Shown here: one piece after another, positions 1-49,950 of the stretch
Layout of the letters: each line of letters opens with the position of its first letter
How positions within the stretch are numbered: the stretch's first letter is position 1
From: a virus
Strand: one strand, 5' to 3'
DNA length: 49,950 bases
Virus record (IMG/VR): IMGVR_UViG_3300042544_002488
Location: 1 to 49,950 of that record
Notes under the pieces: generated by a model
Told to the model about the DNA's origin: nothing
Database searches by the model: none
What the model saw: the letters and a program-made list of their open reading frames with translations, nothing else
Program-made: the position numbers and the translations under genes

Positions 1-2
1 GG

Positions 3-1085
3 CCAGAAGGATGCAAGGATGCCAACGATGTATTAGTCAAGTATGGTGAATCTTTGGTTAAAAAGTGCTTATCCGAGGCTAAACAAGTTCCATTAGAGGG
101 TATTGTTGACTATGAAAAAATTGGTAGTTCTGTATTGAATTTCTATCAAAACGGATTACCGCAGGGGTTATCTACCCAATGGTCAAAGTTCTCTGAATTG
201 TTTAAGATTATCAGAGGGGAGTTTATGGTAGTAACCGGAATACCTTCTCATGGTAAGTCTGTATGGAGCGAAAACTACATGATGCAATTATCAAGGCTTC
301 ACGATTGGAAGTTTGGAGTATGTGTTTTTGAATCAGATCCAGATGTTATGACTTTGAATCTTATACAGGTTTTGATAAAAAAGAAGTTTTTTGGTTCTCA
401 AAGGCTATCTGAGATTGAAATGCAGTATGCTTTATCGTTTATTAAAAATCATTTCTATTTCTTTGATGTAGGAGAATCCTCCAATACCTTAGACAATATT
501 TTGCAAAAAGGAGAGGAGCTTGTAAGGAGGTATGGAATAGATACACTTTATATTGACCCTTGGAGTTATGTAGAGAAGGACAAGGGTAGAATGAGTGATG
601 CTGAATTTTTTGAGGCTCAGTTGCCAAAGATTAAGAGGTTCAGGATAAAGAATAATTGTGGGGTATTGCTTGTTGCACACCCAAGAAAAATGGATAGGGA
701 TAAGACAACTAATAAACTTAGAGTTCCTGAACCATATGACATTGGAGGTAGCAATCAATGGTTTGGTGCCCCTGATAAAATAATTAGTGTTTATGCAGAC
801 TATACGGATGATGGGAAAATTGCTAATCATTCTGTTTATATTCACAAGCAAAAGAAGTGGTGGCTTGGTAACAAGGGAGTAGTTGAATTTAAGATGTTGG
901 AACATGGAGAGTTTATTGAATTGCACGAATATAACCAGCGAGATATGAACCCAGCACCTGATTTTAAACAAAGACAGGCTAATGATGACACAATGAAGTT
1001 TAAGACAATAGAAGAAGATGAACAAGAATCAGAATACAGTGCAGGAGTTAGAAACTCTATGGACGATCCTCCAGCCCCTTTTTGA
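3..1085 (+). CDS. Primase-helicase (Twinkle / T7 gp4-like), 5' end outside window
   Basis: This is a replicative DNA helicase with at least the end of a TOPRIM-type primase half. The frame is open from base 3, and the residues encoded before the TTG at 54 (PEGCKDANDVLVKYGE) match the end of a TOPRIM domain in Twinkle/T7 gp4 proteins, so the gene starts upstream of the window. RecA-fold motifs follow: Walker A GIPSHGKS (bases 237-260), a Walker B strand IDTLYIDPW near base 540, and a VLLVAHPRKM strand typical of DnaB-type motif H4. The C-terminus is acidic and ends DDPPAPF. A terminal Phe on an acidic tail is also found in T7 gp4, where the tail contacts the polymerase; the parallel here is inference. 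It heads a replication/recombination gene block. Confidence 0.9.
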   Translation, partial: PEGCKDANDVLVKYGESLVKKCLSEAKQVPLEGIVDYEKIGSSVLNFYQNGLPQGLSTQWSKFSELFKIIRGEFMVVTGIPSHGKSVWSENYMMQLSRLHDWKFGVCVFESDPDVMTLNLIQVLIKKKFFGSQRLSEIEMQYALSFIKNHFYFFDVGESSNTLDNILQKGEELVRRYGIDTLYIDPWSYVEKDKGRMSDAEFFEAQLPKIKRFRIKNNCGVLLVAHPRKMDRDKTTNKLRVPEPYDIGGSNQWFGAPDKIISVYADYTDDGKIANHSVYIHKQKKWWLGNKGVVEFKMLEHGEFIELHEYNQRDMNPAPDFKQRQANDDTMKFKTIEEDEQESEYSAGVRNSMDDPPAPF

Positions 1086-1338
1086 TGAATACGGAGCAAA
1101 TGTTATGGGAATGAATATCAAATATCACAGGAATCTGAATCCGATACTTGTAGAACTCAATGGAGTTAAGGTCGGAGAAATTCATAAGACTGAGGGAGGA
1201 TATAAACTTGTAACCGAAACAGCGTTTGGCTCGTTACAGGTAGAATGTGGGGAGAGTAATGAAGAGAAATTGAAATTAAGCACGGAAATTAACCGTGTTT
1301 GTAGTATGTTTGTTTTGGGAATAATTAAATTGAAATGA
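1018..1338 (+). CDS. Hypothetical protein, 106 aa
   Basis: I do not recognise the family. The frame overlaps the helicase end by 68 nt; the start at 1018 is favoured because the extra N-terminal residues (NTVQELETLWTILQPLF) look like an ordinary amphipathic helix. A shorter start at 1105 is possible. The body is mixed alpha/beta with no obvious motif. Its stop overlaps the next start (ATGA at 1335-1338), which suggests translational coupling. Confidence 0.6.
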   Translation: MNKNQNTVQELETLWTILQPLFDEYGANVMGMNIKYHRNLNPILVELNGVKVGEIHKTEGGYKLVTETAFGSLQVECGESNEEKLKLSTEINRVCSMFVLGIIKLK

Positions 1339-1619
1339 CACCATCAGCAACAATATTATCCTACTTTCGGGATTCAGAAATGCCAATTGTGGTGGCAATA
1401 AATAACCATGACCAACATCAATTCTTCCTTGATTGCTTCGGGATTCAGGCTGAATTAAAAGCAGGAAAGCACTATGTAAGCGTAAGTCGTGGGTATCGCA
1501 TAAGTAGTCCTAATTACGGGCTAAACCACGAGCCAAACTTACTAACATTTGAGGAGTTCAGATTCCTCGTTGATAATGATAAATGTTTTGATGTAGAGAA
1601 AATAATTGGGAGTAAATAG
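1335..1619 (+). CDS. Hypothetical protein, 94 aa
   Basis: Small soluble protein of unknown function. Its start overlaps the upstream stop by four bases and it ends two bases before the methyltransferase start, so it belongs to the replication operon. No transmembrane segment, signal peptide or metal cluster is visible. The coding call rests on tight packing and ordinary codon use. Confidence 0.65.
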   Translation: MTPSATILSYFRDSEMPIVVAINNHDQHQFFLDCFGIQAELKAGKHYVSVSRGYRISSPNYGLNHEPNLLTFEEFRFLVDNDKCFDVEKIIGSK

Positions 1620-1621
1620 GT

Positions 1622-2635
1622 ATGCAGATAAATAAAATATACAACGAGAATTGCCTTGATTTTATCAAAAAAGTTCCTGACAATTTTATAGATTGCGTAA
1701 TTACAAGTCCACCTTACTATGGGCTTAGGGATTATGGAACTGAAGGACAATTTGGTCTTGAAGAAACGCCTGAAATGTTTGTTGAGAACCTTGTAAATCT
1801 TTTTAGAGAAGTTCGCAGGGCAATGAAGCCAGAAGGTACATTGTGGTTGAATTTAGGGGATAGTTATGCTAATCAAAAAAGCGGAGATACTTATTCTGGA
1901 TTTAATGAGCGATATTCCGGTACGGGGATAAATGGAAAGCAGTCAAAAACCCTGTCAAATTTTGATAAAAATCGTAAATTTAATTTTTCAGGATACAAGC
2001 CCAAAGACCTTATCGGTATTCCTTGGATGGTTGCGTTTGCCCTTCGTGCTGATGGGTGGTATCTTAGGCAGGATATTATTTGGCACAAACCTAACCCTAT
2101 GCCTGAATCAGTAACAGACAGATGCACAAAGGCTCACGAATACATATTTCTGCTAAGTAAAAGCCAAAAGTATTTTTATGATGCCGATGCGATTAAAGAG
2201 GAAAGTATTCATTATGGCTCTGACAATAGAAGTGACAAAGGCAATATCCGATATGAAGGCAAACGAACTCAAAATACAGACGGTTCAAATGGACAAGATT
2301 CCTTTGTTACCATTAATGAAAAGAGAAACAAACGCTCTGTATGGTCAGTAACCACAAAACCATTTAAGGAGGCTCATTTTGCCACATTCCCAGAAGACCT
2401 AATTGAACCCTGCGTACTTGCCGGATGCCCAAAAGGAGGTTTAATTTATGACCCATTTGGCGGTGCAGGTACTACGGCTAAAGTTGCTGTAAAGCATGGT
2501 AGGAATTATATTTTAAGCGAAATAAACCCTGAATACATTGAGATTGCAGAGAAAAGAATTAGGGATTTTGTTATTGTTGAAGGCACAACAGACCTCGATA
2601 AAGCAATTATAGGTCAACAAATAAATATGTTTTAG
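1622..2635 (+). CDS. DNA methyltransferase (amino-methyltransferase, SPPY type)
   Basis: Probable sequence-specific N4-cytosine or N6-adenine DNA methyltransferase using S-adenosylmethionine. Catalytic motif IV is SPPY at residues 29-32, preceded by the hydrophobic strand DCVIT. The AdoMet-binding motif DPFGGAGTT lies near the C-terminus (residues 277-285), followed by NYILSEINPEYI. Catalytic motif first and AdoMet motif last is the order of beta-class enzymes. The length (337 aa) is normal and the central part is probably the target recognition region. No partner endonuclease is visible, so protection of phage DNA from host restriction is the simplest inferred role. The recognition sequence cannot be read from here. 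Confidence 0.92.
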   Translation: MQINKIYNENCLDFIKKVPDNFIDCVITSPPYYGLRDYGTEGQFGLEETPEMFVENLVNLFREVRRAMKPEGTLWLNLGDSYANQKSGDTYSGFNERYSGTGINGKQSKTLSNFDKNRKFNFSGYKPKDLIGIPWMVAFALRADGWYLRQDIIWHKPNPMPESVTDRCTKAHEYIFLLSKSQKYFYDADAIKEESIHYGSDNRSDKGNIRYEGKRTQNTDGSNGQDSFVTINEKRNKRSVWSVTTKPFKEAHFATFPEDLIEPCVLAGCPKGGLIYDPFGGAGTTAKVAVKHGRNYILSEINPEYIEIAEKRIRDFVIVEGTTDLDKAIIGQQINMF

Positions 2636-2641
2636 ATAATT

Positions 2642-3118
2642 ATGAGCAATATGGAAAGTGAATACATAAAACCAAAGGTCGTGGTAGGTATTGACCCTGG
2701 AGTTTCAACTGGCTTCGCAGTATGGGATTCAGAGAAACGGGAGTTTACGGTATTGAAAACCTTAGACTTCTGGAAGGTAATTGATAGATTGAAACTACTG
2801 CATTTTAATCACGGCAAGGAACTCCTTGTAGTCATTGAAGACCCCAATGGGAATAAGCCTGTGTTTATGAAAAAAGGCGTTAAGTCAAATGCTATGGCTA
2901 TCAGAGTAGGTCAGAATGTAGGCAGTAACAAACGGGAGGCTTCCTTGCTTATAGAATATTGCCGAAATAAGGGAATCAATGTAAAACCTGTTGTACCTGG
3001 AAAGAAGGCTACGGGAAAGGGAAAAATAACCAAGGAGTATTTCAATAGAATCTCAGGATATACGGGAAGCACCTCACAGCACGCTCGTGATGCAGGACTT
3101 TTAATCTTAGGGATGTAA
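2642..3118 (+). CDS. RuvC-like Holliday junction resolvase
   Basis: RNase H-fold endonuclease expected to cut branched DNA formed during replication and recombination, before packaging. Visible motifs are GIDPG with Asp18 (first acidic residue), VVIEDPNG near residue 66 (second), and HARDAG at 147-152 with Asp150 (third), matching the D-E-D metal site of RuvC-like enzymes. A basic GKKATGKGKITK stretch lies before the last motif. The length (158 aa) is that of RuvC. It sits between a methyltransferase and a RecE/RecT pair, which supports a recombination role. Confidence 0.85.
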   Translation: MSNMESEYIKPKVVVGIDPGVSTGFAVWDSEKREFTVLKTLDFWKVIDRLKLLHFNHGKELLVVIEDPNGNKPVFMKKGVKSNAMAIRVGQNVGSNKREASLLIEYCRNKGINVKPVVPGKKATGKGKITKEYFNRISGYTGSTSQHARDAGLLILGM

Positions 3119-3169
3119 CCCCAAGTATCTGTTTTGCGTACAAGGACAAGTAATTAAATCAATTAAAAT

Positions 3170-4048
3170 ATGATCCAAGAATACTACTCAGACAAATCTC
3201 GTTTCAGCAGTTCAGGAATTAAGCATATCCTGAAATCACCTGCACACTACCAACACTACTTGCTTAATGGTATCGAAACCACAGAAGCAATGAATCACGG
3301 GCAGTTCATCCATACAGCAACAATGGAGCAAACTGAAATCTTTAAGAGGTTCAGACTACTTGCAGACACAAGACTTGAACCCAACAAAGAAGGCAAGATT
3401 GAATTTCGTTCCGCACTTAACAAAGGTATCAGGGATGAATTTATTAATCAATGCGAACTCGATAAAGTAACTCCAATTATCAAACAAGAAGATTGGGATG
3501 AAATTATGACTACCGCAGGAAATGTTCGTAAATCCCCTATCTATCAGCAACTATTCAGTGATGCCGAAGTAGAGAAGGAATTTCATTGGATAGACCCTGA
3601 ATATAATATTCCAATGAAAGGTAAAGTGGATTTGTTCAAAGTCCTTTCAGGATTTGGCGTAATAGGCGACTTGAAGAAACTACCCGACATTGATATTGAA
3701 AGTATGAAAACCTACATTAAGCACAGAGATAGGCTTATTCATGCTCAATTAGCAGTTTATACCGAAGCTGTAGAAGTAACAATGGGTATCGAAACCAAGT
3801 ATCATATCGTAATTGGATGTCATAAAGAAAGCCAACAAAACGGATTTTTTCTTGTGCCACAATCTCCAGGTGAATTTAACTCTGTTTGGCAGGACTATTC
3901 TGTTAGTGCAGGAAAGACTATTTACACTCGTGCGAAGCAGATTTATCGTGATTGCCTTGATAAGTTTGGAGAACCTTGGGTAGAGGGTATTAAATGGCCA
4001 GGAGTAGAATACTTTGCCTCAAACGAATTTGGATTAGTAGAACTTTAA
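3170..4048 (+). CDS. RecE-like PD-(D/E)XK exonuclease
   Basis: Probable 5'-3' double-strand DNA exonuclease that makes single strands for RecT annealing. The N-terminus has IKHILKSPAHYQHYLL and NHGQFIHTATME, typical of phage PD-(D/E)XK nucleases related to RecE and the YqaJ/Cas4-like group. The metal site reads as Asp154 (GKVDLF) followed by Asp167-Leu-Lys169 (GDLKK), the D...(D)xK signature. The size (292 aa) matches stand-alone phage versions rather than full RecE. recT starts 15 bases downstream, the usual partner arrangement. Confidence 0.85.
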   Translation: MIQEYYSDKSRFSSSGIKHILKSPAHYQHYLLNGIETTEAMNHGQFIHTATMEQTEIFKRFRLLADTRLEPNKEGKIEFRSALNKGIRDEFINQCELDKVTPIIKQEDWDEIMTTAGNVRKSPIYQQLFSDAEVEKEFHWIDPEYNIPMKGKVDLFKVLSGFGVIGDLKKLPDIDIESMKTYIKHRDRLIHAQLAVYTEAVEVTMGIETKYHIVIGCHKESQQNGFFLVPQSPGEFNSVWQDYSVSAGKTIYTRAKQIYRDCLDKFGEPWVEGIKWPGVEYFASNEFGLVEL

Positions 4049-4063
4049 TTTAAACCAATAATC

Positions 4064-4876
4064 ATGTCAGAAACAAACGCAATTCAGAAGCAGGAAAATA
4101 AACCTGCAAAAATTACAACGCCTTCAGAGGCTATCGCAGCAGCAAAAGCGAGGTTCCTATCCGTAATGCCACAGGAAACATTTGTCAAGGAGGCTAACTT
4201 TGCCTTGCAAATTATTCAGAACAATCCTAAAGGTTGGCAGAATGTTGATTTAGTGAGCATTCGTAGTGCTGTTGAGAATATCGCATTTACAGGGCTTACA
4301 TTGAATCCTGCAATGAAGTTGGCATATCTTATCCCACGCAAAGGGAAAGCCGTACTTGACCCTTCTTATATGGGTTTGACAAAGATTCTTACTGATTCAG
4401 GAAGTGTAAAGAAGGTATCGGCAGTAGTTGTTTATGACGATGAACAATTTGAGTACAATGCAAGTACGAGAATGGTCGTAGTACATGAGCAAAGGTATGC
4501 TGAAACCGAGAAAGAACATATGGCACGAAAAGTAATTGGGGCATATTCATGTGCTACATTGGCAGATGGAAGCCTTGACTATGAGTTTATGCCTGGATGG
4601 GAGTTAGAAAAGATTAAAAGTAAAAGTGATGGTGCAAACTCTCAATATAGTCCTTGGCAGGAAAGTAATTGGGCTGATGAAATGCGGAAGAAAACCGTAA
4701 TTAAGAGGCACTACAAGTATTTGCCGAAGTCTGAGCAGATTAGCAATGTAATTGACTTGGACAATCAGCAGTTCATTGTTGAGAAGCCTAATTTGAATGA
4801 GTTGTTTGTTCAGCAACAGGAACAGCCTGAAACAAACAATGGCGAACTTCCGTTAGATATTACTCCAGACAATTAA
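4064..4876 (+). CDS. recT: RecT single-strand annealing protein
   Basis: Recombinase that anneals complementary single strands produced by the neighbouring nuclease. The N-terminus is polar and Ala-rich. The core carries the RecT pattern: an IRSAVENIAFTGLTLNP helix, LAYLIPRKGKAVLDPSYMG and then the strand VKKVSAVVVYDDEQFEY. WADEMRKKTVIKRHYKYLPK is the conserved RecT segment ahead of an acidic, Gln-rich C-terminal tail. The length (270 aa) is normal. The upstream RecE-like gene completes a recET-type module. Confidence 0.93.
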   Translation: MSETNAIQKQENKPAKITTPSEAIAAAKARFLSVMPQETFVKEANFALQIIQNNPKGWQNVDLVSIRSAVENIAFTGLTLNPAMKLAYLIPRKGKAVLDPSYMGLTKILTDSGSVKKVSAVVVYDDEQFEYNASTRMVVVHEQRYAETEKEHMARKVIGAYSCATLADGSLDYEFMPGWELEKIKSKSDGANSQYSPWQESNWADEMRKKTVIKRHYKYLPKSEQISNVIDLDNQQFIVEKPNLNELFVQQQEQPETNNGELPLDITPDN

Positions 4877-4887
4877 TACTCCAATAG

Positions 4888-4927
4888 GACCGTGCTTCGG
4901 GTGATTAGGTTCATCCGAGCATTGGTC
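4888..4927 (+). terminator. Imperfect hairpin after recT
   Basis: GACC (4888-4891), TGCT and CGG pair with CCG, AGCA and GGTC (ending 4927) around a 14-nt loop, with single-base bulges. No U-tract follows, so this is either a weak or Rho-assisted terminator, an mRNA 3'-end stabiliser, or a leader element for the next gene. Only the pairing is seen; the role is inferred. Confidence 0.4.
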
Positions 4928-4973
4928 GGAGGAGGAGAAAATAAGTTTAATCAATTAAAACCAATTAAATCAG

Positions 4974-5255
4974 ATGGAAACAGGATACACGCAAATGCAA
5001 GCAGATGTAAACACCTACTCTAATGAGGATAATATAGGCGTTCAAAGACTTGCGAGTTACCTTCGGGTGCATAAGAAGATTAATCCTATGCAAGCTTTGA
5101 AGGAACTTGGAATTTACCGACTTGGTGCAAGGGTTTATGAGTTGAGGCATAAGTATGATTGGATCATTGAGTGCAAGAAGACTCAGGTTAAGCGTAAGAT
5201 TCACTCGGAGTACATTGTCATCACAATAGGAAAGGAGATTAAGGATGGAAACTAA
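4974..5255 (+). CDS. Winged-helix / helix-turn-helix protein, 93 aa
   Basis: Small DNA-binding protein candidate. The stretch INPMQALKELGIYRLGARVYELR resembles the compact helix-turn-helix domain found in many phage accessory proteins (HTH_39-like), with a Leu/Ile core, a turn at LGIYRL and a basic recognition helix. It follows a 97-nt gap with an AATTAAAACC leader. The 3' end overlaps the next start by 11 bases. The target is unknown. Confidence 0.6.
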   Translation: METGYTQMQADVNTYSNEDNIGVQRLASYLRVHKKINPMQALKELGIYRLGARVYELRHKYDWIIECKKTQVKRKIHSEYIVITIGKEIKDGN

Positions 5256-5442
5256 AGAAGTAAAATGCTTAAATGGTGAATGCGATGGTAACTGCTGTAA
5301 TGTAGTTGGATGCTGTGAGGAGCGTGGCAGATGTCCGCATCACGACGAACCGGAAGAAACCATGGACATCGAAACGATGGCGTGGTGGGATGCAAACAGC
5401 CGAGGTGACGAGGAACGGAAAAGTAAATTGGAGGATAATTAA
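5245..5442 (+). CDS. Cysteine-rich small protein, 65 aa
   Basis: Seven cysteines and two histidines lie in the first ~37 residues (KCLNGECDGNCC, GCCEERGRCPHH), consistent with a metal-binding knuckle. The second half is acidic. The gene starts inside the end of the upstream gene and stops one base before the next ATG, so it is tightly coupled. Function unknown. Confidence 0.5.
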   Translation: METKEVKCLNGECDGNCCNVVGCCEERGRCPHHDEPEETMDIETMAWWDANSRGDEERKSKLEDN

Positions 5443-5443
5443 A

Positions 5444-5809
5444 ATGATACAAAAAAGCGAATTACAAATTGTTCCCGTTGAGCAAAGAGTTCCGGGGAAG
5501 GTTTATGGGGTGTCGGATATATTGGAAGGTGAATTGCACAGAATGGCTTTTCACAAAAGGGGGCACTACGATACTGCTGATGCCAGTTGGACTTACTGGT
5601 TCGCCCTGCCCGAATCCATGCTACCAGTTCGGGAAGTAATTCCAGACCAGATTAAATTAGACTTGAATGATTGGAGTTATTCTTATTCGAATAGCGTTAT
5701 TTTACTTCATCGCAAAAAAATACGCCCTGAATTAACCATCCCCTCCGGAACAAAATCGGAGCAGATTGAAATGCTGGAGAAAAAATTGGCTGAATTGAAA
5801 CAATTGTAA
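5444..5809 (+). CDS. Hypothetical protein, 121 aa
   Basis: The start at 5444 lies directly after the upstream stop (TAA then AATG); a longer reading from 5306 would overlap the Cys-rich gene completely and is rejected. It contains a DASWTYWFALPESMLP segment and ends in a charged helix EQIEMLEKKLAELK that could be a short coiled coil. Function unknown. The last seven codons (KLAELKQ) are shared with the next gene through a 21-bp direct repeat. Confidence 0.6.
   Translation: MIQKSELQIVPVEQRVPGKVYGVSDILEGELHRMAFHKRGHYDTADASWTYWFALPESMLPVREVIPDQIKLDLNDWSYSYSNSVILLHRKKIRPELTIPSGTKSEQIEMLEKKLAELKQL
5783..5803 (+). repeat. 21-bp direct repeat, copy 1
   Basis: A 21-base segment beginning AAATTGGCTGA at the 3' end of the 121-aa gene recurs exactly at 6010-6030 at the 3' end of the next gene, in the same reading frame (KLAELKQ). 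It could be a scar of gene-end exchange. Confidence 0.9.
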
Positions 5810-5811
5810 TT

Positions 5812-6036
5812 ATGGCAAAGAATAAATTTGGCTCATTTAATATCGGAGATGCCGTATTGTTTGGAGGTCAGGAACTTAAAATAACAGATAAAATTAAGGG
5901 CAATAAAACCAATATTGCAGTTACGCAAGGAGGCATAACAACTGGGTTTAAATCTAAGCCCTGCCTTTATGAACTTTCAAATGGCTATCTTGTGCGAGGC
6001 GATAAAATTAAATTGGCTGAATTGAAACAAAGTTAG
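5812..6036 (+). CDS. Hypothetical protein, 74 aa
   Basis: Small basic protein (FGSFNIGDAVLFGG, ITDKIKGNKTNIAV) that looks like a compact beta-barrel, perhaps SH3-like; this is a fold guess only. It starts two bases after the upstream stop. Its C-terminal KLAELKQS duplicates the end of the neighbour. Function unknown. Confidence 0.55.
   Translation: MAKNKFGSFNIGDAVLFGGQELKITDKIKGNKTNIAVTQGGITTGFKSKPCLYELSNGYLVRGDKIKLAELKQS
6010..6030 (+). repeat. 21-bp direct repeat, copy 2
   Basis: Exact second copy of 5783-5803, again in frame at the end of a coding region. The spacing between copies is 227 bases. Confidence 0.9.
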
Positions 6037-6056
6037 CCGGGGTGCGTAGAAGGAAT

Positions 6057-6149
6057 AGTCAGGTGGCGAAACGGTAAACGCAGTGTAGTACAATGTGACC
6101 ACTACGGGTGAGATACCCAGATTACAGGTTCGAATCCTTGTCCTGACCA
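6057..6149 (+). tRNA. Class II tRNA-like element, atypical anticodon arm
   Basis: Acceptor strand GTCAGG (6058-6063) pairs with CCTGAC (6142-6147). The D-arm is GCG/CGC with loop AAACGGTAAA. The long variable arm is GGGT/ACCC (6106-6118). The T-arm ACAGG - TTCGAAT - CC(T)TGT carries a canonical T-loop but needs one bulged base. The expected anticodon helix is GTAGT (6085-6089)/ACTAC (6101-6105) enclosing 11 rather than 7 bases, so no anticodon can be assigned. It could be a decayed tRNA-Leu/Ser, a modified tRNA or a tRNA mimic. It lies outside any coding region. Confidence 0.45.
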
Positions 6150-6165
6150 CACATCCACCCAGAGA

Positions 6166-6304
6166 GGGGGCTGATTGATTGAAATTGTTGACGGATATAG
6201 TCAGTTGATATTCTGACAAATGTGGTTCTGAATTGTTTGTCCATTCGATTCAGAAAATCTCCAAAATGGAACGGCAAGAGTAGATTAGTAGAAGGTCAGC
6301 CCCC
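6166..6304 (+). ncRNA. Candidate multi-branched structured RNA
   Basis: A perfect 9-bp helix GGGGGCTGA (6166-6174) / TCAGCCCCC (6296-6304) closes 121 bases that hold three local hairpins: GTCAG/CTGAC (6200-6217), TTCTGAAT/ATTCAGAA (6226-6255, 8 bp) and TCCA-AAA-TGGA (6260-6270). No open reading frame with a plausible start fills it. The 5' bases resemble tmRNA ends by chance, but there is no T-arm or CCA side. The structure is seen; function and promoter are unknown. Confidence 0.5.
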
Positions 6305-6324
6305 GTAGTGGATTAACCGCCAAA

Positions 6325-6342
6325 CACCGGGCGAAGTCGGTG
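6325..6342 (+). other. Short hairpin upstream of 6364 gene
   Basis: CACCG (6325-6329) pairs with CGGTG (6338-6342) around an 8-nt loop, 21 bases before the next start codon. With the elements before it, this means nearly the whole 6037-6363 gap is RNA structure. Confidence 0.45.
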
Positions 6343-6363
6343 GAAGAAACTAATTAAACCATT

Positions 6364-6720
6364 ATGATATTTGAGTTTGGTAAATACACCGAAATTACCG
6401 ATTTAGCATTTGAGGTAAATCCTGATTACAAAAATGAAGGATATGTAAGATTTTTTATTTGTCAAGATGTTTGGGATTTTTGGTTTGTCCGGATATTGGC
6501 AGGATACAATAAAGATTATGAGCAAGAAGAGGGTTCATTTTTACTTGAAAGAAACAAAATACAAATGGACAGAAAAGGGCAAAAACTAACCATATCAAAA
6601 GTTAGGCAAATAATTTCGGAAGATAACGGGTCAAATTGGGATTTAGAACAATCGGACGATATTGACGATTTGATTGATATGCTTGATGGTGGTTTTGGAA
6701 TAAATAACCTTAAATACTAA
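6364..6720 (+). CDS. Hypothetical protein, 118 aa
   Basis: Acidic protein of unknown function with an aromatic middle (FFICQDVWDFWFVRI) and an Asp-rich C-terminal half (QSDDIDDLIDMLDGG). It is preceded by an ATTAAACCATT leader, the usual start context in this genome, and is followed immediately by the next ATG (TAAATG). No family recognised. Confidence 0.65.
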   Translation: MIFEFGKYTEITDLAFEVNPDYKNEGYVRFFICQDVWDFWFVRILAGYNKDYEQEEGSFLLERNKIQMDRKGQKLTISKVRQIISEDNGSNWDLEQSDDIDDLIDMLDGGFGINNLKY

Positions 6721-6915
6721 ATGACCTACCCCGAACTAATCAAATCAATCCGAGCCACCCGACTACTAATCGGATTAAGCCAATCGCAAATGGCTGAGAA
6801 ACTCAACATGACCAAACAGCAGTACACCAGAATGGAACGACAAATTACTACCTTGTCAGTTCCGAGGCTGATGGAGATAGTTAAGATTTTGGAGATACAA
6901 ATTTTATTAAAATGA
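6721..6915 (+). CDS. XRE/Cro-type helix-turn-helix protein, 64 aa
   Basis: Compact DNA-binding protein. The five-helix XRE pattern is clear: IKSIRATRLLIGLSQSQMAE, then KLNMTKQQYTRMERQ with turn and recognition helix, then SVPRLMEIVKILEI. It is 64 aa long, so it consists of little more than the DNA-binding domain. It starts directly after the upstream stop. A regulator of the early genes is the likely role; its operator is not identified. Confidence 0.85.
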   Translation: MTYPELIKSIRATRLLIGLSQSQMAEKLNMTKQQYTRMERQITTLSVPRLMEIVKILEIQILLK

Positions 6916-6916
6916 C

Positions 6917-7213
6917 ATGGAAATAGAACTAAAAACACGCAGTCTATCTGCTGAGTTAATTGTAACAAGTGGCAATGCAAAAATATCAGAAGATATTGCC
7001 GATATTAAAAAAGGTCGCGGGCACATCCCATTAGATTTAATTGAGCATTTTGTAACAATTGCCCGTGAAATGCATAACTATAATAAATCTGGTTCTGATA
7101 TTGAATTTGTTAAGATTGTGTATGACGCTTTTTTATTAGATGGTGAGAGGCAGTCCTTTTACAAATTAATTAAAGCCGAACTCGAAGCGGAACAGGAGGT
7201 GGGGAATGGGTGA
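6917..7213 (+). CDS. Hypothetical protein, 98 aa
   Basis: Soluble alpha-rich small protein. It starts two bases after the XRE gene stops and overlaps the following small membrane protein start by eight bases. No recognised motif. Confidence 0.65.
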   Translation: MEIELKTRSLSAELIVTSGNAKISEDIADIKKGRGHIPLDLIEHFVTIAREMHNYNKSGSDIEFVKIVYDAFLLDGERQSFYKLIKAELEAEQEVGNG

Positions 7214-7370
7214 TTTTATTCTTGCTTCAATCGGATTAGTGATAATGTGCTATGCCTGTTACTTGAACCTAATAGGTGAACCTCCTAAATGGCTAACATT
7301 TGTTACATCTGCATACACCGGATTTACATTTGTGAATTGGTGCTGTTTTTTAACCGAACTATTTTATTAA
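7206..7370 (+). CDS. Small membrane protein, 54 aa
   Basis: A short gene with an SD-like GGAGGTGG just upstream of its ATG. It encodes two hydrophobic segments, FILASIGLVIMCYACYLNLI (residues 4-23) and roughly 30-51 (LTFVTSAY...NWCCFL), joined by a short GEPPKW loop, so a two-pass inner-membrane hairpin is likely. It starts inside the upstream gene and stops two bases before the next start. Small phage membrane proteins can act in superinfection exclusion or lysis; neither can be shown here. Confidence 0.6.
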   Translation: MGDFILASIGLVIMCYACYLNLIGEPPKWLTFVTSAYTGFTFVNWCCFLTELFY

Positions 7371-7372
7371 CC

Positions 7373-7669
7373 ATGCACGGCTTCACAAATTACGAAATGA
7401 ACCAGAACCAATTAAAATACCGACTGCGAGATAAGCAGAACAGATTGACTGACACTTGGATGCCAGTTACGAAAGAATTAATCCTGAGCGGTATTCAATA
7501 TCGTGAAATAGTCGCAATCAGACGAGCGATTGCTTGGAATCTCAGGCGAAAAGGATTGACATGTCAAGAGATAGGTGCAATATACAACCAACATCCCAGC
7601 ACTATTTGCCATGGGTTGGATAAGGTCGATTTGAGTTTGGTGGAGGCGGTTAAGGTGTTTGAGATATGA
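7373..7669 (+). CDS. DnaA domain IV-like small protein (first of two)
   Basis: The start at 7373 is chosen because a longer reading overlaps the membrane-protein gene. The 98-aa product ends in a DnaA domain IV-like region: IVAIRRAIAWNLRRKGLTCQ, EIGAIYNQHPSTICHGLDKV. In DnaA the matching DHTTV segment reads DNA-box bases; here it is HPSTI. There is no AAA+ domain, so it can bind DNA but not unwind it by itself. It overlaps the next gene, which has the same domain type. Confidence 0.7.
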   Translation: MHGFTNYEMNQNQLKYRLRDKQNRLTDTWMPVTKELILSGIQYREIVAIRRAIAWNLRRKGLTCQEIGAIYNQHPSTICHGLDKVDLSLVEAVKVFEI

Positions 7670-8094
7670 GCAACGCCTACCATCGTGCCGTAAAGTTATG
7701 CGGACAACAAGCAGTCAGCCAGATGCTTTCTGATATGATATACGAGGAACAACGCAGACGATTGCAAGCACTTGCTCCGGATATATCGAAGCGGAAAGTT
7801 CAGAGCCTAAATGACCTAACCGAATGGTTGAAGTATTACGGATTCACGCCAGAATCAATCCGGTCAAAGTGCAGACTACGAAAGATTATAAACATCCGAA
7901 AAGCATTGTGTTATTACCTAACTGAGTTGAATAACTTGAGCCTGAAAGACACAGCCAATATGCTCGGGTACATTGACCACACAACCGTTATGCATCATCG
8001 GGACGATTTCAGCGGATTGATTTCAATCGGAGATAAAGACGCTTTGAAAATGTTGGCAACCTTGGTGAAACAAAATGAACCTGAAACCGTATAA
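7666..8094 (+). CDS. DnaA domain IV-like protein (second of two)
   Basis: A 142-aa protein with a helical N-terminal half rich in Arg/Gln, then a DnaA C-terminal-like region: IINIRKALCYYLTELNNLS, LKDTANMLGYIDHTTVMHHR. The DHTTV core is the same pentapeptide that contacts DnaA boxes in bacterial DnaA, so this copy is closer to the consensus than its neighbour. It overlaps the upstream stop (ATGA). A role in marking or competing for an origin is inference. Confidence 0.75.
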   Translation: MSNAYHRAVKLCGQQAVSQMLSDMIYEEQRRRLQALAPDISKRKVQSLNDLTEWLKYYGFTPESIRSKCRLRKIINIRKALCYYLTELNNLSLKDTANMLGYIDHTTVMHHRDDFSGLISIGDKDALKMLATLVKQNEPETV

Positions 8095-8100
8095 ACTACC

Positions 8101-8577
8101 ATGACCAAATTAACAGAAACCCCCAATTACATTCCAGCACTTGCCGAGGCGATTCTTCCAAACGGACAGACACTATTTTGCCAGTTCGACAACTACGATG
8201 ACCTCAAGAACTTCCAAATCGAATCAGGCGGAAAGCCTTGCTTGGTTCAGTACGATAGGGATAATAATGTAAAGTTGATTCAGCATGATTATTTCAGGGA
8301 GTGCTTGGATTGGACTAAGGAATATGAAGATTACACAATGTACACGGAACGCCCGTGGCATTTTCTAAAAGACCTGTACGATAATAGCATGATGTATAAT
8401 ATGGATATACTTTACAAGTCACTTCTAAGGTCGTTTGATTGGGACAGAGAAGAATCGAGAGTATTAATTAAAATGGACTTATCTGAGCGTGAGTTTGATT
8501 TGATTGTAATTAATTATCCAGTCGTTAATCAGAATATCGGGAACGGCTTAAACGAAACTATGGGGGTGATTGTATGA
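8101..8577 (+). CDS. Hypothetical protein, 158 aa
   Basis: Acidic, Tyr/Asp-rich soluble protein without recognised motifs. It sits between the DnaA-like pair and a PP-loop enzyme and overlaps the latter's start by four bases. Translation coupling suggests shared expression, not necessarily a shared function. Confidence 0.6.
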   Translation: MTKLTETPNYIPALAEAILPNGQTLFCQFDNYDDLKNFQIESGGKPCLVQYDRDNNVKLIQHDYFRECLDWTKEYEDYTMYTERPWHFLKDLYDNSMMYNMDILYKSLLRSFDWDREESRVLIKMDLSEREFDLIVINYPVVNQNIGNGLNETMGVIV

Positions 8578-9449
8578 AAGATAAATTATTGATTTCATTT
8601 TCAGGAGGCAGAACATCTGCATTTATGACTTGGTGGCTTTTGAAAAACATGAAGCATAAATACGATATGATTGTTGTGTTTGCGAATACAGGGCGTGAAA
8701 GAGAAGAAACATTAGAATTTGTAAACAAATGTGATATTGAGTTTGGGTTCAATACCGTTTGGGTTGAGGCTTTTGTTCACAATCAATCTGGCAAAGGAAC
8801 TACGCATATTGTTACTAACTTTAACAATGCTGAAAGAAACGGTCAGCCATTTGAAGATGTAATTTTCAAATATGGAATACCGAATCAGAATGCCCCTCAT
8901 TGTTCCCGTGAGTTAAAAAAGCAACCTATTATGTCTTATGCCCGTAGTATTGGGTGGAATAAATATCAGACAGCACTTGGTATTAGAAGTGATGAACCTA
9001 AGCGGTTAAATTGGGAAACAAAAAGAAAAAATAATCTGGTATATTTTGCAGAGTTTTTTAATGTTGCTAAAAGCGATGTAAATAAATTTTGGTCAGAACA
9101 ATCTTTTGACTTAAGCCTAAAAAGTTACGAGGGTAATTGTGATTTATGTTACAAAAAAGGACTAAGAAAATTAATGACTTTAATAAAGTATAACCCAGAA
9201 ATGGCTGATTGGTGGAGAGAAATGGAATCAAAATATGAAAATCTTGATGTAAGAAATACAGGCAAAACACCTATTAGATTCTATCGTGATAATATGACAA
9301 TTGATGAAATAATTGAGGAAAGTAAATTGCCATTTGTTGAGGCAGTTGATGAAAGTAAGATTATTGCTACCGGAAAGCAAATGTCAATGTTTGACAATTA
9401 CTTGGACAGCAATTATGGTTGTGTTGAATCTTGTGAAGCATGGGGGTGA
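8574..9449 (+). CDS. PP-loop ATPase, PAPS-reductase (CysH-like) family
   Basis: Adenylating enzyme of the PAPS reductase/ATP-sulfurylase-like fold. The PP-loop SFSGGRTSA is at residues 8-16, followed by MIVVFANTGREREETLEFV, typical of the second nucleotide-contacting strand. Cysteines at HCSREL, NCDLCYKKG and the C-terminal GCVESCEAW could hold an Fe-S cluster. ALGIRSDEPKRLNW is a family-like loop. Genuine sulfate assimilation is unlikely in a phage; related PP-loop enzymes thiolate tRNA or DNA, so nucleic acid modification is the preferred inference. It shares little obvious sequence with the second PP-loop gene at 23041-23931. Confidence 0.82.
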   Translation: MKDKLLISFSGGRTSAFMTWWLLKNMKHKYDMIVVFANTGREREETLEFVNKCDIEFGFNTVWVEAFVHNQSGKGTTHIVTNFNNAERNGQPFEDVIFKYGIPNQNAPHCSRELKKQPIMSYARSIGWNKYQTALGIRSDEPKRLNWETKRKNNLVYFAEFFNVAKSDVNKFWSEQSFDLSLKSYEGNCDLCYKKGLRKLMTLIKYNPEMADWWREMESKYENLDVRNTGKTPIRFYRDNMTIDEIIEESKLPFVEAVDESKIIATGKQMSMFDNYLDSNYGCVESCEAWG

Positions 9450-9453
9450 TAAT

Positions 9454-9714
9454 ATGAGTAACCTATCCACACAAGTTCAGGAATTAGAGAAACGGCTCGA
9501 ATCGCTTCAATACGAGAACGAGAATCTCAAAGTAATGCTATACCGGATGATTGCGAGCAATGAATCTGGAATGGAATTAGTGCCGTATAGCGACCTCAAA
9601 GCCGTTCAAATTAAATTCTGCCAATTCTACATGAGGGACAATGTACCTCATATCGGAGTGAAGTATGCAGACAGGTATAATGTTGAACCGAATAACACAC
9701 AGGACGAATTATGA
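9454..9714 (+). CDS. Coiled-coil small protein, 86 aa
   Basis: The start at 9454 follows the PP-loop stop; longer readings overlap that gene. The N-terminus (VQELEKRLESLQYENENLK) has heptad-like Leu spacing and should form a short coiled coil. The C-terminus is unremarkable. Function unknown. It overlaps the following start by four bases. Confidence 0.6.
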   Translation: MSNLSTQVQELEKRLESLQYENENLKVMLYRMIASNESGMELVPYSDLKAVQIKFCQFYMRDNVPHIGVKYADRYNVEPNNTQDEL

Positions 9715-10022
9715 AAATGCCCAATTCTTACACCTACCGATTTTATTACAAGTTCGGATTTTACCTGATGACCTTTATTTGTGCAGGATTAATCGTAGCG
9801 TGGATAACAGCCTCAACACAGCGAGATATTTCCAAGACCAATGAAATGTATTGGCGGAAAGAAGCAGTCACGAACAAGGCGTTATATTTGGTTTCAATTC
9901 ATCAGACTGATTTGGTTATTGACCAGATAACTTCGCAAGAGATGGCGATGTGGGATTTGTATTGTAGTAATCGAGAATTGTTTAAAGTTAATATTGCAAG
10001 GAAGGCGATGGAAACAAATTGA
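9711..10022 (+). CDS. Single-pass membrane protein, 103 aa
   Basis: One hydrophobic segment, FYLMTFICAGLIVAWITA (about residues 17-34), follows a short basic N-terminus, with a ~70-residue hydrophilic helical domain after it. The arrangement resembles an inner-membrane anchored protein, N-terminus inside or outside unresolved. No signal-peptidase motif. A role in lysis or membrane association cannot be decided. Confidence 0.6.
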   Translation: MKMPNSYTYRFYYKFGFYLMTFICAGLIVAWITASTQRDISKTNEMYWRKEAVTNKALYLVSIHQTDLVIDQITSQEMAMWDLYCSNRELFKVNIARKAMETN

Positions 10023-10044
10023 ACCAATTAGCGTATAAATCAAC

Positions 10045-10569
10045 ATGAACACAAAACAGCAATTAGACGAAATTCAGAAAGCGATTGACGCAATTCGGGA
10101 GAACTTGGGTTTGAACCGTTCGGAAAAACCGAATAGTTCTGAACCAGACTACACCCACCTACTACCCGAGGGATACGAGTTCTGTGCGGAACAAGATGCT
10201 GAGAAGTGGGTGAAGGTGGAGATGAGTACAGATATACCTGAATTGAAAAAAGTTGGTTACATTTGGAATAGCCCAACTATACCAAACACTAAACGCTACC
10301 GACCCATCCGCCCTATCAAATACCACATTAGCGTACACGAGGCAGTAACGGCTGAACCCGACCCGTATCAGGTTGATTGGAGTAATGCACCGAATTGGGC
10401 TGATGTGCATTGTTTTGATATGAATAGGAGAGGTTATTGGTACGGACATAGATACAATGTTTTATATTCAGATTGGGAAACTATGACTATTGGTTCTAAT
10501 TTCAACTTGCCTGAAGGTGCAGGAATTGAACGAAAATTTAGTAAAACGATTAGACCGAAATTGAAATGA
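10045..10569 (+). CDS. Hypothetical protein, 174 aa
   Basis: The N-terminal helix LDEIQKAIDAIRENLGL is followed by an aromatic-rich domain (YEFCAEQDAEKWVKVE, NMNRRGYWYGH-like region, YSDWETMTIGSNFN). Unknown family; the Trp/Tyr-rich C-terminal domain may be a small binding module. The gene overlaps the next start by four bases. Confidence 0.6.
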   Translation: MNTKQQLDEIQKAIDAIRENLGLNRSEKPNSSEPDYTHLLPEGYEFCAEQDAEKWVKVEMSTDIPELKKVGYIWNSPTIPNTKRYRPIRPIKYHISVHEAVTAEPDPYQVDWSNAPNWADVHCFDMNRRGYWYGHRYNVLYSDWETMTIGSNFNLPEGAGIERKFSKTIRPKLK

Positions 10570-10778
10570 GCGACAAAAGAAAAACCGCAGTTGAATGGGC
10601 ATTTGAGCAAATAAACAACATTGATTGGAAGCACTTATCCGATTCAGATAGGAACGATTTATTCGACCAAGCAAAGCAAATCGAGCGTGAGCAGATTGAG
10701 GAGGCTTACTATGAAGGAAAGCAAAATATTCCATCAAAAACACATGATGAATACTACTCAAAAACCTATGGCAACTAA
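10566..10778 (+). CDS. Small phage protein, 70 aa
   Basis: Charged helical protein of the kind seen repeatedly in Bacteroidota phages (KTAVEWAFEQINNID at the start, QIEREQIEEAYYEGK in the middle). Resemblance is by pattern memory only and gives no function. The 3' end overlaps a 43-aa gene by 11 bases. Confidence 0.6.
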   Translation: MSDKRKTAVEWAFEQINNIDWKHLSDSDRNDLFDQAKQIEREQIEEAYYEGKQNIPSKTHDEYYSKTYGN

Positions 10779-10899
10779 ACTCACTGAAACCCAATACATC
10801 CTTGCATTTTACGAGTGCGGAATGTCAATATACGACATTGCCAAAATGTACGGAAAAGCCGAATCGGTAATATTGAGGATAGTTAAGACTGGCAAGTAA
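10768..10899 (+). CDS. Mini helix-turn-helix protein, 43 aa
   Basis: A very short gene starting within the end of its neighbour. The product is essentially one tri-helical DNA-binding unit: TQYILAFYECGMSIYDIAKM, then YGKAESVILRIVKTG. The spacing resembles homeodomain-like/resolvase HTH modules. Coding status is likely but not certain because of its size. Confidence 0.45.
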   Translation: MATKLTETQYILAFYECGMSIYDIAKMYGKAESVILRIVKTGK

Positions 10900-10928
10900 C
10901 AAATCGAAACGAATAGCGTATAAGGAGT

Positions 10929-11114
10929 ATGGAAAGTAAAGAAAATAGACCCGTATTTGTTAATCCAGATGTAGTTGCTTATGCTGAAAAGTTTGGCAAG
11001 AAAGAAGCGTATTTATTTAACAATAGATTGTTTTTTTCATACATAAATCCATCTTCTTTAATAAAAGAAGAGTACGACATAAATTGGAAATACATTAATT
11101 CACTCAAGCGTTAA
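10929..11114 (+). CDS. Hypothetical protein, 61 aa
   Basis: Lys/Phe/Tyr-rich small protein (VVAYAEKFGKKEAYLFNN). It is preceded by a GTATAAGGAGT sequence that includes a possible SD (AAGGAG, 6-7 bases upstream). Unknown function. Confidence 0.5.
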   Translation: MESKENRPVFVNPDVVAYAEKFGKKEAYLFNNRLFFSYINPSSLIKEEYDINWKYINSLKR

Positions 11115-11116
11115 TT

Positions 11117-11145
11117 TTTGGCAAAATATTAAAGAAAATGCCAAA
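11117..11145 (+). other. Hairpin between genes
   Basis: TTTGGCA (11117-11123) pairs perfectly with TGCCAAA (11139-11145) around an AT-rich 15-nt loop, just after the 61-aa gene. An A-rich tract follows, not a T-tract, so a plus-strand intrinsic terminator is unlikely. Confidence 0.45.
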
Positions 11146-11174
11146 GTATTGCAAAAAAAATACATACAACACCC

Positions 11175-11564
11175 ATGACATTCACACCATCACATCACCC
11201 ACTCTGGGCACTTGAATCCGATAAATACTATGCCGGATGGACGCTTACCAGAAACGAAATTCCAAAAGATACCGTACTAATTGACTTGAATCGTAACGAG
11301 GTATTCGAAGGCTTCGATTGTATTCCTTTGTCCTGTCTTTATCCTGATTGGTTTATGAGCGATAAAGACACACTCGCTGAGGATTGTGCCGTTATAATCA
11401 ATCTATACGGCAAACACTCGCATTATTTCGTTCAGGTTTGGGATGTAACGGATTGGGAAAATGAAGCCTTGATTTATCGCATTTCACCGGGCAAACTCGA
11501 ATTTAAACGAGTTGACAGATACCCGATTAGTGGGGATGGGTTTTGGATAGGGGTGAGGAGATAA
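11175..11564 (+). CDS. Hypothetical protein, 129 aa
   Basis: Soluble protein rich in Trp, Asp and Tyr (YYAGWTLTRNEIPKDTVLID, VWDVTDWENEALIYRI), probably mostly beta. No catalytic motif recognised. Its stop codon is the beginning of a hairpin. Confidence 0.6.
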   Translation: MTFTPSHHPLWALESDKYYAGWTLTRNEIPKDTVLIDLNRNEVFEGFDCIPLSCLYPDWFMSDKDTLAEDCAVIINLYGKHSHYFVQVWDVTDWENEALIYRISPGKLEFKRVDRYPISGDGFWIGVRR

Positions 11565-11603
11565 CGGTGGCGATTTGCGAAGTAAAATCCTTGCACTACC
11601 GTT
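11563..11603 (+). other. Intergenic stem-loop
   Basis: AACGGT (11563-11568) pairs with ACCGTT (11598-11603) around a 29-nt interior. It begins inside the stop codon of the upstream gene. No U-tract follows. Confidence 0.4.
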
Positions 11604-11611
11604 GATGTTAG

Positions 11612-11668
11612 AACTACACTTAATGGCTTTTATTTTGCCAATTTCGTGTTATGCGTAGTTTTTCTTTA
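11612..11668 (+). terminator. Two-tier hairpin with T-rich tail
   Basis: Outer stem AACTAC (11612-11617)/GTAGTT (11655-11660), inner stem TGGC (11624-11627)/GCCA (11637-11640), followed by TTTTCTTT. The shape fits a long intrinsic terminator or attenuator between the 129-aa and 64-aa genes. Confidence 0.45.
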
Positions 11669-11682
11669 GTGAAATTTAAAAT

Positions 11683-11877
11683 ATGAAAACAGAAATAGAA
11701 ATTTACAATAAAATGAAACGCAAAGATTTTGGAGAATCAATGTGTGATGAAACTAAACTGAAAATTCTAAATTGGGTTTTAGAACAAGTTTATGAAAAGC
11801 GTTGCAAATGTTATAGATTAACAGGAAGCAACAAAGAATATCAAACTAATTTATGCCCAATACACAAAGACGAATAA
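11683..11877 (+). CDS. Small Cys-containing protein, 64 aa
   Basis: Lys/Glu-rich helix at the N-terminus (EIEIYNKMKRKDFGE) and four cysteines (MCDETK, RCKC, NLCPIH) that may bind a metal. The leader AAATTTAAAAT fits local translation starts. The next gene starts one base after its stop. Confidence 0.5.
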   Translation: MKTEIEIYNKMKRKDFGESMCDETKLKILNWVLEQVYEKRCKCYRLTGSNKEYQTNLCPIHKDE

Positions 11878-11878
11878 G

Positions 11879-12034
11879 ATGTATAAAGTAGTATCAGAAT
11901 GTAATAAGAATGAAGTTTGGGCAACTGGATTTTATTCAAAAGAAAAGGCTCAAAGACGAATTGATGAAGGATATTTTCGCCAGTATATGTATGAGCAGGA
12001 TAAGAGTAAAAAGTTGATTGTCGTGTCGTATTAA
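11879..12034 (+). CDS. Hypothetical small protein, 51 aa
   Basis: Short reading frame starting immediately after the upstream stop. The product begins MYKVVSECNKNEVWATGFY and carries a basic helix KEKAQRRIDEGYFRQY. The first strand and helix look like a small swapped-hairpin fold, but no family is recognised. The call rests on tight packing and codon use. Confidence 0.45.
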   Translation: MYKVVSECNKNEVWATGFYSKEKAQRRIDEGYFRQYMYEQDKSKKLIVVSY

Positions 12035-12064
12035 AATTACGCACAACAATAAATATACACAACC

Positions 12065-12205
12065 ATGAAAGCACGCCCCTACGACATCCGCAACCGAATC
12101 GAGGCAAGGAGAAAGAATAGTTATCAATGGGTAACATCAGCATATTTCCGGTACTTTGGCAGAATCTTTAAAGACCGTGATTTTTATTTAGACGATTGTA
12201 ACTAA
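12065..12205 (+). CDS. Hypothetical basic protein, 46 aa
   Basis: Last gene of the first plus-strand block. Arg/Tyr-rich (YDIRNRIEARRKNSYQWV), predicted helical, acidic at the very end. ATAAATATACACAACC precedes the ATG. Small size keeps confidence moderate. Confidence 0.4.
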   Translation: MKARPYDIRNRIEARRKNSYQWVTSAYFRYFGRIFKDRDFYLDDCN

Positions 12206-12309
12206 CCACCACTACTTACAAAAATAATTTTACCCGGTGATTCGTGTATAATTTCACCCTGTTTTCTCAGGTTACTATCAGCCATGAACCTACCATAAAA
12301 AGCATAAAA

Positions 12310-12344
12310 AAACCGGACTAATTACAGCCCGGTTTCTTTTTTTT
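12310..12344 (+). terminator. Bidirectional intrinsic terminator
   Basis: AAACCGG (12310-12316) pairs with CCGGTTT (12329-12335), flanked by an A-tract on the left and a T-tract (to 12344) on the right. It can terminate both the plus-strand block ending at 12205 and the minus-strand block whose last gene ends at 12363. Confidence 0.85.
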
Positions 12345-12362
12345 CTACCTAATCAATCAATC

Positions 12363-12563
12363 CTACCTGTGCTTGTCAGTAATTAACTCATACAGATTGT
12401 GCCATGCTACGAACCATGTTACCATGAAGCAGGATAGGAAAGTGTTAATCAATATGTCTGAATAGCAATTGTATCCCCTGATCCGTTTCAAAAATACTGC
12501 ACAGATTAAGTAACAAATGAACGGTGCCCAATAGATTAACTGCCAAATAATAAGTGATTTCAT
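12363..12563 (-). CDS. Two-pass membrane protein, 66 aa
   Basis: Last gene of the minus-strand operon. Two hydrophobic stretches, LIIWQLIYWAPFICYLICAV (about residues 4-23) and LINTFLSCFMVTWFVAW (about 38-54), are separated by a basic loop KRIRGYN. Its start overlaps the stop of the upstream XRE gene. Function unknown. Confidence 0.6.
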   Translation of the reverse strand: MKSLIIWQLIYWAPFICYLICAVFLKRIRGYNCYSDILINTFLSCFMVTWFVAWHNLYELITDKHR

Positions 12564-12835
12564 ATATCTTCCCGTCTCCTTTCCTGGAACCCTTCTCTGT
12601 TACGAGCTTTAAGGTCCATATCTAAGCAATGCAGGACTGCAACAATAGATTGTACTGAACTTGCTTTTCCGGTGATGATATTTGAAACTGTTACTGGAGT
12701 AAGCCCGGTGATTTCGGCAATTTCGTTGTTGGTCATTCCTAATCTCCGTTTTGCTACTGACATTTTCAGGTAGCAGTCGTCAATGAATTTTTTATACGCT
12801 TCATTTGCGTAGTTGTCTTTGAGAGTTGTTTTCAT
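12560..12835 (-). CDS. XRE-family helix-turn-helix regulator, 91 aa
   Basis: Clear HTH: AKRRLGMTNNEIAEITGLTP, VTVSNIITGKASSVQSIVAV. The turn (GLTPVTVSNI) and the recognition helix match XRE proteins that read small palindromes. A charged C-terminal tail (RNREGFQERRREDI) follows. As the penultimate gene of the minus operon it could autoregulate that operon; no operator is identified. Confidence 0.85.
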   Translation of the reverse strand: MKTTLKDNYANEAYKKFIDDCYLKMSVAKRRLGMTNNEIAEITGLTPVTVSNIITGKASSVQSIVAVLHCLDMDLKARNREGFQERRREDI

Positions 12836-12838
12836 TAC

Positions 12839-13237
12839 TTACGGTACATAAATAAAGTGATTGTCAATTAAATAGTAGTTCCGGATAACTCGGTATTTGC
12901 CCGGTGATACATGGAATGCGTGTGTTGAATCGTGCATGAGAAAGAATCCCCCTGAGTGCTTTCCTGTTTTCAGGGTTTGTTTGGCAATACGGTACATTCT
13001 GCTTGCTTTAATGCAATTGCTTGGCACTTGGGTTTGACAGCCCGTGAATATTGCAATAGCGAGCAGGATAACGAGGGTTTTTAGTGGATGTTTTTTTGCC
13101 TGTGGTTTCAGGTTATAATCTCCAGCAGGCAAACCGAGTTTCTCCCTGATGGCAATAAGCCTGGAAAGTTCTTTGGTTTCATTGTGCAAATCTGCTTGTC
13201 TTTCCCTGTATTCGAGGGATTTCTGAATGAATTTCAT
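12839..13237 (-). CDS. Membrane-anchored hypothetical protein, 132 aa
   Basis: The start at 13237 is preferred over the longer reading to 13306 because the extra residues overlap a separate 38-aa gene. The N-terminal half is a charged helix (SLEYRERQADLHNETKELSR), then a basic KKHPLKT ahead of the hydrophobic LVILLAIAIFTGC, then ~60 soluble residues. The late hydrophobic segment with a Cys could be an internal signal anchor; it is too far from the N-terminus for a normal lipoprotein. Confidence 0.55.
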   Translation of the reverse strand: MKFIQKSLEYRERQADLHNETKELSRLIAIREKLGLPAGDYNLKPQAKKHPLKTLVILLAIAIFTGCQTQVPSNCIKASRMYRIAKQTLKTGKHSGGFFLMHDSTHAFHVSPGKYRVIRNYYLIDNHFIYVP

Positions 13238-13242
13238 AGGTT

Positions 13243-13359
13243 TCAAAGTGTTAAATTGTGAATGATAAGTGTTATTGCCATTACAAACAGAATTACAATT
13301 AGCCATTCTGTGAATGACAAGGGGCGAAATTGTTTTGAACGATTGGGGAATTTTCTCAT
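13243..13359 (-). CDS. Small single-pass membrane protein, 38 aa
   Basis: Short frame just upstream of the 132-aa gene. It has a basic N-terminus (MRKFPNRSKQFRPLSF) followed by one hydrophobic helix (WLIVILFVMAITLIIH) and stops five bases before the next ATG. Its leader AACTAACAATTTAACC resembles those of its neighbours, supporting real translation. Confidence 0.5.
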   Translation of the reverse strand: MRKFPNRSKQFRPLSFTEWLIVILFVMAITLIIHNLTL

Positions 13360-13386
13360 ACTGATTAAATGGTTAAATTGTTAGTT

Positions 13387-13430
13387 CCCTGCCTACCTTC
13401 CGAGGGCAGTTAAGCAATATCACAGCAGGG
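13387..13430 (-). other. Bistable intergenic stem-loop
   Basis: On the plus strand CCCTGC (13387-13392) can pair with GCAGGG (13425-13430), or CTGCC (13389-13393) with GGCAG (13405-13409). The two folds exclude each other. On the transcript it sits between the 103-aa and 38-aa genes, followed by GGGAACTAAC, which is also found after the tRNA-like element at 13783-13830. Confidence 0.4.
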
Positions 13431-13438
13431 AGGGGGGA

Positions 13439-13750
13439 TTACTTAACAGTTACTTCAACTGAGTAATTTGCCGATTGAAATTCATTCATATCAGGGGAGT
13501 AGTAAATGGCTTGAGTAATAAGTGCCTCAATCGCTTGTCTTATTCCTGATATTCCAAAGATTGTTTGAATATACTCCCAATCAAATTCAGATTCAGCCTC
13601 GAAATTAGGTTCTGAACCTTCCGCTATCCTACTCATTTCAGGCCATAGGCTTGAATGACCACAGCAGGATACATGGATGAATACTTTGCCTGTTTTGTAC
13701 TTGCACTTTGCAATGTTGATAAGACGGATTTTTTGATTTTCTGAAAACAT
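13439..13750 (-). CDS. Hypothetical protein, 103 aa
   Basis: Soluble protein with a CCGH motif (VSCCGHSSLW) and acidic middle (EAESEFDWEYIQ). No recognised family. Its leader contains AAAGTAAGTATG, a string also present before the starts at 20603 and 20940 on the other strand. Confidence 0.6.
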   Translation of the reverse strand: MFSENQKIRLINIAKCKYKTGKVFIHVSCCGHSSLWPEMSRIAEGSEPNFEAESEFDWEYIQTIFGISGIRQAIEALITQAIYYSPDMNEFQSANYSVEVTVK

Positions 13751-13782
13751 ACTTACTTTGGTTAAATTGTGAAATTGTTAGT

Positions 13783-13830
13783 TCCGGATGTAGGAATCGA
13801 ACCTGCCTGAATACCCTTTGTAAATCCGGA
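13783..13830 (-). ncRNA. tRNA acceptor/T-arm-like minihelix A
   Basis: Read on the minus strand: TCCGGAT, 17 unpaired bases, T-stem GCAGG, T-loop TTCGATT, CCTAC, then ATCCGGA. The acceptor helix is a perfect 7 bp and the T-stem has 4 of 5 pairs, giving the 12-bp acceptor-plus-T stack of a tRNA, but the D and anticodon arms are missing. It lies in the 3' untranslated space of dnaN. A second example is at 17198-17242. Confidence 0.55.
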
Positions 13831-13843
13831 TTAGCCTGATTAA

Positions 13844-14866
13844 TTACTCTGCATACGAACTAAGCATCACAGGCATTATTAGCATATTTGAATTAATCCG
13901 TCCACATCTGTTTGGAGTAGTAAGATTAAGTTCAATTACATTCCCCTTGCAATCCTTCAGGCACTCAATAAGGAATTTCGCATTAAATCCAAATTCCATT
14001 CCGGTTTCTCCATTCCATTCACAGGGGATATTCGTGCTGAATTCTTTAGCGTAGTCAATATCTTGAGTAGAAATAGTCATTTTCTCACTTGTAAGCGACA
14101 AACGGACTTGGTGGGTAGTTTTGTCTGCATATTTATCACAAGCTTGTAATCCGCTTATAATTGCCTGTTTCCCTACCTTAACAATCGTTTCAGTTAGTTC
14201 CGGAATTACATGCCAATAATCCGGATATTTGTCATCTATTAGCCGGGTTTGCAGGTATCCATATTCTAATTGAATACGGGCAATTTCGTGCAATTCGTTG
14301 ATTTCAATTGTACGGATTTCATTGCAGAATTTTTGTGCAACAATTAATGGCAAAACTATTCCCGGATTTCCTTCTTTATGGTACGGATTGGGTTCAAATT
14401 TCATTCTGTGAGCATCTGTTGAACAAATATCTTTGCCTACGAATATCCCATTCATAGCAGGTTTGTGTTCTTCTTTTGATGCAAATGGAGTGAAATCGGT
14501 TAAAACAGGTAAGGTAGTTTTGATACCGGGCTTGAATTCAGCAATTTTTGGAAAGTCATCAGGATTTTGCCCTACGATTTTCATAGTCATATCCCCGGTA
14601 CTGAATACGATTTCGCAATTTTCACCTACCTGCATTTCGACAATTCTATTCCCTAAAGTTTTAAGGGTATCCATAAACTCCCTAAAATCAATACAGATTT
14701 CAGGTAGGTTTTTGTAGGGAATATGTACGGTTTGCTCAAGGTTTGTTCCTGTAAATCCGGTTGAATCTAATTTTACACATTCACAAATATGTAGTGTGTG
14801 GCGTTTTGGAATTACTACCTGCATTGGAGATAGCATTTTGATTAAGAAAGAAGGATTGATTTTCAT
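13844..14866 (-). CDS. dnaN: DNA polymerase III beta sliding clamp
   Basis: Ring-shaped processivity factor. The 340-aa length and three-domain organisation fit bacterial beta clamps. Recognisable stretches are VQVGENCEIVFSTGDMTMKI-type strands in domain 1, the start of domain 2 with NGIFVGKDICSTDAHRM (the family signature (V/A)ATDGHRL-like), and a C-terminal IELNLTTPNR...MLIMPVML ending that forms the partner-binding pocket region. No phage DNA polymerase is in the window, so its partner is elsewhere or is the host enzyme. It follows radC-like and parB-like genes with the shared TTCACC leader. Confidence 0.9.
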   Translation of the reverse strand: MKINPSFLIKMLSPMQVVIPKRHTLHICECVKLDSTGFTGTNLEQTVHIPYKNLPEICIDFREFMDTLKTLGNRIVEMQVGENCEIVFSTGDMTMKIVGQNPDDFPKIAEFKPGIKTTLPVLTDFTPFASKEEHKPAMNGIFVGKDICSTDAHRMKFEPNPYHKEGNPGIVLPLIVAQKFCNEIRTIEINELHEIARIQLEYGYLQTRLIDDKYPDYWHVIPELTETIVKVGKQAIISGLQACDKYADKTTHQVRLSLTSEKMTISTQDIDYAKEFSTNIPCEWNGETGMEFGFNAKFLIECLKDCKGNVIELNLTTPNRCGRINSNMLIMPVMLSSYAE

Positions 14867-14889
14867 TGGTTTTTGGTTTGAGGGTGAAA

Positions 14890-15375
14890 TTATAAATTAC
14901 ATTCATCTGCAAAGGAGTAATACTCATTCCCTTCAGGGCTTAGAATGATATGGTCAAGCAATTTGATTTCTAACAGGATACACGCTTGTTTTAACTTAGT
15001 GGTAATATCTAAGTCTGCCTGTGAAGGTTTTAGGCTACCTGAAGGGTGATTATGGCAAATAATCAACTGACTTGCACCTGATAATATGGCTGCCCTTAGA
15101 ATATATTGAACATCAACAACGGTTGCAACTGCTGAACCTTCTGAAACTTTCAGGAATCCCAATACTTTATTACCCTTATCAATGAGCAAAACAGAAAATA
15201 TTTCTTTTTGCTCAATCATTCCTAATTGTTCATAAAACATTCTTAGTATTTTATGGGAATCCTGCGAACTTCTCAAACATTCTCTATCTGAAGGTTTTAC
15301 CTTTGTCCGGTAATTTACTGACACTTCAGCAACACCCGATAAGTCTGTGATTAACTGTTTAATTTGTGGTTTCAT
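14890..15375 (-). CDS. radC: RadC-like JAB/MPN domain protein
   Basis: Short RadC-family protein (161 aa) holding only the JAB domain. The metal-site motif is complete: His108-Asn-His110, Ser112 and Asp121 in HNHPSGSLKPSQADLD, with an upstream Glu in the EIFSVLLID strand region. The N-terminal HhH domain of chromosomal RadC is absent, as is common for mobile-element copies. The biochemical role of RadC is not settled; a link to replication or recombination is inferred from neighbours. Confidence 0.9.
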   Translation of the reverse strand: MKPQIKQLITDLSGVAEVSVNYRTKVKPSDRECLRSSQDSHKILRMFYEQLGMIEQKEIFSVLLIDKGNKVLGFLKVSEGSAVATVVDVQYILRAAILSGASQLIICHNHPSGSLKPSQADLDITTKLKQACILLEIKLLDHIILSPEGNEYYSFADECNL

Positions 15376-15380
15376 TGGTT

Positions 15381-15596
15381 TTATTGGTTTGAGGGTGAAA
15401 GTGAAAAAAACAAGTGAAGGGTATTGGTGTTTTTTACTAATATTCCATAATTATATCCGAATGGTTCCCATTCTTTAATAATCATTTTTTCTAAATTGTC
15501 CTTTGTTTCATTCCCTAAATTTGGGTGCCAAATTTGCATCCCTGCATTTTGGAAGGGAAATTCAGAGTAATTGTTAATAATTTCAATGGTTATCAT
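15381..15596 (-). CDS. Hypothetical protein, 71 aa
   Basis: Small soluble protein with an aromatic core (AGMQIWHPNLGN, WEPFGYNYGILVKN). No family recognised. It is preceded by the shared leader (TTCACC ... ACCAATAAAACCA-ATG) and ends five bases before radC starts. Confidence 0.6.
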   Translation of the reverse strand: MITIEIINNYSEFPFQNAGMQIWHPNLGNETKDNLEKMIIKEWEPFGYNYGILVKNTNTLHLFFSLSPSNQ

Positions 15597-15624
15597 TGGT
15601 TTTATTGGTGAATAGGTGAATTGA

Positions 15625-16425
15625 TTAATTACTGATTTCCTGTTTTACATTCAGGACAATAGAACTTACAGGAATATTACCCTGGATGGCCTCCCAAATG
15701 AGCAAAATTGAGTCAATACCTGTTTTAGCATGGAGTTCTATCAATACCCGTTCTGCTTGTTCTAATCCCTTAGCAGGTGATTTTACAGGGGAACTTTGCC
15801 CGGTGATTCCTTTGCTTTCCTGTATGGTTTTTTTAACTTTTGCAGGACTGATTTTGCCTGTGGTTTGATCCTTTGCGGAATTGATAATTTCCAATAATTC
15901 AGATTCAGAATCCGTTTGCTTCATAGCTTGAATAACTACTGAACTTGATACATTTCCCTCCGTTATCATTTCCTGAATGATTCCAGGGGCATAAGATAGG
16001 GCCAAAATATCCCGGATATATTGTTCGCTGAATGTACATCTTTTGCAGATTTCAGGTATTGTCTGCCCTGATAACTCAAGGTCCTGCAAAACTTTGCCCA
16101 ATTCCAGGGGAGTAAGTGATTTTCCCGAGTTTCCGTTAATCTGTAAATATAGGCTGTCTGCTTCGCTGAATTCTGATTCTGATTTTACTAAGCAAGGTAC
16201 AGGAAATTCAAATCCCTGTAAATTTAGTTCCTGCAATGCCCGGAACCGTCGGAACCCGTCCCTTATATGGAATAATCCGTCCGGACCTTCAAATCCCTCC
16301 AGTGGTTTAATAATGCCATTTGTACGGATGTTCTCCGCAAGGTTCTGAATATCCCCGTAATCATTTCGGGAATTAATTTGCTCATTGGAAACGAGCTGCG
16401 AGAATTGAAATGTTTTTAATTGCAT
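15625..16425 (-). CDS. ParB-like nuclease/DNA-binding protein
   Basis: The start at 16425 (MQLKTFQFSQLV) is chosen because the longer reading runs into the neighbour and because the shared leader precedes it. The N-terminal ParB/Srx domain is visible: NLAENIRTNGIIKPLEG and the ParB box GFRRFRA at residues 57-63. An HTH follows (IPEICKRCTFSEQYIRDIL). The 266-aa length fits. No ParA is seen and no canonical parS, so it may regulate or bind DNA rather than partition. It lies in the dnaN operon. Confidence 0.88.
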   Translation of the reverse strand: MQLKTFQFSQLVSNEQINSRNDYGDIQNLAENIRTNGIIKPLEGFEGPDGLFHIRDGFRRFRALQELNLQGFEFPVPCLVKSESEFSEADSLYLQINGNSGKSLTPLELGKVLQDLELSGQTIPEICKRCTFSEQYIRDILALSYAPGIIQEMITEGNVSSSVVIQAMKQTDSESELLEIINSAKDQTTGKISPAKVKKTIQESKGITGQSSPVKSPAKGLEQAERVLIELHAKTGIDSILLIWEAIQGNIPVSSIVLNVKQEISN

Positions 16426-16429
16426 GGTT

Positions 16430-16759
16430 TTATTGGTTAAGTGGAAATTGTGAAAATACTGAACCTGTTTCCCTTGTTTCAACAAGTTCTAAGTTTATTT
16501 CGGAAATTGAATAGTATTCAATTAACAAGGCGTTCTCAATCATTTCAATAGGTTCTGGTAACTTTATGCCTTCATACTTATAGATTCGTATGCAGGTAGA
16601 TTTTTCGTTTATTCCTATCCATTTATTCGCCTCTTCTTTTGCATCAGGTATCCAATTTTCTAATTGTTCTAATGCCTGTGAATAATCAGGGAATGATTCT
16701 ATAAATGTATCCCCGTTCTGTGCTGAATACTCGCAAAAATAAATGATAATTTTTTTCAT
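16430..16759 (-). CDS. Hypothetical protein, 109 aa
   Basis: Starts MKKIIIYFCEYSAQ and continues with a predicted helix DYSQALEQLENWIPDAKEEA, suggesting a small alpha/beta fold. Function unknown. Shared TTCACCC/ACCAATAATAAAACC leader; five-base-scale spacing to parB-like gene. Confidence 0.6.
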   Translation of the reverse strand: MKKIIIYFCEYSAQNGDTFIESFPDYSQALEQLENWIPDAKEEANKWIGINEKSTCIRIYKYEGIKLPEPIEMIENALLIEYYSISEINLELVETRETGSVFSQFPLNQ

Positions 16760-16774
16760 GGTTTTATTATTGGT

Positions 16775-16954
16775 TTATAGGGTGAATGATGCGACAAAAC
16801 GGTTTTTTACTTTTTTGACCTGAACTTTAGAAAATAATCCCTTTGAATTGTGGACTAATAATTCTGAGTCAATCCGGTAACTTTGGGAGTAAAAAAACTC
16901 ATTCAAAAGTTTTTCGAGTCCCTCAATAGTGGGTGATGATGCTATTTTTTGCAT
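16775..16954 (-). CDS. Hypothetical protein, 59 aa
   Basis: The start at 16954 is chosen over 17014, which would overlap the upstream gene. The 59-aa product (SPTIEGLEKLLNEFFYSQSY, VQVKKVKNRFVASFTL) is basic at its end. The TATAAAACC-ATG leader is a shortened version of the one shared by neighbours. Confidence 0.5.
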   Translation of the reverse strand: MQKIASSPTIEGLEKLLNEFFYSQSYRIDSELLVHNSKGLFSKVQVKKVKNRFVASFTL

Positions 16955-16958
16955 GGTT

Positions 16959-17165
16959 TTATAATTGAATAACACTACAATTGTACGGAATATCCCGTAA
17001 CTCGATACGGCCATAATTGGAACTGTAATATCCCTGTGATGAATATCTATTCCGGAAATTAATTAAGGCCCTTAGTACCTGGATATGTCCTTTGTAAACG
17101 GTTTGTTCTCTGTTTAAATCAAATCCATCGGGTGATAAGATTCTGAATTTTGGTAATTTTTTCAT
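16959..17165 (-). CDS. Conserved-looking small protein, 68 aa
   Basis: The product has the pattern PKFRILSPDGF ... FRNRYSSQGYYSS ... GRIELRDIPYNCSVI, a motif set I associate with small proteins of Bacteroidota mobile elements, without known function. The QGYYSS block is distinctive. Downstream of minihelix B on the transcript, with the shared TTCACC leader in between. Confidence 0.65.
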   Translation of the reverse strand: MKKLPKFRILSPDGFDLNREQTVYKGHIQVLRALINFRNRYSSQGYYSSNYGRIELRDIPYNCSVIQL

Positions 17166-17197
17166 AGGTGATTATTGGTTTTAAGGTGAAATTTTAG

Positions 17198-17242
17198 GGG
17201 AATAGCAGGGAATCGAACCCTGCTAAATTTCCAAACATTCCC
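17198..17242 (-). ncRNA. tRNA acceptor/T-arm-like minihelix B
   Basis: On the minus strand: GGGAATG, a 12-base spacer, GCAGGG, T-loop TTCGATT, CCCTGC, then TATTCCC. The acceptor helix has 6 Watson-Crick pairs plus G-U and the T-stem has 6 perfect pairs, a 13-bp stack capped by a canonical T-loop. As in element A the D and anticodon arms are missing. It occupies the gap between the 145-aa and 68-aa genes. Confidence 0.6.
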
Positions 17243-17253
17243 GGAAATAGGTT

Positions 17254-17691
17254 TTAATTACCTATGTAATTTTTATAGGTTTTTTTGGAAAGGTTCCGCT
17301 TGAAATAGGCCCTTAGCGTATCCCCTGTATTATAAATGTGATTCCCGTCTTTGTCCGTTTCTTCTCTCAGGTTATCCCATATAATTGATTTTAGTGCCTG
17401 ACAAGCTGCGGGCCTGTATTCTGTGGGGAAATATTGACCGGTACAGTATTTTAATTCCTGTGATTCATTCAAAGTCAACCGTCCGGAATTCTTACTCAAG
17501 TATTCAGTTAATTTTTGATCTAAATCTGAACCCAACCGGATAAAAGCAAGGCTCAACAATTCTCTAAAGTCGTGTAGGTCCTTTGTAATTTCACGCATTT
17601 CAGCGAAATAAATTTTACGGTCCCCATAGTCGGCAAATGATAAGCCTGGTTTTTGATTTGCGAATTGGATTAATTTTTCTACTGTGTTCAT
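17254..17691 (-). CDS. Hypothetical protein, 145 aa
   Basis: Soluble helical protein (VEKLIQFANQKPGLSFADYG at the start; YFKRNLSKKTYKNY basic at the end). The middle has ELKYCTGQYFPTEYRPAACQ. No family known to me. The shared leader form TTCACCTAATTAAAACC precedes the start. Confidence 0.6.
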   Translation of the reverse strand: MNTVEKLIQFANQKPGLSFADYGDRKIYFAEMREITKDLHDFRELLSLAFIRLGSDLDQKLTEYLSKNSGRLTLNESQELKYCTGQYFPTEYRPAACQALKSIIWDNLREETDKDGNHIYNTGDTLRAYFKRNLSKKTYKNYIGN

Positions 17692-17749
17692 TTTGGTTTT
17701 AATTAGGTGAATATCCCGGATGCCGTCCGGTACGGTTTTAAATGGTTAA

Positions 17750-17920
17750 TTAATGATTTTGGGCAAATTTCCAAACATTGTAATAAGTGGTCAAATAGCC
17801 TGAATTTTCGTACTTTGATTCTAAAAACCTGTTAAGGCTCATTATATCAAAATATCCCTCTGATGTGTACTCAAATAGCAATTGAGTGAATAGGTTTTTT
17901 TCTTTTGGAGTTAAAAACAT
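17750..17920 (-). CDS. Hypothetical small protein, 56 aa
   Basis: A short gene starting at 17920 after the shared leader (TTTCACCCTTAAAACC). The product starts MFLTPKEKNLFTQLLFEY and is aromatic-rich and helical (SLNRFLESKYENSGYLTTYY). It fills what would otherwise be a 250-base gap, and codon use matches neighbours. Confidence 0.55.
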   Translation of the reverse strand: MFLTPKEKNLFTQLLFEYTSEGYFDIMSLNRFLESKYENSGYLTTYYNVWKFAQNH

Positions 17921-17943
17921 GGTGAACGGTTTTAAGGGTGAAA

Positions 17944-18288
17944 TTATGCCTGATTAGTTTGTATTAATCTTTCCTGAATGGTCATATTACTAACTATTCG
18001 GATATAACTTTCGATGTCATCAGGTTCGCAGCAAAATAGGCCCCGGTAATCATCTAAAAAATAGTTGATAATTAGGGATTGAATTTTTGCCCATTGATGC
18101 ACCTTGAAATCTATCTCAAAGTAATAACGGGCAAGCTCAGTATCATTTTCAAATGTCCGGACCGAGTTAACATCGTCCCAAAATGTTGAATAATCTTCTG
18201 ACTCTCTCATAGGATAATCAAAATACATTCTTGCAGGCATTGTGTGCGGTACCCTCAGTACGGCAAAATGGTTTTTTGTGGTTTGCAT
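17944..18288 (-). CDS. Hypothetical protein, 114 aa
   Basis: Soluble acidic protein (TMPARMYFDYPMRESEDYST, FDIDFKVHQWAKIQ-like middle). No recognised domain. It is preceded by a TTCACC-containing leader and is the second gene of the operon. Confidence 0.6.
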   Translation of the reverse strand: MQTTKNHFAVLRVPHTMPARMYFDYPMRESEDYSTFWDDVNSVRTFENDTELARYYFEIDFKVHQWAKIQSLIINYFLDDYRGLFCCEPDDIESYIRIVSNMTIQERLIQTNQA

Positions 18289-18320
18289 AAGTGAAATTGA
18301 TTAAGTGGTGAATGATTAAA

Positions 18321-18611
18321 TTAGGAATATTTGTAAGCAATTACGGCATCTTCGCCACATTTTGAAATTGCTATGAAATAGGCTGAAAAAAAGGTATCGC
18401 AATAAAATCCGCAAAAAATACCCGGTTTATTAATTCTCATAAACATTGACAAAGGTAAAATTTCGGACCTTTCCGAGTTAATAACAAAGGATTCATTCTC
18501 TAATTCTGATGGACTCAAATAGTCCATTTCCTGACCTACTTTGATTTGGTCATCAAATGATAAGTCCCAAAAGGATAAAACAGGTGAACGAAAATAAAAT
18601 GATGTTTTCAT
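18321..18611 (-). CDS. Hypothetical protein, 96 aa, first gene of minus operon
   Basis: The start at 18611 (MKTSFYFRSPVLSFWDLSFD) is preferred over 18686, whose extra residues overlap the predicted promoter. A -7 element lies ~40 bases upstream. The product is hydrophobic in the middle (CGFYCDTFFSAYFIAISKCG), which could be a buried helix or a weak membrane segment. Confidence 0.6.
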   Translation of the reverse strand: MKTSFYFRSPVLSFWDLSFDDQIKVGQEMDYLSPSELENESFVINSERSEILPLSMFMRINKPGIFCGFYCDTFFSAYFIAISKCGEDAVIAYKYS

Positions 18612-18649
18612 AAGTGATAAATGATTAAGTGAATGATTAATAACGAGGG

Positions 18650-18681
18650 CAAATGTATAACGCCATTTTATTAAAAGCAAT
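18650..18681 (-). promoter_or_regulatory. Predicted Bacteroidota-type promoter, minus operon
   Basis: On the minus strand TACATTTG (18657-18650) matches the TAnnTTTG -7 box, with ATTG (18681-18678) at a 20-nt spacing as a one-mismatch -33 TTTG. It points at the 18611 start and the whole clamp/RadC/ParB operon. Confidence 0.55.
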
Positions 18682-18918
18682 AGCATTTATAAAATAATCT
18701 AAAAATAATTTATAACAGCCTGATTATCAACCAAAAAAAATTTTAATGAATAATAAAATCTAATTTAATTAATCCTCTCTCAAACGAATAACCGTGCCAG
18801 CAAACGAAATTAAGGACCTGAATAAAAACCAGTATCAAATCAACCAGGCACAAAGGACGGAATAGGTTAATCTTTGATCTGGTTGAATGGAATGAGGGAA
18901 GGGAGGTAATTTCCGCAT

Positions 18919-18932
18919 CCTTTGTACAAAGG
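18919..18932. promoter_or_regulatory. 14-bp perfect palindrome
   Basis: CCTTTGTACAAAGG is perfectly self-complementary with no spacer, in non-coding DNA between divergent operons. It could be an operator for one of the two XRE proteins or a ParB-like site. It is not a consensus parS. Confidence 0.5.
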
Positions 18933-18967
18933 GAAAGTAAGGAAATTTTTCAACCTTAAATTTATTC

Positions 18968-18992
18968 AACCGAACCGAACCGAACCGAACCC
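18968..18992. repeat. AACCG pentamer repeat (4 copies)
   Basis: Four perfect tandem AACCG units (18968-18987) followed by a variant AACCC. It lies 36 bases from the 14-bp palindrome. Short iterations like this occur in origins but also as chance microsatellites. Confidence 0.75.
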
Positions 18993-19641
18993 GGAACGAA
19001 TAACCCAATACATAATACCATTTTACCAATAACCTGTACTTATAAGTTATATTATGTTAATTAAACTTTCCTTCATAGGTTAATAGGTTGATAAACAAGC
19101 AATTAAGGAACGATTGATACCGGATTCAATAAAGTATTATTAAGGGACTGACAAGGTGGCACAAGGCAAGCCCCTGCAAAGGATAGGAATGCACGAAATT
19201 AGGGACCCCCCTTTGCCGTTTTGCGGATTTCGGATTTTCGCCACAGCCAGCGGAGGGGGTGCTTTTATATAATCATACCCCCACTTCACATACGAAGTTT
19301 GTTTCGATAATTCGGATTGCGTTTCATGGCTTTGGGGTTTCTCGCCCGAAATTGCTACTACCGGATTTTGCACTGCTAAAAAAATCACGCACACCCCCAA
19401 ATGAGGATTTGTTCGTCATGGAAGGGCAGGGATTGCAGGGCATGAAAATGCGAACAAACCGCAATGCGTGGGGAATGAAATTTAAAGCGGCTGGAAGTTG
19501 GGATGATTGTTATTCAGGGTATCGGTAATTATTGTGTTTGCAAAACGACCACCCCGAAAAAATGAATGAGGGCAAATTGGGAGTTATGAACCGAAATGAA
19601 TTTTTGAGTGGGTGGGTGGGAGTAGTGTGTTTTTGAGTTTA

Positions 19642-19681
19642 AGTGCTGTGGTTAGTTTAGTTTGTGGGTTAAGCACTAAAC
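19642..19681 (+). other. Alternative hairpins
   Basis: AGTGCT (19642-19647) can pair with AGCACT (19672-19677), while GTTTAGT (19655-19661) can pair with ACTAAAC (19675-19681). The two stems share bases and cannot both form. Confidence 0.4.
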
Positions 19682-19736
19682 GATAAAAATGATAGGCTGA
19701 AGGGAAGGGAAGCGGAGGTGGAGTTCGTATAACAGG

Positions 19737-19784
19737 GATGTGCTATTGATTAAAAACAGTAAGTAAAAAACTGCGAAGCACATC
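19737..19784 (+). other. Two-tier hairpin
   Basis: GATGTGCT (19737-19744) pairs with AGCACATC (19777-19784); within it CAGT pairs with ACTG. It is followed by AAGATAAGGGGC rather than a T-tract, so it is not a typical intrinsic terminator. Confidence 0.5.
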
Positions 19785-19901
19785 TAAGATAAGGGGCTTT
19801 TGTAACTGCTTGATACTCAGTATTTGGGTTGCTAAAAAGTGCCTCAAAAACCACAGTTTCTTGTCGTTTTCGGAAAAATAATTACACAAATTGAACGCTT
19901 T

Positions 19902-19932
19902 TTTGTTTTTTGTTTCAATCTTGCTAACTTTG
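19902..19932 (+). promoter_or_regulatory. Predicted Bacteroidota-type promoter
   Basis: TTTG (19902-19905), 19-nt spacer, TAACTTTG (19925-19932): a full match to TTTG-N19-21-TAnnTTTG. The start codon of the 142-aa gene lies 15 bases downstream. Confidence 0.75.
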
Positions 19933-19946
19933 TGATATTAATTATT

Positions 19947-20375
19947 ATGGATAGTGATAAAGTAGTTAATGAGGCTGAATTGAGTCCGTATTGCGGTAAT
20001 AGGTATAGGTATGTCAGGTATTACAATGACAGTATCTTTAGCCTTAACTTCATGAGTGATAGTGAGTTCAGGTTATTTCGTTCATTGCTTTTCCATAGTG
20101 ATGTTTTAAGTAACTGCGTTATGCTTTGTGATAGCAGGGTTAGGTTTGATGTAATAGGAATTGCTTATAGGGGTATTGATAGTTGGGATGGGAATGTCAG
20201 GAGGTATCAGAGGGATATGAAGGTATTGAAGGCTAAAAGGTTGGTATTGAGTAGTAATAGTGTAACAGGTCGTAGGAGTGTTATGGTAAATCCGAGAGTT
20301 GCCTTTGCAGGGGATTTTCATGACAGGAAAAGGGCTATTCAGATTTGGGATAGGTTGTTTGGTAGTAAGGTATAG
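19947..20375 (+). CDS. Winged-helix-like protein, 142 aa
   Basis: The start at 19947 is set by the promoter just upstream; a longer reading would begin before it. The C-terminal half looks like a winged helix: NVRRYQRDMKVLKAKRLVLS as recognition helix, then a beta-hairpin wing VTGRRSVMVNPRVAF. MarR-like regulators and plasmid replication initiators share this pattern; I cannot choose between them. First gene of the SSB operon with its own promoter. Confidence 0.6.
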   Translation: MDSDKVVNEAELSPYCGNRYRYVRYYNDSIFSLNFMSDSEFRLFRSLLFHSDVLSNCVMLCDSRVRFDVIGIAYRGIDSWDGNVRRYQRDMKVLKAKRLVLSSNSVTGRRSVMVNPRVAFAGDFHDRKRAIQIWDRLFGSKV

Positions 20376-20377
20376 TT

Positions 20378-20587
20378 ATGGAAGAAAATAAGGAACCAAT
20401 TGAATTAAGCGAAGCAGACATGAAGTGGGTGAAGGATGTTGCGTTTAACGAGTTTAGCGGAAAGACAGACGAGGAGTTAGGTGATAGATGTGTGAATTGC
20501 GTGAAGTTTGGGGGTGATGGTGTTTGTGTTGAGAGTAAATTGGTTGTATTAAAGACTGACTGCTGTTGGTTGTTTGAGGGTAAGTAA
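20378..20587 (+). CDS. Cys-containing small protein, 69 aa
   Basis: Acidic N-terminal helix, then CVNC, GVC and DCCW cysteines (five in all) that could coordinate a metal or Fe-S cluster. It starts two bases after the upstream stop. Function unknown. Confidence 0.55.
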   Translation: MEENKEPIELSEADMKWVKDVAFNEFSGKTDEELGDRCVNCVKFGGDGVCVESKLVVLKTDCCWLFEGK

Positions 20588-20602
20588 GTTTAAAGTAAGT
20601 AT

Positions 20603-20917
20603 ATGGTAGCACTTGGGTTTTTGATTTTCTCTGGTTTTGTTGCAGTTAATCTGTCTTGGTATCTCTACTTAGCAAGAAAAGAGGAGGAACATAAAAAGGT
20701 TTGCCGTGTATATGATAGGGTAATTGAATCAAGGGATAAGGACATAGAAAATCTGCAAAGTAAATCCATCTTATTCGATAAGACTATCATTCCGGTAGGT
20801 ATGACCGAGGAGGAGTTTATTGAAAAAGTTAGGTTAGGAGAACCTGTTGGTGTAGCATTGGGTGGCAGGTCTATTGAAGATTGCATTGCCTACATCAACA
20901 AATCTTTTATTAAGTAA
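20603..20917 (+). CDS. N-terminally anchored membrane protein, 104 aa
   Basis: A hydrophobic N-terminus (LGFLIFSGFVAVNLSWYLYL, residues 4-23) is followed by KEEEHKK and a charged soluble domain that includes VGMTEEEFIEKVRLGEPVG. A type II-like membrane anchor with a cytoplasmic domain is likely. Its leader AAAGTAAGTATATGG is identical to that of the ssb gene. Confidence 0.6.
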   Translation: MVALGFLIFSGFVAVNLSWYLYLARKEEEHKKVCRVYDRVIESRDKDIENLQSKSILFDKTIIPVGMTEEEFIEKVRLGEPVGVALGGRSIEDCIAYINKSFIK

Positions 20918-20939
20918 AATTGTAAACAAAAGTAAGTAT

Positions 20940-21353
20940 ATGGCAAATTCAAATTCATTGTATTCAGAGTTCCATCAGGGCTTAAAGCCTGGGCAAGGAG
21001 TATGTAATGTAAACCACAAAACTGCTGGTGATAAAAAACCTGCTATTGATGCCGTTGTTCGTTTCCCTTTCAAAATTGTAACTGACGAAGGAGAAGTGTT
21101 AGAAGCAGGAACTCTAATGAAGTTCAGTTTTTGGGCAAGAGAAAGTAAGAGTGGTAAATTGTGGTACTCAGGAGGAGTATCTGCATTGGGGGAGAAGTTT
21201 TATCGTGGTGGTTCTTCAACAGGAAATGGGAATACGGGCGTTCCTACTACATCGACTCCCAATTCTGCTACCGCAACTGGAGCATCTGGCCCAACCCATA
21301 CTACGGCCCATGGACATTCTTCACAGACTACGGACGACGACCTTCCGTTCTAA
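20940..21353 (+). CDS. ssb: Single-stranded DNA-binding protein
   Basis: The start at 20940 shares its leader with the upstream gene. The 137-aa product has a short OB-fold-like N-terminal domain (VVRFPFKIVTDEGEVLEAGT, MKFSFWARESKSGKLWYSGG), a Gly/Ser/Thr/Asn-rich disordered linker, and the tail DDDLPF. That acidic tip with terminal Pro-Phe is the SSB signature that recruits replication and repair proteins. The OB region is divergent and shorter than in E. coli SSB, so the tail is the main evidence. Confidence 0.82.
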   Translation: MANSNSLYSEFHQGLKPGQGVCNVNHKTAGDKKPAIDAVVRFPFKIVTDEGEVLEAGTLMKFSFWARESKSGKLWYSGGVSALGEKFYRGGSSTGNGNTGVPTTSTPNSATATGASGPTHTTAHGHSSQTTDDDLPF

Positions 21354-21409
21354 AACGGCAGTTTAGGTTTGGTGGGTTTCACGAGTATGTAACCAACTAT
21401 AATCCAGGC

Positions 21410-21742
21410 ATGGGGTTCCTGAATAAGAACAACAGGAAGAAGAGTGTTTACGACATTGATTTCTATGGGCATATAAGATTGCCTTTGGAGCTTGGTGGTA
21501 AATTGTGCAGAGTTGGTATCTTTGTGAAGTTAATGCCTGATAAGAAAACCCAGTACCTGAGCTTGAAGTTTATTGATCGTGAAAGTGTTTTTGAGGACAA
21601 AATAACTATTAAGACAGAGAAGATGCTTGCGGAAATGATAAACGATGGCAGTGTTTATGAGTTACCTGGTGTCAAGGAGAAGTTCGGGGAAATTGATAAT
21701 ATCGTAATAGATGGATTTAACGAAGTCAATGATGAATACTGA
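21410..21742 (+). CDS. Hypothetical protein, 110 aa
   Basis: The first ATG after the ssb stop is at 21410. Readings from 21161 overlap the ssb linker in another frame and are less likely, though coding-like residues extend upstream of 21410, so the true start may be a non-ATG codon just after ssb. The product has beta-rich GHIRLPLELGGKLCRVGIFV and a C-terminal acidic end. Function unknown. Confidence 0.55.
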   Translation: MGFLNKNNRKKSVYDIDFYGHIRLPLELGGKLCRVGIFVKLMPDKKTQYLSLKFIDRESVFEDKITIKTEKMLAEMINDGSVYELPGVKEKFGEIDNIVIDGFNEVNDEY

Positions 21743-22115
21743 TAGCGAATTAAATAAGGATAAACCTGTGTGCCGTCCCTGCGAAGAGAAGAATAGGTTA
21801 ATTGAGGGCAGTATTGTTGCTGGGCAGGTAGAAGGATATGGTATAATTGACAAGGCTAAGAACCTTGTTAAAGGCGTTGTTGATATGGTCAATGAGGACT
21901 ATGTAGATAATTTGGAGTACATGAGGCGTAAGGAGATATGCCGTAAATGTCCACATAGGATGAATGTACTTACAGGTAAGTTTGAGGAAAAGAAGGTAAG
22001 CAAGTTAGATAAATGTATGGCTTGCGACTGCTTTTTAATTAGCAGAGTAGGTAAGATTAGGGGTAAGGCATGGCTTAAAAACCAAGATTGTCCTTTGGGG
22101 AAGTGGAAGGGTTAA
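21729..22115 (+). CDS. Multi-Cys zinc-ribbon-like protein, 129 aa
   Basis: Begins at tandem ATGs (21729, 21732) overlapping the upstream end. Eight cysteines: CRPC, CRKCPHRMN, CMACDC and DCPLGKW. The second set looks like a treble-clef/zinc-ribbon arrangement with a basic KIRGKAWLKN segment. Similar Cys layouts recur in phage proteins of unknown role. Its 3' end overlaps the opposite-strand gene (22075-22344) by 41 bases. Confidence 0.6.
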   Translation: MMNTDSELNKDKPVCRPCEEKNRLIEGSIVAGQVEGYGIIDKAKNLVKGVVDMVNEDYVDNLEYMRRKEICRKCPHRMNVLTGKFEEKKVSKLDKCMACDCFLISRVGKIRGKAWLKNQDCPLGKWKG

Positions 22116-22344
22116 AGGTTCGTATGTGATACACTAATTCATATCCTAATTCGTGTATAGTTTTTACATATTTGTCTTCGCTTTTTTCAGCATTGTCAAG
22201 TTCTTCTTTAGTGAACAACTGAAACTCCTCTAAGCAACTTCTTGATTCTTGAATAAATAATCGGTTCCCAACCTTACCTAAGATTGTACCTTTTGTTTTT
22301 CTTACTTCAAGAAAGTCTGAGAATGATAGTAGTGTTGTTTTCAT
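22075..22344 (-). CDS. Hypothetical protein, 89 aa
   Basis: The start at 22344 (MKTTLLSFSDFLEVRKTKGT) is chosen; the longer reading to 22443 overlaps the upstream gene. Last gene of a small minus-strand operon. Tail-to-tail overlap of 41 bases with the plus-strand zinc-ribbon gene is unusual but leaves both frames intact. Confidence 0.55.
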   Translation of the reverse strand: MKTTLLSFSDFLEVRKTKGTILGKVGNRLFIQESRSCLEEFQLFTKEELDNAEKSEDKYVKTIHELGYELVYHIRTFNPSTSPKDNLGF

Positions 22345-22351
22345 ATTGTGA

Positions 22352-22612
22352 TTACAAGTTCTTATCAAGTAACTCAAGGATGTCCAACCATGTCTGTTTT
22401 TTCTTGAAGTAAATGTCCATTTCCATAGGACCTGCCTTCTCACGATTGAGGTAAACGGTCAAACCAAAAATCTCCGAATCGTCTTTAAATCCATAATACC
22501 CAGCGAAGTCAATTTGATTGAACGAGAACATTACAAAGCCATCTACATAGACTTTTACCCTGCCATTGTAAATCTTAAAGTCGTAGGTGTGTTTTTTAGG
22601 TTGTGTTTTCAT
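22352..22612 (-). CDS. Hypothetical protein, 86 aa
   Basis: Beta-rich small protein (YDFKIYNGRVKVYVDGFVMF, EIFGLTVYLNREKAG) ending in a helix. No known family. Seven bases separate it from the following gene. Confidence 0.6.
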   Translation of the reverse strand: MKTQPKKHTYDFKIYNGRVKVYVDGFVMFSFNQIDFAGYYGFKDDSEIFGLTVYLNREKAGPMEMDIYFKKKQTWLDILELLDKNL

Positions 22613-22615
22613 AGG

Positions 22616-22993
22616 TTATTTCTTTTTATTTTGTTCGAACCAATATTTAGTTGTATCGCCTAAGTTTGGTGTTTTACCTTCACTCAATGCCAATCTATAT
22701 TTTTGGAGTAGTTCAATTACCTCGCTTTCGCTATATGTAACATAGGGGTCGCAACCTGAAATGTATTTTGAATATTCTTCACCAAACATATTTTCTTTAA
22801 CCATTTGTGTTGCCCTTAATTCAGCAAACTGGATTTTTCTGTTAGTATTTGCCGGCTTAAAATTATCGTTTGGCAATCTGCTTACCAAACTATCAACCAA
22901 TGTTTTAAAATCCTCATTGGGCAACCTTAGTGCCAAAACCAATAATTGATTTATTTTCTCAGCATTATTTGGTTCTTCTTGTGGTTCTGCCAT
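22616..22993 (-). CDS. Hypothetical protein, 125 aa
   Basis: Helical protein. The imperfect internal repeat LRLPNEDFKTLVDSL / VSRLPNDNFKP suggests a small duplicated motif. It ends with a basic NKKK tail. Function unknown. Three bases separate its stop from the next start. Confidence 0.6.
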   Translation of the reverse strand: MAEPQEEPNNAEKINQLLVLALRLPNEDFKTLVDSLVSRLPNDNFKPANTNRKIQFAELRATQMVKENMFGEEYSKYISGCDPYVTYSESEVIELLQKYRLALSEGKTPNLGDTTKYWFEQNKKK

Positions 22994-23040
22994 AGTCTTT
23001 TCTTACGAGTTTCTGGGGTGAAAGTTACAGTGAATTGGGG

Positions 23041-23931
23041 TTATTTACCACATAAAAGACCGCAAGATGTTATTTGAAGCATATCCTGAAAGTCTGTACC
23101 ATCATTTGTGTTTATTGATTCAAAATTCATTTTTAACTGCCTTGTCTTTTCAATAAATTTTACAATTGAATCTGTCCTTTTATTAAATATTTCATCAGAC
23201 CTATCCGATATGTTTTTAAGTGAATTGTCTTTGCCGTTAAAAAAATATTCAGAAACATTATGCTCCCATCCTTCATACTCCCAAAACATTTCTGGGTGAT
23301 GTTCAAGCAATCCAATCCATTCGTAGAGGCGTTGATTAAAGCACATAGAACAATTTGTCCTTGACCTCCAAGCGAACAAAGCATCAATATCCCACTCCTT
23401 AAATGTATTTTTTATGTATTGTTCATCGCATTTTAAAACTACTGAATCCCATAGTCTTTGCCAAAAGAATACAGGAGGTTTTAATTTCGCTTTGTGATTT
23501 ATTTCATATACCATAGGCAGTGTTATACCTTCTTCGATTAGTGGATAAATAGGAGTTATATTCTTGTACCTAAAGTTATTGTATCCAATTCTATTTTCAT
23601 CTGCTCTAATTCCATAATAAACAAGCGTTTCCCCCTTACCAATAAACTTCTCCATTGGCTCTATTTTTGCCATACGAGTACAATATCTGGCTTGTCTTGA
23701 AGGTAAAAACCAGTTCATTTCATATTCTATAATTTCCTTCAAATCTTCACCAACCCTAATAATAGGTTTGCCTAAGTATGATTCTACTTTGTCTATCCAC
23801 TGTATAACTTCTGGCAATTCTTGACCAGTAGGATTAAACATAAACTCATAATCAATGTTTGGCTCTCTATTCAATTGAATCAAAGCCGTTGCTAAACTAT
23901 CCTTTCCGCTTATTGGAATTATATGCCTCAT
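23041..23931 (-). CDS. PP-loop ATPase, PAPS-reductase-like (second copy, divergent)
   Basis: PP-loop IPISGKDSLATA (residues 5-16) with the canonical SGxDS signature, followed by YEFMFNPTGQELPEVI. It contains FLPSRQARYCTRMAKI and GIRADENRIGY, typical of phage PAPS-reductase-family proteins, and NCSMCFNQRLYEW with a CxxC pair. The C-terminus ends CGLLCGK. It is not a simple duplicate of the gene at 8574-9449; conserved blocks differ. Thiolation or another adenylation-dependent nucleic acid modification is the inferred role. It is the first gene after the 24477-24508 promoter. Confidence 0.8.
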   Translation of the reverse strand: MRHIIPISGKDSLATALIQLNREPNIDYEFMFNPTGQELPEVIQWIDKVESYLGKPIIRVGEDLKEIIEYEMNWFLPSRQARYCTRMAKIEPMEKFIGKGETLVYYGIRADENRIGYNNFRYKNITPIYPLIEEGITLPMVYEINHKAKLKPPVFFWQRLWDSVVLKCDEQYIKNTFKEWDIDALFAWRSRTNCSMCFNQRLYEWIGLLEHHPEMFWEYEGWEHNVSEYFFNGKDNSLKNISDRSDEIFNKRTDSIVKFIEKTRQLKMNFESINTNDGTDFQDMLQITSCGLLCGK

Positions 23932-24046
23932 TATTATTATTTGTAATACTTACTACGATGTTTTACTTTTTTTGTTGCAGTAAATTATAGTTATTTACTA
24001 TTATTACTATACTTTATACTACTTACTTAACTATACTTCCTCTTTG

Positions 24047-24361
24047 TTAGACCCTGAGATTACTGAAAGTAGTACCATCCCCAAATTTGCTTCCAAATCC
24101 AGGTTGGTACCTTTCAGTTTCAATCAGTAACAGGTTTTCCTCCCCGTTGAGCCCTTTCGATAAACTGCCCAATAGTCAACACATATGTGCTATTAGGTTG
24201 GAGCCGACTTTCAGGTGATATGCCACCCATCCAAACACTGTTTCTCCTTTGTAGTCAGTTTGCGGTGTGTTAGGAATCCCCCCGGTACCGCTTTTAGTTA
24301 GTACCCCGGTGGTCTTTATTCCCTCCCGATACATAACCGAGTTGCTTTCCAGGTATCCCTA
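24047..24361 (-). other. GC-richer folded stretch with short protein-like frames
   Basis: This part of the 23932-24570 gap has visibly more G/C than its surroundings. On the minus strand three different frames read protein-like: one 52-aa frame (24176-24334), one 36-aa frame (24120-24230, starting MGGISPESRLQPNSTYVLTI) and a third ending FGDGTTFSNLRV at 24047. It also folds: CTGAAAG...GTACC with GGTAC...TTTCAG (24063-24115) and GGTAC/GTACC near 24280-24305. It may be a decayed gene, an untranslated leader of the PP-loop operon or a structured RNA. The bases from 23932 to 24046 are AT-rich with nothing recognisable. Confidence 0.4.
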
Positions 24362-24471
24362 TAAAAAGAAAAAACCCTGAAGGGTAGTGCGACCTCAGGG
24401 TTTCTTGGTAAAATACTGGGTAAAAGCCAGTAAAATCTTCAGTTACTCATTGACACGCACTACCGTAACAA
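24362..24471 (-). ncRNA. Candidate small RNA (~105 nt) or attenuator leader
   Basis: Bounded by a predicted promoter (24508-24477) and an intrinsic terminator: stem AAACCCTGA/TCAGGGTTT (24403-24372) followed on the minus strand by a T-rich run to 24362. An internal hairpin TACTGG/CCAGTA (24414-24432) is perfect. GGTAGTGCG near the RNA 5' end is complementary over 9 bases to CGCACTACC in the terminator loop, which would form a pseudoknot. No reading frame fits. If read-through occurs, the same unit would control the PP-loop operon downstream. Confidence 0.6.
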
Positions 24472-24476
24472 CGGAA

Positions 24477-24508
24477 CAAAGTTATATTGGGATTACGACA
24501 ATCCCAAA
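24477..24508 (-). promoter_or_regulatory. Predicted Bacteroidota-type promoter (minus)
   Basis: On the minus strand TTTG (24508-24505), 20-nt spacer, TAACTTTG (24484-24477): full consensus. It faces away from the plus-strand promoter at 24521-24551 and drives the small RNA/PP-loop operon. Confidence 0.75.
24487..24507. promoter_or_regulatory. Palindromic operator candidate
   Basis: TTGGGATT (24487-24494), five bases, AATCCCAA (24500-24507): perfect 8-bp arms in the spacer of the minus promoter and 13 bases left of the plus promoter's -33 box. Placement suggests a repressor site controlling both directions. As RNA it could also form a hairpin. Confidence 0.6.
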
Positions 24509-24520
24509 TAAAAGTTACAT

Positions 24521-24551
24521 TTTGCTGAAAATATTTTTTTCATTACCTTTG
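24521..24551 (+). promoter_or_regulatory. Predicted late/structural promoter (plus)
   Basis: TTTG (24521-24524), 19-nt spacer, TACCTTTG (24544-24551), 19 bases before the ATG at 24571. Full consensus match. It opens the packaging and head gene block. Confidence 0.78.
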
Positions 24552-24570
24552 GGGAAACTAATTACCCGTC

Positions 24571-24852
24571 ATGGCAAAGAAAAAAGATTCACCCGAAACT
24601 ACTGCTGAAACCACTACTCCGGTTATCGAGGCAGTTCCTGAAACAGAAAATGTCGTTACGATTCATGTAATAATGAACGGAAAGACGATTGTTAAGACTT
24701 TCACTGTTAAGTCTGAGGACGAAATAGAAGAAAAGATTAAGCGTATCCAGCGTTCTGTGAAGTTTTGGGGTTCTATTTTAGTCCGGATTCTTGTAAACGG
24801 TAAAGCCAATCAGAAGTTGATTGATAGGATTAATAAAATCCTCGGTAAGTAA
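24571..24852 (+). CDS. Hypothetical protein, 93 aa
   Basis: First gene of the structural block. Thr/Glu-rich disordered N-terminus followed by a small alpha/beta domain (NVVTIHVIMNGKTIVKTFTV, EEKIKRIQRSVKFWG). A small terminase or head accessory role is possible by position only. Confidence 0.6.
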   Translation: MAKKKDSPETTAETTTPVIEAVPETENVVTIHVIMNGKTIVKTFTVKSEDEIEEKIKRIQRSVKFWGSILVRILVNGKANQKLIDRINKILGK

Positions 24853-24872
24853 GCATTTAACCAAACATATTT

Positions 24873-25157
24873 ATGACAGAAGTTAAGCCCAATGGTGTAA
24901 AAGTAAAGCACCGTACCTCAAATTTTGAGGTAAGCATAGACGAAAATACGGGAAGGAAACTTAAAGTCAGCGTTGATGTAGAAAAAAATGATTTCATCAT
25001 TCACGGAATACCTAATCTGCTAAAGGAGGCTGAAAATTTCAAATTCAACCAACAAAGCATTGATGTAGATATTCGTGCATTAGATGAACTTTTTAAGCAC
25101 ACAATGGCACTTTTGTATTCAGCCCGAAACTCAGGACGGCTCGAAACAGAAGTGTAG
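24873..25157 (+). CDS. Hypothetical protein upstream of terminase, 94 aa
   Basis: Mixed-charge protein (VKVKHRTSNFEVSIDENTGR) ending in a helix (IDVDIRALDELFKHTMALLY). Located three bases before the large terminase, where small terminase subunits often sit, but no HTH is visible, so the function stays open. Confidence 0.6.
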   Translation: MTEVKPNGVKVKHRTSNFEVSIDENTGRKLKVSVDVEKNDFIIHGIPNLLKEAENFKFNQQSIDVDIRALDELFKHTMALLYSARNSGRLETEV

Positions 25158-25160
25158 TAA

Positions 25161-27530
25161 ATGCCAGAACCAAGAGCAATAAATTACGAAAAGATACTAT
25201 TACAGAATCTTTCAGACTTGTATTCAATGCTATTTGAGTACGGTGCTGAAAGTGTTATGCCTCCCAAGTATGTCGTAGAACTTGAACGCAAAGGTCATGC
25301 GATAAACAGCGACTATGCCCCTGGTGAATACATTGCCAAGGCTTTCCGAAAGAAACGAATAGCGAGGTCAAAACGGCTTACAGGTAAACTTGAACAGAAG
25401 TTCGGGCAAACACATACAAAGCAGTTATTCGAACAAGTTAGCGATAACTACATAGAGATTTTAGAGGGGAATTTCAAGGATGCACCTACGGTAATTGTTA
25501 CCGAGGAACGCAAACTTCAGGAGCAAGAAAATGTCCTTACGCATTACAGGGGCGGTAAGATTGTCAAGGCAGATTGGATTCCATATAGGAATGGCGATAA
25601 GTTTGATTTCGACACAACCTTCGTTAAATGGGTAGATTCATGGTTCCCAAGGGGGTTCAGTTATGCAACAGAATACTCTAAGTTCAATCTTTATTGCCAG
25701 CAAGCAGAGGATTGGTACCAAGCAGGGTATGATATAAACAATGCTTTTGGAATTGATGAACAGATTGATTTCTGCGTAGAGGAAAAGCGTAGGTATGAGC
25801 AAAACAGCCTGTACTATGTTTATAAAAACGGCAGGTTAAAAGATGGTAGTTATGATGGTGGCAGGAGGCGAATAGAACCTTACAAAGCACAGAAACTACT
25901 TTTGTACCTTCTTGATTGCGAGTTATCTGCTGTAATCGGTAAAATGAGGCAGTTGGGTATTACGAGTATAATTGGAATGGGTGCTGCTTCTAAGACTATG
26001 TACCGCAGAGAGTGGTTTACCAAGTACATTTGTGAGGATGACAGCAAGACCCGAAGCGTATTTGAGGATAAAATTAAGTACCCGATAAGCGAAACCCCAC
26101 ACTATTTAGTTCCAAGTAGTTTTAGCGACCAAGAAAGGCAGTTGAAGTTTGGATTAAAGGAGGTTAAGGGTAGAGTAGATGGGGCAAATTCTAAAGTTGA
26201 GGTAGTTCCTCCAAGTGCTACGGCTGTGAACTCAGGTAGTCCTCAATTAGTGCTTATAGATGAAATCGGGAATATCCCTATTCTGACTAAAATGGTCAAC
26301 GAAGCTCGTCCGACTATGTTTATTTACAATCCAGAAACCAAACGGATTGAGTACAAACGGCAGTTGTTTATGTGGGGAACCGGTGGAGAAATGAAAACCG
26401 ATAGTTTCGAAACAGAGTTTAAGGCTGCATTAGAGAATTGGAAGAAAAGGAATTTTAAGTACGGAATTATACCCGTATTTCTTGATGCTTTTTGTAAACC
26501 AGGTATCGAGGGAGAGTTTTACGAAAGTGAAAAAACGAATGCTTATTCGAAAATAGGTGCCGACAGAGATGCTACCATAAGTCAGTTTCATGCCGGTTAT
26601 CCCGTTCATATTGACGATATGTTCATCCGGAGTGTAAACACATTGGTTCCTATTTCTACCTGCAATAGTCATTTAAAGCGAATATGGGATTTAGAAGATG
26701 CTGCAAAACCTATTTACGGCAGATTTGAACCCGTTTTTGATACCAATAGTCCTACTACGGATATTAACGATTGGCCATATAGGGTTGTTGGAGTGATATT
26801 CGTGCCAATGGCTTACGAGGACGATCCACCAATAATTATGTTTCACGAACCCGATAAGAGGTGGAAGCATAGATATTTTCAGGGAACTGACCCGATAAAT
26901 ACAGAAAGTGGGCATAGTAAGTTTTCGAGTACGATTTGGGATGCTGAGTGGAATACCATTAGTTGTCAGTTATTTTGGCGTGTCCGGAATTTCATGGAGT
27001 GCTACCAACAGAGTTTATTGATGGGTTTATACTATGACCAAAAGGAGTGGAAGGGTACACCTGAGTTGATTGAGTACAATATCGGAGGGGATTACATTGG
27101 GTTTAGAGAACGCAAAGGATTTGACAAAAACCTGATTTATAACAAGGAGTTAAATCCTATGATGCACATTGACGGCTCAAGGATAGGTATAAGCAATAAG
27201 GCTGCTACTAAGGGTAAGATTATCAACAAATTGAAGGAATTATCTGAAATGTATGGGGATAATATTTACATTCAGGAGTTCTGGGAACAGCACAAAACAT
27301 TTATTCAGAAGGATACTGCTAACGGAGGCATTAAGTGGCAAGCCGAGAACCTAAAGAAGCATTACGATGATATTCTTTTTAGTTCAACTTTTGCGTATAT
27401 GGCTTCACAGGTTTATCAGAGTAGCCACAGGTATCCGGAGTTCATAGATGAAAACAGACCTAAAAAAGTAAAGAATACTTTTGTCAGGGATGCCAATGGG
27501 AACCTAAGGAGAATCACAAGTTTAGTTTAA
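25161..27530 (+). CDS. terL: Terminase large subunit
   Basis: DNA-packaging motor: ATPase plus headful or site-specific nuclease. The ATPase motifs are a variant Walker A region KMRQLGITS (about residues 261-269) and Walker B LVLIDEIG (about 363-370, DE catalytic pair). A C-terminal nuclease half is expected; GGDYIGF near residue 640 contributes acidic residues, but I could not place all three with certainty. At 789 aa it is longer than most TerL, with a ~250-residue N-terminal extension. Position upstream of portal and capsid genes supports the call. Confidence 0.85.
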   Translation: MPEPRAINYEKILLQNLSDLYSMLFEYGAESVMPPKYVVELERKGHAINSDYAPGEYIAKAFRKKRIARSKRLTGKLEQKFGQTHTKQLFEQVSDNYIEILEGNFKDAPTVIVTEERKLQEQENVLTHYRGGKIVKADWIPYRNGDKFDFDTTFVKWVDSWFPRGFSYATEYSKFNLYCQQAEDWYQAGYDINNAFGIDEQIDFCVEEKRRYEQNSLYYVYKNGRLKDGSYDGGRRRIEPYKAQKLLLYLLDCELSAVIGKMRQLGITSIIGMGAASKTMYRREWFTKYICEDDSKTRSVFEDKIKYPISETPHYLVPSSFSDQERQLKFGLKEVKGRVDGANSKVEVVPPSATAVNSGSPQLVLIDEIGNIPILTKMVNEARPTMFIYNPETKRIEYKRQLFMWGTGGEMKTDSFETEFKAALENWKKRNFKYGIIPVFLDAFCKPGIEGEFYESEKTNAYSKIGADRDATISQFHAGYPVHIDDMFIRSVNTLVPISTCNSHLKRIWDLEDAAKPIYGRFEPVFDTNSPTTDINDWPYRVVGVIFVPMAYEDDPPIIMFHEPDKRWKHRYFQGTDPINTESGHSKFSSTIWDAEWNTISCQLFWRVRNFMECYQQSLLMGLYYDQKEWKGTPELIEYNIGGDYIGFRERKGFDKNLIYNKELNPMMHIDGSRIGISNKAATKGKIINKLKELSEMYGDNIYIQEFWEQHKTFIQKDTANGGIKWQAENLKKHYDDILFSSTFAYMASQVYQSSHRYPEFIDENRPKKVKNTFVRDANGNLRRITSLV

Positions 27531-27541
27531 TTTTAATTTAT

Positions 27542-27811
27542 ATGTCAGACGAGAGGTTCATTTTACCACAATTTCAAGCCCCAAGTGAGGCACAACAGGC
27601 AATTCCACAGATTGAGTTGCCAGAGGGCGTAGCCAGAGTAGATTTCTTTGTATTCGAGAGAACGATGAAGAAAGATGGAAGTATGGATATGCAGTTAAGA
27701 ATTGATAGTTCAGACCCTGAGTATCCGAATACCTTGTCTGCCTTTGAGGTAGTAGGGGTATTAGAAACTGCGAAGTTCAATGTAATGCAACACAGGTTTG
27801 CTAAAGGATGA
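27542..27811 (+). CDS. Hypothetical protein, 89 aa
   Basis: Gln/Pro-rich N-terminus followed by a beta-strand pair (VARVDFFVFERTMKKDGSMD, MQLRIDSSDPEYPN) and a helix. Lies between terminase and head genes. It overlaps the next frame by 14 bases. Function unknown. Confidence 0.6.
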   Translation: MSDERFILPQFQAPSEAQQAIPQIELPEGVARVDFFVFERTMKKDGSMDMQLRIDSSDPEYPNTLSAFEVVGVLETAKFNVMQHRFAKG

Positions 27812-28397
27812 AAACATTGACCCCGACAGGGTTGATATAATCCTGCACAACACACAATTGAAGAAGTTGATAATCAAACGCATAAAGGATTTCAATGTAA
27901 GTCCTTTGCGTTTGACGGCTTCGACAGGGGTGAAGTACGATGATTTGAGATTGTGGCTAATTACAGACAGCGTAAATACTAAGTATATTAGTCATTATGA
28001 GGTACTTAGAGTTTGTGCATTGTTAAAAGTTAAGTTAAGAGTTCAGTTAATAATTGAAGATAAAGAGGTAAGTCCTGCGATAACAACAAAGCAAAGGTAT
28101 GACAGAGAAAAATCAGATAGAGTTTCAGAACAAAATCAAACGGAAATTACCGGATACATCAGCGAAGTTACGGGAGTTAATGCCAACTCATTTAGAGTTA
28201 ATAGAGTATTTGGTGAAAATGACGGCAGAAATAACCTCGGTGGAGGCGAAGCGGAGTTGCCCCAAGGAAATCAAGCACATTCTCAGGGAGTTGAGAAAAG
28301 TAGAGATACTGACAAAGATGTACCGAAAAGAGATTCAGGAAATATGGATACAAGATATGAAATATGGAGGCAAAGAGAGAGGGGCGGTTCTGAGTAG
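27798..28397 (+). CDS. HTH-like protein with uncertain 3' half
   Basis: The first ~100 residues look coding: IIKRIKDFNVSPLRLTASTG, VKYDDLRLWLITDS, HYEVLRVCALLKVKLRVQ, a possible HTH. From 28099 on, a second frame (115 aa) looks more protein-like, while this frame becomes polar and repetitive. The gene may be shorter in reality (frame change or early stop lost to sequencing), or the two genes may truly overlap by 299 bases. Confidence 0.5.
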   Translation: MLKDENIDPDRVDIILHNTQLKKLIIKRIKDFNVSPLRLTASTGVKYDDLRLWLITDSVNTKYISHYEVLRVCALLKVKLRVQLIIEDKEVSPAITTKQRYDREKSDRVSEQNQTEITGYISEVTGVNANSFRVNRVFGENDGRNNLGGGEAELPQGNQAHSQGVEKSRDTDKDVPKRDSGNMDTRYEIWRQRERGGSE

Positions 28398-28446
28398 TTC
28401 CAAGGCGGTTCGGGACAGGACAGATGAAGATTTTATTGAGGAATAA
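28099..28446 (+). CDS. Helical charged protein, 115 aa
   Basis: Strongly helical product (ELMPTHLELIEYLVKMTAEI, EIKHILRELRKVEILTKMYR) with coiled-coil character; compatible with a small terminase-like or head accessory protein. Overlaps the upstream frame by 299 bases. It ends just before the 28455-28486 promoter. Confidence 0.6.
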   Translation: MTEKNQIEFQNKIKRKLPDTSAKLRELMPTHLELIEYLVKMTAEITSVEAKRSCPKEIKHILRELRKVEILTKMYRKEIQEIWIQDMKYGGKERGAVLSSSKAVRDRTDEDFIEE

Positions 28447-28454
28447 TTTATTTT

Positions 28455-28486
28455 TTTGTATAGTTTCTTAGACAATTGTATATTTG
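28455..28486 (+). promoter_or_regulatory. Predicted promoter for virion protein gene
   Basis: TTTG (28455-28458), 20-nt spacer, TATATTTG (28479-28486), 31 bases before the ATG at 28517. Full consensus. An internal promoter here would raise expression of an abundant virion protein. Confidence 0.78.
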
Positions 28487-28516
28487 TATCAAGTTCAACT
28501 ATTTATTTAACAAAAA

Positions 28517-29284
28517 ATGGCTTTAAGGAATTATTCACTCATTGGGGTTTTGAACACAAACCCTTCCGTTGCTGCCGATGTGGCGATTGCAAACGGAGAA
28601 TTAAGTGTTCAAGATACTACCGTAACCGTTGGCAGTTTGTCATGGGGTGGTGTTATCAATTGGGTAGATGTTACAGATAACACTGTAACTGCTTCAAGTG
28701 CCGGTGTATTTCCTGTAAAGGAATTTAACACTGCTGCGGTTGTGCCTACTGCAAATACTCAGTACACGGTTCGGATTTTTCCTGACCCTGCAAGTGGGAT
28801 CAATCCAAGTACCTACATTTACATTACTGGTACTGTTGCTCCTGCGATTGCCGCTTTGGTTACTGCTATTGCAGCACAAATCACAGCAGATTCACAAGGA
28901 ACTTACACTGCTACGAATGTCGCAAACGACTTGCGTATTCAAGGTAACTTAGGTACTTTGAATCAGGAAGTTTATGACTTCAACATGAGCATTAACCTTT
29001 CTGTTACTCAGACCGTAGTTACTGCTTTGGTTCAGCCAAATGGTACTCCTGCCGTAATCAATGCCAACACAGGTATTCCTTTGGCAAATCTTACTGCTGC
29101 GACTTACAACACCTACGAGGTTGCCTACACAGAGAAAGTTCAGAATGCCGCAGGTACTTTTGAGGTATTCAATCGTGAGGCTGTTGTCTATGTAGACGAC
29201 ACCGCAGATGTTCTTTTCGCTGGAAGTTGGTCTACTATCTTTGGTGGTACAGGTGTTGCTGCCGATTACTTGGCTCGTCCGTAA
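28517..29284 (+). CDS. Putative abundant virion protein (decoration or fibre type)
   Basis: A 255-aa protein rich in Thr, Ala, Val and Asn (VTDNTVTASSAGVFPVKEF, TQYTVRIFPDPASGINPSTY), predicted all-beta with Ig-like repeats, as in capsid decoration or head fibre proteins. It has its own promoter and optimal-looking codon use, suggesting high expression. Role inferred from composition and position. Confidence 0.6.
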   Translation: MALRNYSLIGVLNTNPSVAADVAIANGELSVQDTTVTVGSLSWGGVINWVDVTDNTVTASSAGVFPVKEFNTAAVVPTANTQYTVRIFPDPASGINPSTYIYITGTVAPAIAALVTAIAAQITADSQGTYTATNVANDLRIQGNLGTLNQEVYDFNMSINLSVTQTVVTALVQPNGTPAVINANTGIPLANLTAATYNTYEVAYTEKVQNAAGTFEVFNREAVVYVDDTADVLFAGSWSTIFGGTGVAADYLARP

Positions 29285-29306
29285 TTCTAAATCGGGTATA
29301 TAAAAA

Positions 29307-30041
29307 ATGGTTGAACTGCCTCCACAGGAAGAAATGGGAAAGCATCCCGAATCTCAAAAAGTGGAGAAACTCTCTAACGAAAGAGGTTTGGGGGCTGAAA
29401 CCAAAAAACCTGATGTAAATCTTGGTGAGGATATACTGTTTGTTCCTAATATCAATAAGGACAATCGGTATATCCTTACTGATTTACGGAAAGAATACCC
29501 TGAACTTGGCAGAATTGAAGAGTTCAAAATCCTAAAGACTTGGCAAATGTACTTTGTGTGGCTATACGCAAGCCCGTGTAGCGAATACGCAAAGACCGAA
29601 ATGGCTGAATCTTCAAGGCGTAACAGGTCAGTAAAACGGGCTATGTGGGATGTCAATAAAGACAGACTGCGTGATGGAATAAGCAATCAGGATTTCGACA
29701 ATTACCTAAGAGGTACCTTTTCTGAGGAAGTAAATACTGCTATCCGAAGAATGGAAATGTTCAATCCCAATGCCAGGTTCAAGGCAAGGTTGATGGCTGA
29801 AAAGATATTGGACGATTTTATGTATTTTCTCAATAGAAATCCAGAGGAAATTACAGATACCGATGAAAGAAAAAAGTATGTTGATATGTGCGTGAAGATT
29901 CACGAAGAGTTACCAGCAGTAATAAAAAATGTGGAGGAGGGATATGGTGTTCGTACAGTTTCTAAGAAGATTGAAATAGAGGGTATGAAAGGCAGAACAC
30001 TTATGGATATGGCACACGAAAGAGAAAAACAAGACAAATAA
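29307..30041 (+). CDS. Conserved-position structural/packaging protein, 244 aa
   Basis: Charged helical protein (FVWLYASPCSEYAKTEMAES, MEMFNPNARFKARLMAEKIL). Its position directly before the portal and the overlapping TAATG junction suggest a packaging or head-completion role. No family recognised. Confidence 0.6.
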   Translation: MVELPPQEEMGKHPESQKVEKLSNERGLGAETKKPDVNLGEDILFVPNINKDNRYILTDLRKEYPELGRIEEFKILKTWQMYFVWLYASPCSEYAKTEMAESSRRNRSVKRAMWDVNKDRLRDGISNQDFDNYLRGTFSEEVNTAIRRMEMFNPNARFKARLMAEKILDDFMYFLNRNPEEITDTDERKKYVDMCVKIHEELPAVIKNVEEGYGVRTVSKKIEIEGMKGRTLMDMAHEREKQDK

Positions 30042-32302
30042 TGGAATACTCAACTACATCTATAAGACCGAATAGGATTACCGGTATTGACGGCAAGAAA
30101 GGTGAGGATTATGATTTAGCTTGGGCAAACTATATTGTTAGCAGAATCTTTGATTGGAGGCTAACTTTTTTTAGAACAAAAACTGATACCAATTGGATGT
30201 TCCTTTTATCGAACTACCAAATGAAGTGGCAGTGGATGTTGGATGAAGATATTGATACATTCCTTAATGACGAAAGTGGACAGCCTAATGGCAGGGTTCG
30301 GTGGCAAGATAATATTATGGCACCTGTGCTTCGGCAGTATGTAGGTAATGCTATCAGAACAAGTTTCGAATACAGAGCAGAACCCCTAAGCGAGAGTATT
30401 CAGCAGAAACGAGATGAAGAAATGAGCAAAATGATGATTATTTCTCAAATTGCTCAGGAAATGGGAGGTATGTTCAAGGATATTCTTCAAGACCAATTCC
30501 CGATTGGAGAAGGACCAGAAGATGCTGAAAGACTATTTGATGGTTATTATTTCGATACCCTTACTCGTGATGTAAACAACTTGATTAAGGTTGTTGCTGA
30601 CAGGAATGATTTAAACGGCAAATTAAAGAAGTGGCTTACTAAGCAATTATGTGCTTCGGGGCTATGTGTTGCATTTAACAAGGAACATTTCGGGCACCAA
30701 GTATTTGAGGGTTTAGATAGCCGGTATTTCTTTTGGGATGTAAGTGCTCAAAAAGATGACCTAAGCGATTCTATGTATATGGGCCATAAAGCGTTTTTAG
30801 ACCCTACATACATATATGAGAAGTACCCTGATTTGACCTTACTCCAAAGGGAGGATATCGAGAAGATTGCAAGTTATCAGAACAATGGCGACCAATTCGA
30901 CAATGGTTTATGGACAGGCGACCAAACAGGTAGGGTAAGTACCTATTATGCTTTTTGGCGTGATATTGAGGAACACGAATACGGAGTGGTTAGCGATGAA
31001 ATGGAGAATGAGTTATTTGTCCGTATCAACTACGAAGGTGGGAAATACGAAGACAAAGACCTCATTGTTGCCACAGACGAAAAGTATAAAAAGATTCTCG
31101 GACAGGGTTCAGGGAAAAATCGTAAGAACAAAAAGAAGCGGAAATTCAATGCTGATGTAGTTCGGTATTGTGTATTCGTGTACGATATTTCAAGCAGTGC
31201 ATTTGGCGAAGACGATGATATGGCTCCAATTGTTTTGGAATCAGGAATTATGCCTTATCAGGAAACAACGAGTTTAGATCCAAGCAGTGCAAAATTCCCA
31301 TATAGCGTCCAAACTTTTGAGTATTGGAATGGAATGGTGGTTAGTCCGTTGGATTCTATGATTGACCCACAGCGAATGATTAACCGTTTTTGGTCAGCAC
31401 AGGAGCATCAAGTTAATAGGGCAGTTCCACCTGTTACATTAATTGACAGAGGTATTATTGACGAGGAGGAAGGTGAAGAAGGGCTTAGAAGGAATATCCG
31501 TAATGGCGACCCTGTATTGGTAAATGGCAAATTTGGGTTGAATAATGCTGTTGCGAATATACCTGGAACAAGGCTTGATGGATTTGAGTATTTAAGTGCA
31601 GCGATTGGTCAGGTAAAAAGTGCTGCATTGGCAATTACGGGTGTAAACGAGCAAATGCTTGGAACTGGTAGTTTAGAGTTGGTTAGAAATAATCAGGCAA
31701 TGATTAACAGAGGAACACTTATTCAGGAGGATTTCTACTTTAGTTTGGCTGATTGTATGAAGCAAATGTATCAGAGTATTGCTAATAGGGGTAGGAAGAT
31801 ATATGCTGATAGTCCACACACTTTGATAAATGCTGTTGGGGACGAAGGTGCTGAGAGAATAAGTTTTACGGCTGATGACCTATTGGCTGATTTCCGCATT
31901 AGTTTACAGCGTAGCGAACCCGAGAAGGAGTTGATTAACCAAGGTAATGTTGTTGCGATGCAGTTGTTGCAAATGGGTATGCTTGACGAGAATACTCTTA
32001 GCAAGGTACTTAATTTGTGTACTCCGGCAGAGGTTTATAGTGCTGCGAGAAGATACTTGAAAATGAAACAGGAGATTCTGCGTCAACAAGAGGAGGCAAT
32101 GGCAGCACAAGGACAGGCTATGGAGGCACAGGCACAAGAGCAACAGATAACTAATCAGATGCTACAATTAGAGCAAATGGAACGGGCTGATGCGAATATG
32201 GCTGAGAATAGGGATGCTAAGTTATTGGAAACAATGATGAAGTCAGAAGCTCAAATGGCAAGTCGGCAACAACCGAGGCAACAGAGTAATCAAGTAATGT
32301 AA
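30041..32302 (+). CDS. Portal protein
   Basis: 753-aa dodecameric connector that carries DNA into the capsid. Typical portal features: the N-terminal YQMKWQWMLDEDIDTFLNDE region, the clip/stem region, and the conserved segment ALAITGVNEQMLGTGSLELV, equivalent to the GVNxxxLG stretch of portals. The C-terminal ~100 residues are Gln/Ala/Met-rich coiled coil (EQQITNQMLQLEQMERAD), as in barrel-type portals. Size and position are right. Confidence 0.88.
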   Translation: MEYSTTSIRPNRITGIDGKKGEDYDLAWANYIVSRIFDWRLTFFRTKTDTNWMFLLSNYQMKWQWMLDEDIDTFLNDESGQPNGRVRWQDNIMAPVLRQYVGNAIRTSFEYRAEPLSESIQQKRDEEMSKMMIISQIAQEMGGMFKDILQDQFPIGEGPEDAERLFDGYYFDTLTRDVNNLIKVVADRNDLNGKLKKWLTKQLCASGLCVAFNKEHFGHQVFEGLDSRYFFWDVSAQKDDLSDSMYMGHKAFLDPTYIYEKYPDLTLLQREDIEKIASYQNNGDQFDNGLWTGDQTGRVSTYYAFWRDIEEHEYGVVSDEMENELFVRINYEGGKYEDKDLIVATDEKYKKILGQGSGKNRKNKKKRKFNADVVRYCVFVYDISSSAFGEDDDMAPIVLESGIMPYQETTSLDPSSAKFPYSVQTFEYWNGMVVSPLDSMIDPQRMINRFWSAQEHQVNRAVPPVTLIDRGIIDEEEGEEGLRRNIRNGDPVLVNGKFGLNNAVANIPGTRLDGFEYLSAAIGQVKSAALAITGVNEQMLGTGSLELVRNNQAMINRGTLIQEDFYFSLADCMKQMYQSIANRGRKIYADSPHTLINAVGDEGAERISFTADDLLADFRISLQRSEPEKELINQGNVVAMQLLQMGMLDENTLSKVLNLCTPAEVYSAARRYLKMKQEILRQQEEAMAAQGQAMEAQAQEQQITNQMLQLEQMERADANMAENRDAKLLETMMKSEAQMASRQQPRQQSNQVM

Positions 32303-32321
32303 CAATTTAAACTCCACATAT

Positions 32322-32468
32322 ATGATGATGCAACCAAAACCTGCTAAAAAAATGGCACCTGCCAAGAAAATGGCACCTGCCAAGAAAAGTTCTCCTGCTA
32401 AAAAAGCGGTTCCTGCGAAGGGTATGGCAACTGCAAAGAAAGCAATGATGAAGTACAAAAAGTATTAA
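32322..32468 (+). CDS. PAKK-repeat basic peptide, 48 aa
   Basis: Begins at triple ATG (32322-32330). The product is almost entirely Lys/Ala/Pro with PAKK or PAKx units repeated (AKKMAPAKKMAPAKKSSPAK...), as in the tails of histone H1-like and AlgP-type DNA-binding proteins. An 18-bp tandem repeat underlies two of the units. It sits between portal and scaffold and is followed by a strong terminator. DNA condensation or virion packaging is inference. Confidence 0.7.
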   Translation: MMMQPKPAKKMAPAKKMAPAKKSSPAKKAVPAKGMATAKKAMMKYKKY

Positions 32469-32496
32469 CTTTGCTTTTACACTTCAAACGAGAGAG

Positions 32497-32534
32497 TGTC
32501 CGAGGGAATCAGCATCCCTCGGACATTTGTTTTT
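32497..32534 (+). terminator. Strong intrinsic terminator
   Basis: TGTCCGAGGGA (32497-32507) pairs perfectly with TCCCTCGGACA (32515-32525), followed by TTTGTTTTT. Separates the portal transcript from the scaffold/capsid transcript. Confidence 0.92.
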
Positions 32535-32568
32535 ATTTCAATTGTATATTTTTCTGTCCGTACAATTT

Positions 32569-32600
32569 TTTGTACGATAATTAGGAATTTTATATCTTTG
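32569..32600 (+). promoter_or_regulatory. Predicted promoter for scaffold/capsid genes
   Basis: TTTG (32569-32572), 20-nt spacer, TATCTTTG (32593-32600), 20 bases before the ATG at 32621. Full consensus, directly after a strong terminator. Confidence 0.8.
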
Positions 32601-32620
32601 TCTAAAATAATGGACAAAGT

Positions 32621-33769
32621 ATGTCAGAACAACAAGCACTTTTAACCCCTGAACAAGAAGTAGAAATCAGGGAGGCAATGGAATTAGACCCCGTTCTAAA
32701 CCATTTATCACCGGTAGAATATGCCAAAGCAAAAGGTTATTTAACCGAAGTAGAGGATACTCCCAGACAACAAGCACCTGTTGAAACACCGGTAACTCCC
32801 GAAAATACCGAAACACCTGTAATCGAGGCTGAGGTAGAATTTGAGGAGGAACAGGATGAAGAAGAAGAAGTAAGCGTATTTCAAACCAAGAAAGGTACTA
32901 AAGTAAATTTCAAGGATGAAAGCGAAGCCAAAGGTTATATCAAGGACAAATTAGGAATTGATGTAAATACCCCTGCTGGATATGCAAAATTGGTTGAGGC
33001 TTTTAACAAGCAAAGAACCAATGCACAGAAGGCAACAGAACTCGAAAAATACAAGGAAGATATAGAAACAGCATTTGCCGAAATGCCTCCTGAAATCGTT
33101 AAGGCTATCGAAGCCTATAACAATGGCAGTGATTGGAAACAAGCAATTATGTCTGCTCCTGGATTGAAACTTGATTTTAATAAAGACTTGGAAAGTCAGG
33201 ACAGATGGGCATTAATCGAAGCCTATGCACCAGATGAATTGACTCAAGAGGAATTTGAAGATGATCCAAATTCTAAAGAGGTCTTACGCTTGTTAAGGGT
33301 TGCTGAAAAGGCTTTCCGACTTGACAAACAACAGAATGACCGGCAGGTTGCTGAGGCAAAGCGTGTTCAAACCGAAAGAGAAAAATCTTTCAAGAATTCC
33401 GCACTCAGTTCACTCGAACAGGTCAAGGCTGACTTCCCTGGTATTGACGACAAAGAGTTGAAGAAACTCGAAAAAGTCTTAACAGGTGGCAGTTTAGGTT
33501 CTGAGTTTTTCAACAAGGATGGTACTTATCGGGTAGATGCCGCCAAAAAACTTGCATTGATTCAGTATGCTCCCACAGAAATCGAAAGATTGAGCAAAAA
33601 ACTTACGAAGTTACAGCAGAAGAACAAAGAACTTTCTGACCAACTTGCAGGGGTTGTTAGCCGAGGGAGAGATACCGTTGCAGATGAAAAAGGTGGAGAT
33701 AGTTCTATGAAATCCAATGAGCAAAGCATAGTACCAGATTGGCTTCGAACTAACACTCACAAAATTTAA
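32621..33769 (+). CDS. Scaffold-like protein
   Basis: 382-aa acidic, mostly helical protein. It has a Glu-rich N-terminal stretch (EVEFEEEQDEEEEVS) and a long coiled coil (LIQYAPTEIERLSKKLTKLQ, QKNKELSDQLAGVV) and ends 14 bases before the capsid gene. Position and composition are those of phage scaffolding proteins that chaperone capsid assembly. No protease motif is seen. Confidence 0.72.
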   Translation: MSEQQALLTPEQEVEIREAMELDPVLNHLSPVEYAKAKGYLTEVEDTPRQQAPVETPVTPENTETPVIEAEVEFEEEQDEEEEVSVFQTKKGTKVNFKDESEAKGYIKDKLGIDVNTPAGYAKLVEAFNKQRTNAQKATELEKYKEDIETAFAEMPPEIVKAIEAYNNGSDWKQAIMSAPGLKLDFNKDLESQDRWALIEAYAPDELTQEEFEDDPNSKEVLRLLRVAEKAFRLDKQQNDRQVAEAKRVQTEREKSFKNSALSSLEQVKADFPGIDDKELKKLEKVLTGGSLGSEFFNKDGTYRVDAAKKLALIQYAPTEIERLSKKLTKLQQKNKELSDQLAGVVSRGRDTVADEKGGDSSMKSNEQSIVPDWLRTNTHKI

Positions 33770-33782
33770 TTCTTAAAAAGAA

Positions 33783-35024
33783 ATGGCAAGTACACAATAC
33801 ACCCCGCCTAATGCAGCGTATAATAATAACGCAGCAAACCCCCTTGGTTCCTTTTGGGGAGGTCTAACAGGCCAACAACAAGCAATCCTCGAAAGAGAGA
33901 TTTACACTTCGATTGTAGATTCTGCCCCACAGCAGTTTTACGATTTGAAATTACTTATGGACAAATCACCTATCACTAAGACAAGTGATGAACACGAGTG
34001 GTTTGAAGCTCCTTATGACCGTTATGGTCTTCCTGTAAATGCCGTAAGTGCAACTGTTACATGGCCAACTACTCAGAATGTAACCCTTGTTACTTCTGAC
34101 AATGTTACCTTGAACATGGTATTGACTTACCCTAACAACAAGCAAGGAACTGTAACTGCTAAAGCCGGTAATGTTATTACCGTTACTCCAATGCAGAACG
34201 ACAGCCTTCCTGGTATTGCAGCAGGTGATGTTCTTACCTTTGCTTCTCAAATCGAGGGTGATAGTGCTACCAACATCAGCAACTACTACCGTTTGAACCT
34301 TCAGCGTAAATACAATTACATTTATCTGTTAGCGATTGGTATGCGTTATGGTTTTGTTGAATTGTTGAAATACAAGTCAAACAACTACCTGCCTACTTTC
34401 CTTGCAGACGAGCGTGATAGAATGTTGAAAAACTTCCGTATCTCTATGTCCAACCAATTGTGGATGGGTAAAAAAGGTATGATGTTCTTGGCTGACGGAA
34501 CTCCCGTTAAAATGATGGGTGGTATCTTGAACGAAATGTTGGCTGCTGGTAGTCCGAACATTCAAACTCCTATTTCTTCTTTTGGAGATGCCGTTGAATC
34601 AGCGTTGCTGAACACAATGGGTGGTCCACTTGGAGAAGAGAAGTTCTTGTTTGCTACTCCTACTCGTATCCTTCAATTGTCTAAGCAGTTTAAGTCTGCC
34701 TTGACTCGTTACACTCCAAACGACATGGTTGCTAAATTGAACCTGAACATGATTGACATCGGTTCAGCAAAAGCAGTTTTAGTACCTAATTTGCGTTTTG
34801 AGGACAGAGCAAGTTTCCCTGCTGCATGGCAAAATTATGCCTTCGTATTGCAGAAAGAGAAAATCAAAACTGTTAAATTGTTAGGCTATGATGCTACTTG
34901 GACAATCAATCCTCGTAACAACGGTGGTCCATCTTTGAACAACTTCTATGAGTTCGGAATGAGTTCTTCTTTGGGCTTACAGTTTGAGGCTCCACAGTAT
35001 TCTTCATTGATTACAATTCAGTAA
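33783..35024 (+). CDS. Major capsid protein
   Basis: 413-aa protein right after the scaffold. N-terminal NNNAANPLGSFWGGLTGQQQ, then an extended-loop-like segment and the helix/strand mix of the HK97 fold (LNMIDIGSAKAVLVPNLRFE, WTINPRNNGGPSLNNFYEFG). Codon use is biased to frequent codons, as for an abundant product. Identification rests on position, length and expression signals, not on a recognised motif. Confidence 0.8.
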   Translation: MASTQYTPPNAAYNNNAANPLGSFWGGLTGQQQAILEREIYTSIVDSAPQQFYDLKLLMDKSPITKTSDEHEWFEAPYDRYGLPVNAVSATVTWPTTQNVTLVTSDNVTLNMVLTYPNNKQGTVTAKAGNVITVTPMQNDSLPGIAAGDVLTFASQIEGDSATNISNYYRLNLQRKYNYIYLLAIGMRYGFVELLKYKSNNYLPTFLADERDRMLKNFRISMSNQLWMGKKGMMFLADGTPVKMMGGILNEMLAAGSPNIQTPISSFGDAVESALLNTMGGPLGEEKFLFATPTRILQLSKQFKSALTRYTPNDMVAKLNLNMIDIGSAKAVLVPNLRFEDRASFPAAWQNYAFVLQKEKIKTVKLLGYDATWTINPRNNGGPSLNNFYEFGMSSSLGLQFEAPQYSSLITIQ

Positions 35025-35036
35025 TTTCTTTGTATC

Positions 35037-35084
35037 ATCGGTAAGGTTCAGGGAGGGCATTAAAATCCTCCCTGAATTTCCGAT
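35037..35084 (+). terminator. Long hairpin after capsid gene
   Basis: TTCAGGGAGG (35047-35056) pairs with CCTCCCTGAA (35067-35076); ATCGG (35037-35041) pairs with CCGAT (35080-35084). No T-tract follows, so it may act as an attenuator or mRNA stabiliser that keeps capsid message more abundant than downstream message. Confidence 0.7.
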
Positions 35085-35111
35085 ACAACTTATCACATTA
35101 CATAAATTAAA

Positions 35112-35996
35112 ATGGGACAGAACAATCAGCCGAAACACGGCACAAACGCTGGAAATAACAGCGATAAAAGCCAAGCAGAATTACCTTTGACAGAGAAGGA
35201 GATTCACGACAATTCATTTACAGGTCAAATCGTTATCAATGATAAAGATGGCAAACCTGTTACTATTACCCTCGAACAACTCCGACAGATTCAGGAAAGC
35301 CTTGGTCCGAGAGTTATTCAAGTTGCAGAACAACATAATCGTGTTGCAGAGAAAACTACTGAAAGTACCAATCCTGAGTTACAATATCGGGTTGAGGATT
35401 ACCTTGATGAACCCGTAGTATTCTTTTCTTTGCGTAGAGAGTTTATTGATTATGGTTGTTTCGACCACAAAACAGGACGATACCACATTCCTCCTTTTAG
35501 GGATGAAGGCAAGAATAAAAACGAGAACGGTGAATATCCGGTAAAGCCAATTCACTTCAGATTCTCCTATGCCGAGAAGGTTGCCAATTACAAATTAGGG
35601 GAGTTTAACGACATTCCTTTCTGTACTTATTTCTGTAAGAATCAGAAGGAGTTGGATTACTTGTTGAACCATCCGAAATTAGGAATTGAGTTCTTCCGTG
35701 CGAAAAATGAGATTACCACCACAGATACCATTCGTGGCAGAGCTTTAGCAGATGCAGCCAACGAGGTTGATGTATTGCGGAATGATAGCGTAATTGAGAG
35801 GTTGCAAAACTTAGGCAAGGAGGTATCTACCGATATGGGTCAGAATAGAAATCAGTTGATTGCTGTTTTGGCTGACGAAAGATTGAAGCAAGAAGATAAG
35901 ATTATGGCTAACAACGCAATGCTTAGTAGCGATGGAAAGCGTAAGGCTATCTTCGAAATGGGTTCTAACAAACCTGCGGTACACGAGAGAGTATAA
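35112..35996 (+). CDS. Hypothetical virion-block protein, 294 aa
   Basis: Polar, disordered N-terminus, then domains with VFFSLRREFIDYGCFDHKTG and PIHFRFSYAEKVANYKLGE. Soluble. Its position between capsid and connector genes suggests a head or neck role. Family not recognised. Confidence 0.6.
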   Translation: MGQNNQPKHGTNAGNNSDKSQAELPLTEKEIHDNSFTGQIVINDKDGKPVTITLEQLRQIQESLGPRVIQVAEQHNRVAEKTTESTNPELQYRVEDYLDEPVVFFSLRREFIDYGCFDHKTGRYHIPPFRDEGKNKNENGEYPVKPIHFRFSYAEKVANYKLGEFNDIPFCTYFCKNQKELDYLLNHPKLGIEFFRAKNEITTTDTIRGRALADAANEVDVLRNDSVIERLQNLGKEVSTDMGQNRNQLIAVLADERLKQEDKIMANNAMLSSDGKRKAIFEMGSNKPAVHERV

Positions 35997-36004
35997 ACTA
36001 AACT

Positions 36005-36880
36005 ATGATACAGGTACAGACCATTATAGACAGGATGAAGTCGGCTTTAGATGCTGAGGGTAGTGATTACTACAATTTCGGCAGGGATTTTAAGCCAGCA
36101 ATCAACTATGCTTTAGAGTGGTCTGTATCTGTTATTACTCCTTACCTTGGTCAAAAAAAGTTCTCCGAAGAACTATTTCGGGAATTGACTTTCAGTAAAA
36201 TTTGGCAGACAAGTGAGTACAGCAGGGTGAATATCAATCCGGCAGACCTGAACAATAGGGATATTTGGACAATTCTTGCTATTTACCCTAAGCCTTATGT
36301 AGTTGTTGAAAGTGCTTCTGATTTAATTCCTAATCTTCCAGGTACTTACTACAACGAGATTCAGCCTTATTTGAATCAGCAGGTTTTTAATGCACCTATT
36401 GTTACACAGGCTTGGAACGCCACAGGATTAACTACATTACTTCCACACGAAGGTACATTCAGACCTGAATTAAGTTTCCTTAGAAGTGATAAAAGTTGCC
36501 GTAGAGAGAACCTTGAAAGGTATGCAACTAATAAAGGAAACCCATTTGCACCGGGTAATATTTCCTACAATGACGATGTTACCGAATATGTTTATGTAAG
36601 TTACATTGATTATACTTCGGTTTATGGAGGTTACAAACTGACTATTCCCAGAGAATTAGAAATTGCACCCTATATTCCCAATGAATTAGTTGCTGTTTTC
36701 TACATTCATACTCCTGCTGAGGTAGTTTTAGCAACCGATACTATTCCATTTCCTGCAATTATGATGAATGTTTTAGTTTCTAAGGCATTGAATTATATCA
36801 GTATTAAGCAGAATAACGGCACGAATTTGAGGGGCACAACGGATCAAGAATTACTTTCATTACTTGGGGCAGTAGAGTAA
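36005..36880 (+). CDS. Putative head-tail connector protein
   Basis: 291-aa protein with an N-terminal helix IIDRMKSALDAEGSDYYNFG and a middle with NINPADLNNRDIWTILAIYP. Phage adaptor and head-completion proteins often begin with such a helix bundle that binds the portal. The C-terminal part has PFPAIMMNVLVSKALNYISI. Assignment is by layout. Confidence 0.55.
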   Translation: MIQVQTIIDRMKSALDAEGSDYYNFGRDFKPAINYALEWSVSVITPYLGQKKFSEELFRELTFSKIWQTSEYSRVNINPADLNNRDIWTILAIYPKPYVVVESASDLIPNLPGTYYNEIQPYLNQQVFNAPIVTQAWNATGLTTLLPHEGTFRPELSFLRSDKSCRRENLERYATNKGNPFAPGNISYNDDVTEYVYVSYIDYTSVYGGYKLTIPRELEIAPYIPNELVAVFYIHTPAEVVLATDTIPFPAIMMNVLVSKALNYISIKQNNGTNLRGTTDQELLSLLGAVE

Positions 36881-36886
36881 CAGATT

Positions 36887-37177
36887 ATGGCACAGAATCC
36901 AAAGCAAGGCATTTTGAAGCGTGTAGGCGTAAGTGGTTTTAACAAGCCTAAGCGTACACCAAGTCATCCAACCAAAAGCCATGTAGTTGTGGCGAAAGAA
37001 GGTGAAAAAGTAAAAACTGTTCGTTTTGGGCAACAAGGAGTAACAGGTGCTGGAAAGAACCCGAAAACTCCTGCTGAAAAAGCAAGAAAAAAGAGTTACT
37101 ATGCGAGGCATAATGCCCAAGACCCCAATCCAAGTAAATTATCTGCTCGGTACTGGTCGCACAAGGTCAAGTGGTGA
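36887..37177 (+). CDS. Basic virion-associated protein, 96 aa
   Basis: Lys/Arg-rich protein. The C-terminus KSYYARHNAQDPNPSKLSAR followed by YWSHKVKW is a conserved-looking signature found in small basic phage proteins of unknown role. Located between connector genes; it may bind nucleic acid within the virion. Confidence 0.6.
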   Translation: MAQNPKQGILKRVGVSGFNKPKRTPSHPTKSHVVVAKEGEKVKTVRFGQQGVTGAGKNPKTPAEKARKKSYYARHNAQDPNPSKLSARYWSHKVKW

Positions 37178-37192
37178 TAAAAAAAATCTTCT

Positions 37193-37200
37193 TATATTTG
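37193..37200 (+). promoter_or_regulatory. -7 promoter element before secreted paralogues
   Basis: TATATTTG (37193-37200) matches the TAnnTTTG box, 35 bases before the ATG at 37235. No TTTG is found at the right spacing, only GTGG-type bases, so this is a weaker candidate. Confidence 0.45.
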
Positions 37201-37234
37201 TATTCACAAAGTTCAACTAAAACATATTTCAAAC

Positions 37235-37714
37235 ATGAAAAAAATTCTTTTCCTCCTTTTGACAGCAGTGTTGCTGTTTGCCTGTGAGCCTTCTACGGCT
37301 ACTGCACAAAGAACAATTACCTATGAAGTTACCAATGGTTACTTTTTGGTAAAATCAGGAACAACTAAACTGGTAACTTTATCAGTATTAGACGCAAAAG
37401 TCGATACGGTTCAAAGACCTTTGACTTCTTATGATTATACAACTTTGCGATTCACCGGAAATGGTACATTTATAAATTTGCGATATTCTCCAACCAATGA
37501 TACTATTTCAGGTCGTACTGCGGTTCAGGCTCGCAATATTATGAATCAGACTATTAATGCTGCGAAAGGAAATTATCTTGGTGCATATAAGAAATCCGAG
37601 TTAATTGCCCCTGATACTGCTTTTACAGGTAATTACTACTACGATACCGACACTGCTACTTTTAGATTCAAGAGAGCAACAGGTGGGTTCCAAAGTATTC
37701 AACCTAAGTTTTAA
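37235..37714 (+). CDS. Predicted lipoprotein (secreted paralogue 1), 159 aa
   Basis: A basic MKK start is followed by a hydrophobic helix (ILFLLLTAVLLF) and a lipobox-like LLFAC at residues 13-17, predicting lipidation and export. The mature part is beta-rich and ends with KRATGGFQSIQPKF. The C-terminal half (GNYLGAYKK, PDTAFTGNYYYDTDTATFRF) matches the next gene closely. Not expected for an inner virion part; a moron-type surface protein is possible. Confidence 0.7.
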   Translation: MKKILFLLLTAVLLFACEPSTATAQRTITYEVTNGYFLVKSGTTKLVTLSVLDAKVDTVQRPLTSYDYTTLRFTGNGTFINLRYSPTNDTISGRTAVQARNIMNQTINAAKGNYLGAYKKSELIAPDTAFTGNYYYDTDTATFRFKRATGGFQSIQPKF

Positions 37715-37724
37715 TTAACCAACC

Positions 37725-38204
37725 ATGAAAAAACTTCTGTTTTTATCAATATTGCTTGTTTGCGTAGTTTCTGCGAAGGCACAGTCGTATAACATTCTTA
37801 GTTGGGAGTTCAAAAACGACATAATGTTGTTGAAGAGAAGTGGGAATAACCGAGTGTTTTTCAAAAGCAACATAATGAACACTTATTTTGGGCCTTGTTA
37901 CTTAACTTCTATATGTGTATATAATGATAGGGCTTTAACCAATTTGTCATATGCGAGAATTGACTATTCTCCACTAAATCCTAACAGGGATACTATAATC
38001 GGATACACAAGAGACCAAGCTATTGACTTGTTAAATCAATCTGTAAATGCCAAAAAAGGTAACTATTTGGGTAATTATCAGAAAATAGGATTATTTGTTC
38101 CTGACACCTCAACAGTTGGTTATTACTACTATGATAAAGACAGTGCATTGTTCAGAGTAAGGACAGAAGCATCTGGCTGGCAGAGTTTACAGCCTAAGAA
38201 TTAA
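37725..38204 (+). CDS. Predicted secreted protein (paralogue 2), 159 aa
   Basis: Type I signal peptide: MKKLLFLSILLVCVVSAKAQ, cleavage likely after AKA (residue 19). The mature domain shares GNYLGNYQK, PDTSTVGYYYYDKDSALFRV and SGWQSLQPKN with the upstream paralogue, so the two arose by duplication, but this one lacks the lipobox. Ends before an intrinsic terminator. Confidence 0.7.
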   Translation: MKKLLFLSILLVCVVSAKAQSYNILSWEFKNDIMLLKRSGNNRVFFKSNIMNTYFGPCYLTSICVYNDRALTNLSYARIDYSPLNPNRDTIIGYTRDQAIDLLNQSVNAKKGNYLGNYQKIGLFVPDTSTVGYYYYDKDSALFRVRTEASGWQSLQPKN

Positions 38205-38229
38205 GGGTTAATTAGCGTTGCCTTTTGAC

Positions 38230-38265
38230 AGAGCCCGGAGGATTGATGACCTTCGGGCTTTTTTT
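38230..38265 (+). terminator. Intrinsic terminator after secreted paralogues
   Basis: AGCCCG (38232-38237) pairs with CGGGCT (38254-38259), with an inner AGG/CCT extension, followed by TTTTTTT. It isolates the two secreted genes as a unit. Confidence 0.9.
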
Positions 38266-38266
38266 A

Positions 38267-38300
38267 TTTGTCCTATTTAATATACAATTTCGTATCTTTG
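38267..38300 (+). promoter_or_regulatory. Predicted promoter for tail genes
   Basis: TTTG (38267-38270), 22-nt spacer, TATCTTTG (38293-38300), 5 bases before the ATG at 38305. The short leader would be nearly leaderless; a slightly later start is possible. Confidence 0.65.
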
Positions 38301-38304
38301 GGGT

Positions 38305-39081
38305 ATGGCTGGATACACATATAGGGAGGTTGTCTATGATATTTGGCAATCCCTAAAACAGAATTTTGACGATGGAGAACTGACCTTAGCACAGGTTTTG
38401 TACCATGTAAGCGTAAGTGCTAACAGGTTGAAATATCAGCATTTAAACAATGAATTAAAGGATTCAAGCACAATTGGAGGCGATTATTTAAGGGTATATT
38501 CTAATATTCCTATTCAATCTCAAAGCACATCAAGCAATCCGAATGTAATTAAGAATCAAAAATATATCATCCTTCCTGCGAGAATAATTGACCTGCCGAG
38601 GGATGGAGGAATAAAGTACATTACTTATGACCATTTAGACCCAAATTGTTGTTATGGCCCAAATCAGGTGAATTTTACAAGAACTACACCGGGTTTTGGA
38701 ATTCAGAGGTTATATGGAAATGAGTATGAAAAACCGAGCGAAGCCAATCCGTATTTCTATGTAGTTGAGGACGAAAGTGGAAATGGGGTACGGATTTATT
38801 TATTGGGCTTAGAATGTAGTAGTATTGCTAAGTTGCAGATAGGGTGTTATGCCTATACTACTGCTGCTGACATTAAAAGCCTTGATGATATTCTTGATTT
38901 GCCGGAACACCTGATTGAGGTATTGAAATACAATGTAATCAGCCTTGGTAAGTTTGTATTAGCAACGATTAGTGATAATATTAACGATGGGCAGAATACA
39001 CTTTCGGCTGAAAGTGGATTAAGTCGTGCTGACCAATTGTATCAGCAACAAGTTACACAACAATTACAGGGAGGTAATTAA
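38305..39081 (+). CDS. Putative neck/tail connector protein, 258 aa
   Basis: N-terminal YREVVYDIWQSLKQNFDDGE helix and a middle with YIILPARIIDLPRDGGIKYI. A C-terminal EVLKYNVISLGKFVLATISD helix region. Similar layout to the next gene suggests two neck components. Identification by position. Confidence 0.55.
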   Translation: MAGYTYREVVYDIWQSLKQNFDDGELTLAQVLYHVSVSANRLKYQHLNNELKDSSTIGGDYLRVYSNIPIQSQSTSSNPNVIKNQKYIILPARIIDLPRDGGIKYITYDHLDPNCCYGPNQVNFTRTTPGFGIQRLYGNEYEKPSEANPYFYVVEDESGNGVRIYLLGLECSSIAKLQIGCYAYTTAADIKSLDDILDLPEHLIEVLKYNVISLGKFVLATISDNINDGQNTLSAESGLSRADQLYQQQVTQQLQGGN

Positions 39082-39083
39082 TT

Positions 39084-39848
39084 ATGGAATGGAGCGATAG
39101 AATTACTGCTGACGATATTATTTCTGAAGTAAGTATGATGCTTGATGATGCAGATTTACAGAGGGGATTAAGTCGTGGGTACTATATGAATAGTGTTCAA
39201 AGGGCTTATGAGGATTTGAATTTGCAATCGTTCATGACTATTCTTACTAAGGATATTCCCTTGGTTCCTGGTAGGTTTACTTTGGATATGCCTTCTGATA
39301 GTTTCAATATTCGTGAAATGTATTTGCATAATGGCGTATGTTGTCAGCCTGGAAGTGAAATGGCTGTTGTGCATTGGAAGAGGTTGTATAACAATAGCCA
39401 AGGTGGTCCTGGATATACTGCTTTAGTAAAAGACAATCAGGCACAGGATTACTACTACAATGCAGGTGGACAGGGGTTCGATATTCAGAGTACAGGGTTT
39501 ACTACTTACTTTGCCAATATTGAGAATAGACTGATAATGCTTAGTAGTCCTTCTTTGGAGTTCAAGTATTTGAGGTTAGTTTATAATAGCCTTGGAGGTG
39601 AGATAGGTTCTACCATTGAGATTCCGAGAGTAGTTAGGGAGTGCATTACTTTAATGACTGCAAAGCGTGTCTGTAAGGCATTATTAGCGAGGGATGAAAA
39701 GAAGTACCGGACTATATATCAAACGATAGTAGGCGACCTTGACGACCCAAGAGAAGGGGCATTAGCAAGGGCTAAAGTGTTTCTTGTCAGAATGGGAACA
39801 TGGAAGCGTAATGAGTTTAATTTGAACAACGAAACCTCAAAGTATTAA
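39084..39848 (+). CDS. Putative tail adaptor/terminator protein, 254 aa
   Basis: Begins with a helix ADDIISEVSMMLDDADLQRG, then IPLVPGRFTLDMPSDSFNIR and a C-terminal ITLMTAKRVCKALLARDEKK. The pattern fits head-to-tail adaptor (gp4/collar-like) proteins of podoviruses, but no motif is decisive. Confidence 0.55.
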   Translation: MEWSDRITADDIISEVSMMLDDADLQRGLSRGYYMNSVQRAYEDLNLQSFMTILTKDIPLVPGRFTLDMPSDSFNIREMYLHNGVCCQPGSEMAVVHWKRLYNNSQGGPGYTALVKDNQAQDYYYNAGGQGFDIQSTGFTTYFANIENRLIMLSSPSLEFKYLRLVYNSLGGEIGSTIEIPRVVRECITLMTAKRVCKALLARDEKKYRTIYQTIVGDLDDPREGALARAKVFLVRMGTWKRNEFNLNNETSKY

Positions 39849-39854
39849 TAGGAT

Positions 39855-40220
39855 ATGCCATTACAATCAACAAATAGCGATTTAGTGTGTTTAGGCACAT
39901 TGAGCATCAAAGAAAATACCGTTGAAATATGGTGCGATAAACTGCAAGTAGAGCCACCGTTTATAAAAATCAATGGAATTGTTTGTGCAAAAAACCATGA
40001 ATTGCCTATTAATATTAGCGACAAAGTTGAATTTATGGGTGATGATGTTTGTTTCGGTGGGGCACTTCTCATTACCAACAATAAAACTCCACCTGTTCTC
40101 TTAAATATTCAAGACATGATAGACAACAGAACAACAGTTAATCGTTCTGAAAAATATTTCAATGATTTTGAAATTAACAGGTACAGTGTTTATGTAACAA
40201 ACGAATTTAAAAATCTTTAA
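39855..40220 (+). CDS. Partial duplicate of the large tail protein N-terminal domain
   Basis: 121-aa protein whose residues ~10-118 align with residues ~85-195 of the 1535-aa protein immediately downstream: LGTLSIKENTVEIWCDKLQ vs LGTIFVKGKIVELWCDELQ, and LLNIQDMIDN vs ILNVQDMIDS, ending EKYFNDFEINRY vs EKYFTEFDRRRY. It could be a functional paralogue (chaperone or cap) or a recent partial tandem copy. Four bases separate the two genes. Confidence 0.75.
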   Translation: MPLQSTNSDLVCLGTLSIKENTVEIWCDKLQVEPPFIKINGIVCAKNHELPINISDKVEFMGDDVCFGGALLITNNKTPPVLLNIQDMIDNRTTVNRSEKYFNDFEINRYSVYVTNEFKNL

Positions 40221-40223
40221 GAT

Positions 40224-43200
40224 ATGCCATTACCGATACATAATCAGAAGGGAACGGAGATAGATGTAAAAGCCTTTAACAAAGGTGCTTCATATAGCAT
40301 TGACGAGCAGTTCCTTGGGCAGTCAGATTCAGGTATGTATATTGATGCCGAGAATATGCGACCAACGGGGCTTAATGCTGATGAAATGGCATTGTCAAGA
40401 ATTAGCGGAGAGGAGATTGAGTATATTTCTGAGGATAATAGTTGTAATAGTTACTATGGTGCAACATTCATCAATGGTGCATGGAGATGCTTAGGTACAA
40501 TATTTGTCAAAGGAAAGATTGTTGAGTTGTGGTGCGATGAATTACAAACACTTGCTCCATTTATTCGTATTGACGGCATTATTTACGCTGCAAGTCCACA
40601 ACTACCAATTGACATAGATTATCCTATTCAGTTCCATTGGAATAATACCTGCCTTGGTGGGGAGATTTATCTTACCGATAACAGAACTGCACCTATTATC
40701 CTGAATGTTCAGGATATGATAGATTCAAGCGAGCCTGTTTGTACGGAGAAATACTTTACTGAATTCGACAGAAGAAGGTATGAGGTAAATACACAGATGC
40801 CTCCACACATGATGTCGTTTGTTGAACTTACTCCAAGTCCGGGCTATCCTGCTGATAAAGTAATTGGTTCCGTAGGACTGAAAGTAGGTATGTATTCTTA
40901 CTCGTTTCGGTATGTAACGACAAGTGGGGATAGAACTGCATGGACAAATGTTACTCCGACAATTCCTGTACCTGTTCAGATAAATACAAATAGCGGTCAA
41001 TATCCGAGTATTAAGACTTATGGTGCTGACCCAAATACTCAAACAGGATATGGAATTGTACTTAATTTCAGGATTCAGAATGAACTTGGGTATGACTACA
41101 TTGAAATTAAGCGTTATTCGTACAATACAGGTGTTCCCGTAGGTTTTACTCCGAGTGCAGAACTTATAGGCACATTGGGATTAGTTGATGGCGAAAATGT
41201 AGTAAAGTATATCGTTGACTTTGGTGCAGTTGGAGAACCTATTACCGATGAAGATGATACCGTTCAGTATGGACCTATTGAAGCTTGTAAGACTTTAAGG
41301 TACTTTGAGAATAGGTTACACCTTATGAATGTAAGGTATGCCTCGATGGATTTTACTCCGACATTCGTAAGCAATGGGCGACCAAACTTATTCCCTGTAA
41401 TGGCACCGCTTGGTATTGTTGGGTACAATGATGCCTATTACACTACTTATTATCGTAGTTTATTTAGGGGTGAGAAGTACGGCTTCGGAGTAGGTTTTTG
41501 GAATACTTTAATGGGGCAAAGTTTTGCTACGCCTGTTACGGGTTTTACAAATTATCAATTGCCTGACAGAAGAGATACTGCAAGTGCTGATACACAAACT
41601 TATAGTTATACTACTCTGCCAAGGGCTTCTGTTTATCAGACAAATAGCGATGATTTTTGCCACGAAACATATAGTTTAGTCAATGCCGTAACAAAGAATG
41701 ATTGTTGCAGTTTTAAGAATATTGCTTGCGATGGGCAAAAACAAGACGGAGGAATTTTAACCTGCGATGGTAATGAGGGCATAACTAATATGCCGGCTTT
41801 CTGCGGTTGTGGTTCTGTTTCGAATCCAACACAGGCTGTTGATATAGGATATCAACCATTAACTCCAATAAGTGAACGAGACCCAAGCGTAACCGGACAC
41901 GATTATGTAATAAATACAAGGGTTCAGAATGATTGCAGTTCACTTGCGGATTTTCACCCTGCTGGTTTTGCACCTGAATATTTCGCTTTAGGAGTTGCAT
42001 TAAATGGTATTGATGACAGTCTTTTGCCTTCATATATTCAGGCATTTTCAATCCTTAGAACTAAACCTGCTGGCAGAGTTGTGTTTCAAGGCATAGGTGG
42101 TTACTATCTTTATCCGAATCCGAGTGGCAATGCAACAGACCCTGCATATAAAGCAACGGATAAATTATGGTTTTATAGTTTCGAAGCAAGTGCAAGGTCT
42201 GGTCTTATTTCTCAACAGGTAATTAATGAAATTGGTAACAATGTAAGTTCAAGGTATGAGGCTCAATTAGTTTCACCGGTTGGTATATTCCCTGAAGTTC
42301 CGCATGGAGAAAATAGAACAGGGCTTCAAGAAGACCATATTGATATGTGTTTGTATCCGAGATTCTATGAGGATAACGCAACAATAAACCTTACTCCTGA
42401 CCCTACGAGTACAGGTGGGTATGTTCAATTTGGTAAATGGAGAAATGCCGGCTTTCCGGGATGGGAAGCAAATTTGAATATAAACAGAGCAAGTTTTGGA
42501 TTAAATGAGTTCAGAAGTGCCAATAATTCAGGAACAGACACAAGTGGTATTGGTAATGAGTATTTAGGCGACAGAGGAAATCAATTCTTTGTTTTAGGTA
42601 CAAGTACGGCTGTTTATAATGTTCAATCAGTTGGTTCAAACGCTTGTGATAACAAATACCCAAGTGCTGACCTAAAAAGCTTTCACGAACCTTGGTATAA
42701 TATCAATATCATTGATACACTTGCGAATATTCCTGCTACTGATGTAACTACCTATTTTGATACAGGTGCATATCAGAAACTAAGGTCTTGGGTAGGAACA
42801 TACACACCTTCTACTACATTTTTTATACTTGCAGGTGATGAAAGATGGGAGGATATTAGACCTTGGACACCGAACAATATTCTGACAGGAACAGTTACTG
42901 AGGTTAATGCGAATACCATTAATAGCATTATTCAGATTGAAAAACCTGATGGAACCGTTGAATATTACCTAAATGTAGATGGCGTTGGTGCAGGTGCCGT
43001 TGCTGCTCTGTCTGCATTGTTGCCATTTACAATTGGTGCCGGTGCGACAAGTAAGCCCAATGTAACAATTTCAGGTCTTTATGGAACTACCCTTGCGACT
43101 ACACCTTATCCAAGGATATACTCAATTGTGTTCAATGCAGGTTCAACACCCGTTACAGGTAGCAAGGTTATTATCAAATACGATAATGAGGTTCCTGTTA

Positions 43201-44831
43201 AGGCTTTTGGAGGCGATGCTTATACCGGTGATGATACAGCCTGTTTTGTTGATAGACAAATTCCTAATGGCGGTGGAAATCCAGCAAATACAGGTACAAG
43301 TTCTCCACTACCACTTAACCTTGGTTTGCCTTACTATGAGATTCAGGTTAATCCAAGAATGTTTATTACTCAGGATGCCAGAGGTGGTGGAAACAAAATT
43401 CAAGATTGCAGTAGTTTGCAAAGTAGGTGGTTACGGCAAATGATTGCTTTATTCAATTGCGAAAGCCGGATTCATCTGCCATACAACTACGAAGCACCAA
43501 TAACAGACCCACCAAGTTATCAAATGGGAAAATTCTTCCCTGCGACAAACTATATCATGCGTCCTAATGAATGGGAAACAACAGTTCAGGACGATAACTT
43601 CTGTGGTGGTTCAGGTATTATTTATGACAACTATAAGTCTGACTATCCTGACGAATGGATTTATTGGAGATACGGAGGTTACAGATACCAACCTCAATTC
43701 AATATTGACTATTTACACATCCAGAATGTTACTTTTTGGACAACTAAACCAACAACAGGATTTAGGGAATTAACAGAATTTTGCACAAGGGATGCTTATA
43801 GCCTAAAGCGTGAAATTGCCAGAGTAGATTCTCCAGGTATCAGGACTTTCCTTGCCCAAAATGTTTATGACTTGGATGATCAAACAGGAGAAATCAAATT
43901 TGCTTGGTCTGCATTGGGAGGAAACAAGGGTAATAACCTATATGCTTTTACCGAAAGGGGTATGTGTTTATTACTTACTGAGGATGCTATTATCAGGGAT
44001 GCAACAGGTGAGCAGATAGCAATGGGGTTAGTAACTGAGGGTAAGGTTATCGGTGGCGAGTATTGGATTAGCCGAGAGATAGGCATGAATGAGGAGTCTT
44101 GGAGGTCAAGGGCTGAGTATAATAATTCATTGTATTTTATGAATAAGACAAGTGCTTATTTATTCAATGGGAATGAAGCCTTAGATATTGCAAGGAAATT
44201 CAACTATTTCGCTAAGATAATTCAGTATTTGAATGCTTTTGGCAATGGATATGCTACTTGGATTACATCATGCTACGACACTAAGCACGAAGAGTATATG
44301 GTTCAGATACAGAATACAAGGGAGGAAACTCAATTGTTTGTGTTTAGCCAAAAGAATCAAGCTTGGAATGGCAGGTATTCATATCGTTATGACCAATACC
44401 TGAGCTTTGATAATCAAACTTACGGAATGGGTAGGTGGATAGATGGTGATGAAGCAGGTACTTACTTGTTGGATACAGGGGATAGGATAAATAATAATGT
44501 TGTTCAGGCTAAGGTTTGGCAGTCAAGTGCTAAGAATCAGATATTGGCTAAGGAGTTTCAGGGTATTAGGGTTAGTTCAAGTCAGGTTCCTACGAGGGTA
44601 AATTTGTTTGACAATGTTCAACAAGCGGAGGCAGGAACGATTCAATGTTTTATCAATGGTGCTGATTTAAGGAATTACGGAAGTGCTTTTGAGCAGTACA
44701 TTGGTAGGAGAATAATTGCAGGAAACGACAATAGAATGCAGGGAACGGCAATTGTTTACGAAATAACCTTTGGTGGAAGTGGGGATTTTAAGATTGTGAG
44801 TTCCGGAATTTATTGGAAACCTTTAGTATAA
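40224..44831 (+). CDS. Very large tail/virion structural protein, 1535 aa
   Basis: Predominantly beta protein with Thr, Asn, Tyr and Gly. It contains numerous ADxxTQ-type turns, a Cys-rich patch (TKNDCCSFKNIACDGQKQDG), and a C-terminal propeller-like region (NLYAFTERGMCLLLTEDAII, SLYFMNKTSAYLFNGNE). Size, beta content and place suggest a tail hub, stabilisation or needle protein of a podovirus-like particle. Specific function unknown. The region ~85-195 is duplicated in the upstream small gene. Confidence 0.7.
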   Translation: MPLPIHNQKGTEIDVKAFNKGASYSIDEQFLGQSDSGMYIDAENMRPTGLNADEMALSRISGEEIEYISEDNSCNSYYGATFINGAWRCLGTIFVKGKIVELWCDELQTLAPFIRIDGIIYAASPQLPIDIDYPIQFHWNNTCLGGEIYLTDNRTAPIILNVQDMIDSSEPVCTEKYFTEFDRRRYEVNTQMPPHMMSFVELTPSPGYPADKVIGSVGLKVGMYSYSFRYVTTSGDRTAWTNVTPTIPVPVQINTNSGQYPSIKTYGADPNTQTGYGIVLNFRIQNELGYDYIEIKRYSYNTGVPVGFTPSAELIGTLGLVDGENVVKYIVDFGAVGEPITDEDDTVQYGPIEACKTLRYFENRLHLMNVRYASMDFTPTFVSNGRPNLFPVMAPLGIVGYNDAYYTTYYRSLFRGEKYGFGVGFWNTLMGQSFATPVTGFTNYQLPDRRDTASADTQTYSYTTLPRASVYQTNSDDFCHETYSLVNAVTKNDCCSFKNIACDGQKQDGGILTCDGNEGITNMPAFCGCGSVSNPTQAVDIGYQPLTPISERDPSVTGHDYVINTRVQNDCSSLADFHPAGFAPEYFALGVALNGIDDSLLPSYIQAFSILRTKPAGRVVFQGIGGYYLYPNPSGNATDPAYKATDKLWFYSFEASARSGLISQQVINEIGNNVSSRYEAQLVSPVGIFPEVPHGENRTGLQEDHIDMCLYPRFYEDNATINLTPDPTSTGGYVQFGKWRNAGFPGWEANLNINRASFGLNEFRSANNSGTDTSGIGNEYLGDRGNQFFVLGTSTAVYNVQSVGSNACDNKYPSADLKSFHEPWYNINIIDTLANIPATDVTTYFDTGAYQKLRSWVGTYTPSTTFFILAGDERWEDIRPWTPNNILTGTVTEVNANTINSIIQIEKPDGTVEYYLNVDGVGAGAVAALSALLPFTIGAGATSKPNVTISGLYGTTLATTPYPRIYSIVFNAGSTPVTGSKVIIKYDNEVPVKAFGGDAYTGDDTACFVDRQIPNGGGNPANTGTSSPLPLNLGLPYYEIQVNPRMFITQDARGGGNKIQDCSSLQSRWLRQMIALFNCESRIHLPYNYEAPITDPPSYQMGKFFPATNYIMRPNEWETTVQDDNFCGGSGIIYDNYKSDYPDEWIYWRYGGYRYQPQFNIDYLHIQNVTFWTTKPTTGFRELTEFCTRDAYSLKREIARVDSPGIRTFLAQNVYDLDDQTGEIKFAWSALGGNKGNNLYAFTERGMCLLLTEDAIIRDATGEQIAMGLVTEGKVIGGEYWISREIGMNEESWRSRAEYNNSLYFMNKTSAYLFNGNEALDIARKFNYFAKIIQYLNAFGNGYATWITSCYDTKHEEYMVQIQNTREETQLFVFSQKNQAWNGRYSYRYDQYLSFDNQTYGMGRWIDGDEAGTYLLDTGDRINNNVVQAKVWQSSAKNQILAKEFQGIRVSSSQVPTRVNLFDNVQQAEAGTIQCFINGADLRNYGSAFEQYIGRRIIAGNDNRMQGTAIVYEITFGGSGDFKIVSSGIYWKPLV

Positions 44832-44835
44832 TGTG

Positions 44836-44862
44836 TATTTTTGAAGTGTTAAAATAAGGAGG
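44836..44862 (+). promoter_or_regulatory. -7 box plus strong Shine-Dalgarno
   Basis: TATTTTTG (44836-44843) matches the -7 box, with ATTG (44812-44815) at 20 nt as a one-mismatch -33. AAGGAGG (44856-44862) is a full Shine-Dalgarno five bases before the ATG at 44868, rare in this genome, where most starts lack one. Confidence 0.6.
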
Positions 44863-44867
44863 AAATT

Positions 44868-45551
44868 ATGGACCCGATGACAATGATGATGGTATCGCAA
44901 ATGGCAGGGGGTAAAGGTGGTGGAGGTGGAAGCGGTGCAGGATTGCCTTTAGCAATTGGAGGGGCACAACTTATTCAGGGGCATATTCAACGGGCTAAGG
45001 CTAAGAGAATGCAACCAGCACAGGAAGATGCTCAACAAGTTACTGCAATGCAGGAGTATCAGCGTAGGGCGAATAATGCTATGACAGGGGCTAATATCAG
45101 CAATCAAATGCGTAATTTAGCACAGATGCAGGGTGCAGGGGTTAAGGCTTTAAGTAGAGGTGGAAATCTTGGTCAATATGCTCAGTTAGGTAGGATTCAG
45201 GGTAATGCCTTGAATAATATTTTAGCACAGGGGCAAGCACAGGAGCAGAGTTATAGGACTATGTTTAACGATATGCTTGAAACCGTTGCTGACCGCAGAA
45301 TGAGGGTTCAAAGTAAGGCTGCTGATGCTATGAGTATGAGAAGTGAAAAGAATATCGGTGCAGGAACACAGGGGATTATGGCAGGGATGGCGAAGATGGG
45401 CGGAGGCAAGTCTACTAATACCGGTGCTGAAATTGGAACAAAGGGAACTTCCGGAAGTTCTTTTGGTCCACAATCTATGAATATGGAACAAATTACTGCT
45501 GCTGGAAATGCCCCTATTATGGGTTTTGGTGGAATGCCGTTAGGGATATAA
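44868..45551 (+). CDS. Gly/Met/Gln-rich internal virion protein, 227 aa
   Basis: N-terminal GGKGGGGGSGAGLPLAIGGA, then an alpha-helical Gln/Ala/Met segment (AQGQAQEQSYRTMFNDMLET), then a Gly-rich end. This composition is typical of small ejection or internal core proteins that precede larger internal proteins, which is what follows here. Confidence 0.6.
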   Translation: MDPMTMMMVSQMAGGKGGGGGSGAGLPLAIGGAQLIQGHIQRAKAKRMQPAQEDAQQVTAMQEYQRRANNAMTGANISNQMRNLAQMQGAGVKALSRGGNLGQYAQLGRIQGNALNNILAQGQAQEQSYRTMFNDMLETVADRRMRVQSKAADAMSMRSEKNIGAGTQGIMAGMAKMGGGKSTNTGAEIGTKGTSGSSFGPQSMNMEQITAAGNAPIMGFGGMPLGI

Positions 45552-45562
45552 GATAAAAGAAA

Positions 45563-47761
45563 ATGAGCGTATTAGGGAAGTTAAAATCACTATTCGGGTT
45601 TAACGAAGAAAATCAAAATGATATTTCCTCATTTGAGGATGCAGGGATGACATTAGATGGAACGACAGGAACGGAAACTATTAATGCTGTTAGCCAAAAC
45701 CAAACACTACCTGAAAATGTAGTAAATTCTAATCAACAAACAGGCACTCAAACAATAGGTAACGAAACAGGTACTCAAACAGGTACTCAAACAGGTACTC
45801 AAACAACAGGTACTCAAACAACAGGCGGTGAAATAGGAGTTGCAAACACAAGAGGTGGTGGAACTCCTCCTCCTCCGGGTGCTACTCCAGGAATAGTTGG
45901 AGGTGGTGGAATTAACCTTGGTGCAGGAAGTGAGTTTGTTCGTGTGATGCCGGGGCAAGTAGTAGAAACCACTGACAAAAAAGGCGTAAAAAGCAAGTCT
46001 ATTGAAGACCTTATCGAAATAGGTGGTTCAGGATTTGATGATGATGTATATGCTCGTAAACTTCGCAGACAGGCTGCTATGCCCGACTTGAAGAATGAGG
46101 ATTACTTCCCAAATCAACCATTTTCTGAAAGCCGTACTGCTTGGGGCGACCCGATATTTTCCGGTGCAGGGGCACAATTTCCTATGGCGGCCTACGATGC
46201 ACAGCGAAAAGCAAGGGCACAAGCAGAACTTGACGAAGCTAAAAGCAATATAATGCAACTTAAAATCCCTGAAATTGACACCGGGGCTTATGCTCAAAGA
46301 TTCAAAACAGGCTTTATTGACGAAGTTTCAAGCCTTACGAATGACTATGTAAAGAGGTATGGAAACTCAAAGAAGGCTATTCAGGCTATGCGACAAGATG
46401 GTTCATTGGCTAATCTTCAAGCAAAGTTCGAGGGTATTGCAAAGAGTATTGACCAAACAGCAGGTAGGGCAAAAGATTTCCTTAAAGGGGCACAAGAAAA
46501 GGCTTCTACAATGTATTATTCTCCTGAAGGCGTTAGGGCTGCAACTAACTTCATGAATGGAATGGATGCCTATGCAAAAGGTCTTATTACTCCCGAACAA
46601 CTGAATCAGTTAGAACAACAGTTTAATACTGCCCAGAGATGGGATGACTACAAGGAGAAAGCCCTTAATGACTTTACCGATGACGAAGTTGTTCCGGGGC
46701 TTATGGGTGACAAACTTAGCCCAGAAGAAGAAATTGAATACCAAAAGCAACTTAATTTACCCGGTGGACTTAAAGATAAGCGACACTTTCTTGTTGTTAA
46801 AAAGTATAGTCAAGCAAATAAAGGTAAAATTATTGAAGGTATTGTTAAACCATTCTTTGATACCAATCGTACTGCATTTGAGCAATTGAAGCAGGGGAGT
46901 GAAACTAAAGAAGAAACCATTGACAGAGTTGCAAGAGGCATTGTTGCCATGAGAGGCAATAAGATTTTTGAAGATGTTATTTCTGAGAGTCAGGATAAAG
47001 GGGTGAATATTACAAATGTAATGGGTGGCACTCCTTCTACTGAAACAGGATTCTACTACAATACAGCAGTAGCACAGCCTCAAATTAAAGAGTATTTGAC
47101 TTCTCAGTTTGAAGCCGTTAGAAGCGGTAAAATGACACCTAAACAAGCACTACAAGAAGCCTACAAATTAGCAGATAAAAGCGGTAGTTGGATTGCTGAT
47201 AATACATACATGAGGGTAACAACTCCGGGCAAATGGGCTTCTATTAAAGAAGAAGTAAATCCAATACCATACTCCGAAATGTTTATCCCTACTCAGAGCG
47301 GAGGTTTTCAACCATATGATGCTAAAACAGCAACCGGAAATGCAAATGAGTCAGCAAATACCCAACCTGCCCATAGTGTGATATTAGACACAGAACGGGC
47401 GTGGATGATACCTGATGGCGATGGATTTAAAATGATTTCACAGGAGCAGTATAAAAAACTTGGTATGCCTGAAAGTGCTATATCTTACAGGATTGACAAG
47501 GTTAATACATACAGAACCATTGATGACTTCAAAGAAAGTGGAGGCGCTAAAGACCCAAAAACAGGTCAATGGGTTATAAGTCCAGAGTTAATGAAAACCG
47601 GAAGTAAAAATGCCGGGAAGATTGCTTACCAAATATACCCTGAAACTGTTGAAGGAATTAGCGATTTAGATGTTATGGGTAGTAAGGATACTAAAACAAA
47701 ATCTTCTGGCCCCGGAAAGGCTACAAAGATTAGTGTTAGTAAAAGTGTTGAGAATTTATAA
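45563..47761 (+). CDS. Large internal virion protein, 732 aa, with TGTQ repeats
   Basis: The N-terminus is low complexity, with GTQT/TGTQ repeats (residues ~58-88) and a Pro-rich GGTPPPPGATPG hinge. The remainder is mostly helical (LDEAKSNIMQLKIPEIDTGA, DFLKGAQEKASTMYYSPEGV). It follows a Gly-rich protein and precedes an even larger protein, as ejection or core proteins do. No enzymatic motif is recognised. Confidence 0.68.
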   Translation: MSVLGKLKSLFGFNEENQNDISSFEDAGMTLDGTTGTETINAVSQNQTLPENVVNSNQQTGTQTIGNETGTQTGTQTGTQTTGTQTTGGEIGVANTRGGGTPPPPGATPGIVGGGGINLGAGSEFVRVMPGQVVETTDKKGVKSKSIEDLIEIGGSGFDDDVYARKLRRQAAMPDLKNEDYFPNQPFSESRTAWGDPIFSGAGAQFPMAAYDAQRKARAQAELDEAKSNIMQLKIPEIDTGAYAQRFKTGFIDEVSSLTNDYVKRYGNSKKAIQAMRQDGSLANLQAKFEGIAKSIDQTAGRAKDFLKGAQEKASTMYYSPEGVRAATNFMNGMDAYAKGLITPEQLNQLEQQFNTAQRWDDYKEKALNDFTDDEVVPGLMGDKLSPEEEIEYQKQLNLPGGLKDKRHFLVVKKYSQANKGKIIEGIVKPFFDTNRTAFEQLKQGSETKEETIDRVARGIVAMRGNKIFEDVISESQDKGVNITNVMGGTPSTETGFYYNTAVAQPQIKEYLTSQFEAVRSGKMTPKQALQEAYKLADKSGSWIADNTYMRVTTPGKWASIKEEVNPIPYSEMFIPTQSGGFQPYDAKTATGNANESANTQPAHSVILDTERAWMIPDGDGFKMISQEQYKKLGMPESAISYRIDKVNTYRTIDDFKESGGAKDPKTGQWVISPELMKTGSKNAGKIAYQIYPETVEGISDLDVMGSKDTKTKSSGPGKATKISVSKSVENL
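45739..45825 (+). repeat. 12/15-bp coding repeats (TGTQ)
   Basis: ACAGGTACTCAA occurs three times contiguously (from 45767) with flanking 15-bp variants, keeping frame. Length polymorphism by slippage would change the protein's N-terminal linker without disrupting it. Confidence 0.85.
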
Positions 47762-47769
47762 ATTTCAAG

Positions 47770-49950
47770 ATGGGCAAAGAGCAATATAGTAGTAAGGTTT
47801 ATAGTTTTCTTGCAAGAAATGGGGCGGTAGATTATAATAAGGTAAATGAGGTTGATTTCGTTAATAAAATGAAACAGCCTGAATTTGCTCAATCTATGTA
47901 TTCGTTTCTTCAAAATGCTCAAAAAGAAGGATACTTAGGCACTCTAAAACCATACGAAGAATTTGTTTCTGAATTTGGCGTTACAGAAATCCCTTCTCCC
48001 CAACCTTCCCAAGTTCCAGGTTCAGAAGGGGGTTTTCCAAGACCGGAAGAGTTAAACACAACCAACATAATGGGTGCGACAACGGTAAGGCAACCTGATG
48101 GCGGTAATATTGCTTACGATGTACCGGTTGCCGGTGCAACGGGTGTTCCTGCTGAAAATATATACAACCCCAACAGAACGCCCACTAACCAACCAAACGC
48201 CACTTCTGCTGAAACTCAAATAGCACCGCTTGACCAACAGGCAGGACAGGTTCAGGGAGGAATGACACAAGGTCAAGGGCTTGGTGCAGGGCAGTTCCAA
48301 ATTACGGATACTCGCGGTGCAGAAGCGAAGCCTCCTGTTGCTTCCGAAACGCCACAGATGGCAGGAGTTCAGCCACAGGTAACTGGGGTAAGTGGAGAAT
48401 CGGTAATTCCCGTTTCTGCTCCACAAAGTTCTGAGGTTAATCCATATCAATTTGGCGTTACTAAACTTGGTGAATTTGAGGCAGGACTTATTGGTGGTAT
48501 TGGAAGTGAATTAAGGGGAATTTCTGAATTAGGATATAGTATTGACAGTAAAATTGTCAATGCACTGAAAGGAACTCCATTAGAGGGAAGTTATTCAATG
48601 CTTTCTAAACCTGAAGACTCTTGGATTTATCAAGCAGGGAAGGGATTAGAAAACTTTGCTGAAAAAGACCTTTACAGAAATCCTCAATACGCAGGTGGGC
48701 TTACCGGAACGGTTGCAACTGCATTAGGTCAGGTAGGTTCAATAATGATGCAGGGAGGCTTAAATCCGGCAGGTGGCATTATGAAACTTGGCAGAGGGGC
48801 ACTAACTAATAGGCAATTAATAGCCAATGGTGTAAAGAAATTATTTGGTCGTTCTTCTATTGCAGGTGGTTTTCAAATGGTTGGTGCAGAAACACAGGCT
48901 GCACGACAATTGCACAAAATGGCTAACTCAATGGACAAGGATGCCTATGTTCTTGAACGAGTTACAGCCGGTGAAAACGCTAAAGATGCAGGTGATTCTT
49001 GGGAATCATTAAGGAATACAACTGAGGACAAAGTAGCAAGTTCAATAATACCTACGGCTTTGTTCGCAGGTTCTTTGGAGGCTATTCCATTGGAAAGGTT
49101 AATGACAAGACTTGGGAAACCTGTAACGAATGTTGTTATAGATGCTTTCAAGCAAGGTGGTGTTCAGGGTGCTGAGGAGGCTATACAGGAAACCTTACAA
49201 CAGGTGGTTCTTAATGCCGGAATAGGACAGACTTATAACGAGGCTCAAAGGCTAACGAGTGGCTTATATGAAAGTGCGGAGGGTGGTGGTGCAACAGGCT
49301 TTGTTTTAGGGGCGGTATTAACTGCTTTAACAGGCAAACGAGCAAAAGTAAGACAACAGGTTCAGAATGGCGAAATAAGCCAACAGGAAGCAATTGCGGA
49401 GTTAGAGGATATTAATAAGGCTGAAACTCTTGTTCAGGATAAGTTACAGGTCGTAGATAACTCTTTAAGTTTGGTTTCTGAAGAGGCTAAAAAAACAATG
49501 GAATCAAAGGAGGCTCAGGATTACTTTGAAACTAATAAGCCGAGCGAAACTAACGCTTTGGTAGTTATGCCTACCGAGGTAGAAACTACTTTAGATAAGA
49601 TTGCAGATAATATTCTTATTAGTTCAGAAGGATTGCATAGTGCTTATCAATGGGTAAATAATGCTGTTAAGTCTACCTTAAACAACCAAGCCATAAGTCA
49701 AGGTGAAAAAGGTGCTACCCTGAATATCCTTTCAGGAATGCTTGCCGATATTGACAAGGCAAATACAGAGGGGCAGAAATTCGTAGATGAAGTTGAGGCA
49801 GTAAGTGTTCAAGACAGAGTTCCTGCGGTAAGGGAGGGTGTTAAGCCATTACCTGCTGGTCAAGAACCTAAAGGTCAAGCCACGATAACTCCGAAAGGAC
49901 AAGGGGAAAGTATAAGGCAGGCTCGTAGGGTACGAGGAGGTGTTAATGTA
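47770..49950 (+). CDS. Giant virion protein, 3' end outside window
   Basis: Opens with ATG at 47770 and runs open to the window end (727 codons). The N-terminal module YSFLARNGAVDYNKVNEVDF and QSMYSFLQNAQKEGYLG recalls the starts of large internal proteins in Bacteroidota phages. A Gln/Pro/Gly-rich linker follows, then a Gly/Ala-rich region with hydrophobic stretches (AGGLTGTVATALGQVGSIMM, GGGATGFVLGAVLTALTG) that may insert into membranes during ejection. Any enzyme domain would lie beyond the window. Confidence 0.7.
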   Translation, partial: MGKEQYSSKVYSFLARNGAVDYNKVNEVDFVNKMKQPEFAQSMYSFLQNAQKEGYLGTLKPYEEFVSEFGVTEIPSPQPSQVPGSEGGFPRPEELNTTNIMGATTVRQPDGGNIAYDVPVAGATGVPAENIYNPNRTPTNQPNATSAETQIAPLDQQAGQVQGGMTQGQGLGAGQFQITDTRGAEAKPPVASETPQMAGVQPQVTGVSGESVIPVSAPQSSEVNPYQFGVTKLGEFEAGLIGGIGSELRGISELGYSIDSKIVNALKGTPLEGSYSMLSKPEDSWIYQAGKGLENFAEKDLYRNPQYAGGLTGTVATALGQVGSIMMQGGLNPAGGIMKLGRGALTNRQLIANGVKKLFGRSSIAGGFQMVGAETQAARQLHKMANSMDKDAYVLERVTAGENAKDAGDSWESLRNTTEDKVASSIIPTALFAGSLEAIPLERLMTRLGKPVTNVVIDAFKQGGVQGAEEAIQETLQQVVLNAGIGQTYNEAQRLTSGLYESAEGGGATGFVLGAVLTALTGKRAKVRQQVQNGEISQQEAIAELEDINKAETLVQDKLQVVDNSLSLVSEEAKKTMESKEAQDYFETNKPSETNALVVMPTEVETTLDKIADNILISSEGLHSAYQWVNNAVKSTLNNQAISQGEKGATLNILSGMLADIDKANTEGQKFVDEVEAVSVQDRVPAVREGVKPLPAGQEPKGQATITPKGQGESIRQARRVRGGVNV

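What the first reader, a model, noticed from the sequence alone, without database searches (positions are those of the whole stretch)
13783..13830. tRNA half-molecule between dnaN and its neighbour
On the minus strand a perfect 7-bp acceptor-like helix and a T-arm with canonical TTCGATT loop stack to 12 bp, but 17 unpaired bases replace the D and anticodon arms. That is the length of the tRNA acceptor/T-arm minihelix, which is the known minimal substrate form for RNase P and CCA-adding enzyme. Placed in an mRNA gap it may recruit tRNA-processing enzymes to cut the polycistronic message. Structure seen; function inferred.
Basis: partly seen in the sequence, partly recalled or inferred. Interest (0 to 1): 0.75.

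Follow-up and report, generated by a model that had tools for sequence, protein, structure and literature searches.

The report
Anticodon-less mini-tRNAs between phage genes
Between the genes of this phage, and of unrelated phages, sit shortened tRNA-shaped RNA pieces that keep the end of a tRNA but have lost the part that reads the code; they probably mark where the cell's tRNA-cutting enzymes divide the phage's long messages.

Summary
The structure is real and belongs to a family. Window 13783-13830 (-) has a perfect 7-bp acceptor, a T-arm (4 of 5 pairs, loop TTCGATT) and a probable 3-bp D-arm remnant with GG in its loop; only the anticodon arm is clearly absent. All 5 records with a clamp (dnaN) match, identical or 59-60%, keep it, as does one more found by pattern. 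Diverged copies show compensatory acceptor changes (A-U/G-U/G-C; U-A/A-U) and 85-87% identity, against 68% for dnaN. Similar elements lie at 13386-13431 and 17199-17241, at two further sites in relatives, and in unrelated phages. The usual order is stop codon, short spacer, mini-tRNA, N73-C-(T/A)-A-A, 15-33 nt, ATG. That trailer is common after full viral tRNA genes. None reaches an Rfam gathering score; I found no description in print. Most likely they are punctuation signals cut by host RNase P and/or 3'-tRNA processing enzymes; cleavage is inferred, not shown. Limits: 7 of 14 records have none; the window copy alone does not fold better than shuffles; the host (Bacteroidota) is inferred.

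The parts
13783..13830 (-). Element A, the finding: mini-tRNA with acceptor TCCGGAT/ATCCGGA, D remnant TAC-AAAGG-GTA (13822-13812), T-arm GCAGG TTCGATT CCTAC
13778..13782 (-). N73 (A) and CTAA trailer of element A
13386..13431 (-). Second mini-tRNA: TCCCTGC-15 nt-CTGCC CTCGGAA GGTAG-GCAGGGA, 7-bp acceptor, 5 T-stem pairs (one G-U), loop CTCGGAA not a canonical T-loop; followed by A-CTAAC
17199..17241 (-). Third mini-tRNA (D): GGAATG...GCAGGG TTCGATT CCCTGC TATTCC (6+6 bp stack), followed by C-CTAAAA
13844..14866 (-). dnaN-like sliding clamp gene upstream of element A (stop 13 nt before it)
   Evidence: PHROG 947, E 6e-43
13439..13750 (-). 103-aa ORF (P0002) between elements A and 2; ATG 32 nt after element A; no family, no match in named phages
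13243..13359 (-). 38-aa ORF (MRKF...) 26 nt after the second element; its homologue follows element A directly in the diverged relatives
16959..17165 (-). 68-aa ORF 33 nt after the third element
17254..17691 (-). 145-aa ORF ending 12 nt before the third element

Best explanation
A family of 41-57-nt intercistronic mini-tRNAs in phage messages: 7-bp acceptor and T-arm stacked as in tRNA, often a short D-arm remnant with GG in its loop, no anticodon arm. SHOWN: the structure, its conservation with compensatory changes, the recurring order (stop codon - element - tRNA-type trailer - leader - ATG), and occurrence in unrelated phages. INFERRED: in the transcript the element folds into the tRNA upper half and is cut by host tRNA-processing enzymes: RNase P at its 5' side, and RNase Z or exonucleases after N73. 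The polycistronic message is thereby split into units, giving the upstream gene a defined 3' end and the downstream gene a 5' end at its own ribosome-loading leader, in the way tRNAs punctuate mitochondrial transcripts.
For: Acceptor pair 6 is A-U in window and G005, G-U in G004, G-C in G008; pair 7 is U-A in the window and A-U in relatives. Element 46-47 of 54 identical between window and relatives, clamp DNA 68%. Motif scans: 15 mini-elements in 14 records against 0.3 expected; without loop condition 9 hits against 0.1. Unrelated phages: 7 of 34 T-arm sites without a tRNA call have a perfect 7-bp acceptor partner, 0.058 expected. Position: ATG 21-25 nt after the element in 15 of 16 contigs, stop codon 6-35 nt before it in 14 of 16. 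Trailer N73-C-(T/A)-A-A in 16 of 16 with the trailer left free, as is common in full viral tRNA genes (C74 416 of 528, A76 317 of 528; CTA 124 and CAA 94 are the commonest). Acceptor sequence varies between elements while pairing is kept, as expected for an enzyme that reads tRNA shape, not identity. Bacterial RNase P cleaves acceptor/T-stem/T-loop hairpins and T4 gene 32 mRNA (PMC11143913, passages and section 11).
Against: No RNA ends or cleavage data. The window 48-mer alone does not fold better than shuffles. Its T-stem has a C.A mismatch; the second window element has a non-canonical T-loop and no GG in its loop. With four sequences the covariation of element A does not beat the shuffle control (52 of 500). 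7 of 14 related records have no mini-element, and G002 has the MRKF gene without one. E. coli RNase P prefers a 3' CCA (PMC11143913 section 11), which these elements lack.
Confidence: 0.52

Rival explanations
1. The mini-tRNA stays uncut in the message (or is cut on one side only) and works as a stable end or insulator: it blocks exonucleases, or stops ribosomes from carrying over from the upstream to the downstream gene.
For: Constant place just after a stop codon and before a leader; stable helices in several members (to -20.1 kcal/mol).
Against: A plain hairpin would serve; it does not ask for a 7-nt T-loop, 7+5 geometry and a tRNA-type trailer.
Confidence: 0.2
2. The element is released as a small stable RNA that acts in trans: a decoy or sponge for enzymes that act on tRNA ends (defence nucleases, CCA-adding enzyme, other tRNA-binding factors).
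For: Defence systems that cut tRNA tails exist, and Cas12a3 contacts acceptor stem, T-arm and CCA tail (PMC12851939, passages). Losing the anticodon arm would suit a decoy.
Against: The fixed spacing to a start codon is not needed for a trans-acting RNA; acceptor and loop sequences vary widely.
Confidence: 0.12
3. A DNA-level site: a boundary at which gene modules are exchanged (recombination hot spot or cassette site); the RNA shape is secondary.
For: Flanking genes differ between phages around element B and in the TCCCGAG family; the window has P0002 and a second element interposed.
Against: Strand-specific: always in the direction of the genes. Pairing kept while sequence changes; G-U intermediate in G004. 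No Pfam tyrosine-recombinase match in 13 records, several of them fragments.
Confidence: 0.09
4. Decaying tRNA genes, or tRNA 3' ends left by integration (attP), without present function.
For: Phages often carry tRNAs (established knowledge); this lineage also has an odd Leu-type tRNA; Salinibacter phages have a full tRNA-Lys in the same kind of intergenic place.
Against: Helices kept by double changes; the same truncated plan in unrelated phages; conserved spacing to the ATG; conservation above that of dnaN. No match for GTATTCAGGNNGGTTCGATTCCTNC in the bacterial and archaeal genome collection, so no host tRNA fits as attachment site.
Confidence: 0.05

Closest known systems
tRNA punctuation of mitochondrial transcripts; plant mitochondrial t-elements
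   Same: tRNA or tRNA-like element between genes that can define RNA ends through tRNA processing (t-element as protein-only RNase P substrate: PMC4919922, passage; punctuation model recalled, term seen in the listing)
   Different: Here in phages, shortened to acceptor, T-arm and D remnant; cleavage not shown
Model hairpin substrates of bacterial RNase P (acceptor stem, T-stem, T-loop)
   Same: Nearly the same architecture (PMC11143913, passage)
   Different: Those are synthetic; these are natural, keep a loop of 10-26 nt that often holds a D-arm remnant, and lack CCA
Phage RNase P substrates: M3 RNA, C4 antisense RNA, T4 gene 32 mRNA
   Same: Phage non-tRNA RNAs handled by RNase P (PMC11143913 section 11)
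   Different: Not a family of acceptor/T-arm elements at gene junctions, as far as the passage says; sequences not compared here
tmRNA tRNA-like domain
   Same: Upper half of a tRNA, deformed D-arm, no anticodon, 5' end made by RNase P (PMC3985003, passages)
   Different: Third acceptor pair is C-G or A-U here, not the conserved G-U; no Rfam match at gathering score
mascRNA/menRNA of MALAT1 and MEN-beta
   Same: tRNA-like structure in a longer transcript that sets an RNA end (PMC4919922, passage)
   Different: Mammalian long non-coding RNA; no relation tested

Membership tests
tRNA gene | 7-bp acceptor stacked on a T-arm with TTCRANN loop | tested here: met
   (window element A with one C.A mismatch; the second element has loop CTCGGAA)
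tRNA gene | Anticodon arm and full cloverleaf | tested here: not met
   ARAGORN 0 genes in the window; 12.6 bits against a cut-off of 29 with RF00005; 10-26 nt between acceptor and T-arm
tRNA-type RNA processing signal (t-element, punctuation) | Lies between two cistrons on the transcribed strand | tested here: met
tRNA-type RNA processing signal (t-element, punctuation) | Cleaved by RNase P and/or RNase Z at its ends | not testable with these tools
   no RNA data; inferred from structure and literature
tmRNA tRNA-like domain | Conserved G-U at the third acceptor pair | tested here: not met
   third pair C-G in 13 and A-U in 1 of 14 elements
Any Rfam family | Match at gathering score over a mini-element | tested here: not met
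   window 0 matches; 10 element-bearing loci: 2 matches, both group I introns elsewhere in L173
Phage attachment site in a tRNA gene (attP) | Identity to the 3' part of a host tRNA, and an integrase | tested here: not met
   0 matches in genome contigs for the longer pattern; PF00589 in 0 of 13 records, several of them fragments
Intrinsic transcription terminator | G+C-rich hairpin followed at once by a T run | tested here: not met
   0 sites in 13200-14000
Compensated RNA structure | Double changes that keep pairing among homologues | tested here: met
   2 of 15 pairs changed on both sides, slid controls 0; but 52 of 500 shuffles reach it with four sequences

The most novel reading that the evidence does not exclude
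Phages have evolved, spread and exchanged dedicated anticodon-less mini-tRNAs as punctuation marks in their messages: a bacterial-virus counterpart of mitochondrial tRNA punctuation, in which tRNA genes lost the decoding arm because only the handle for RNase P and 3' processing was needed, and a new gene cassette arrives with its own cut-here signal.
Probability: 0.48. Interest if true: 0.88.

Novelty: new variant of a known kind. Interest (0 to 1): 0.76.

Why it matters
If true, tRNA-processing enzymes shape phage gene expression through a compact, recognisable and portable signal, so that transcript ends in many uncultured phages could be predicted from sequence. It would be a natural set of minimal RNase P and RNase Z substrates, show what part of tRNA suffices in cells, and explain T-arm-only 'tRNA fragments' in virus genomes that annotation tools pass over or read as small proteins.

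Tried and rejected
Chance hairpin: single-sequence folding does not exclude it; motif scans, relatives and unrelated phages do. Coding sequence: relatives have an open frame through the element, but a 1-nt length difference between window and relatives lies inside the conserved part. Two palindromic operators TTCCGGAA: palindromes are broken in G004 and G008 while pairing is kept; the U-A/A-U flip alone would also fit the operator reading. Leader repeat GGNACTAACANTTNNNCNATTTAA as search key: L007 and L009 were coding chance matches. Hairpin + CTAA without a T-arm condition: uninformative, about 100 shuffled hits expected over all records. BLAST of elements against named phages: short matches, many of them to full tRNA genes. 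No mini-element in Salinibacter phages M1EM-1 and M8CR30-2, Cellulophaga phi38:2 (bases 1-50,000 of 54,012) or Tenacibaculum Gundel_1 (1-50,000 of 78,833); the three hits listed there have no tRNA-type trailer and I read them as chance. Dropped or doubtful rows: L134, L127 and L125 (longer gaps, 28-35 nt, imperfect acceptor) were left out of A6, A8 and the loop statistics; of the other sites without tRNA call and without 7/7 acceptor (27 of 34) some may be members with mismatches, and C, which I count as a member, is one of them. C and D are missed by the scan, which demands five T-stem pairs and 7 acceptor pairs. MAFFT alignment A6 misplaced the variable loop and was not used for counts. Near G012 and G003: identical to the window over the elements, so they add no independent evidence.

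Full report
1. THE OBSERVATION. On the minus strand, 13830-13783 reads TCCGGAT - 17 nt - GCAGG TTCGATT CCTAC - ATCCGGA, followed by A and CTAAC. It lies 13 nt after the stop codon of a sliding-clamp gene (13844-14866, PHROG 947, E 6e-43) and 32 nt before the ATG of a 103-aa ORF of unknown family. The acceptor is perfect; the T-stem has one C.A mismatch. Alone, the 48-mer is not unusually stable (z -0.10). ARAGORN and Rfam at gathering score find nothing.

2. A SECOND COPY NEARBY. A search of the window with its own DNA showed that 27 nt after the element recur at 13362-13388. There too a hairpin ends just before GGAACTAAC: TCCCTGC...CTGCC CTCGGAA GGTAG GCAGGGA (13386-13431), between the 103-aa ORF and a 38-aa ORF, MRKF....

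3. RELATIVES. The clamp protein alone found only two contigs with 100% identical protein, whose DNA is also identical across the elements. A capsid-side protein (33783-35024) found 12 loci, 100% to 34% identical. Of the 12 records then searched with the clamp (11 from those loci plus one already known), 5 have a match: two identical, three at 59-60%. The DNA match of each of the three diverged records covers only window 13830-13767, that is the element and what follows, at 82-85%. A DNA pattern found one more record, G013, whose element equals that of G005. In all diverged relatives the element lies between clamp and MRKF gene; in the window, P0002 and a second element are interposed. In G005 the clamp has gained a tail of about 39 residues, present in G013 too, and the element is unchanged in place.

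4. SELECTION ON PAIRING. Aligned versions: acceptor pair 6 is A-U in the window and G005, G-U in G004, G-C in G008; pair 7 is U-A in the window and A-U elsewhere. Two of 15 pairs change on both sides; slid controls give none, but with four sequences the shuffle control is not beaten (52 of 500). The T-stem shows U-G in relatives and C.A in the window at the same pair. The element is 85-87% identical (46 and 47 of 54), clamp DNA 68%; 54-nt clamp stretches average 67%, and 6 of 266 overlapping ones reach 85%. A 1-nt indel inside the conserved loop argues against coding.

5. A FAMILY IN THE LINEAGE. I fetched the related records and scanned all 14, window included (560,099 bases, two of them near-duplicates of the window here), for a TTCRANN loop in a T-stem adjoining a 7-bp acceptor. 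18 hits: 15 mini-elements and three ordinary tRNAs of G010; shuffles of the 12 others averaged 0.3. New elements: D at 17199-17241 in the window (and G003, G012); B in G004, G005, G008, G013; C in G008. A scan without any loop condition but with a N-C-(T/A)-A-A trailer gave 9 hits in 482,538 bases, all A, B or the second window element, shuffles 0.1; it misses C, D and the window's own A, whose T-stem has the mismatch. Records without a mini-element: G001, G002, G006, G007, G009, G010, G011, i.e. 7 of 14. G002, whose capsid-side protein is identical, has the MRKF gene without an element before it and no clamp match.

6. UNRELATED PHAGES. A scan of virus contigs for T-arm plus GGA-N-CTAA returned 120 stretches and stopped at its limit. 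Of 99 distinct sites in the loci then new, ARAGORN tRNA; of the other 34, 7 have a perfect 7/7 acceptor partner within 41 nt upstream, 0.058 expected from shuffled upstream sequence. One of the seven is G008; six are other contigs (L138, L139, L141, L154, L173, L190). A second scan for TCCCGAG...CTCGGGA elements, leaving the trailer free, gave 16 contigs, four of them already seen. In these 16: purine at 73 and C74-(T/A)75-A76-A77 in all 16; ATG 21-25 nt later in 15 (62 nt in L234); a stop codon 6-35 nt before in 14 (85 nt in L224; undetermined in L227, near the end of its locus). Over 14 distinct elements, every one of the 12 pairs has changes on both sides and 97.6% of cells pair, 0 of 500 shuffles; most of those rows were picked for pairing, so searches are the less biased tests.

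7. THE LOOP LOOKS LIKE A D-ARM REMNANT. In 10 of 15 families the stretch between acceptor and T-arm can form a hairpin of 3 bp or more whose loop holds GG (4.2 expected, 0 of 5000 composition shuffles reach it); for 4 bp, 5 against 1.8, P 0.012 (17 of 22 when related rows are kept). In element A this is TAC-AAAGG-GTA, and these pairs never vary in the relatives. I read GG as the counterpart of G18-G19, which contact the T-loop in tRNA (established knowledge). The test was devised after seeing the sequences, and the families are not fully independent. So what is clearly gone is the anticodon arm.

8. THE TRAILER IS THAT OF VIRAL tRNA GENES. In 528 full tRNAs of the same loci, outside the search pattern, the base after N73 is C in 416, two further on A in 317, and the commonest trinucleotides are CTA 124, CAA 94, CCA 48. 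The mini-elements follow the same habit. This is a third tRNA trait beside helix geometry and T-loop.

9. MODULE BOUNDARIES. Around element B, G004 and G008 differ in the following gene, and G013 and G008 in the preceding one. In the TCCCGAG family, similar preceding genes are followed by different ones (for example L138, L139, L141, L190), and similar following genes come after different preceding ones (L225 and L229) (similarity judged by eye). This suits a signal that makes neighbours independent; it also keeps the recombination rival alive.

10. MECHANISM. Bacterial RNase P cleaves hairpins made of acceptor stem, T-stem and T-loop, and among its known substrates are phage M3 RNA, C4 RNA and T4 gene 32 mRNA (PMC11143913, passages and section 11). 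[quoted passage not shown] t-elements are known non-tRNA substrates of protein-only RNase P (PMC4919922, passages). From this and the position I infer punctuation by cutting at one or both ends, 0.52. Rivals: uncut stabiliser or insulator 0.2, released decoy RNA 0.12, DNA site 0.09, decay 0.05.

11. ORIGIN. At 9 of 10 genome loci with the element's T-arm and acceptor 3' strand, ARAGORN calls tRNA-Gln(TTG); the tenth, L054, is not called. Nine of the ten are actinobacterial (Micromonospora and kin), one is a Parcubacteria-group contig. This hints at a tRNA-Gln-like ancestor for element A, no more. The host is inferred to be Bacteroidota: A-rich leaders and best clamp matches in Salinibacter phages, with Cellulophaga phages also among the matches.

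12. NOVELTY. No Rfam match at gathering score over an element in the window or in 10 element-bearing loci. Ten library searches listed no paper whose title or shown abstract describes such elements; most listed papers were not opened, and most subscription journals are not held. tRNA-based punctuation is known elsewhere, so I class this as a new variant of a known kind.

Noticed in passing
window 6057-6149 (+); G012 15561-15652; G008 44254-44340: A Leu-type tRNA-like gene with an enlarged anticodon loop (29.6 bits in the window, 45.5 in G012; ARAGORN reads the G012 copy as tRNA-Val with a 6-nt intron). The window copy has one extra T in the T-arm.
   Followed up: partly
L219 25210-25283; L222 26491-26564: Salinibacter phages carry a full annotated tRNA-Lys 32 nt before the next coding sequence, the same kind of place as the mini-tRNAs.
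   Followed up: partly
window 14865-14896, 15376-15407, 16425-16456: Similar leader stretches recur before start codons of the minus-strand genes (family D3).
   Followed up: no
window 8574-9449 (+) and 23041-23931 (-): Two genes matching the phosphoadenosine phosphosulfate reductase family phrog_424.
   Followed up: no
L033 278-1471; L039 about 9240-9378: dnaN of G005 and G013 has a C-terminal extension of about 39 residues, between the usual end of the gene and the mini-tRNA.
   Followed up: no
L033 1449-1739; L034 1315-1575; L035 1375-1635: A TTG-started ORF reads through the mini-tRNA in relatives (..GIQVGSIPA..) and could be annotated as a protein by mistake.
   Followed up: no
L173 1776-2041 and 3061-3361: Two group I introns in a phage contig that also has a mini-tRNA.
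   Followed up: no
window 32322-32441: 18-nt tandem repeats; by eye they could code Lys/Ala/Pro-rich units (D1).
   Followed up: no

Follow-up and report, generated by a model that had tools for sequence, protein, structure and literature searches.

Our computational analysis revealed that a 45-base RNA of a phage contig, located between two genes on the minus strand (17242-17198) and folding like the top half of a tRNA only, belongs to a widespread, previously undescribed family of phage RNA elements. The contig, a whole IMG/VR record of 49,950 bases (IMGVR_UViG_3300042544_002488), is referred to as the window and the RNA as element B. The members of this family are likely to be natural tRNA minihelices that serve as substrates of RNase P/RNase Z and punctuate polycistronic phage mRNA. 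Element B and its flanking genes comprise the following features, where R1 denotes the covariance model described below:

17254..17691, minus strand: upstream gene of 145 aa, no family match, stop codon 11 nt before element B
17242-17236, minus strand: 5′ strand of the acceptor-like helix, GGGAATG (sequence, fold, R1 match)
17235-17224, minus strand: 12-nt linker, TTTGGAAATTTA (sequence)
17223-17205, minus strand: T-arm of 6 bp, GCAGGG/CCCTGC, with the loop TTCGATT (sequence, fold, R1 match), composed of GCAGGG (17223-17218), TTCGATT (17217-17211), and CCCTGC (17210-17205)
17204-17198, minus strand: 3′ strand of the acceptor-like helix, TATTCCC (sequence, R1 match)
16959..17165, minus strand: small downstream gene of 68 aa, no family match, start 32 nt after element B

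The two helices of element B comprise 7 and 6 bp, respectively, and add up to 13 bp, which can be counted as 12 bp in the register of R1. In that register, position 17198 is the discriminator base and is followed by CTAA. A preceding sequence-only reading had described exactly these stems, the loop, the 13-bp stack, and the 12-base spacer, and all of them were confirmed to the base (as minus-strand sequence). The RNA fold was calculated at -17 kcal/mol (z = -3.0), a value that none of 200 shuffled sequences equaled. The T-loop motif TTCRANY with its closing G53-C61 pair is present as TTCGATT closed by G-C, and the acceptor/T stack of about 12 bp ends at the T-loop, which is a feature of RNase P substrates. 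At its 3′ end, the element reads C-C-T-A, with a C at position 73. Instead of the D arm and the anticodon arm of a cloverleaf, element B has the 12-nt linker. ARAGORN detected no tRNA gene in the window or in its relatives, and the decay of the elements from nearby parent tRNA genes was thus not upheld. An Rfam scan of the record gave no match at the cutoff, tRNA included. The sole Rfam match in the region of element B was that of the T-arm tip to tmRNA (model positions 347-363), which at 11.4 bits lies far below the cutoff, and neither the tmRNA family model nor the tag-coding domain matched element B at the cutoff. The hammerhead core CUGANGA...GAAA with its three helices is not present at element B in the window. 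The element is identical in two near-identical contigs.

Two side observations were made in the window. An identical 15-mer, AATGTTTGGAAATTT, occurs on the minus strand at 17225-17239 and 17765-17779, the first copy falling in the acceptor and linker of element B and the second in the final part of a small ORF; a copy event was rejected, the shared part being linker and acceptor only. Furthermore, two genes related to phosphoadenosine phosphosulfate reductase (8574-9449 and 23041-23931) lie on opposite strands.

The operon of element B contains a second copy and a third candidate:

13844..14866, minus strand: gene before element A, encoding a sliding clamp (DNA polymerase III beta-like; Pfam PF02768/PF00712, PHROG 947)
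13783..13830, minus strand: element A, TCCGGAT - 17 nt - GCAGG TTCGATT CCTAC - ATCCGGA, tail ACTAAC
13386..13431, minus strand: element C, TCCCTGC - 15 nt - CTGCC CTCGGAA GGTAG - GCAGGGA, tail ACTAAC

Element A, already regarded in the sequence-only reading as a copy with the same TTCGATT loop in the same operon, proved to be real, with an R1 score of 19.6 bits (E = 0.008, E-values being rough). Element C lies 7 nt after a stop codon and has the diverged loop CTCGGAA. It is probably the third minihelix member, an assignment that is tentative because R1 misses it.

Four more distant relatives of this phage were found by ParB- and gene-based searches (L012, L013 on the same contig as L006, L014, and L015). 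Element A is kept after the clamp gene in all four, and the clamp proteins are 56-59% identical to that of the window. The acceptor helix, TCCGGAT/ATCCGGA in the window, reads TCCGGAA/TTCCGGA in L013 and L014, TCCGGGA/TCCCGGA in L012, and TCCGGGA/TTCCGGA, with one G-U, in L015. Pair 7 has changed from U-A to A-U, pair 6 from A-U to G-C (G-U in L015), and a C-A mismatch in the T-stem is U-G in relatives. These differences amount to compensatory changes. Additional minihelices are found at other gene junctions of the relatives, such as TCCTGCT...TCGGG TTCGATC CCTGA AGCAGGA.

Members of the family were collected from IMG/VR with two patterns. The first, a T-arm followed by an imposed tail RCTAAC, matched at least 120 stretches; among the matches listed, many were full or odd tRNAs and roughly a quarter were minihelices, often with the 11-nt linker AYGGTnnnnAG. 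The second pattern combined linker and T-arm without tail and acceptor, and its matches include some related contigs. Among the matches listed, 80 were distinct and had enough flank, 28 being ARAGORN tRNAs and 52 non-tRNA. At least five of six acceptor pairs were formed in 50 of the 52 non-tRNA matches listed and all six in 24, compared with 12% and 2%, respectively, when the 5′ and 3′ halves were exchanged between matches. In an alignment of 24 elements from unrelated phages, 99% of the cells were paired, with 111 two-sided changes versus 30 in shuffles and a covariation score of 0.98 versus 0.18; acceptor pairing was partly a selection criterion for this alignment, while pairing at the three variable T-stem positions was not. 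From the 24 elements, which include neither A nor B, we built the covariance model R1. Applied to the window and its relatives (129 kb), R1 returned element B as the best match, spanning 17241-17193, with 33.4 bits and a rough E-value of ~3e-7. Since matches to the T-arm only reach about 19-20 bits, approximately 14 bits of the score of element B come from acceptor and linker.

A loose descriptor finds about one perfect-acceptor match per shuffled window, as would be expected if the minihelices were chance folds picked by eye, and the fold alone would therefore not settle the reality of element B. The family evidence does. Apart from the E-value that the independent model assigns to element B, a strict descriptor detected 67 distinct elements in 2.46 Mb of fetched DNA, with contigs that include relatives of one another, and none in one dinucleotide-shuffled copy. 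The genome-wide comparison envisaged with the original observation thus did not uphold a chance frequency. At the family level, chance is refuted by the R1 score, the strict descriptor, and the acceptor pairing in 50 of 52 matches, and we assign it a negligible probability.

The T-loop TTCGAYT occurs in 66 of the 67 family members. The 37 elements whose linker measures 11 nt have a nearly invariant GG and usually an A just before the T-stem, the family linker consensus being AYGGTnnnnA; the GG at 17232-17231 of element B fits this pattern. The joint is mostly a sixth T-stem pair, G-C (24 of 24 in the aligned set), and L009 carries a family member with a 6-bp T-stem. The 3′ end of the family is R-C-N-A, not RCCA, with C74 in 26 of 50 members of a set not selected on the tail and a C only rarely at position 75. 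The family corresponds to no Rfam family at thresholds, and no description was found in the full-text papers searched, an incomplete collection without preprints. Separately, T-arms closed by CACTTCC or CGCATCC with the tail ACTAAC were seen in L024, L051, L073, L074, and L075; L075 resembles the tRNA domain of a tmRNA and may be phage-borne or permuted.

The placement of the elements is conserved. None of the 62 elements with sufficient flanking sequence falls within an ORF of at least 100 aa, compared with 33% of random places. A same-strand stop codon precedes the elements by a median of 7 nt, and the next start follows at a median of ~26 nt. Gene neighbors on both sides are present for 58% of the elements versus 6% on the opposite strand and 14% at random places. 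Element B likewise sits on the coding strand of a gene junction, 11 nt after a stop. These data also bear on the view that the elements are worn remnants of tRNA genes or pieces of att sites. Phages do carry tRNA genes and tRNA-derived att sites, and partial tRNAs are common. However, most elements have no tRNA genes near them, their linkers are of a defined 9-14 nt type unlike random deletions, both helices co-vary, and the elements lie on one strand at gene junctions, so that such an origin is very improbable. The presence of more than one copy in an operon and the lack of relatedness among the acceptor sequences speak against a function as integration (att) site. The earlier proposal of a real design rather than tRNA debris holds up well, with compensatory changes throughout the family, without parent tRNA genes, and with a conserved position after stop codons.

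Some phages carry whole arrays of minihelices. R1 matched ten times on one strand of Mycobacterium phage Fowlmouth (L249, NC_048734) between 33.8 and 40.6 kb, eleven times on one strand of another record of 71.5 kb, and eight times on one strand of Mycobacterium phage Cuke. Between Fowlmouth genes 38 and 59, 7 of the 11 gaps of at least 60 nt contain an R1 match; in the other and nearby gaps, three divergent or expanded minihelices were recognized by eye (L249 5519, ~7994, and 11058). The versions missed by the model have the loop TGCGAGT, or a linker enlarged by additional hairpins or long insertions. In Fowlmouth, a second hairpin of 6-10 bp and changing sequence follows 3-5 nt after all eight elements checked and sits between minihelix and ribosome-binding site. 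For elements in general, a downstream hairpin was found in 32 of 158 cases versus 10% at random; it is clear in the Fowlmouth lineage only.

A related narrower pattern, applied to 257 Gb of genomes from bacteria and archaea, matched only seven times, five of the matches being from Bacteroidota. The match in Dysgonomonas has Mu-like transposition genes as neighbors, and that in Epilithonimonas has in its vicinity a CI-like repressor as well as a large protein with a match to a phage family; because of these neighbor genes, both look like prophages. The Epilithonimonas family has a match in 10 of 100 genomes. No R1 match was obtained in T4, phi14:2, crAss001, phiKZ, and P-SSM2, and those in phi38:1 and SPO1 were T-arm-only matches. 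Streptococcus prophages also carry the element. The minihelix of Streptococcus phage Javan414 (L265, 2984-3031) lies upstream of the terminase genes in a stretch of ~900 nt without annotated genes. Minihelices were also seen in L152, L207, L231, and L232, and pairs ~150 nt apart occur in related contigs. Because the Streptococcus prophage elements lie in this gene-poor stretch, not every member is simple punctuation. Their single or paired copies would suit released small RNAs with a decoy function in trans, aimed at tRNA enzymes, EF-Tu, the CCA-adding enzyme, or tRNA-cutting defense nucleases, and so would the tRNA-like shape and the many copies per phage. Such RNAs would nevertheless have no need for coding-strand sites a few nucleotides past stop codons at many junctions, and decoys for anticodon nucleases are not an option because there is no anticodon loop. 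We regard a role in trans as quite unlikely for the family.

A pointer toward transcript cutting comes from hammerhead ribozymes. Type I hammerheads occur between same-operon genes in relatives of the phage, where they score below Rfam's cutoff (28.8 bits for one scored):

L006, 5439-5500 and 6563-6616: type I hammerheads
L014, 9297-9355: type I hammerhead
L012 and L015, ~9734-9787: type I hammerheads

In L013/L006, the orthologue of the gene upstream of element B (74% identical) is followed by a type I hammerhead and no minihelix. This replacement concerns one orthologous junction, and the gene after the junction is not conserved. In L269, which encodes a homologue with 45% identity to the upstream protein, the stop codon of this gene is not followed by an element. 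With model matches as the criterion, hammerheads were present in 10 of 99 fetched loci with minihelices versus 1 of 131 without (p = 0.001, an optimistic value since related contigs were counted separately); a Fisher test with a too strict minihelix descriptor was not significant (p = 0.20). Hammerheads were seen in only ~10% of minihelix loci. Hammerhead and minihelix share a strand in each of the 14 loci in which the two were mapped, five hammerhead hits reach Rfam's cutoff, and the distance of hammerheads from stop codons is similar to that of minihelices. Perreault et al. (2011, PMC3088659) proposed that hammerheads flanking prophage genes serve to cut long transcripts of phages.

An uncut minihelix might also act as a stable mRNA block that halts 3′ exonucleases, protects the 5′ region lying downstream, or determines translational coupling. 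tRNA-like ends are known to protect some viral RNAs, and a stable rod placed right after stops and before the next start would suit this purpose. A plain hairpin would suffice for it, however, whereas the strictly kept TTCGAYT loop, the linker GG, the G-C closing pairs, and the constant rod length are what tRNA-binding enzymes read, and the co-occurrence with self-cleaving hammerheads points to cutting. An uncut block is therefore unlikely, albeit the least improbable of the alternatives.

The fold, the family with its covariation, the placement and strand, the arrays, and the association with hammerheads, including one replacement, are results of computation. As the simplest account of them, we infer that host RNase P, perhaps together with RNase Z, cleaves the transcript at the elements. 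In the RNA, the acceptor-like helix (6-7 bp) would stack on the T-arm (5-6 bp), giving a continuous rod of ~12 bp (13 in element B). The tRNA elbow is formed by G18-G19 of the D-loop with the T-loop (PMC4810234). The linker GG of the minihelices probably docks on the T-loop in a like manner. Host RNase P, already brought up in the sequence-only reading, would recognize the elbow, the T-loop, the 12-bp ruler, and the 3′ R-C nucleotides. Its cut would fall on the 5′ side of the helix, just past the stop codon of the upstream gene, and a second cut, behind the discriminator base, may be made by RNase Z. Polycistronic mRNA would in this way be divided into shorter mRNAs, and neighboring genes could therefore differ in mRNA stability or translation. 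In Fowlmouth, a cut on the 3′ side would leave the second hairpin at the 5′ terminus of the following mRNA as a cap.

The proposed substrates have several counterparts. The polycistronic RNA of mitochondria is punctuated by tRNAs. There, too, tRNA shapes lie between genes on the coding strand and cutting by tRNA-maturation enzymes is expected, but the mitochondrial ones are complete, working tRNAs, whereas minihelices cannot decode. In PMC5435911, RNAs are described as being released from long transcripts. Model RNase P substrates consist of acceptor stem, T-stem, and T-loop hairpins (McClain, Altman and co-workers, reviewed in PMC11143913). Like the minihelices, they have an acceptor helix stacked on a T-arm with T-loop, ~12 bp in all, and neither D nor anticodon arm, and they end in a 3′ R-C, the C of which (C74) is present in 26 of 50 minihelices of the set not selected on the tail; they are, however, laboratory constructs, whereas minihelices are natural, lie in phage operons, and have a GG linker and no CCA end. 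M3 RNA and the C4 antisense RNA of P1/P7 are phage RNAs cut as substrates by RNase P (PMC11143913), and minihelices would share this handling by the host enzyme, but the former are single RNAs and the latter a repeated intergenic family. Phage and prophage hammerheads (PMC3088659) resemble minihelices in junction type, strand, operons, and the proposed role in transcript cutting; they have an unrelated fold and cut themselves, whereas minihelices would need host enzymes. The tRNA-like domain of tmRNA likewise has acceptor, T-arm, and a D-loop-like linker without anticodon arm, but tmRNA contains a long mRNA-like part as well and carries alanine on a CCA end, and no match was obtained at the cutoff. 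The 3′ tRNA-like structures of plant RNA viruses and mascRNA/menRNA also recruit tRNA enzymes, RNase P included, by tRNA mimicry; they differ in folds and hosts and are located close to the 3′ ends of RNAs, whereas minihelices recur between the genes of a phage.

On balance, we lean slightly toward a broader proposal: phages of several bacterial phyla may have evolved, or may exchange, the minimal tRNA top half as a portable "cut here" sign, which host RNase P/Z would read and which hammerheads could replace. It would be used for operon-wide mRNA punctuation, in one lineage with a 5′ capping hairpin for the next gene. Because two unrelated RNA devices occupy equivalent junctions, selection is suggested to act on the cut itself, and the phage-borne hammerheads would gain a testable role. 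As Fowlmouth and Cuke are cultured phages of M. smegmatis mc2 155 with 8-10 copies, the idea is directly testable. If true, it would represent, to our knowledge, the first natural and widespread use of a bare acceptor/T-arm minihelix, which has until now mainly served as an RNase P substrate in the laboratory, and it would explain how some phages divide their long transcripts at almost no genetic cost.

Follow-up and report, generated by a model that had tools for sequence, protein, structure and literature searches.

A putative class of phage regulatory RNA with pairing between the transcript start, or a 5′ hairpin loop, and the terminator loop

In an uncultured Bacteroidetes-type phage, a short transcription unit on the minus strand is predicted to yield an RNA whose 5′ region is complementary to the loop of its own terminator. 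The unit lies in a window of 49,950 nt (the whole stretch of DNA analysed, positions 1 to 49,950 of IMGVR_UViG_3300042544_002488), and the first-pass annotation described it as a promoter–pseudoknot–terminator unit that is either a free-standing small RNA or a leader controlling read-through into a PP-loop operon. Our data support the unit as such, with its pairing kept by compensatory change in homologues, and they separate the two proposed functions.

The promoter, TTTGGGATTGTCGTAATCCCAATATAACTTTG, carries TTTG near −33 and TAnnTTTG near −7 with a spacer of 20, the arrangement of Bacteroidetes primary-sigma promoters. It is indeed a full-consensus element, as annotated, and the only full match to TTTG-N18/22-TAnnTTTG on the minus strand of the window; the whole window holds 7 such matches versus a shuffle mean of 1.36. 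The promoter is not of the E. coli type and is absent from the output of a generic promoter scan. Promoter mapping in F. johnsoniae gave T−12 A−11 T−8 T−7 T−6 G−5, with the final G of TAnnTTTG at −5 (PMC6847099); hence, the predicted +1 is G24472, compared to ~24470 in the earlier annotation, and the predicted RNA opens with GUUGUUACGGUAGUGCGUGUCAAUGAGUAACUGAAG. At the other end, a hairpin directly 5′ of a T-run (24403–24363; 11-pair stem, 10-nt loop, then T6 C T5) has the features of an intrinsic (Rho-independent) terminator, and the strong T-run ascribed to it is present. A generic terminator scan missed it because that scan permits loops of 8 nt at most. The promoter of the terL operon stands back to back with the promoter of the RNA, 13 bp from its −33 box, and the distant units described below likewise adjoin a divergent plus-strand gene. 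A palindrome, GGGATTGTCGTAATCCC (24505–24489, minus strand), lies between the −33 and −7 boxes; it is operator-like and is lost in relatives such as L010.

Table 1. Elements of the unit and the neighbouring late promoter, in window coordinates
Feature	Positions	Strand	Basis
Bacteroidetes-type promoter TTTG-N20-TAACTTTG (−33/−7)	24477..24508	−	kept in 7/7 homologous haplotypes
Predicted RNA, about 105–110 nt, +1 G24472, end about 24369–24363	24363..24472	−	inferred from promoter spacing and terminator
Hairpin H1, 5′ arm GTTAC	24465..24469	−	invariant in 7 haplotypes; weak alone
Kissing arm 1 GGTAGTGCG, +9 to +17, loop of H1	24456..24464	−	pairs with 24391–24383; covaries
Hairpin H1, 3′ arm GTAAC	24442..24446	−	varies once among haplotypes, by G-U
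Hairpin H2, 5′ arm TACTGG	24427..24432	−	5/6 pairs show two-sided changes in homologues
Hairpin H2, 3′ arm CCAGTA	24414..24419	−	same covariation, 5/6 pairs
Terminator stem, 5′ arm AAACCCTGAGG	24393..24403	−	stem pairs retained in homologues
Kissing arm 2 CGCACTACC, 9/10 loop bases, flush with 3′ stem arm	24383..24391	−	pairs with arm 1
Terminator stem, 3′ arm CTTCAGGGTTT	24372..24382	−	stem pairing with 24403–24393
T-run TTTTTTCTTTTT	24363..24374	−	sequence
Late-operon promoter TTTG-N19-TACCTTTG, before 24571 and terL 25161–27530	24521..24551	+	full-consensus match

The nine-base pairing noted between the terminator loop and the 5′ region of the RNA is perfect; by simple arithmetic, a 9-bp complementarity of this loop to some part of the first 45 nt has a chance probability of ~3 in 10,000. 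The H1 helix encloses arm 1, and therefore, a loop-loop contact is possible. Support for this helix in the window is weak (160/2000 in a shuffled-flank control), and a local fold competes with it. The sequence of H1, GTTGTTACGG, is invariant across the window family; at one mismatch it occurs 8 times in the window versus 1.9 expected from dinucleotide shuffles, an excess that codon usage may explain. The TACTGG/CCAGTA hairpin (H2) is present between the two arms, as described. CCGTTGTTACGG was also considered as the 5′ hairpin and rejected, because it would span the predicted +1 and loses a pair in 3 of 7 haplotypes (L010, L011, L015).

TerL relatives in IMG/VR yielded seven haplotypes of the window-type unit, which retain the promoter and GTTGTTACGG and in which the arms pair despite changed letters. 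The window has GGTAGTGCG/CGCACTACC, L015 has GGTGGTGCG/CGCACCACC, L007 and L009 have GGTGGTGCGT/ATGCACCACC and GGTGGTGCGT/ACGCACTACC with one G-U each, and L011 and L013 have GGCTTGAC/GTCAAGCC, both arms being swapped relative to the window. Over 935 bp, L013 and the window share 93.6% identity, yet L013 carries the other arm pair; since two segments 60-odd bases apart differ in otherwise near-identical DNA, the arms have evidently been exchanged together. H2 covaries as well (Table 1). Over all 28 pairs of a MAFFT alignment, 88.9% of the cells pair versus 79.3% in shuffles, and 0 of 500 shuffles was as high. In this alignment, L011 and L013 are shifted by one column, so that the arm helix is under-counted and the per-pair statistics of the window family alone are modest. 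The first-pass annotation had named covariation in homologues as the check on the unit, and the compensatory arm changes answer it in the affirmative.

The architecture recurs beyond the window family. Applied to 1.86 Mb of TerL-related contigs, a fixed descriptor that asks for TAnnTTTG, a terminator behind it, and pairing of the first 45 nt with the loop returned 79 units in a two-humped distribution, about twenty with a pairing of 8–12 bp and the remainder near chance; almost none of the other promoter–terminator units in the 1.86 Mb pair. With few exceptions, such as L057, the new units lie directly 5′ of a minus-strand operon in which a 93-aa gene is followed by an exonuclease gene (phrog_298, E 1.7e-23; Pfam PD-(D/E)XK, 5e-4). 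So as not to select by the feature itself, all homologues of the 93-aa gene were collected, their upstream regions were read, and the terminator nearest the ATG was taken for each. This gave 36 distinct promoter–terminator leaders, 33 of which score 6.9 or more, with arm pairs as different as GTGTTGGCG/CGCCAACAC, GTGTTGGCA/TGCCAACAC, GAGATTAGCA/TGCTAATCTT, GAGACTAG/CTAGTCTT, AGCAATTAGA/TCTAATTGCT, TGTGTTAGGA/TCCTAACGCA, and GCGATGGAAA/TTTTCATCGC; in one leader (L107), the pairing includes a single mismatched base. The leader of L178 and L179 has the terminator and lacks the pairing, and L156, L158, and L159 have the operon without a leader; hence, the element is dispensable. In a set of 12 representative types (10 clusters plus the two alleles of the window), the own-pair sum was 102.8, and 0 of 100,000 permutations was as high (best, 89.1).

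For an out-of-sample test, homologues of the exonuclease were used with the pairing measure fixed beforehand. The 33 contigs with names new to the analysis held 16 distinct units with an own mean of 8.12 versus a crossed mean of 4.89 (0 of 20,000 permutations), in a set whose independence is incomplete because some members are close relatives of earlier types. They added further compensatory arms, for example GCGATAAAG/CTTTATCGC and AGTGCAG/CTGCACT alongside AATGCAG/CTGCATT. Under the rule, no unit was present in about half of the new contigs, several very large ones included. A third TerL lineage has a 12-bp version, TGGAAAGGGGTT/AACCCCTTTCCA, in L057 (287–164, minus strand) and L060 (3180–2981, minus strand), where the next minus-strand gene is ~440 nt away. 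Another TerL-related viral contig, L096, holds a tmRNA predicted by ARAGORN (flagged tmRNA*) adjoining a promoter–terminator unit with a 7-bp CCGTAAA/TTTACGG pairing, in a region given by 3412–3904 (minus strand) and 3874–4017 (plus strand). On inspection, L096 and L056 were judged unproven or negative as class members.

The 5′ arm comes in two layouts. In the first, there is no hairpin around the arm, and in most of these types its first paired base lies at the predicted +1 or at most 1–2 nt from it. In the second layout, the arm starts at +6 to +9 and is held in the loop of a short 5′ hairpin, as in CAGT[AATGCAG]ACTG and AATGTT[GTGCGG]AACATT; the window, with GTTAC[GGTAGTGCG...]GTAAC, belongs here. 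The hairpin is clearest in L013 and L011, where nine pairs surround CUUGACAU or CUUGACAC, and shuffled-flank controls support it in L171 (3/2000), L220 (6), and L013 (19). The 5′ linker is at least as long as the 3′ linker in nearly all types, and the paired segment lies within the loop. With a loop that pairs with a segment outside it and with compensatory change in the pairing, the unit shows the defining features of H-type pseudoknots and kissing-loop RNAs.

What lies behind the terminator differs between lineages, and here the two functions proposed for the unit part ways. The PP-loop gene (23041–23931, minus strand; PAPS reductase match, Pfam E 7e-9, phrog_424), which may have a look-alike at 8574–9449 (plus strand), has its ATG ~430 nt past the T-run; the L013 unit occurs without a PP-loop gene and the L011 unit without any downstream minus-strand gene. 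A leader function for the PP-loop operon is thus unsupported. As to attenuation in general, the proposal lacks support for this operon and finds it in the distant relatives, where the start codon of the operon lies 9–25 nt past the hairpin and the order is promoter, terminator, gene, without a second promoter. Likewise, in four window-type haplotypes (L007-, L009-, L010-, and L015-type contigs), the slot right behind the T-run is taken by an ORF resembling GIY-YIG homing endonucleases (L009 4755–5210, minus strand, with equivalents in L010, L007, and L015; Pfam PF01541 in L009, E 2.5e-8). The same slot in the window holds a 52-codon ORF ended by a stop, in a frame that is not open in L013 or L011, and no intact gene follows close downstream. 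The other proposal, a free-standing small RNA, fits the layout of the window, L011, and L013. A stretch of ~330 nt behind the RNA (24000–24360, minus strand) is common to the window, L013, and, at ~69% identity, L011; its frames are broken, and it may be the remnant of a gene or else a further structured RNA.

In our model, the unit encodes an attenuator-type RNA with a loop-loop kissing contact that is free-standing in the window because the downstream gene slot is empty apart from a stop-broken ORF; we give this model about an even chance (probability around 0.5). The host RNA polymerase would start at G24472, and the nascent RNA would form the 5′ hairpin, the middle hairpin, and the terminator hairpin in turn. 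The 5′ hairpin loop would then kiss the terminator loop, a pairing backed by covariation, to give a closed, pseudoknotted RNA. Kissing and termination are probably compatible: the pairing occupies the loop without overlapping the stem, and this, together with the longer 5′ linker, favors a pseudoknot that forms alongside the terminator. Most relatives have the unit shortly 5′ of a start codon and no other promoter in the interval, and therefore, some transcription must read through: termination would yield a short closed RNA, and read-through would yield gene expression. The kissing helix would set the balance between the two or the lifetime of the short RNA, most likely by tuning the frequency of read-through and by shielding the 5′ end of the terminated product. 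The window lineage has no intact gene under control, and its RNA most likely survives, to judge from the gene layout, as a mainly terminated, free-standing product. A 9-bp helix in a 10-nt loop is strained, and hence, full pairing in the window may compete with the stem. MFE folds of L121-type units show only the terminator, because MFE prediction cannot represent a pseudoknot.

The kissing pair may in addition act between molecules as a self-recognition code, in which terminated leaders pair with nascent leaders of the same allele, an extension that we regard as improbable. The paired swap of both arms between the window and L013 is the trace expected from such an allele system, and if it existed, output would drop as genome copies increase and phages with swapped arms would not cross-react.

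Among the alternatives, a stable free-standing small RNA that acts in trans on a target or protein, with the kissing contact only protecting its ends, the 5′ one buried and the 3′ one within the terminator, is possible and has our tentative, minor credence. Such a role is in line with the pseudoknot-dependent stability of RydC (PMC4337610), with the invariance of GTTGTTACGG in the window family, and with the pairing that the window, L011, and L013 keep without an intact downstream gene and L057 and L060 with the next gene far off. However, most known examples sit shortly 5′ of a start codon, and no convincing target emerged from the window, in which complementary matches to the RNA are short (longest non-poly-T match, 11 nt; 27 matches at 10 nt versus a shuffle mean of 15, a modest excess). 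A second alternative is anti-termination, in which the 5′ arm traps the nascent loop ahead of synthesis of the 3′ stem arm and so keeps the terminator hairpin from forming; pairing and termination would then be mutually exclusive, and pairing would lead to read-through. The 5′ arm is always synthesized first, the terminator loops are unusually long (10–24 nt, some 38), and L007, alone among the folds, prefers the long-range helix over the terminator in its MFE structure. Yet, a competing arm should reach into the stem, whereas in the types examined the pairing does not extend beyond the loop, and the linkers are asymmetric as required when the stem closes on an already formed helix; we consider this mechanism unlikely. 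It is very improbable that the arms are instead DNA inverted repeats, two operator half-sites of a phage repressor that covary through protein specificity: the arms do lie as inverted repeats beside a promoter and are swapped pairwise between close relatives, like immunity regions, but one always falls within a terminator loop, the position of the second is tied to the predicted +1 or to a 5′ hairpin loop, and G-U pairs occur. This anchoring to transcript start and terminator loop favors pairing at the level of RNA. Chance complementarity in an ordinary promoter–terminator pair, conceivable since short two-copy repeats are common, is refuted by the covariation and by the two permutation sets.

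The proposed kissing RNA shares parts with several known systems. In hok-type mRNAs, long-distance pairing of the 5′ and 3′ regions closes an RNA that encodes a toxin. The RNA described here would likewise be closed by 5′–3′ pairing, but it has no toxin ORF (its ATG frame reads M-S-N-stop, unlike a type I toxin–antitoxin mRNA), and its 3′ partner is a terminator loop. The pRNA of phi29 assembles into a ring on the portal by pairing of complementary loops between molecules; it is also a phage RNA with complementary loops encoded near packaging genes, whereas here both loops are in one RNA, the pairing is explained intramolecularly, and in other clades the unit precedes the exonuclease operon. 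Hairpins control homing endonuclease genes of phage T4, which recalls the four haplotypes with a GIY-YIG ORF directly behind the structure, although in other relatives another operon, or no gene at all, follows. Attenuators of the pT181 and pIP501 type rely on a second RNA, an antisense transcript, for the kissing contact with the 5′ hairpin and on an anti-terminator complementary to the terminator stem (PMC4878617). Our unit resembles them as a leader with a 5′ hairpin, a terminator, and a loop-loop contact, which in those systems sets termination. It differs in that the kissing partner is its own terminator loop and that, in the types examined, the pairing stays in the loop and does not overlap the stem. 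In the window, the scan for full-consensus promoters gave none on the plus strand that is directed into the unit as a source of an antisense RNA. RydC, an enterobacterial, Hfq-bound small RNA whose pseudoknot is needed for stability (PMC4337610), has a comparable fold; its 5′ end is exposed as a seed, unlike the buried 5′ end here, and the present unit is a leader before a gene in relatives.

We thus propose a putative new class of phage regulatory RNA, on the comparative evidence of a pairing that is kept in dozens of related uncultured phages while its letters change completely. The claim that no class with this layout had been described held in our searches: Rfam 15 returned no family at the curated gathering score (best sub-threshold E-value, 0.91), and the literature searched, which included few subscription journals, contained no description of it. 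The class raises the testable question of whether a pseudoknot confined to the loop increases or decreases intrinsic termination, and it offers natural arm pairs that may be mutually orthogonal.

Its distribution may be narrow. Searching phage records at the DNA level, with the unit as query, gave one 25-base chance match, and pattern scans for GTTGTTACGG behind a TTTG or TAnnTTTG box gave only chance matches outside the TerL family; the TerL relatives L036 and L037 have no such unit. Against phage records, the window TerL had one weak match and the window portal none, and the TerL of L100 had only weak, partial matches to TerLs of other phages. In 234 kb of cultured Flavobacterium and Bacteroides phages (FpV4 whole, parts of DAC16 and crAss001), there were two promoter–terminator units, neither with the pairing, so that the class may not extend beyond this uncultured clade, as far as this small cultured sample goes. 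The promoter type and the nearest cultured relatives of the exonuclease, which are phages of Flavobacterium and Bacteroides, point to a host among the Bacteroidetes. A scan of genome contigs gave a single match, L043 (NVVR01000069.1), a contig of 31,779 bases from a Kordia MAG that carries a TerL relative and is a hint of either a flavobacterial host or a binning error.
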